22,933 bases of DNA from a virus. The stretch is from positions 1 to 22,933 of the IMG/VR virus record IMGVR_UViG_3300033153_014275; one strand, given 5' to 3'. Shown here piece by piece: positions 1 to 22,933 of this stretch (its first letter is position 1; the number at the start of each line of letters is the position of its first letter). The notes under the pieces were generated by a model, which did not search any database, had not been told where the DNA came from, and was given only the letters and a program-made list of their open reading frames with translations. Made by a program: the position numbers and the translations under genes.

Positions 1-177
1 TACTACCCGGAAGAATTTAAACGGCTGAAATTTATAATACCGGATAAGTATTCAAGATCAAAGAATAACGGTAAAATGATTAAGTTTTTATGTATTGATT
101 TAGGGGTAGATTTTAAGGAAATATTAAGTTATAAAGAGATTGAGAAATATAGCAAGATGATCCCTGGGTGGGAATAA
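1..177 (+). CDS. 3' end of an unrecognised gene (partial)
   Basis: An open frame enters from the left edge and runs 58 codons to a TAA. The visible C-terminus is charged and ends KMIPGWE. It contains LCIDLGVDFKEILSYKEIEK, which looks like an ordinary soluble alpha/beta tail. I do not recognise a family and see no catalytic motif. It lies 28 bases before the Com-like gene and may share a transcript with it. Its start and most of its length are outside the window. Confidence 0.6.
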   Translation, partial: YYPEEFKRLKFIIPDKYSRSKNNGKMIKFLCIDLGVDFKEILSYKEIEKYSKMIPGWE

Positions 178-205
178 TTGACTAATTGGGGGTAGGTGAA
201 GTAAA

Positions 206-418
206 ATAAAAAAAGAACAAATAAGATGTAAAGGGGTATTAAAGGATGGTAGACTCTGCAATCGAAGATTATTTGACGGTTTACCGGGGTTTGATATATA
301 TAGCAATAAACCAAAAAGGTTATATGTCGTATGCCCCAGGTGCGGGGCCCTGAATTTGGTTACGGTTAAAGCAATTGAGAAAGTAATAGTAAAATTAGTA
401 AGGAACAAAAGAGGCTAA
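206..418 (+). CDS. Com-like zinc-ribbon protein, apparent ATA start
   Basis: The 70-residue protein has four cysteines placed as a zinc ribbon: Cys8, Cys18 and the pair Cys43-Pro-Arg-Cys46, in the context VVCPRCGALNLV, followed by a basic C-terminus. This resembles the Com family, known from phage Mu as the RNA-binding activator of mom translation and common in other phages. Nothing here shows what RNA it would bind, but a DNA methyltransferase gene lies about 0.7 kb downstream. The frame has no ATG, GTG or TTG between the preceding in-frame stop (197-199) and the first cysteine. The ribosome site AGGTGA (194-199) sits 6 bases before ATA at 206, so ATA is the best start. The alternative is a sequencing error. 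The family call is moderate; the existence of the gene is likely because the motif is intact. Confidence 0.6.
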   Translation: MKKEQIRCKGVLKDGRLCNRRLFDGLPGFDIYSNKPKRLYVVCPRCGALNLVTVKAIEKVIVKLVRNKRG

Positions 419-422
419 AAGG

Positions 423-650
423 ATGGAAGATAAAGAATTTTTGCAATATATAAAAGAAACAGGATTTAATGATTTGCTAGATATTGATAAAAAGAATATC
501 GGGAAAATTAAGAATACATTGCATTATAATATGTGGGAGTTGGAAAAAGCTTATAAAAAATTTGCAGAAGAGATGAGAAAAACAAGGATAGGTTCTATAA
601 TAATATCAATAATTGAATTTTTGAATAAATGCGTTGAGAAGATATTCTAG
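423..650 (+). CDS. Small hypothetical protein, 75 aa
   Basis: ATG start four bases after the previous stop, with a GAGG-like site about 8 bases upstream. The protein is mostly helical in appearance: an acidic N-terminus, a basic middle (AYKKFAEEMRKTR), and a hydrophobic C-terminal stretch IGSIIISIIEFLNKCVEKIF. That stretch could be an amphipathic or membrane-associated helix. No family is recognised. Its codons are more AT-rich than those of the structural genes downstream, fitting a small accessory cargo region. The function is unknown. Confidence 0.55.
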   Translation: MEDKEFLQYIKETGFNDLLDIDKKNIGKIKNTLHYNMWELEKAYKKFAEEMRKTRIGSIIISIIEFLNKCVEKIF

Positions 651-669
651 TTAGAACTGAGGTTAAAGA

Positions 670-870
670 ATGAATAATCCGTTAAATGAATCTCTTGGAG
701 AATATCTTTTAGAATTAAAAAAAAGAATTAAAAAAAATATAAAAATATTATCAATAAATAAAGGTTCTGTTACTATTGGGACTAAAAAAGGATTTTGGAG
801 TAAGGGATTAGAATTTGGGAATAAAAGGAGATTTAAAAAGGGTGATAATGATGGACACACAAAAAAATAA
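670..870 (+). CDS. Small basic hypothetical protein, 66 aa
   Basis: ATG start with GAGG at 659-662, a good ribosome site 7 bases upstream. The product is strongly basic, with two lysine/arginine clusters (ELKKRIKKNIK and NKRRFKKGDND). The middle, ILSINKGSVTIGTKKGFWSKG, reads like a small beta-hairpin. No known domain is recognised; nucleic-acid binding would only be a guess from the charge. Its 3' end overlaps the next small gene by about 20 bases, suggesting translational coupling. Confidence 0.5.
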   Translation: MNNPLNESLGEYLLELKKRIKKNIKILSINKGSVTIGTKKGFWSKGLEFGNKRRFKKGDNDGHTKK

Positions 871-1018
871 AGTACCTTTTTGTACTATATGTGAATTTAA
901 ATATGGTTGTATGAGATTTTGGGACCCTACTCCTAAATTAATTTATTGTAAGAAGAATAAATGTTATTACACAGTAGGAGAATTAACTAAAAATGTAAAT
1001 GATAAAAAGAGTGTTTGA
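851..1018 (+). CDS. Small cysteine-rich protein, 55 aa
   Basis: I place the start at ATG 851, the second of two tandem ATGs (848, 851), because GGGTGA at 840-845 is 5 bases before it. An in-frame TTG at 815 would extend the protein by 12 residues, through the body of the previous gene. The protein has five cysteines: Cys11-x2-Cys14, Cys20, Cys33 and Cys38 (CTICEFKYGC and YCKKNKC). This could be a small metal-binding fold, although the spacing matches no family I can name. The short C-terminal tail is polar. It is the last gene before a terminator. Confidence 0.5.
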   Translation: MDTQKNKVPFCTICEFKYGCMRFWDPTPKLIYCKKNKCYYTVGELTKNVNDKKSV

Positions 1019-1043
1019 TTTAAGCTCAAAATTATGGTATCTT
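1015..1043 (+). promoter_or_regulatory. Possible weak sigma-70-type promoter
   Basis: TTGATT (1015-1020) and TATCTT (1038-1043) are separated by 17 bases, each matching four of six consensus bases. It would start transcription near 1050, giving a roughly 100-base leader before the methyltransferase gene that contains the terminator at 1080-1124. In such AT-rich DNA a match this weak could be chance. Confidence 0.22.
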
Positions 1044-1079
1044 AAATTAAAATAGAATATCGTGGAGCCCCATTTAGAG

Positions 1080-1124
1080 AGCCATTTTAAAGAAGTTTAA
1101 AAGCTTCTTTTGGTGGCTTTTTTT
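1080..1124 (+). terminator. Intrinsic terminator, or attenuator, before the packaging block
   Basis: AGCCA (1080-1084) pairs with TGGCT (1114-1118), and AAAGAAG (1089-1095) pairs with CTTCTTT (1104-1110), with a small internal loop between the stems and an 8-base apical loop. A run of seven T (1118-1124) follows at once. This is a classic Rho-independent terminator. It closes the small-gene cluster. If transcription starts at the possible promoter upstream, it would instead act as an attenuator for the next operon. Confidence 0.7.
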
Positions 1125-1153
1125 ATTTGGTTTAAAAATCGAGGTAAATTTTT

Positions 1154-2443
1154 ATGGAGATAAAGGAAGTTCCTATAAACCAACTTATACCCTCTGAATA
1201 TAACCCCCGGGCTTTATCCGAACGGGAATATAAAGATTTAAGAGAAAGCCTGGTAAGGTTTGATCTGGTCGAGCCTTTTGTAGTTAATAGCGCTAAAGGG
1301 AGAGAGAATATTGTTATTGGTGGTCATCAGAGACTAAAAATAGCTAAAGATCTGGGTTATAAAACTGTACCGGTGCATTATGTAAAGATTACTAAATTAG
1401 ATAAGGAAAGGGAATTAAATTTAAGGCTAAATAAGAATCTGGGGCATTGGGATTATGATTTGCTGGCTAATTATGACGAGGGTGTTTTAATAGATGTTGG
1501 CTTTAATCCGGAAGAATTAGATCTTATTATGCAGTTAAATGATAATACTCTAGAACATGAACTACTTAGCGAAAAATTTATTGTACCACCCTTTAGTGTT
1601 TTGGATTCCCGGCAGGGATATTGGCAGCGGCGTAAAAAACGATGGATGAAAATTATCGGTAATGCTGTAAAAACTAGGGATGGCTTATTATTTAAAACTA
1701 GGGGTAGAACCCGGGCTGGCTGGAAAATAACTAAAATTGGTCTGACTTCTAAATTCGATCCGGTATTGGCCGAGGTAATTTATCGCTGGTTTAATGTTGA
1801 GGGCGGTAAGATATTAGATCCTTTTGCCGGGGAACAGGTTAAGGGTGTAGTAGCTGGGGTATTAAAGTATCACTATTATGGAGTAGATATCCGAGCCGAA
1901 CAGGTGAAATGGGACGAATATCACACTAAGAAATGGGATAATATTCACTATTTTTGCGGTGATGCGGTTAATCTGGATAAACTTATTAAAGAACGGGACT
2001 TCGATTTAGTCTTCACTTCTCCACCTTATTACGATCTGGAAATCTATTCCAAAGAAGACCTGTCCGCTCTGGGCTCCTACGAAGAATTTATGGATAAATA
2101 TAGGATTATATTTAATACCTGCTATAAAATGTTAAAGGATAATAGGTTCTTAGTGGTAAAGGTTGGGGAGATTAGAAACCGAAAAACTGGGGACTATCGG
2201 GATTTTGTGGCCGATAATATTAAAATGTTTAGGGATATAGGTTTTAAATTCTGTGATGATGTGATCTTACTTCAGGTAGTAGGTAGCGCTAGCTTGCGGG
2301 CTAAACGGGTTTTTAAATACCGGAAGGTGGTTAAGATCCATCAGAATATTTTAGTATTTTATAAAGGTAACTTAAAGGAAATTAAAAATACTTTTCCTGA
2401 ATTGGATTTGAGGGATATTGAAGACTTTAGTGTTTCCGAATAA
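1154..2443 (+). CDS. ParB-like N-terminal domain fused to a DNA methyltransferase
   Basis: A 429-residue protein with GAGGT 9 bases before its ATG. Residues about 1-130 look like a ParB/sulfiredoxin-type domain: the opening IKEVPINQLIPSEYNPR, and IGGHQRLKIA at 55-64, the usual ParB box. A linker contains PPFSVLDSRQGYWQ (145-158), which I associate with phage ParB-methylase fusions. Residues about 200-400 form a class I methyltransferase: DPFAGE (222-227) is the SAM-binding motif I, and TSPPYYD (288-294) is the catalytic motif IV of N6-adenine/N4-cytosine enzymes. Motif I precedes motif IV, the alpha/gamma-type order. It probably methylates phage DNA to evade restriction or to mark it, with the ParB part perhaps guiding DNA contact. 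No cognate nuclease is seen nearby. Target base and site cannot be read from the sequence. Confidence 0.85.
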   Translation: MEIKEVPINQLIPSEYNPRALSEREYKDLRESLVRFDLVEPFVVNSAKGRENIVIGGHQRLKIAKDLGYKTVPVHYVKITKLDKERELNLRLNKNLGHWDYDLLANYDEGVLIDVGFNPEELDLIMQLNDNTLEHELLSEKFIVPPFSVLDSRQGYWQRRKKRWMKIIGNAVKTRDGLLFKTRGRTRAGWKITKIGLTSKFDPVLAEVIYRWFNVEGGKILDPFAGEQVKGVVAGVLKYHYYGVDIRAEQVKWDEYHTKKWDNIHYFCGDAVNLDKLIKERDFDLVFTSPPYYDLEIYSKEDLSALGSYEEFMDKYRIIFNTCYKMLKDNRFLVVKVGEIRNRKTGDYRDFVADNIKMFRDIGFKFCDDVILLQVVGSASLRAKRVFKYRKVVKIHQNILVFYKGNLKEIKNTFPELDLRDIEDFSVSE

Positions 2444-2894
2444 AAAATTAAGAGCTAAGGTTATAAAAAAGTATGTTAATAAAGTGGGTTACCGAGGCGT
2501 GGTAGCCTTCTCTTGTGGTAATGCCACTAAGGCCTTAAAAGAGGTGGGTCTTAAGGTTATTGATATATCTCCTAAAGGCGAATTAATTGCTAATAAATGG
2601 TGGAAACCTTGCGAGATAGCTGATATATTTAAAGATTTTTTTGACGCTACTAGCGGACATTTGCCTTTATTTATGATGGTGAAGATTGCTAAGGAATTTA
2701 AAAAGTATTTAGGGGAGCTACCCGGGAAAGTTTTCAAGGTCCCTACTGGGAGCGGCGAAACTATAATCTGTTTAAAAATAGCCTACCCTAATAAAAAGTT
2801 TATCGCTGTCTATAATATCAATTCAGCTACTAAATATAATACTGAGGCTCCTCTAAATAGTATAGTTAATAATTTTTTTGAGGTGATTAAATAA
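2418..2894 (+). CDS. Conserved-looking phage protein of unknown function
   Basis: A 158-residue soluble alpha/beta protein. Notable stretches are VVAFSCGNATKALKEVGLKV near the N-terminus, DATSGHLP in the middle, and VPTGSGETIICLKIAYP near the C-terminus. The glycine-rich TSGH and TGSGET loops look like phosphate- or cofactor-binding turns, but I cannot name a family or activity. The TTG at 2418 has GAGGG only 3 bases upstream. A GTG at 2430 is an alternative that shortens the overlap with the methyltransferase gene from 26 to 14 bases. Its 3' end overlaps the next ATG by one base. Its place between the methyltransferase and terminase suggests a link to modification or packaging; this is inference. 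Confidence 0.7.
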   Translation: MKTLVFPNKKLRAKVIKKYVNKVGYRGVVAFSCGNATKALKEVGLKVIDISPKGELIANKWWKPCEIADIFKDFFDATSGHLPLFMMVKIAKEFKKYLGELPGKVFKVPTGSGETIICLKIAYPNKKFIAVYNINSATKYNTEAPLNSIVNNFFEVIK

Positions 2895-3289
2895 TGGCTA
2901 AAGGTAGGGTGGATCAGTTAGAAAAGCAAAAAAGAATATATCAGGTTGGACTGTTATTAAAAAGAAAACCTATTAAATATATAGTTCAATTAAGTTCCGA
3001 AAAATGGGGTGTAACTCCACGTCAAGTCCGTAAATATATTAGGTTAGCTAAGAAAGAATGGGCAAAATATTTTGCTAACCTTAAAAGTAGTGGCCGGGGA
3101 TATCATATTGCCCAGATGAGGGATTTAAAAGATAGTGCTCTAGTTGCCGGTGATTTAAAGTTAGCCTTTGAGATTATTAAAGAGGAAGCTAAATTAATGG
3201 AGGAATACCCGGCCGAAAAAATGGAACCCCTGAGGGTAATATTAGAATCGGAAAAAGAAGGTAAGAAAAAAACTGATGGAAACGGTTAA
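2894..3289 (+). CDS. Putative small terminase subunit
   Basis: A 131-residue basic protein directly before the large terminase, which is the usual place for TerS. The N-terminal half has a helix-turn-helix-like segment, with IKYIVQLSSEKWGVTPRQVR followed by KYIRLAKKEW. This fits a DNA-recognition domain for packaging-site binding. The C-terminal part, DLKLAFEIIKEEAKLMEEYP, is helical and could form the oligomerisation core. The start is coupled to the previous stop (TAATG), and the end overlaps terL by 14 bases. TerS proteins diverge fast, so the call rests on position, size and the HTH pattern rather than a clear family signature. Confidence 0.65.
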   Translation: MAKGRVDQLEKQKRIYQVGLLLKRKPIKYIVQLSSEKWGVTPRQVRKYIRLAKKEWAKYFANLKSSGRGYHIAQMRDLKDSALVAGDLKLAFEIIKEEAKLMEEYPAEKMEPLRVILESEKEGKKKTDGNG

Positions 3290-4496
3290 ACTTCATGAAT
3301 TTCAGGCTAAGGCCTTTTTATCTATGAGGCGGTTCATAGCGTTGATAGCCGGTACCGGTGGAGGTAAAACTTTTTTCGGTCCCATCTGGCTTTTGAGGGA
3401 AGTGCAAAAATACCCTGAAGATTTTTATTTTGTTATTGCTCCCACTTTTCCTTTATTCCAGCGTACTACTCTACCGGAGTTTAGGAAAAGGTTTGATCGG
3501 CATATCGGGGGGATTTATAAGGAGCAGAAAAAAAGGTATGAACTTAAAACCGGTGGAATTGTTTATTTTGGTAGTGCCGATAACCCCGATTCCCTCGAGG
3601 GCGGGCAGGTCCGGGCGGCTTGGGTTGACGAGGCCGGCCAAATTAAACTGGCTTCCTGGCAGGCCACCCAGCGGAGATTGGGAGTAAAAATGGGTAGGTG
3701 TCTATTAACCACCACCCCTTATGGCCTTAACTGGCTATATAAAGAATTTTACCAGCGCTGGAAGAAAGGCGATCCGGATTATGATGTGGTTCAGTTTGAA
3801 TCTATTGAAAACCCTTATTACCCTAAGGCCGAGTTTGAACGGGCGAAAAGGACTCTTGATCCTCGTATTTTTGATATGAGGTACCGGGGTATATTCAGAA
3901 AAATGTCCGGCCTTATCTATCCTGATTTTAATCAGAAAAATATCATAGATCCCTTTGATATTCCTAAAGACTGGCCGGTATTCGGGGGCATCGACTTTGG
4001 CTGGAATAATCCTTTTGTGGCCTTAAAGATGGCTATAGATAAAGATGATATTGTTTATATATTTGATGAATATTACCGGGCTGGGGCCTACCTCGAGGAA
4101 CATGCTAAGCATTTAGATGGTAGTATCACCTATTATGCTGATCCTAGCGCTAAGCAGGATATCGAGGAATTAAACCATATACATATTAAAGTTAAAAATC
4201 CTAGTAAATCTGGAAGCGGGGAAGAAACCTTTCATGCTAGCTTTTTATATGATGTTAGGCCTGCTGATAATGCTGTGGATAAAGGTATCGAATTGGTGGG
4301 TAGTCTAATTAGGACTAATAGGTTAAAGGTTTTTAAAACCTGTAAGAATTTTCTCGATGAGGTGGAAACCTATCATCGGGATGAAAAAGATCGAATAGTT
4401 AAAAAAGATGATCACTGTATGGATGCGGGAAGATACGGTATAACTACCTTTTTAAAGGAAAGGGGGAGAGAGAAAAGCTATGTCTACGTCGGATAA
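3276..4496 (+). CDS. terL: Terminase large subunit (ATPase and nuclease)
   Basis: The motor that translocates and cuts phage DNA at the portal. The 406-residue protein has Walker A AGTGGGKT (25-32), Walker B AAWVDEA (114-120) and the coupling motif TTTPYG (145-150). The C-terminal RNase H-like nuclease shows acidic residues in GGIDFG (237-242), YYADP (286-290) and KKDDHCMDAGRYG (376-388), as expected for two-metal catalysis. At just over 400 residues it is full length for the compact terminase type. It overlaps the small subunit by 14 bases and the portal gene by 17 bases. All catalytic motifs appear intact. Confidence 0.95.
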   Translation: METVKLHEFQAKAFLSMRRFIALIAGTGGGKTFFGPIWLLREVQKYPEDFYFVIAPTFPLFQRTTLPEFRKRFDRHIGGIYKEQKKRYELKTGGIVYFGSADNPDSLEGGQVRAAWVDEAGQIKLASWQATQRRLGVKMGRCLLTTTPYGLNWLYKEFYQRWKKGDPDYDVVQFESIENPYYPKAEFERAKRTLDPRIFDMRYRGIFRKMSGLIYPDFNQKNIIDPFDIPKDWPVFGGIDFGWNNPFVALKMAIDKDDIVYIFDEYYRAGAYLEEHAKHLDGSITYYADPSAKQDIEELNHIHIKVKNPSKSGSGEETFHASFLYDVRPADNAVDKGIELVGSLIRTNRLKVFKTCKNFLDEVETYHRDEKDRIVKKDDHCMDAGRYGITTFLKERGREKSYVYVG

Positions 4497-5940
4497 TAAA
4501 AAAGAAATTAAAAAAGAACAATCTTATGTTTTTGTAGGTAAAGGCGGTAAAGAAGGTAGTAGCACCTTTACATTATTGAATAAGCTTGCTAAAGGGAAAT
4601 CACCTTTTAAAAAAGCTTCTAAGCAGGTTAAAAAAGAGGTTTACGGAGTCGGTGGTCTTGTATCCTATCCTTATGCCCCGGCTAATTTTTTGACTTTGTA
4701 TGAAGCCAATCCGGTGTTTGCTGCTTGTGTAAAACAGATCGCTAAGGATGTGGCTGGGCTGGGCTATAAACTGGTGTTAAAAGAGGGTGAAAAAGAGAAC
4801 GAAAATGAAAGGAATAAAATTCAGGCATTTCTGGATCGGCCTAACCCCGATGATTCTTTAAGGACTATTCTTAATAAGCTATTAATCGACTGGGGAGTTA
4901 TAGGTTGGTGGGGCTTGGAAGTAGTTAAAAATCTTAAGGGTGAAATAGAGGAAGTTTATCATATCCCGGCACATACTTTTAAAATACATAAGGATAAAAA
5001 GAAATTCTATCAAGAACGAGGTCTTAGAAAAGCTTGGTTTAAGGCCTTCGGGGTGGAAGAAAATTATTCGGGTAAAACCGGAGAGAAAGGCGATTATGAC
5101 CTTAAAACCCGGGCAAATGAACTCATCTATTATAAAAATTATTACCCTCGCTCTGATTTTTATGGCGCTCCTAATATACTATCTGCTCTGGGTTCTGTTA
5201 TAGCCTTAACCGAAATTCGAGATTATAATTTGTCCTTCTTTGAGAATTATGGGGTCCCGGCCTGGATGATCGTTTTAAAAGGTAACTGGGCTGATGATTC
5301 AGTAAAAACCATTCGTAACTTCTTGGATAATGAGATTAAGGGAACTAAAAATGCTAAGAAAACTATGGTCTTTAAGGTTGAAGAAGGCGATTCTATGGAC
5401 TCTGAAAAGCTTTCTGAAGGCATACAGGAGGCCAGTTTTAAGGCCTATATACGGCTACTGATTGACGATATCCTGATGGCCTATTCTATGCCTGGTTATC
5501 GTATCGGTCTTAATATTGTCGGTAGGCTGGGGGGAACTAATATCCGAGAGTCCACTGAGATCTATAAAAATGGGGTGGTTGAACCTTTACAGGAAGATAT
5601 CGAGGATATGGTAAATTATAAGATTATTGAGCAAGGCCTTCACTGTAATTCCTATAAATTTAAACTTAATGATCTGGATATTAGGGATATAGATGCTGAG
5701 GCTAAAAGGTATGTTAGTTTGGTTAATATAGGGGCTATGACTCCTAATCAGGTCAGGAATTTACTTGATCTGGGTGAACCTTATCCTGAGGGCGATAAAT
5801 TTTATATCGCTTCCGGGCTAGTCGAGGCTGGAGGAGAACCGATTGAAAAAAGGCAGGATAAGTTTATAGGGGTAGTGGAAGAACTTAAAAAGGATGTTGA
5901 AAAATTAATCGGTGATGAAGAAAAAGAATCGATTACTTGA
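4480..5940 (+). CDS. Portal protein, PBSX-like type
   Basis: This forms the dodecameric ring at the capsid vertex through which DNA enters and leaves. The 486-residue protein follows terL and has the usual portal pattern: a variable basic N-terminus, a core starting around FLTLYEANPVFAACVKQIAK with AGLGYKLVL, then VIGWWGLEVVKN, the IPAHTF segment, YYPRSDFYGAPNIL, and VPAWMIVLKG. It ends in a charged coiled-coil-like tail (VEELKKDVEKLIGDEEKES). ATG 4480 lies downstream of AGGGGGAGAG inside terL. The N-terminus KEQSYVFVG echoes the terL C-terminus EKSYVYVG, a curious local similarity. Length and order fit the PBSX/SPP1-like portal group. Confidence 0.88.
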   Translation: MSTSDNKKEIKKEQSYVFVGKGGKEGSSTFTLLNKLAKGKSPFKKASKQVKKEVYGVGGLVSYPYAPANFLTLYEANPVFAACVKQIAKDVAGLGYKLVLKEGEKENENERNKIQAFLDRPNPDDSLRTILNKLLIDWGVIGWWGLEVVKNLKGEIEEVYHIPAHTFKIHKDKKKFYQERGLRKAWFKAFGVEENYSGKTGEKGDYDLKTRANELIYYKNYYPRSDFYGAPNILSALGSVIALTEIRDYNLSFFENYGVPAWMIVLKGNWADDSVKTIRNFLDNEIKGTKNAKKTMVFKVEEGDSMDSEKLSEGIQEASFKAYIRLLIDDILMAYSMPGYRIGLNIVGRLGGTNIRESTEIYKNGVVEPLQEDIEDMVNYKIIEQGLHCNSYKFKLNDLDIRDIDAEAKRYVSLVNIGAMTPNQVRNLLDLGEPYPEGDKFYIASGLVEAGGEPIEKRQDKFIGVVEELKKDVEKLIGDEEKESIT

Positions 5941-6295
5941 TTGTAAAGATTGTAAAAGAACCTGTTGCGATGATCAGAATATATATTTAAAAAAAGGTGC
6001 TAAGGGTCCCATTCCCACGAAACTTAAAGTAGGAAGTTGGCTACTGGTTAAAGGAGTAATTTGGGTTAAAAAGAAGAACGGCCTTTGGAAATGTATTGCC
6101 TTTGATACTAAAAAAAGGATGTGCAAAATCTGGAGATATAGGCCGGCTCTATGCCGGTATTATTTCTGTCAATTCGCTAAAAAAAAGAGGCGAAAAAAAA
6201 TAACTAATTTTGAAGATTATAAGGAATTGGATAAGACTGGTAAATATAGATTAATTTTTAAAGATAACCTCGAGGGCTTAAAAAAGGGAAAATAA
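5915..6295 (+). CDS. YkgJ-like cysteine-cluster protein
   Basis: A 126-residue protein with eight cysteines in two groups: CKDCKRTCC (Cys10, 13, 17, 18), then Cys60, Cys70, Cys80 and Cys85 in WKCIAFDTKKRMCKIW and RPALCRYYFC. The order C-x2-C-x3-CC ... C ... C-x-IW-x-RPxxCR-x3-C matches the YkgJ/UPF0153 zinc or iron-sulfur cluster family, whose role is poorly known. The C-terminus is very basic. I use ATG 5915; a GTG one codon earlier is possible. The start lies inside the portal gene without a strong ribosome site, suggesting coupling. A metal-cluster protein between portal and minor-head genes is not part of a minimal head module. Confidence 0.7.
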   Translation: MKKKNRLLDCKDCKRTCCDDQNIYLKKGAKGPIPTKLKVGSWLLVKGVIWVKKKNGLWKCIAFDTKKRMCKIWRYRPALCRYYFCQFAKKKRRKKITNFEDYKELDKTGKYRLIFKDNLEGLKKGK

Positions 6296-6298
6296 TTA

Positions 6299-7855
6299 AT
6301 GGTAGACAAAGATAAACTTATTAAATTTGATAAGATGTTGGATGATTTTCTTAAAAAGATTGGCCGGAGAGAAAGAATAGCCAATAAATATGATAAGCTT
6401 TTTAAGGAAAATTATGCTTACTTTAGGCCTAAGGTAAATAGTTGGCTAAAGCAGACTAATAAACAGATTATTAAAGATCTTAATAAAAAATTTATTAAAA
6501 AGAAGGCTACCGCTACCCAGTTAGTAGCTAACCTGACTGATTGGGAAGAAATAGAGGATAACGGTAGAAAGATATTTAAACCGGCAGTAATTAATATTAT
6601 AGCTAAATCTGGGGATAAAGCTTTAGAGATAGCTGGGGTCGAGGCCTCTTTCGATGTTTTAAGAGTCGAAAGTGTGGCTATTACCGAGAAAATCTGCTCC
6701 AAACTGGTCCGGGAGGTCACTGATGAAACTAAGAAGGCCATCTCTAATATTATTAAAGTGGGGATTAAAGAAGGTAAAAGTATGGGGCAGGTAGCTAAAG
6801 AGATCAGGCCTCTGGTGGGTTTAACTACTAAGCAAACTATGGCGGTAGTTCATTATAATGAGTGGTTAATCGAGAATAGGCCGGAGCGGTCCCTTAAAGA
6901 GATTAATCAAAGTGTTGAGGCCTATGCGAGAAGGATGCACCGTAGAAGGGCGGATACTATCGCTCGAACTGAAACTGCTAGGGCTCAGTGTGAGGGTTCT
7001 CTATTGGGTTACGGACAGGGTGATATTCGGGAAGTAGATCGGGTAGAGATATTAGATAAGAAAACTTGTGCCGAGTGTGAGGCTGCCGATGGTAGAACCT
7101 ATACTCTTAAAGAGGCTGAGGGCGTTTTGCCTGCTCACCCTGATTGCCGGGGATGCTGGGCTCCGGTGGTGGGTAAAGTTAAACCTAAACCTAAAAAGCC
7201 GGCGGTTGAGATCCCGGGTTTTGTACCTGCTAAGACTATGGCGGAAGCTGAAAAATATGCTGAAAGAGATTTAATTAAATCTGGTGGGCATATATCCGGC
7301 GCTAACTTTGGTAAGATGAGCCTAGATAATGCCAATATGGTTAATAATCGATTAACTGATTTAATAAATGATTATAAAATTAAACCTAATTTCATCGGTA
7401 GCTCTCAGGCTATAAGAAGGGCGGTCAAAAGAACATATCCGTGGCTAAAATTTAAACGGGCTGGTGGCCGGATGTTTGCCGAAACTATGCATCTACCAAA
7501 TAATGAAATAGCTATAGCTTTTAATGAGAAATATTTTTCAAAGAGAGGTACTTCTTTATTAAAACGAGAATTAGAAAATTGTTTTGCGAGTGGCTGGCAT
7601 AAATTAAAAAATGTAGAACATATAGTCGACCATGAATATGGCCATGCTTTAGATATAGCTAAAAAGTTATCCTTAAAATCTGAATTTGTAGGACATTATA
7701 CTTTCTTAAAGGATAGGTCCCTGGTAAAAATGGCGATAAGTGGATATGCCGATGCTGACGGGTTAAGAGAAAGCTGGGCCGAGATATTCGCTCTTTATAG
7801 GGCGGATAAATTGCCACCCTTGAGAAAAAAATTAGTTGAGGAGTTGTTAAAATGA
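6299..7855 (+). CDS. MuF/SPP1 gp7-type minor head protein with C-terminal HExxH domain
   Basis: Residues about 1-290 fit the phage head-morphogenesis family: helical N-terminus, ADTIARTETARAQCEG (218-233), then CAEC (257-260), ADGRTY and HPDCRGC (280-286), the typical Cys/His cluster. These proteins sit on the inner head side near the portal. A proline/lysine linker, KVKPKPKKPAVEIPGF, leads to a second domain of about 200 residues. It contains HIVDHEYGHALD (HExxH at 445-449) and, about 40 residues on, ESWAEIFALY (491-500). That layout is the zinc-binding site of gluzincin-like metallopeptidases. MuF proteins often carry toxin or effector C-termini, so this could be an ejected protease or a maturation factor. 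The linker and a slightly more AT-rich 3' end suggest domain acquisition. The peptidase assignment rests on the motif only. Confidence 0.82.
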   Translation: MVDKDKLIKFDKMLDDFLKKIGRRERIANKYDKLFKENYAYFRPKVNSWLKQTNKQIIKDLNKKFIKKKATATQLVANLTDWEEIEDNGRKIFKPAVINIIAKSGDKALEIAGVEASFDVLRVESVAITEKICSKLVREVTDETKKAISNIIKVGIKEGKSMGQVAKEIRPLVGLTTKQTMAVVHYNEWLIENRPERSLKEINQSVEAYARRMHRRRADTIARTETARAQCEGSLLGYGQGDIREVDRVEILDKKTCAECEAADGRTYTLKEAEGVLPAHPDCRGCWAPVVGKVKPKPKKPAVEIPGFVPAKTMAEAEKYAERDLIKSGGHISGANFGKMSLDNANMVNNRLTDLINDYKIKPNFIGSSQAIRRAVKRTYPWLKFKRAGGRMFAETMHLPNNEIAIAFNEKYFSKRGTSLLKRELENCFASGWHKLKNVEHIVDHEYGHALDIAKKLSLKSEFVGHYTFLKDRSLVKMAISGYADADGLRESWAEIFALYRADKLPPLRKKLVEELLK

Positions 7856-8031
7856 ACGTTATAGTTTGCGCAAAATGTATTCACTTTATTAAATCCGAAA
7901 AGAAATTTAATAAGTGTAAAGCGTTCCCCGAACCACCCGGGATTCCCTGGGAGATTGTATCTGGGGAAAATGATCATAGTAAAAAGATAAAAGGCCAAAC
8001 GGGTGACTATGTATTTAAAGAGAAAAAATGA
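7852..8031 (+). CDS. Small Cys-containing phage protein, 59 aa
   Basis: Starts in the ATGA overlap with the previous stop. The product has CAKC (Cys6-Ala-Lys-Cys9), Cys22 in NKCKAFP, then GIPWEIVSGENDHSKK and a C-terminal GDYVF. This pattern, C-x2-C, CxAFP, GIP-x-EI and then H and GD, is one I associate with a small protein often found next to head-morphogenesis genes in Firmicutes-type phages, probably metal-binding. Its function is unknown. It is 17 bases before the large fusion gene and clearly coupled to the MuF gene. Confidence 0.75.
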   Translation: MNVIVCAKCIHFIKSEKKFNKCKAFPEPPGIPWEIVSGENDHSKKIKGQTGDYVFKEKK

Positions 8032-8048
8032 AAAGCTGGTGATGCTTT

Positions 8049-11000
8049 ATGAAAATTGAAGAAATAAATATTAAAAATTTATCTAAAGCTCCAAATAAGG
8101 AATTGTATAGCCTTCATTTAAGATTTATTCAGTTATGGAATAAAAATTTTGCCGGTAACCGAAAAATTGAAGTGGGTAGCCTGGAGCGAATTAGTTTTTT
8201 AGATAAATATAAACTGCTCATAAGGGAAATGGATAAACGGAAACTTACCCATAGCACCCAGAATATCGATCTGGCTCTATTTAAAAAAAGTATTTATAAT
8301 TTGGATGCCTCTACTCTAGGCGATATGGTAATCATAGCTGATTATATCTCTATCGGAGGTAGCTTTGTAAAATCCCCAAAAGAAGCAAATGATCTGGATT
8401 TAATTGTAAGAGATGATAAGAGTAATCGAGATGAGGGAATGGAATTAAAACTATCCCGATTAATGCAGAAGCAGATTAAGAAGGATTGCCATTTTGTCTA
8501 CAATAAGACTGGAGCTCATTCGACCTATATTCCCTTATTCGATTTAGTTATTAGGGGTAAAAATGAGATTAAGAGAGTTGAGGTAAAAGAAGATTATGGT
8601 AAGTCGAGCGATATAGAATTATTAAAAAGTATAGAGGAATATTATGAGGGACTGGATAAATGGAAGCAGGATTTTATTTATGATTTTGCCGAAATGGCTA
8701 AAAATTTGGAAGGTAAAACTATATTGGATCTAGGTTGCGGTACTGGCCGGGTAATGCATGCTTTGATAAACTCTGATTATTATAATTACCAAGTAGAGGG
8801 AGTAGATAATAATGATATAGCCCTGGCTATGTGTAAAAAGAAAGGTCTGACTGTTAAAAAAGTTGACCTGGAAAAAGGTAAGCTACCTTACGAGGATAAT
8901 CAATTTTGTAATGTTATTGGCCTTCATATACTGGAGCACTTAAAGAATCCCAGTAAAATTGTTAAGGAAGCTATCCGGGTGGCCGAAAAAAAAGTTATAT
9001 TTATTAGCCCCCTGGGTAAGAGGCTCGATCCTTCACACAAACATACATTTATTAAGATAGAAGATTTTAAGACACTATTCGATAAAAATGCCGAAGTTAA
9101 AATGGTAGATCATGGAGATAATACTGCTATAGCAATTATTAAGGTGGCCAAAATTAAAAAAGCCGATAACCTTAAACCTTTCGGAACTTTTATCCCACCT
9201 AAACCCACTATGGCCAATATTACCGAGGCCTTTACCTATTCCCAGATCGAGGATTGGGCCAAAGATAGGTTTCCCTTAGACGTGGAGGAAAAGCTTAATT
9301 CGTTCAGATGTATAGCGGAAAAGCTGGGGGATAAGTTAAGGCTGAAAACCGAGGGCGATAAGGATAGGACTAAGCAATTACCGGAATTAGTAGAGATTTT
9401 AGAAAAGGTTCCTAATGATTTTATACTTGATTTTGGGCTGGGAATTGAGCGAGATGGTAAGGCTTTACCCCGGATTAAGCTGATGACCTTAATGAGCGAT
9501 AAACCGGTATTGGGGGAAAAGGATATTTTAAAAGCTACTATATTCGATTTGCCTTACTGGAAAGAAGATTTACACAATAAACCACTAAAAGAAAGAAGAA
9601 ATTTATTAGAGAAGTTTTACAATAAGTATTTAAAGGGTGATCCCCATTTTGCTTTAACTAACTTTATAATCGTTAAAAATAGTAAAGAGTTGGAAGCCCA
9701 GTTTAAAAAATTATCTAAGCTGCCTCAAAGCGAAGGTATAATGATTAAGGACTTAAATAGTATCTGGGATACTGACGGGCGTATTACGGGCTGGGCTAAG
9801 ATAAAGATAGAGGCCGAGATAAAGGTAATAGCTGTTAAGAAAATGCCTAATAAGGCCGGCGGTTATAACTATTATTGTGGGTTGCTGCCTGGGGATAGCA
9901 AGTTTACTAACCTGATAGAGTTTCAGGGGAAAAAGTACATTGATTTGGGTAAGACCTTTAATACTAAATTGAACGCTAATGTCGGAGATATACTGACCGT
10001 GGGGGTTGAGGAGATTATTCCTTCTGATGATAAACTACAATGGCTAGGTCCCCGGGTGATCGATATTGATAAGGATAGAAAAGAACCCTATTTTGCCAAT
10101 CAGGTAATCGGTATAGCTGAGCGGGCTAATATATTACAGAAATCACAGCATAAACGTACCGAATGTATGATGTGTAGTAAATCACCTGAATATGAGGTAC
10201 TCTGGGCGGAAGGCATGGCTCACGCTTGGTTCTGTAAAAAGCATTTTAAGGAATGGCTAAGCTCAGATTGTAAAGAACATAGCGGAGGATTTTCTGATGT
10301 TGATTACGTAAAGGAAATTAAAGATGGTGTGGCTTCTAAAAAGTTTGGTGATAATCCGAATCCTAATATAATAGAAAAGTTAAAAGAGGAATTTGGTAAA
10401 GCGGAAGAAGGCAATATCGATTATAAGGTCGGGGATACCGGTAAGGGGGTCCTGCAGCTCCATATCATGGGGATAGAAGAAGAAAAGATCGAGACATTAA
10501 AGAAGGTATCTGCAGAAGCGGTAAGGTCAAGATACAATCCTACTAAATTAAAGATGTTATTAAAAGGTGCTATTAGCGAGCAGGGGGCTCATATTGATCT
10601 TAGGATGGTTCGGAAAGGCGATAAGTATTTCGAGGGTGGAGAGATAATGATAGGGAATCTTACCGGCCTTGATAAACTAAAGAAATTAGAAACTGGGGGT
10701 AAGTTAAGGTTTGGCTGGAAGGTCCCTCGAAAGGAAGAACCTGAAGCCGAGACCATTAGAGGTCCTGTTTCCTGGATGAAAGTTGGTAAGAATAAAATCG
10801 AAATATTCCCACCCGGAGAGGTGGGGGCTACTACTAATAAATATGGGGCTATGCTGATATTAGATGATTTTGACTTCGAGGCTATCGAACCTCAGGACGA
10901 TCACGCTAAAAAATTTAAGTTTACCGGTAATAAATTAATACCGGAAGGAATCTACCTTATGGCATTCGTACCGGTAACAGCAGCTGGGGAAAAGGGACCT

Positions 11001-11426
11001 CGAGTCTGGATGGTAAGTAAATTAAAAGAAGTGGAAAAAAGATTTAGGTTTAAATTCTTAAAAGTAAGTAAACCGGAATATATTGTTGGAGGGATTGTTT
11101 ATCCGGCTGATGAAGTAGACAGTCAGGGGCAGAAAGCAAACTCTAAGGAAATTTGGGAAGCTTTGAAGAAATTTATGATTAAGTATTTCCAGAATACCAG
11201 AAAGATAAATATAATGCATAAAGGATTTTCCCGTAATATACCTATTGTAGAAATTTTTCAATGTGAAGAGAATACTCATAAGGGTGGATTGGATAAAGAC
11301 CATCTGATTAAAAAGGGCGATTGGTATATGTCTATATATTTGGGTTATGAGAAAGAAATCTGGAAAGACGTTATATCCGGTAAGTTAACCGGTTTTTCTA
11401 TGGAGGGCAGAGCTAATATTACCTAA
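8049..11426 (+). CDS. Multi-enzyme fusion ending in an XkdF-type prohead protease, 1125 aa
   Basis: One uninterrupted frame with six recognisable parts. (1) Residues ~92-180: nucleotidyltransferase fold, with GGSF (103-106), NDLDL (114-118) and a possible third acid in PLFDLVI (Asp165). (2) ~215-365: class I SAM methyltransferase, with LDLGCGTG (226-233), GVDNND and ILEHL. (3) ~395-675: ATP-dependent DNA-ligase-like core, with KLNSFR (415-420) where KxDGxR is expected, ILDFG (459-463) in place of motif III, IFDLPY, EGIMIK (562-567) and GWAKIK (581-586). (4) ~702-735: CMMC ... CKKH, a possible zinc site. (5) ~798-995: LigD phosphoesterase-like, with HIDLRM (848-853), GWKVPR and an IFPPGEVGATTNKYG turn. 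(6) ~1005-1125: Peptidase_S78_2/XkdF, with VGGIVYPADEVDSQG, His1057 and TGFSMEG (Ser1117). XkdF-type proteases process the procapsid and are normally a few hundred residues at most. The order before scaffold and capsid supports the protease call. The role of the enzyme arm is unknown. Confidence 0.85.
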   Translation: MKIEEINIKNLSKAPNKELYSLHLRFIQLWNKNFAGNRKIEVGSLERISFLDKYKLLIREMDKRKLTHSTQNIDLALFKKSIYNLDASTLGDMVIIADYISIGGSFVKSPKEANDLDLIVRDDKSNRDEGMELKLSRLMQKQIKKDCHFVYNKTGAHSTYIPLFDLVIRGKNEIKRVEVKEDYGKSSDIELLKSIEEYYEGLDKWKQDFIYDFAEMAKNLEGKTILDLGCGTGRVMHALINSDYYNYQVEGVDNNDIALAMCKKKGLTVKKVDLEKGKLPYEDNQFCNVIGLHILEHLKNPSKIVKEAIRVAEKKVIFISPLGKRLDPSHKHTFIKIEDFKTLFDKNAEVKMVDHGDNTAIAIIKVAKIKKADNLKPFGTFIPPKPTMANITEAFTYSQIEDWAKDRFPLDVEEKLNSFRCIAEKLGDKLRLKTEGDKDRTKQLPELVEILEKVPNDFILDFGLGIERDGKALPRIKLMTLMSDKPVLGEKDILKATIFDLPYWKEDLHNKPLKERRNLLEKFYNKYLKGDPHFALTNFIIVKNSKELEAQFKKLSKLPQSEGIMIKDLNSIWDTDGRITGWAKIKIEAEIKVIAVKKMPNKAGGYNYYCGLLPGDSKFTNLIEFQGKKYIDLGKTFNTKLNANVGDILTVGVEEIIPSDDKLQWLGPRVIDIDKDRKEPYFANQVIGIAERANILQKSQHKRTECMMCSKSPEYEVLWAEGMAHAWFCKKHFKEWLSSDCKEHSGGFSDVDYVKEIKDGVASKKFGDNPNPNIIEKLKEEFGKAEEGNIDYKVGDTGKGVLQLHIMGIEEEKIETLKKVSAEAVRSRYNPTKLKMLLKGAISEQGAHIDLRMVRKGDKYFEGGEIMIGNLTGLDKLKKLETGGKLRFGWKVPRKEEPEAETIRGPVSWMKVGKNKIEIFPPGEVGATTNKYGAMLILDDFDFEAIEPQDDHAKKFKFTGNKLIPEGIYLMAFVPVTAAGEKGPRVWMVSKLKEVEKRFRFKFLKVSKPEYIVGGIVYPADEVDSQGQKANSKEIWEALKKFMIKYFQNTRKINIMHKGFSRNIPIVEIFQCEENTHKGGLDKDHLIKKGDWYMSIYLGYEKEIWKDVISGKLTGFSMEGRANIT

Positions 11427-11433
11427 TATTACC
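11414..11433 (+). repeat. Tandem 10-base repeat at the stop codon
   Basis: TAATATTACC occurs twice back to back, and the second copy begins with the TAA that ends the fusion gene; a partial third copy (TAA) follows. The last residues NIT are encoded by the first copy. Deleting one copy would keep the stop. It looks like a replication-slippage duplication. Confidence 0.6.
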
Positions 11434-11445
11434 TAACTGTTTAAT

Positions 11446-11474
11446 TTGACAATAATTAATTTTTTTGCTATAAT
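11446..11474 (+). promoter_or_regulatory. Consensus sigma-70/sigma-A promoter before scaffold and capsid
   Basis: TTGACA (11446-11451) and TATAAT (11469-11474) both match consensus at all six positions with the ideal 17-base spacer, which is rich in A and T. The predicted transcript start is near 11481. No other promoter this good was noticed in the window. It sits exactly where extra scaffold and capsid mRNA would be needed. Confidence 0.88.
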
Positions 11475-11480
11475 CTAAAA

Positions 11481-11607
11481 AATTAAATATAGCAACGCAA
11501 GTTTGAAGTTAGATCCTTAATGGGATGCTAAGCTAATCAAGATTGCAAAATCTTGTGGTTTGGTATCCCATTTTTTTTGTTTATAGATACCAAACCGAAG
11601 AAGGAAG
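11481..11607 (+). ncRNA. Structured leader RNA with competing hairpins, or a short terminated RNA
   Basis: From the predicted start to the scaffold start there are about 127 untranslated bases with nested structure. CAAGATT (11538-11544) pairs with AATCTTG (11549-11555) across a GCAA tetraloop, inside AATGGGAT (11519-11526) paired with ATCCCATT (11565-11572), followed by a T run. A second hairpin pairs GGTTTGGTATC (11557-11567) with GATACCAAACC (11586-11596), a perfect 11-base match. It shares 11565-11567 with the terminator stem, so the two cannot fully coexist. The second stem ends just before the GAAGAAGGAAGG ribosome site. This fits an attenuator or riboregulator, or a roughly 95-base RNA plus readthrough. 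No known riboswitch class is recognised. Confidence 0.6.
11519..11578 (+). terminator. Intrinsic terminator inside the capsid-operon leader
   Basis: An 8-base-pair stem (11519-11526 with 11565-11572) encloses a 7-base-pair GCAA-capped hairpin and is followed by eight T (11571-11578). Directly after a consensus promoter this should stop much of the transcription unless the competing downstream hairpin forms first. It could equally end readthrough from the upstream operon. Confidence 0.65.
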
Positions 11608-12573
11608 GTGGCTAAAATTAAAACGCAAGAATTACAAAATATTGATGTGGAAAAAATTGCTTTGGTTGACCTCCCGGCTATCCGAAGAAAATTCTTGATC
11701 GAGAAGCAAGATAAAAAAATAAATATCTCGATAGAAAGCGATACTACTATTAAGGGTACAAAAATTATTGTGAATGGAGAGGAGATTAAAAACTTACAGG
11801 ACTTCCATTTTTCCTTTTATAAACCCCGGGGAGGGGAAGCTTCTAGTATGAGCCCGGTTTCCTGCTCTTATTCAAAGATTACCGAAACCGAAGACGGTTT
11901 CAAACATAGTGATACTTTCTTTCTATCAAAATCCGAGATGGAGGTGAATAAGATGGATATGAATAAGGAATTAAAAAAATTATTAGATTCCTACTTTGAT
12001 GAGGAAGTTAGCTTCGATCCCGAGGAATTCGAGTTTGAGAAGGCTAAGCTTTCTGATAAAGCTTTAAACGCTCTAAAGGGGGCGTTAAATTTGGTTAATA
12101 AGTATAAAGCGGATTTTCCGGATGATCTCAAAAAAGCGGTCGGAGTGTTGGCTAAATATGCTTCTTATGGTTATGGCTACCCGGCTAAAAAAAGTGATGA
12201 TGACAAGAATAAAGATATAAATAAGTCCGGGAGAACGCTTTCCAAGGATACGGTTACAAAAATCAAAAGTGTAATTAAAGCTCTTAATGAACTTTTGCCC
12301 GAGGAAGACAGAGAAAAACTTAAAAAATCTGTCGTTGATGATGACGGAAAAGATGCCGATAAGGAGTTTAAAGAAGCTCTGGATGAGGTAACCGGTATCG
12401 CTAAAAAGTTGGAAAAGAGATTGAGCGAGAAAGATGAGACTATCGAAAAATTGAATAAAAGGCTTGAGACTGTAGAAAAAGAAAAGGGGATTAAAAAATC
12501 TATTGATGGCCAGGATGACGATGATGATGGCAGCGATAAATCCAAAAAGAAATGGGGTTCTTTTAATCTCTAA
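11608..12573 (+). CDS. Probable scaffolding protein (XkdF-associated), 321 aa
   Basis: Located between protease and major capsid genes, the scaffold position. The N-terminus has IEKIALVD-type sequence: VEKIALVDLPAIRRKFLIEK (15-34 region), a segment I know from proteins following or forming the tail of XkdF proteases. Residues 35-110 look beta-rich. From about 116 on the protein is highly charged and helical, with a coiled coil around 251-293 (EFKEALDEVTGIAKKLEKRL) and an acidic then basic end (GQDDDDDGSDKSKKK). Such composition is typical of scaffolds that fill the procapsid and are later cleaved. The start is GTG 11608; an ATT at 11617, 5 bases after AGGTGG, is an unusual alternative. A strong internal start exists at 11953. 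Confidence 0.72.
   Translation: MAKIKTQELQNIDVEKIALVDLPAIRRKFLIEKQDKKINISIESDTTIKGTKIIVNGEEIKNLQDFHFSFYKPRGGEASSMSPVSCSYSKITETEDGFKHSDTFFLSKSEMEVNKMDMNKELKKLLDSYFDEEVSFDPEEFEFEKAKLSDKALNALKGALNLVNKYKADFPDDLKKAVGVLAKYASYGYGYPAKKSDDDKNKDINKSGRTLSKDTVTKIKSVIKALNELLPEEDREKLKKSVVDDDGKDADKEFKEALDEVTGIAKKLEKRLSEKDETIEKLNKRLETVEKEKGIKKSIDGQDDDDDGSDKSKKKWGSFNL
11953..12573 (+). CDS. Nested in-frame short form of the scaffold, 206 aa
   Basis: Inside the scaffold gene, GGAGGTG (11940-11946) stands 6 bases before an in-frame ATG at 11953. That is a better ribosome site than the one for the full-length start. The product would begin MDMNKELKKLLDSYF and contain only the charged, coiled-coil part, lacking the N-terminal beta-rich domain. 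In phage lambda the scaffold Nu3 is likewise an in-frame internal product of the protease gene C. Both long and short forms are probably made. This is inference from the start signals, without expression data. Confidence 0.55.
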   Translation: MDMNKELKKLLDSYFDEEVSFDPEEFEFEKAKLSDKALNALKGALNLVNKYKADFPDDLKKAVGVLAKYASYGYGYPAKKSDDDKNKDINKSGRTLSKDTVTKIKSVIKALNELLPEEDREKLKKSVVDDDGKDADKEFKEALDEVTGIAKKLEKRLSEKDETIEKLNKRLETVEKEKGIKKSIDGQDDDDDGSDKSKKKWGSFNL

Positions 12574-12630
12574 TATTTTGTTTAACTTAAAATTATAACT
12601 AATGATTATCGATTGTGAGGTGAAAAATAA

Positions 12631-13920
12631 ATGTTTACTAACAAAGAACTATTAAATAAGAAAAACTTTCAAAAGGCTTTGATTATGATGCCTACTATCG
12701 ATCTGGCCCCTGAGGAAGCCGATAGGTTTCGGGATTATGTTTTCGATCAGTCGGTCTTAAAAAATAATGCCCGGCAGGTAAAGATGAATAAAGCTACTGT
12801 TAATATTCGTGCTGTCGGGTTGGGTAGTGAGAAGTTTTTGCACCCTGGTGCTACCTTCTCCTCATCTGATTATAAGACCAGACTTACCCATAACCTTATT
12901 CAACTAACCGCTAAGGAGGTTAGAGGTTGTGTAGTAATTCCCGATGATGATATTCAAGATAATATCGAAGGTGATGCTTTTATAGACCATATTATGAAAA
13001 TGGTTACTAAGCAGATTGCTAATGAACTGGATGAGGCCTATTGGATAGGCGATACCCATGGTTTAAGTGGTTTTGCTAACACCGATATAAGAAGTCTTTT
13101 TGATGGCTGGAGATATAGGATTCTTCATAGTGGTCCCGGCGAGGATTACGAGAACGACGTTTCCGGTTCGGCCACTATATTAGATGCTGCTCCTGGGGCT
13201 ACTGCAGCTATTACTGGTGTATCACAAGCTGATCCTTGTGTAATTACGGCTACGGCACATGGTTTTTCTACCGGGGATCAGATAAAGATTACTAATGTAG
13301 AGGGAATGACCGAACTTAATGGCAAGCTGTATAAAATTACTAAACTTACTGCCGATACCTTCTCATTAGACGGTATAGATTCGACTGGATATACTGCATA
13401 CACTTCAGGGGGAGTTTGCATTAAACAAGACTTCTTACTTACTGGTAAGATTGTTGAACAGAATTCTTCGGCTCCTTATAATTGGGAATTTAAGTTCGGT
13501 AAAGCCAGAAGAGTCTTACCGGCTAAATATAAAAAGGAAGGTCTGGAAAGCCTTAGATATTTTACTAACGACCAGGTAGCGCAAGACTATATCGATGCTT
13601 TATCTGCTCGTGCCACTAATATAGGCGATTTAGCGCTTACTGGCGGAGCTCCTCTAAAATCGGGGGTAATACCGATTGTACCATGTCCTTTAATGGCCAA
13701 TGATCTGGATGCTGATGGAAAACTAGGCGAGGGTAGTTATACTGATTGTATGCTGACCCATAAGGATAACCTGATTGTGGGTATCTATAAGGAGATCCAG
13801 ATGGAGACCGAAAGACAAGCTGCCGATAGAGCTACTTACTTCTTCTATACTTTAAGGGCAGATCTGGCGGTTGAGAATGTAAATGCTATAGTGCTTATCA
13901 AGAATTTACTTACTGGTTAA
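12631..13920 (+). CDS. Major capsid protein with an inserted beta domain
   Basis: GAGGTG lies 8 bases before ATG. The 429-residue protein follows the scaffold, as a capsid protein should. The core matches the HK97-fold XkdG-like style: an N-terminal arm, VNIRAVGLGSEKFLHPG (57-73), LTAKEVRGCVVIPDDDIQDN (92-111), a spine helix IDHIMKMVTKQIANELDEAY (118-137), and C-terminal VIPIVPCPLM, GIYKEIQMETER and FFYTLRADLAVEN. Residues ~191-263 form an insertion (TAAITGVSQADPCVITATAH, GFSTGDQIKITNVEGM, TELNGKLY, STGYTAYTSGG). I recognise it as an FCCH-like beta domain common in phage fibre proteins. It would probably project from the shell surface. No N-terminal propeptide cut site can be picked by eye. 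Confidence 0.87.
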   Translation: MFTNKELLNKKNFQKALIMMPTIDLAPEEADRFRDYVFDQSVLKNNARQVKMNKATVNIRAVGLGSEKFLHPGATFSSSDYKTRLTHNLIQLTAKEVRGCVVIPDDDIQDNIEGDAFIDHIMKMVTKQIANELDEAYWIGDTHGLSGFANTDIRSLFDGWRYRILHSGPGEDYENDVSGSATILDAAPGATAAITGVSQADPCVITATAHGFSTGDQIKITNVEGMTELNGKLYKITKLTADTFSLDGIDSTGYTAYTSGGVCIKQDFLLTGKIVEQNSSAPYNWEFKFGKARRVLPAKYKKEGLESLRYFTNDQVAQDYIDALSARATNIGDLALTGGAPLKSGVIPIVPCPLMANDLDADGKLGEGSYTDCMLTHKDNLIVGIYKEIQMETERQAADRATYFFYTLRADLAVENVNAIVLIKNLLTG

Positions 13921-13944
13921 AAATCTGATTAATGGGGGAGTTAA

Positions 13945-14226
13945 ATGTTGTATAGATTATATAACTATGGTAATTCTAGGTCCCTACCCTATAAAGGAAT
14001 GAATGTTTTTGTGGGCAAGAACCAGTTTATCGATACTGAGGATAAGGAAATGGCGGACGCTCTGTCTGCTTTTCCTTATCTTGATATTGTAGAGACTGTC
14101 GATAATGAAGGTTATGAAAAAATGAATTTCTTTAAGCTGAGGAAATTGGCTAGAGATCGGGGAATTGAGTTATCTCCCAAAATTAAAAAGAAGGAATTGA
14201 TTAAGCTTTTAAATGAAACGAGGTGA
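13945..14226 (+). CDS. Small head protein with SAP/HeH-like C-terminus
   Basis: ATG with GGGGGAG upstream, 93 residues. The N-terminal half, MLYRLYNYGNSRSLPYKGMN and then TEDKEMADALSAFPYL, resembles short phage head proteins placed after the capsid gene. Residues ~60-92, MNFFKLRKLARDRGIELS and then KKKELIKLLNE, have the helix-extended-helix pattern of SAP/HeH motifs, often nucleic-acid binding. It may contact DNA or the capsid near the connector. The end overlaps the ribosome site of the next gene. The role is uncertain. Confidence 0.6.
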   Translation: MLYRLYNYGNSRSLPYKGMNVFVGKNQFIDTEDKEMADALSAFPYLDIVETVDNEGYEKMNFFKLRKLARDRGIELSPKIKKKELIKLLNETR

Positions 14227-14234
14227 AAGTAAAA

Positions 14235-14558
14235 ATGGATTTGACTAAAGTAAGAGATTTAGATCCTAATATAAATCAAGTAATGAGTAGGATTCTTATA
14301 GCAGCATTTGAGAGGATTGGCCCGGCAGGGCAGGCCACTACTGGAACAGGAGCCGATGTAGGAAAAGTTACCATAGAAGGCCTACATGCGAATGGTGTAG
14401 TTTTGGTTAGCGGGGCCGAATCCATAGTTAACGGCGTTGGATCTGTGGTAGCTGATGAGGGATTTTTTACGGTCTATGATGGAGATGCAACCACTCCGGC
14501 TGCCATAGACAGCAAAAAGGTAAACTATTTCGTGGTCGATCTGGGGACTGCTGCTTAA
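14235..14558 (+). CDS. Possible capsid decoration or head accessory protein, 107 aa
   Basis: I start at ATG 14235 because GAGGTG (14220-14225) is 9 bases upstream. A GTG at 14223 is part of that ribosome site and is unlikely as a start. The protein has a helical N-terminus (VMSRILIAAFERIG) and then a glycine- and valine-rich beta region (KVTIEGLHANGVVLVSGAES, VNYFVVDLGTAA). Size and place right after the capsid gene fit a decoration or head-fibre-like protein, but no family is recognised with certainty. Confidence 0.6.
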   Translation: MDLTKVRDLDPNINQVMSRILIAAFERIGPAGQATTGTGADVGKVTIEGLHANGVVLVSGAESIVNGVGSVVADEGFFTVYDGDATTPAAIDSKKVNYFVVDLGTAA

Positions 14559-14567
14559 AAAGGTAAT

Positions 14568-14596
14568 GGTAGGCCTAACTATATCTTAGGCCTGCC
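14568..14596 (+). other. Intergenic 11-bp hairpin without a T run
   Basis: GGTAGGCCTAA (14568-14578) pairs with TTAGGCCTGCC (14586-14596) around a 7-base loop; one pair is G-T. No T run follows, so it is not a standard terminator on the + strand. It may stabilise or mark the 3' end of the abundant head-gene mRNA before the connector gene. Confidence 0.6.
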
Positions 14597-14623
14597 GAGA
14601 TTTAATAAAAAGAGGTAAAAGAC

Positions 14624-15496
14624 TTGACAGTAAAAGGAAATTATATTGATGATTCTATGGTAGATAATTGGCCGGCCGGTGCGACTGATGTGGAGAAACA
14701 GGCCATTATAGATGGGGCGGAGAAGCTGGTCGAGCGGATAACTAAAGATTATTTTTATCCTAAAAATTTTCATGAATTTTTAAATGGTAATGGTCGAGAT
14801 AGAATTTTTTTAGCTATTAGGCAGAAAATCCTTTCGGTTAACTACTTGGCTATTTGTGATATACCTTTGGCAACTGTTGATAAGACCGGCACGGATATAT
14901 CTGGTACCGCTGGAGAATATACCGTTATCTTAACTATCTCTACTACTAAAGATTATTATAAGAATGCCTACTTGGGGGTTAAGGATAATTCTGAATCAGT
15001 TAATAAATTGTGGGGTTGTAGGATCTTAAGTAATACGGCTAGCGATGGGGACGGTAAAGCGACCTTTACCTTAGAACAACCTTTAAAAATGACTCTAGAA
15101 GAAGCGGATACTGTTTCGATTATAACTAATTGGGATTATGATATCGATTGTATCTACCGAAACCCTAAAGGCGTTACTCATGAACCCGGTACTCTTATGG
15201 AACCCGCTGAGTTCTTTATTGATAATTATTTCCCTAAAGGGGTTAGGAATGTTGAGGTTAAGGGTACTATAGGCCATTACACCTGTCCTCAGGCTATTAA
15301 AGACGCTTGTGTAATTCTGGCTAGGCATGAAAATGATAGTACCCTCTATACTAGCTATAGCGAATTTAAAAGTGAAAAACTGGGGGATTATTCCTATACC
15401 CGTGATGACAGCCAGAAATATATGACTGGGGTAACCGAAGCCGACCTTAAAATCAAGCCCTATATAAATCATAGATTGGTTTTAGCGACCATTTAA
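14624..15496 (+). CDS. Head-tail connector (adaptor) protein with an internal insertion
   Basis: TTG start with AGAGGT 7 bases upstream, 290 residues. The N-terminal part DVEKQAIIDGAEKLVERITK followed by DYFYPKNFHEFLNGNG (42-57), and the C-terminal part VEVKGTIGHYTCPQAIKDAC with EFKSEKLGDYSYTR, together look like a gp6/gp15-type connector that docks on the portal. Such adaptors usually have 100-200 residues. Between them, residues ~83-172 form a beta-rich insertion (AGEYTVILTISTTKDYYK, NAYLGVKDN, GKATFTLEQPL). The core assignment rests on order and pattern, the insert boundary on sequence character. Confidence 0.72.
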   Translation: MTVKGNYIDDSMVDNWPAGATDVEKQAIIDGAEKLVERITKDYFYPKNFHEFLNGNGRDRIFLAIRQKILSVNYLAICDIPLATVDKTGTDISGTAGEYTVILTISTTKDYYKNAYLGVKDNSESVNKLWGCRILSNTASDGDGKATFTLEQPLKMTLEEADTVSIITNWDYDIDCIYRNPKGVTHEPGTLMEPAEFFIDNYFPKGVRNVEVKGTIGHYTCPQAIKDACVILARHENDSTLYTSYSEFKSEKLGDYSYTRDDSQKYMTGVTEADLKIKPYINHRLVLATI

Positions 15497-15509
15497 AGAG
15501 GTCTTTATT

Positions 15510-15836
15510 ATGCCGGTAAAAGATTTTTTAAATTTGAGTGTGGTAAGTAAAAAGAAAGCCTCGAGTACTGGTGATCCGGTTGAAGCCTGGGCTAATGTGA
15601 ATACCACTCTAAAATGCTGTATATTCCCGACCACCTATTCTGAAAGGACTTCTTTTCCCCAAAGCACTTATTTAAGATCTGACATATCTCATAAAATGTA
15701 TTGCCTGAGTAGCGAGGATCTTAAAAGCGGTTATAAAATCGTAGATGGTGAGGACGAGTATCTGGTTAAAAAGGTATTGCCCTGGTCCCATTCTGGGATA
15801 AAGTATTTAAAGGTTTATTTAGCGGAGATTAAATAA
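15510..15836 (+). CDS. Head closure / head-tail joining protein
   Basis: ATG following GAGGTC, 108 residues. The pattern LSVVSKKKASSTGDPVEAWA at the start and DEYLVKKVLPWSHSGIKYLK at the end matches the small beta-barrel head-closure proteins (SPP1 gp16-like), which plug the connector after packaging. It has two adjacent cysteines (LKCCIF). It overlaps the following gp10-like gene by one base (TAATG), and the gene order connector - closure - gp10 - terminator supports the call. Confidence 0.68.
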   Translation: MPVKDFLNLSVVSKKKASSTGDPVEAWANVNTTLKCCIFPTTYSERTSFPQSTYLRSDISHKMYCLSSEDLKSGYKIVDGEDEYLVKKVLPWSHSGIKYLKVYLAEIK

Positions 15837-16267
15837 TGGCTGGTGAAAAATTTGTTAGGTTAGAAATCTTAAACGGTAAGGAATTGGCCGATAAATTTCG
15901 TAAAAGTGGCAACGAGATCCAGGATAAAATAGATAAAGCTTTATTAAAAGCTGGCCATTTAGTGGAGGCTGATGTAAAAAAATCTTTCGGTACTTCTCCC
16001 AGTCCACCCGGCGGTCCTCCGGGAGTATTGACTGGCACTTTAAGGCGGTCCATTGCTACCCGGCTAATTCCGGGTAATGCTCAGGTGGGAACAAATGTTG
16101 TTTATGCCCGGGCATTGGAGTTTGGTTATGCACCAAGGAATTTAGAAGCCCGGCCTTATCTATATCCGGCCTTAAAAAGGAATAAAGCGGAGATCTTAAA
16201 AATATTACGTAAAGGTTTAGGCGATGAACTGGCCAGTGTTTTTAAGGGCTTTACTAAAATATTATAA
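15836..16267 (+). CDS. HK97 gp10-family tail completion protein
   Basis: 143 residues. The pattern is clear: KALLKAGHLVEADVKKSFG at 38-56, a proline/glycine loop (SPSPPGGPPG), TGTLRRSIATRL, VGTNVVYARALEFG and ARPYLYPALKRN. These are the usual marks of the HK97-gp10/SPP1 gp16.1-like family that joins tail to head or completes the tail. The start is coupled to the previous stop. Confidence 0.85.
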   Translation: MAGEKFVRLEILNGKELADKFRKSGNEIQDKIDKALLKAGHLVEADVKKSFGTSPSPPGGPPGVLTGTLRRSIATRLIPGNAQVGTNVVYARALEFGYAPRNLEARPYLYPALKRNKAEILKILRKGLGDELASVFKGFTKIL

Positions 16268-16278
16268 AGAGGTAATTT

Positions 16279-16701
16279 ATGAGTCTGACTAATATTTTGG
16301 ATAAGGTAATTGCTATTGTTAATAATGATACTAATTTAAAGGGTGTTTATTTTGGTGATCAGTCTGCTTATTCTGATTACCCGGTGGCTTGTGTGGGAAC
16401 CGGTGAACCTTTTATGCTGGATGAAAACTTTCCGGTGATAGCTCAACAGACTATAAGGGATGAAAAATATACCGTAGGCATTTTGATATTGCAGAAATTT
16501 GAGGATACCGAAGCCAATGCTAAATCAATCATAACTTTGACCGAGACCATGAGGAATGCTTTAAGGTCTGATCTGACTCTGGGCAATTATTGCTATCAGG
16601 GCGAGATAGCCAGCAGCAAATTCGTATGGGGATCTAAAGGTGATATATTACTTAGGATTTCCCTTACTATAGTGAATTATATTAAAAGAATTTCCACTTA
16701 A
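16279..16701 (+). CDS. Probable tail terminator protein
   Basis: ATG with AGAGGT upstream, 140 residues. It follows the gp10-like gene and precedes the tail tube, as tail terminators (lambda gpU / SPP1 gp17-like) do. Features include MSLTNILDKVIAIVNNDTNL at the start, a middle YTVGILILQKFEDTEANAKS, a helix TLTETMRNALRSD, and C-terminal ILLRISLTIVNYI. It probably caps the tail tube at its final length. The family call rests on position, length and alpha/beta pattern. Confidence 0.7.
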   Translation: MSLTNILDKVIAIVNNDTNLKGVYFGDQSAYSDYPVACVGTGEPFMLDENFPVIAQQTIRDEKYTVGILILQKFEDTEANAKSIITLTETMRNALRSDLTLGNYCYQGEIASSKFVWGSKGDILLRISLTIVNYIKRIST

Positions 16702-16715
16702 AGAAGGGTGATTTT

Positions 16716-16904
16716 ATGAAATTAAAATTTAATAGAAATATAGAACTTGAAATTGTGGGCCTGGGAGTATTTGAGCCTGGAAAGGTTATAAATATTGATG
16801 ATGAAGCAAAGGCGAAAAAATATTTAGATACTGGCTACTTTAATCTGGTTAAAAAGAGAAAAGTTAAGAAAAGAAAATCTAAAAAGAAAGGAGCTGATAA
16901 ATAA
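16716..16904 (+). CDS. Small protein with very basic tail, 62 aa
   Basis: ATG with AAGAAGGG upstream. The N-terminus is beta-like (LKFNRNIELEIVGLGVFEPG, then KVINIDDEAKAKKYLDTGYF) and the C-terminus is a lysine/arginine tail (KKRKVKKRKSKKKGADK). Small proteins of this kind, beta-core plus basic tail, often lie next to tail tube genes. The function is unknown; the tail could bind nucleic acid or acidic partners. It ends in an overlap (AATAATG) with the tube gene. Confidence 0.65.
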   Translation: MKLKFNRNIELEIVGLGVFEPGKVINIDDEAKAKKYLDTGYFNLVKKRKVKKRKSKKKGADK

Positions 16905-18352
16905 TGCCACAAGGAGCAAGAGGACATATCGGAATTAAGAAAGAAGAAACCTGGGGTCAAAAAGTAGCAGGGGATAATGATTGTTTCTTACCTTTTGTTA
17001 GTGAAACTCTGACTGCAAATATTGAAGAAGTCTTATCCGCTGCCCAAAGGGGAATACTTGACGAGCCTAAATCCTACCAGGGCGAAAGGTCTTTCGGTGG
17101 TGATGTGGTAGTAGAAGCACATCCAGCAAGTCTGGGTCACCTGTTGAGAAGTGCCATTAATGAACCGGAAGCAGCAACCCCGGCAGGTACTCAAGAAACC
17201 GAATTAGAGGATTGCGAGGATAAATGGGATGAGAAGATAGATCCTGGGGTAATTTCTGGAGTGGATGCAAGTTGGTTTAAGAAAGGCACTAAATCAGTCA
17301 AAATCCAGGTTACAACTGGAGTGGCTGCCGATACTATTCTGGCTACCGAAGTATTACCTTCAACTGATATGACGAATGACACTCATATTAAATTATGGAT
17401 AAAATCATCTGTTGATTGTAATGAAGGTGATCTGGTCTTAATGGTTAGTGAGGTGGCTGAATGTGGTGGAGTTGAAGGAACTACCTTAAAATCCGTTGAT
17501 ATCCCTGCTTTGGTTGCTGGGGTAGAAAAGGAATGTACCATTGCTTTAGGGACTATGACTAATTTTGATGCAATAATTAGTATCGGTTTAAAAATGCACG
17601 TGGATAAGGGCGAATGCGTTATTAATATTGATGACGTGAGAAGATTAGTTACCAGTGATGCTGCTAATGCCAAGCAACATATATTTATACCCAGACAGGC
17701 TACTGATTTTCATGCGGATTGCCCGATTAACCCCTATACTTTTGAAGTCTATCGGGATCAAGGGGATGCCTTCCAGTTTTTGGGAGCGATAGTTAATACC
17801 TTGGCCTTAAATTTCTCCACTACGGATAAGATCTTAAAGGCTACCTGCGGGATTATTACTAAAAATCTAGGTGATACTCCGAAAACCGCTTTATCGCTGG
17901 AAACTACAGATCCTTTTACCTGGGAGCAGGCGATAATTAGTATAGCCGGTTCCCCTAATAATGATATAGATACCTTTGGGTTAAATTGGGATAATAAATG
18001 TATAGCGAAATATACACTTAATAATACCGCTATACCAAGGAAGTTTATTAGAAATGGCTTTAGGGAAATACCGGTTAACTTTAATATAGATTTTGTGGAT
18101 CGGGTTGAATATGAAAAATTTAAGGCCGGTACAGAGCAGGCTGTGCAGGTTAAATTTGTGGGGGCGGAATGTGAAACCGGATATTATTATACCCTACAGA
18201 TTGATATCCCTAAATTTAGATATCTTACTTATCCTATTAATATGGGCGGACCAGGACCGATAGTCTGTGGAGTTACCGGTAAGGCCAAATTCAGCGCTGC
18301 TGATCAGTATGCGGTCAAATTTACCTTAATCAATCTTGAAACCGGGTATTAA
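16904..18352 (+). CDS. Tail tube (major tail) protein with an inserted carbohydrate-binding-like domain
   Basis: 482 residues. The N-terminal core, GARGHIGIKKEETWG (4-18) with FLPFVSETLTANIEEVLSA and GERSFGGDVVVEAHPASLGH, and the C-terminal half (VEYEKFKAGTEQAVQVKF, YPINMGGPGPIVCGVTGKAK, AVKFTLINLETGY) fit the tail-tube family of long-tailed phages. Residues ~100-250 form a separate beta-sandwich-like unit: LEDCEDKWDE, KKGTKSVKIQVTTG, THIKLWIKSSV, TIALGTMTNFDAIISIGLK and CVINIDDVRRL. I recognise this style from carbohydrate-binding-like domains in phage structural proteins. It would decorate the tail shaft. No sheath gene follows, so the tail is non-contractile. Confidence 0.75.
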   Translation: MPQGARGHIGIKKEETWGQKVAGDNDCFLPFVSETLTANIEEVLSAAQRGILDEPKSYQGERSFGGDVVVEAHPASLGHLLRSAINEPEAATPAGTQETELEDCEDKWDEKIDPGVISGVDASWFKKGTKSVKIQVTTGVAADTILATEVLPSTDMTNDTHIKLWIKSSVDCNEGDLVLMVSEVAECGGVEGTTLKSVDIPALVAGVEKECTIALGTMTNFDAIISIGLKMHVDKGECVINIDDVRRLVTSDAANAKQHIFIPRQATDFHADCPINPYTFEVYRDQGDAFQFLGAIVNTLALNFSTTDKILKATCGIITKNLGDTPKTALSLETTDPFTWEQAIISIAGSPNNDIDTFGLNWDNKCIAKYTLNNTAIPRKFIRNGFREIPVNFNIDFVDRVEYEKFKAGTEQAVQVKFVGAECETGYYYTLQIDIPKFRYLTYPINMGGPGPIVCGVTGKAKFSAADQYAVKFTLINLETGY

Positions 18353-18452
18353 GGTAAAAGATAAAGGATAGGATAAAATTTTAGTAAATAGGGTGTAAAT
18401 TTTAAAAGTATGAGGGTATTTTGAAGAATTATCTTGGAAGAAAGGAGCAATT

Positions 18453-18752
18453 ATGGCTAAAGTTAAGATCGGTGAAAAGGAATTTGAAATTGATAAATTC
18501 AATATGAATGATATTATGGAAATTGATGAAAAAGTAGGGGATATTACTAAACTGGGGCAAGAAGAAAAGGTAAGGGATAAATTAAAAAGTATTAGATACG
18601 TTCTTTGGTATGCTATACATAAAAAAAATGAAAAGATTACCGAAACCGAAGTGGGGAACATGATTACCATTTCCGAGTTGAATAAGATCCTCGAGGGGGT
18701 AATGAAGGCTGCCGATATACCAAAAAACCCTATTATAAAGCCGAAGAAGTAA
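18453..18752 (+). CDS. Tail assembly chaperone, short form (gpG-like)
   Basis: ATG after AAGAAAGGAG, a strong ribosome site; 99 residues. The acidic helical protein (IGEKEFEIDKFNMNDIMEID, EKVRDKLKSIRYVLWYAIHK) lies between tail tube and tape measure, where lambda gpG equivalents sit. These chaperones coat the tape measure during tail assembly and are absent from the mature virion. Its last codons contain the slippery site, after which the frame ends in TAA at 18750-18752. The 100 bases before it hold no gene, only the ribosome site. Confidence 0.8.
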   Translation: MAKVKIGEKEFEIDKFNMNDIMEIDEKVGDITKLGQEEKVRDKLKSIRYVLWYAIHKKNEKITETEVGNMITISELNKILEGVMKAADIPKNPIIKPKK

Positions 18753-18919
18753 TTGAAATACTTGGCTACACTTATAATTGGAGTTTACCTGATTACTGTT
18801 ATATTCCTTTAAGAAAATTGTTTACTAAAATTATGCCTAAGGCTATTGAACGGTATAAACAGAAAATTATTTTAGAAAAAGCTATATTGAAATTTCTTGG
18901 TGTCAAGGATATTGTATAG
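18453..18919 (+). CDS. Tail assembly chaperone, -1 frameshift product (gpGT-like), 155 aa
   Basis: Reading shifts back one base at AAAAAAC (18722-18728), giving 92 residues of the short form and then 63 residues in the -1 frame, beginning PYYKAEEVIEILGYTYNWSL and ending at TAG 18917-18919. The downstream frame has no good start of its own. It carries a T-domain-like pattern (PDYCYIPLRKLF, MPKAIERYKQK), so it is clearly coding. In lambda and many siphophages the gpG/gpGT pair is made this way, and the T part recruits tail tube subunits. The coordinates span both frames. Confidence 0.8.
18722..18767 (+). promoter_or_regulatory. Programmed -1 frameshift site: slippery heptamer plus hairpin
   Basis: In frame, the heptamer reads A AAA AAC (18722-18728), a canonical -1 slippery sequence. 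Ten bases later a bulged hairpin starts: AGCC (18739-18742) pairs with GGCT (18764-18767), and AAGTA (18747-18751) pairs with TACTT (18759-18763), with a 4-base bulge and 7-base loop. The zero-frame stop overlaps the hairpin. Together they are placed to stimulate slipping into the downstream chaperone frame. Confidence 0.82.
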
Positions 18920-18951
18920 CTTTTTTGCTTAAAAAAAGAGGTGGGAATTTA

Positions 18952-21507
18952 TTGGCTGAAGAATTACTGGTTAATATAGTTGGGAATGCCTCGAAATTAA
19001 AAAATGAATTAGATAAAGCCGGCGGCCATCTTAGTGGTTTTGCTACTAAAATAGGTAAGATTGGTAAAACTGCCACTATTGCTGGTGGCATAATGGTCGG
19101 TGCTTTTGCTTTAACTATTAAGACTACTGCAAAATTCGAGCAGTCTATGGCTAATACTGCTTCGGTTGCTGGGGCAACTGGTAAGGAATTACAGGCGCTA
19201 AGTGATTATGCCCGGAAGATGGGGGCCCAATCTGTTTACTCTGCCTCTGAGGCTGCTGATGCTATGTACTATCTGGCCTCTGCTGGTATGGATACTAAGC
19301 AGGTAATAGGTGCTTTAGAGGGAACTTTAAATCTGGCTGCCGCTACCGGGGCGGATCTGGCCTTTACTTCCGGGACGGTGGCTGCTGCTCTTTCCCAGTT
19401 TGGATTACAGGCGGAAGAATCTAGTAGGGTAGCTAATGTTTTTGCTGCCACCATATCCGGTTCCCAGGCTACTATCGAAAAATTACAAACCTCTATGAGT
19501 TATGTTGGCCCCATGGCTAAATCTATGGGGATGGAAATTGAAGATGTCTGTGGTATTCTGGGAAACCTCTATAATGCCGGTTATGATGCCTCTACTGCTG
19601 GCACTTCTCTTAGGATGGCTTTTACTAAACTAATAGATGTTAGTAAAGAAGGACAAGTGACTTTAGACAAATTAGGGGTAAGTGTAACTGATAGCGCTGG
19701 GAACATGAGACCTTTTGCTGATATTATTGATGAATTAGGCGAAAAAGGAATGTCCACTGCTGATGCTATAAAAATATTCGGACAGAGGGCTGGTCCGGCT
19801 ATGTTGGCTCTGGTATCCCAGGGGTCTGGCGCTATTACGGAAATGACTGAAAAAGTAACTGGGACTAATAAAGCCTATGAAATGGCTGATATTCAAATTA
19901 ATACTTTTCAGGGTTCTATGAAATTACTTAGATCTGCTTTTGAGGAATTGCAGATTACTTTGGGTACTGCTATTATCCCGACTATTACCGATTTAACTAA
20001 AAGTCTAACCGCTACTCTTGCAAAAATCTCAGAATGGACTAAAAAAAATCCTGAATTAACCGATAAAATAGTAAAATGGGCTGCCGGTTTAAGTGCCGCT
20101 TTAATGGTTCTGGGGCCAATAGCTATGATCTTGCCGAGTTTAATTACCGGAGTTACATTATTATCTGGGGCCTTTTTACCCTTTGCAGCGGGTGCTGCTA
20201 TAGTAATAGGCTTTAAAAAATTAGCAGAATATATTAAGGAGACAAGGGAAGAAGCATTTAAGCTTAGGATGGGTCTTGCTGAAATGGAATTAGAGGAAAT
20301 TGACCGAGAGATAGATGCGCTTGCTGTTAGGGCGAATGAATTACAATTAGCAATGAGTGAAATAGATTGGGGAACTGAGGATGCATATGTAGCTACTATT
20401 CAACATAAATCGTATGCAGCTGAATTGGTTGAAGTAAATGAAAAATTAGGCATTCTTTATGAAACGAGAGAAGAACTCACCAAAGCTGAAAAAGAAGGGA
20501 TTGATGTAACTGAGGAAAAATTAAAAATAGATAAAGAAATAGCTAAAGGGCAAGAGACTATAAATAAATTGTTGGAAGATTGGGAAGAAAAATTAAAGAT
20601 TTATACCAAATATACAGATGAGGCAACCGAAAGCGAAATAAAATTATTAGATGGTATGTATAGGTTCACACAGGTAGCAAGTCAATGGAAGCAAGTAAGT
20701 TTATACTTTATGGGGGTTAGAGATAGTCTTAAAGCAGTAGAAAAAGCAATGGATGAAGTAACTGTATCAGAAGAGACGATGGCTAAAGCTACTGGAGGAA
20801 TTTACAATAAATGGTATGAGTTAGCAAAACTTTGGGAGGTTAGTCCTGATTTACAGGCATATTTTAATAGAAGTAGTGAAGCGTTAGAAAAATTAGAGGG
20901 AAAAGTAGAAGAGACCACTTCTACTATTGGTGATCTTATATCTGACTTGAAAGATGCTATGGAAAGCGGTTTAAGCAGTGCTTTTTATAGCGTACTTTCA
21001 GGGGCTAAAACCTTCGGGGAAGCCATGAAAGATCTTTGGAAAAGTATAGTAGATGCCATTCTCCAGCAAATAGCCAGACTTGCAGCCTCTTGGATAGTGA
21101 ATTTAATCTTCCCGGGTGGCGGTTTGGGTCTTGGTATATTAGGATTTAACAAAGGCGGTGGAGTAGGCTATCAATTTGGGGGGTTGGTCGATACTGTACC
21201 GGCGAGATTGACTGTTGGTGAATATGTAATTGATAAACCCATGACTGACTTCATAAGAAGATTTAAAGCAATCCCTCAGAATTTAATAGAGGCTATTGCT
21301 GGGGGGTTACCTACTCCGGCACCTGTTGCTTTTGCTGCTGGGGGGCCAGTAGGAACTTCAAATATTACCTCAACCAGTTTTGGGGAAACTAAAATAAATA
21401 TTGATATTCACGATAATAGGATCTCCGATAATGTAGATATCAAAAGATTAGCGGTAACCATAAGTGAAGAGGTATTGAGAAAAATAGAATTGAAGAGGAG
21501 ATATTGA
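18952..21507 (+). CDS. Tape measure protein, TP901-1 type, 851 aa
   Basis: This sets tail length and is ejected ahead of DNA. I start at TTG 18952 because AGAGGTGGG (18938-18946) is just upstream; a TTG at 18925 lies before that site and is unlikely. The N-terminal third matches the TP901 tape-measure core: FEQSMANTASVAGATGKELQ, ALSDYARKMGAQSVYSASEA, MYYLASAGMDTKQVIGALEG, FGQRAGPAMLALVSQG. A hydrophobic stretch near 376-420 and another near 707-733 could insert into the host membrane. Residues ~425-690 are charged and coiled-coil-like. The C-terminus has GGLVDTVPARLTVGEYVID. At roughly 0.15 nm per residue the tail would be near 130 nm. Codons around 20226-20960 look more AT-rich, hinting at a swapped middle. 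Confidence 0.92.
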   Translation: MAEELLVNIVGNASKLKNELDKAGGHLSGFATKIGKIGKTATIAGGIMVGAFALTIKTTAKFEQSMANTASVAGATGKELQALSDYARKMGAQSVYSASEAADAMYYLASAGMDTKQVIGALEGTLNLAAATGADLAFTSGTVAAALSQFGLQAEESSRVANVFAATISGSQATIEKLQTSMSYVGPMAKSMGMEIEDVCGILGNLYNAGYDASTAGTSLRMAFTKLIDVSKEGQVTLDKLGVSVTDSAGNMRPFADIIDELGEKGMSTADAIKIFGQRAGPAMLALVSQGSGAITEMTEKVTGTNKAYEMADIQINTFQGSMKLLRSAFEELQITLGTAIIPTITDLTKSLTATLAKISEWTKKNPELTDKIVKWAAGLSAALMVLGPIAMILPSLITGVTLLSGAFLPFAAGAAIVIGFKKLAEYIKETREEAFKLRMGLAEMELEEIDREIDALAVRANELQLAMSEIDWGTEDAYVATIQHKSYAAELVEVNEKLGILYETREELTKAEKEGIDVTEEKLKIDKEIAKGQETINKLLEDWEEKLKIYTKYTDEATESEIKLLDGMYRFTQVASQWKQVSLYFMGVRDSLKAVEKAMDEVTVSEETMAKATGGIYNKWYELAKLWEVSPDLQAYFNRSSEALEKLEGKVEETTSTIGDLISDLKDAMESGLSSAFYSVLSGAKTFGEAMKDLWKSIVDAILQQIARLAASWIVNLIFPGGGLGLGILGFNKGGGVGYQFGGLVDTVPARLTVGEYVIDKPMTDFIRRFKAIPQNLIEAIAGGLPTPAPVAFAAGGPVGTSNITSTSFGETKINIDIHDNRISDNVDIKRLAVTISEEVLRKIELKRRY

Positions 21508-22933
21508 TGGCAGGTATAACGGTTAAAATCGGTGGAGTGGATAAAACTGAATATGTAGATGCCCGGACCCTTAGTATAAGGGATGAGCTAACCAGTAAAG
21601 TTGATTCTGCTTCTTTTGATTTTATCTGTAACAATATCACTATTGCCCCTAAAACTGGAGAAGCGGTTTTAATCGAAGAAGGGGCTAATAAATTATTTTC
21701 TGGTAGGATCTTATCTAAAGAAGAAAGTTTTTTACCACCAAATTTATTAAAATATTCGGTTGAATGTGTTGATCATACCCGGGATTTAGATAAAAAATTA
21801 GTGTACGAATCCTATAAAGACCAGAAAGCCGGGGATATTATAAAAGATATTATTGATAAATATACTAAGACTGGTATTCCTACCGGACACAATGATCCTG
21901 ATAATAAATGGATTAATGAAACTTTTGCCTACGATGATAATACTTCAACGCCCGCGATTTGCGATATTTCACCTACATCCTGGGGTTCATTTCTTGAATT
22001 AACTATAAGTTCAACCCTTTGTGACTCGGTCAAATTTTATGCTTGGTTCGGTGGAGAGCTTTCAATAAATTCAATAGACCTTGATGTCTATTATGGTGGG
22101 GCTTGGCACCATATTTATGAAGGGACTTATGCCGATAGAGAATGGGTAGAAAAAAGTTTAGGCGGAACATTTGCAGTTACTAAAGCAAGAATAAGATTTT
22201 ATAATAGTGCCGCTGCCCCTTCTGGCTCTTGTTTTTATGAATTTAATTTTATTGTATCTGATCCTGGTTTTACTTATAATAACGTAAGCGATGGACCTGT
22301 TATAAGTGATATATCTTTTGATTTTATGCAAGTTTCTGATGCCTTAACTAAAATAGCTGAAATCTGCGGTTATGAATGGTACGTAGATTATGATAAAGAT
22401 ATTCATTTCTTTGCCAAAAATACTTATCCGGCCCCTTTTCAATTGGATGATAACCAGGATGATTATAAAGATCTAATAATTAATACCGATATATCTCAAT
22501 TGAGGAATAGAATCTATGTAAAGAGTTCGGGGCTAAAAGATACTTTTGGGGAAATTTTTATCTATGATGGAGTGGCTACCCAATGGACCTGTAAATTTGC
22601 TCCTATTAACCGGGGGCGTGAAAAATTGCCAAATCCTGACCCCGAACCATCCCAGGGGGTTTGGAGATGTGATTTTTCTCATGATGATATCTATTTAGCA
22701 GTACCTTATGAGCATGTGGTATTTGCGAATAAAGGTATTTATATTTTTAAAAGAGAAAATGATTCCTTTAGTAGATTAAATTTTCCTGATATTACCCCCA
22801 ATGATGATGGGCATGAAGCCTCTTTTTCTCCTGATTCTACCTATCTGGCGCTGGCTCATGCCGGCACTCCCTATGTGATGATTTACAAAAGAGATGAAGA
22901 TACCTTTACTAAATTGACTAACCCCGATATATT
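21507..22933 (+). CDS. Tail-tip/baseplate hub-type protein with beta-sandwich and beta-propeller inserts (partial)
   Basis: Starts at an ATG overlapping the tape-measure stop by one base (GAGGAG upstream) and stays open for 475 codons to the window edge. Residues 1-130 (VKIGGVDKTEYVDARTLSIR, YSVECVDHTRDLDKKLVYES, DIIKDIIDKYT) and 262-345 (FMQVSDALTKIAEICGYEWY, VDYDKDIHFFAKNTYP) fit tail hub or minor tail proteins. Between them, residues ~140-250 form a beta-sandwich-like domain (SFLELTISSTL, SIDLDVYYGGAWHHIYEG-type strands, VTKARIRFYNS). From ~384, repeats such as WRCDFSHDDIYLAV and ASFSPDSTYLALAHA-xxx-YVMIYKRD look like beta-propeller blades. Propellers at a tail tip suggest receptor binding. 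The C-terminus is outside the window. Confidence 0.78.
   Translation, partial: MAGITVKIGGVDKTEYVDARTLSIRDELTSKVDSASFDFICNNITIAPKTGEAVLIEEGANKLFSGRILSKEESFLPPNLLKYSVECVDHTRDLDKKLVYESYKDQKAGDIIKDIIDKYTKTGIPTGHNDPDNKWINETFAYDDNTSTPAICDISPTSWGSFLELTISSTLCDSVKFYAWFGGELSINSIDLDVYYGGAWHHIYEGTYADREWVEKSLGGTFAVTKARIRFYNSAAAPSGSCFYEFNFIVSDPGFTYNNVSDGPVISDISFDFMQVSDALTKIAEICGYEWYVDYDKDIHFFAKNTYPAPFQLDDNQDDYKDLIINTDISQLRNRIYVKSSGLKDTFGEIFIYDGVATQWTCKFAPINRGREKLPNPDPEPSQGVWRCDFSHDDIYLAVPYEHVVFANKGIYIFKRENDSFSRLNFPDITPNDDGHEASFSPDSTYLALAHAGTPYVMIYKRDEDTFTKLTNPDI

Follow-up and report, generated by a model that had tools for sequence, protein, structure and literature searches.

Candidate DNA repair enzymes fused to an XkdF-type head maturation protease recur in uncultured viruses

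The window analysed here is a 22,933-nucleotide stretch of viral DNA (IMG/VR record IMGVR_UViG_3300033153_014275, positions 1 to 22,933), and among its head genes it encodes a protein of 1125 amino acids in which a series of enzymatic domains precedes an XkdF-type head maturation protease. The domains, their fusion in a single frame, the recurrence of the architecture, its fixed place in the head cluster and the DNA-specific partners in the relatives were established directly. Our preferred reading, which we hold with slightly better than even confidence, is that the protein is a DNA repair and protection cassette that is made with the head protease, loaded into the procapsid, freed and active on the incoming genome. 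Many uncultured viruses share this architecture, and no description of repair cargo fused to XkdF was found in the open-licence papers searched.

Domain organization of the fusion protein

The fusion and its parts are located as follows.

8049..11426, + strand: candidate repair-cassette/maturation-protease fusion, 1125 aa; single ATG-started frame without internal stop
8049..8303, + strand: N-terminal helical segment, residues 1-85; helices in the AlphaFold model, also in relatives
8322..8573, + strand: Pol-beta-superfamily nucleotidyltransferase, residues 92-175; GG 103-104, DLD 115-117, third Asp 165
8640..9101, + strand: class I SAM methyltransferase, MetW/UbiE-like, residues 198-351; PF07021/PF08241, DLGCGTG 227-233
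9243..9818, + strand: ATP-dependent DNA ligase catalytic domain, residues 399-590; PF01068, table of motifs in 49 domains
9819..10091, + strand: ligase C-terminal segment, residues 591-681, from the alignment of the relatives' ligases; probable OB fold by position
10143..10379, + strand: Cys/His segment, residues 699-777, CMMC...CKKH; possibly zinc-binding
10440..11027, + strand: LigD-type 3'-phosphoesterase, residues 798-993; Q803, H805, H848-x-D850-x-R852, PGEVGAT 922-928
11052..11417, + strand: XkdF (Peptidase_S78_2) head maturation protease, residues 1002-1123; PF14550, His1057, Ser1117

The modules follow the order Pol-beta-type nucleotidyltransferase, class I methyltransferase, ATP-dependent DNA ligase, Cys/His segment, LigD-type 3'-phosphoesterase and XkdF. 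An earlier note, made from the letters alone, had proposed nucleotidyltransferase, methyltransferase, ligase, LigD phosphoesterase and XkdF modules, and Pfam, the family profiles and structure bear out all five. The Pfam matches to DNA_ligase_A_M, MetW/Methyltransf_11 and Peptidase_S78_2 all exceed the curated cut-offs, whereas the nucleotidyltransferase segment of the window protein alone has no curated-level match and was recognized via its relatives. The profiles behind the domain map were seeded with family members, which makes the E-values of these members circular and leaves Pfam, PDB and structure comparison as independent tests. The earlier note did not notice the degradation of ligase motifs I and III, nor the Cys/His segment, the profile of which also matches L002, L003, L005, L007, L008-L010 and L024-L026 among the related contigs. 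The N-terminal helices are modelled with pLDDT values that are mostly 75-94 over residues 1-80, and this segment is found again in L008, L011 and L013. A chance open frame is ruled out, as the protein is matched by profiles along its length. An assembly join of separate genes, which the earlier note had raised as a possibility, is also ruled out because independent contigs repeat both the domain order and the gene order, at ligase-core identities of 61-89%.

The nucleotidyltransferase contains the hG[GS]...DxD...D motif of the Pol-beta superfamily, and in the sub-family profile the G and DxD are invariant and the third Asp nearly so. Sister members match DNA_pol_B_palm (best 1.7e-6) and NTP_transf_2 (9e-4). 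Motifs and sister matches thus agree with the proposal that a different nucleotidyltransferase takes the place of the polymerase part of LigD. The core of the domain was modelled with low confidence, and the fold-search matches landed on the N-terminal helices instead. Its target could be a protein rather than DNA. The methyltransferase was matched by MetW/Methyltransf_11 at residues 220-318 (E 1e-13) and by none of the DNA methyltransferase families in Pfam.

The ligase domain matches DNA_ligase_A_M (PF01068) at residues 408-586 (E 4e-14, 53.2 bits against a cut-off of 26.2), and the matches are to DNA ligase families, not to RNA ligase families. Motif I, KxDG, reads K415-L-N-S in the window, where the Asp-Gly is gone, and the Glu of motif III is replaced (LDFG, 460-463); within its clade, 10 frames have Gly or Ser at this position. 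Motifs IIIa (FD), IV (SEG) and V (KxK) are retained. Among the 49 aligned domains, motif I could be read in 44, and its Lys is invariant in all of these while the Asp-Gly is retained in 27. Judged by these motifs, the active site of the window ligase is degraded in motifs I and III, yet the domain is strongly conserved, and motif I is intact in most of the relatives, L016 and L020 among them. The altered adenylylation motifs make ligation by the window protein doubtful. They also weaken, for this protein with its KLNS and replaced motif III Glu, the earlier proposal of a ligase that seals genome ends, and they leave it uncertain that the protein can carry out a complete repair cycle.

The phosphoesterase is placed in the LigD family by three lines of evidence. 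LigD_N is matched by 6 of 18 members of the family (best 1.2e-8), the family profile matches PDB 3p43 (2.5e-4), and the predicted structure (pLDDT 85.7) aligns with six LigD phosphoesterase structures at Z-scores of 9.1-13.1, as compared to 3.9 for the best unrelated fold. The Z-scores are 13.1, 12.9 and 11.1 against 3p43, 3p4h and 3n9b, respectively, with rmsd values of 2.1-3.1 over 117-127 aligned residues. These structural matches were found with VIA-align but not with Foldseek alone, and a search of a viral fold library gave no useful match. In the LigD phosphoesterase of P. aeruginosa, the Mn ligands are His42, His48 and Asp50, together with Arg52 (PMC8656161), and these align with H805, H848, D850 and R852 in the window. 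The assignment of H805 as the equivalent of His42 is probable from its position and the common Q-x-H. The alignment shows no clear window equivalents of His84 and Tyr88 in LigD, and there is a conserved Trp909 in that region. A LigD-type phosphoesterase is thereby placed outside LigD, in a viral setting.

Head-gene neighbourhood and recurrence in related viruses

The protease domain at the C-terminal end matches Peptidase_S78_2 (PF14550) with an E-value of 3e-13 (50.2 bits against a cut-off of 24). The His and Ser motifs reported in the earlier note are in place, and His1057 and Ser1117 are kept in nearly all of the 43 aligned XkdF domains. The fusion gene is surrounded by the following head genes.

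3276..4496, + strand: terminase large subunit; NCBIfam phage_term_2, 9e-15
4480..5940, + strand: portal protein; NCBIfam portal_PBSX, 2e-31
6299..7855, + strand: MuF-type minor head protein; PF04233, 5e-08, and phageSPP1_gp7
11608..12573, + strand: separate scaffold-like protein; matches the post-protease part of the head maturation protease family phrog_3017
12631..13920, + strand: major capsid protein; phrog_1623, 4e-55, "virion structural protein", with homologues annotated as major capsid protein

The scaffold-like gene adjoins the fusion in the relatives too. A ligase or phosphoesterase cassette was found in 56 contigs, and in at least 51 of these it lies within a head-gene cluster. The evidence comes from our own profiles in 41 contigs, from the position beside the portal gene in ANMV-1, and from Phage_portal matches in eight contigs and a MuF match in one; in ANMV-1 and the contigs with the Phage_portal and MuF matches, the head-gene matches are located upstream of, and near, the cassette. 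In one additional contig, the head-gene neighbour was matched weakly. The transferase, ligase and phosphoesterase are joined in 40 frames (34 at 90% identity), of which 26 terminate in XkdF (22 distinct at 90% identity) and four in a second, probable protease domain. The fusion is thus widespread, which the earlier note had not seen when it called for a search in other phages. A scan of the genome collection gave two short MAG contigs only, and among the annotated phages no record spans 80% or more of the fusions used as queries. That dozens of viruses have the cassette next to their head genes suggests, short of proof, that the particle takes it up and brings it into the cell along with the genome.

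The relatives display two domain orders, with the ligase before or after the phosphoesterase, and two protease types accompany one enzyme cargo. No recognized protease is fused to the ligase/phosphoesterase frame in L002, L024-L026, ANMV-1, L017 and L038, and fusion to the protease is therefore not obligatory. Between the window and L008, the XkdF domains are 40% identical as compared to 86-89% for the ligase and phosphoesterase, and we take the protease to have been exchanged under a retained cargo because of this difference. The ligase domains of the two are 88-89% identical with a low dN, a comparison that rests on dN and identities since dS is near saturation. ANMV-1 and L040, the record of which carries a TBP gene, point to archaeal hosts.

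Several relatives contain additional enzymes that act on DNA: a uracil-DNA glycosylase (PF03167, 2e-15) in L020 and L022, a pyrimidine-dimer glycosylase (PF03013, 3e-7) in L018, and D12 (Dam-type) DNA adenine methyltransferases in L002, L007, L012 and L043. The glycosylases and Dam-type methyltransferases indicate a role in DNA repair and protection, and the presence of glycosylases makes the repair of lesions and nicks at least as likely as the sealing of ends. These partners, and the match of the ligase to DNA rather than RNA ligase families, also speak against the protein being a polyvalent effector, in which host proteins or nucleic acids would be targets for modification by the nucleotidyltransferase and methyltransferase, and the ligase/phosphoesterase would repair or alter host tRNA or DNA during take-over. 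We regard such an effector as improbable, although Pol-beta nucleotidyltransferases of polyvalent proteins have been proposed to nucleotidylate proteins (main text of PMC5512222), the window methyltransferase matches no DNA methyltransferase family and the ligase motif is altered.

Known systems and the proposed role

The ligase and 3'-phosphoesterase in one chain echo bacterial LigD (POL-PE-LIG, non-homologous end joining), as the earlier note had it, and the phosphoesterase fold, the Mn-binding His/His/Asp and the Arg are common to both. However, LigD has an AEP primase-type polymerase where the window has a Pol-beta-type domain, and the window protein is fused to a head protease and belongs to a clade with an altered ligase active site. 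By its domain content, the window protein is not LigD as a whole: neither Pfam nor the 25 best NCBIfam matches of the protein show a primase-type polymerase. A search for Ku in 19 related records, not all of which need be complete, found none. TIGR02776 matches the ligase part only, far under its cut-off. A Ku-independent, LigD-like machine delivered to circularise the linear genome after entry would account for the pairing of the phosphoesterase with the ligase, and two mycobacteriophages, Omega and Corndog, make Ku and rely on LigD of the host when they infect (Pitcher 2006, cited in PMC7719229). Against it, glycosylases would be superfluous for joining, the window ligase motifs are altered and the 19 records, possibly fragments, show no Ku. 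We regard this explanation as improbable.

The principle is already published: Iyer et al. (2017, PMC5512222) described, in phages and in conjugative elements, polyvalent proteins that unite several enzymes and may end in an assembly protease. According to the main text of that paper, such proteins contain 2-15 enzymatic domains per polypeptide, which include DNA adenine methylases and Pol-beta nucleotidyltransferases, many are located among the virion genes of portal-terminase phages, and some contain an assemblin-like assembly protease that is always C-terminal. The window fusion likewise has several enzymatic domains in one chain and is encoded among virion genes. The hub of the published proteins is a zincin peptidase, and searches of the main text turned up neither a fused DNA ligase nor a phosphoesterase of the LigD type, a DNA glycosylase or XkdF. 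The paper also reports a paucity in archaea, whereas archaeal hosts are indicated here for ANMV-1 and L040. The "ATP-dependent DNA ligase" of ANMV-1 (KP703175, 3200-5800) shares the order nucleotidyltransferase-ligase-phosphoesterase and lies directly behind the portal gene, but no recognized protease is fused to it; it is annotated as a ligase only, and the main text of the ANMV-1 paper does not mention the ligase. African swine fever virus packages base-excision-repair enzymes, namely DNA polymerase X, ligase and AP endonuclease (PMC12172490). It shares a Pol-beta-family enzyme and a ligase with the cassette, but its enzymes are not fused to one another and it is a eukaryotic virus with no relation to those studied here, so that the analogy is functional only.

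In the proposed model, the enzymes would be built into the procapsid via the XkdF domain and freed by XkdF cleavage during maturation, and would then travel in the head and act on the virus genome on its entry into the next cell. Their tasks would be the repair of nicks, lesions and 3' ends, plus methylation: the glycosylase would excise damaged bases, the phosphoesterase heal 3' ends, the Pol-beta-type domain fill gaps, the ligase seal and the methyltransferases protect. We infer the incorporation, cleavage, injection and division of labour; the gene neighbourhood fits the cargo model, which by analogy has a precedent in kind in the polyvalent proteins with a C-terminal assembly protease (main text of PMC5512222). 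Alternatively, the enzymes may work earlier, in the cell that makes the particles, during packaging or ahead of it. There they would mend nicks, gaps and lesions so that no damaged DNA enters the head, or finish the ends, and would later be degraded or expelled rather than injected. The same domains and gene position fit this equally, and sequence cannot separate the two timings. We nevertheless consider it fairly unlikely, since the D12 and MetW-like methyltransferases would be more useful on incoming than on outgoing DNA, and since the polyvalent precedents DarB and DdrB of P1 are virion proteins (main text of PMC5512222).

That tailed viruses of bacteria and archaea carry a particle-borne repair machine, with the protease as both loading tag and release enzyme and the genome repaired on entry, is a tentative reading that we rate at somewhat below even. 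If true, particle-borne glycosylase, 3'-end healing, gap filling, ligation and methylation would need no wait for gene expression. DNA repair would then join the known tasks of polyvalent proteins, and their range would widen towards the viruses of archaea. The maturation protease would prove to be a carrier that can be exchanged while its cargo stays, and ligase-phosphoesterase-glycosylase fusions would become available in a compact, natural form. The question of whether a tailed virus imports DNA repair of its own is seldom asked, and the recurrent architecture makes it directly testable.

The XkdF domain of the window shares its catalytic domain, its His and Ser motifs and its place before the scaffold and capsid genes with the PBSX-like XkdF/Peptidase_S78_2 proteins. 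Those in the isolates examined are short or have further sequence behind the protease in the same chain (150-349 aa), whereas the window has a scaffold gene of its own and places some 1000 residues of enzymes ahead of the protease. The idea that methyltransferase-XkdF fusions are already common in isolates was rejected, as the "DNA methyltransferase" labels sit on XkdF-only proteins in Rhizobium TM16 (210 aa), Lactococcus 56701 (349 aa) and Pseudomonas Boevelstad (150 aa). The label looks like a propagated error, and the protein checked against Pfam was the one from Lactococcus.

Domains and active sites of the fusion protein

The gene of interest forms a single frame with an ATG start and zero internal stops, and relatives share its N-terminal sequence.
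8049-11426 (+), fusion protein of 1125 amino acids
Class I methyltransferase, ATP-dependent DNA ligase and XkdF protease domains were each matched above the curated Pfam cut-off. The multi-domain fusion proposed in the earlier note is confirmed. The top ligase match in NCBIfam is a LigD model, with coverage limited to the ligase part.

The segment at residues 798-993 did not match LigD_N as a single sequence. Six of 18 relatives matched LigD_N (best 1.2e-8), a PDB sequence search with the family profile hit 3p43, a LigD phosphoesterase from an archaeon (2.5e-4), and the AlphaFold model (mean pLDDT 85.7) aligned to six LigD phosphoesterase entries with Z 9.1-13.1, the next fold having Z 3.9. 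The suggestion of a LigD-type phosphoesterase is thus borne out. The catalytic residues Q803-x-H805 and H848-x-D850-x-R852 align with Gln40, His42, His48, Asp50 and Arg52 of Pseudomonas LigD, whose catalytic roles have been described (PMC8656161); clear counterparts of LigD His84 and Tyr88 were not found in the alignment. Residues 92-175 gave a poor fold model. Their reading as a nucleotidyltransferase is supported by the G[GS]...DxD...D motif, which almost all of the 48 copies aligned retain, and by sister members that matched DNA_pol_B_palm and NTP_transf_2.

The catalytic His and Ser of the XkdF protease are H1057 and S1117. The motif I lysine of the ligase is invariant in all 44 readable domains, 27 of which contain an intact K-x-D-G; the window has KLNS in place of the consensus KxDG. 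The motif III glutamate is replaced by Gly or Ser in ten window-clade frames, and the window ligase retains motifs IIIa, IV and V. It shares 88-89% identity with its homolog in the related contig L008 (dN ~0.06); the capsid proteins of the two are 79% identical and the portals 74%. Judged from these comparisons, the window-clade ligase is under strong constraint despite its altered motifs and would therefore be retained for some role, perhaps as an altered adenylyltransferase or in DNA binding.

Recurrence of the fusion with DNA-specific partners

Relatives were gathered from IMG/VR with small alignments as queries, which returned a broad set. Local profiles mapped a ligase and/or phosphoesterase cassette on 56 contigs, including the window, the annotated virus ANMV-1 (KP703175) and two MAG fragments. 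Transferase, ligase and phosphoesterase are joined in 40 frames (34 at 90% clustering), of which 26 (22 clustered) end in XkdF, four (three) in a second domain and ten (ten) in neither. The second domain is probably also a protease, because it resembles the N-terminal part of a gene (10854-12041) in IMGVR_UViG_3300021591_000018 (L040) that matches the head maturation protease family phrog_976. The modules are ordered NT-LIG-PE-XkdF or NT-PE-LIG-XkdF, or are split over two adjacent genes, as in L002, where MBL-ligase-phosphoesterase is followed by D12-NT-Cys/His-XkdF.

Modules added to the cassette in related contigs
Uracil-DNA glycosylase: L020, L022
Pyrimidine-dimer glycosylase: L018
D12 DNA adenine methyltransferase, one to three copies: L002, L007, L012, L043
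Metallo-beta-lactamase-like domain (match below cut-off): L002 group

DNA is preferred over RNA as the substrate, mainly because it is what the glycosylases and the D12 enzymes work on. Residues 264-392 of the L020 protein (6726-10640) show 45% identity to parts of Roseobacter phage head-gene regions and 52% to a Pseudomonas phage PaBG protein labelled "putative DNA-binding protein", and also resemble a fragment of the prohead protease of HGTV-1.

The ligase and phosphoesterase of the window share 86-89% identity with those of L008, whereas the XkdF domains share 40%, and the XkdF closest to that of the window (61%, L024) is located behind a different module set. Cargo identity can therefore persist while the protease is exchanged. 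In two close pairs, L035 (1872-5296) with L036 (5868-9293) and L033 (6720-10384) with L041 (119-3841), the protease (or phosphoesterase-protease) part is a separate overlapping frame in one member and fused in the other. The separate frames may be genuine or may stem from frameshift errors in sequencing. XkdF proteases of 150-349 amino acids are labelled "DNA methyltransferase" in phrog_1530 and in the isolates KX456209, MN988459 and PQ464592, apparently a propagated label error.

Head gene neighbourhood, promoter and hosts

The gene order in the window is terminase, portal, MuF protein, fusion, scaffold and capsid protein.
1154-2443, fusion of ParB_N with an N6/N4 DNA methylase, lying upstream of the terminase genes
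5912-6295, small CxxCxxCC-type metal-chelating-like protein between portal and MuF (PF03692 just below cut-off)
6299-7855, MuF protein with HEYGH and then ESWAEIFALYR at its C-terminal end, resembling zincin metallopeptidases; motif shared with L002 4040-5605 (54% identity)
11446-11607, gap between the fusion and scaffold genes

Our own profiles identified portal, MuF or terminase upstream, or scaffold or capsid downstream, in 41 of the 56 contigs, and the ANMV-1 cassette gene comes after its portal. Beyond these, Phage_portal was matched upstream in eight contigs and MuF in one, and one further contig had a weak portal match. In the remaining contigs, either the sequence is a short fragment (L063, L064) or the cassette adjoins a gene of the second protease-like type (L040, L044).

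The promoter in the 11446-11607 gap is perfect (TTGACA-17-TATAAT, with TG) and is the sole 12/12 match in 16 kb; 3' of it lies a strong hairpin ending in a U-tract (dG -33.5, z -4.6). A downstream stretch pairs with the 3' arm of the hairpin (GGTTTGGTATC/GATACCAAACC), resembling an attenuator. The element did not match Rfam; a comparable promoter, leader and terminator are located at the same position in L002, L008, L010 and L012, and loosely in L005 and L007. This arrangement suggests regulated expression of the capsid genes.

For the window clade, the perfect sigma-70 promoter adjoining the fusion gene makes a bacterial host the more likely one. Archaeal hosts are suggested for some other members, because the sediment that yielded ANMV-1 contained methane-oxidising archaea and the L040 record encodes a TATA-box-binding protein with two TBP repeats (28958-29461) on the same contig as the cassette. 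The window portal is nearest to Methanobacterium virus portals (~31% identity).

Possible roles of the fusion in the virion

Maturation proteases are incorporated into procapsids and are active there, and in LigD the healing of 3' ends by the phosphoesterase allows ligase to seal them. The fusion may enter the procapsid via its protease domain and then be cleaved, the enzymes being retained in the head; injected with the genome, they would repair and methylate the incoming DNA. The earlier interpretation of the fusion is partly supported, and the central claim is testable. The enzymes could alternatively serve DNA quality control prior to or during packaging, be effectors directed at the host, or circularise the genome by end joining. 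No Ku was found in the 19 longer records, which are possibly incomplete, and 17 of these contain a single recognisable ligase at the search threshold; L034 has a second ligase, and L059 has none by Pfam, its ligase being visible only with the local profile.

Polyvalent proteins, multi-enzyme single chains of phages and conjugative elements, were described by Iyer et al. (PMC5512222). According to the text of that paper, assemblin-like peptidases are invariably C-terminal in them and were proposed to process them at assembly; the principle of the fusion is therefore already published. A DNA ligase fusion, LigD phosphoesterase, DNA glycosylase and XkdF were not found in its main text, nor was a description of the present fusion found in the open-licence papers searched. 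Zincin-type peptidases are frequent in polyvalent proteins. Within the phage collection, ANMV-1 was the only annotated virus found with the transferase-ligase-phosphoesterase cassette, and its protein is annotated merely as "ATP-dependent DNA ligase". A functional analogy is offered by African swine fever virus, whose particles contain packaged enzymes of base-excision repair (PMC12172490).
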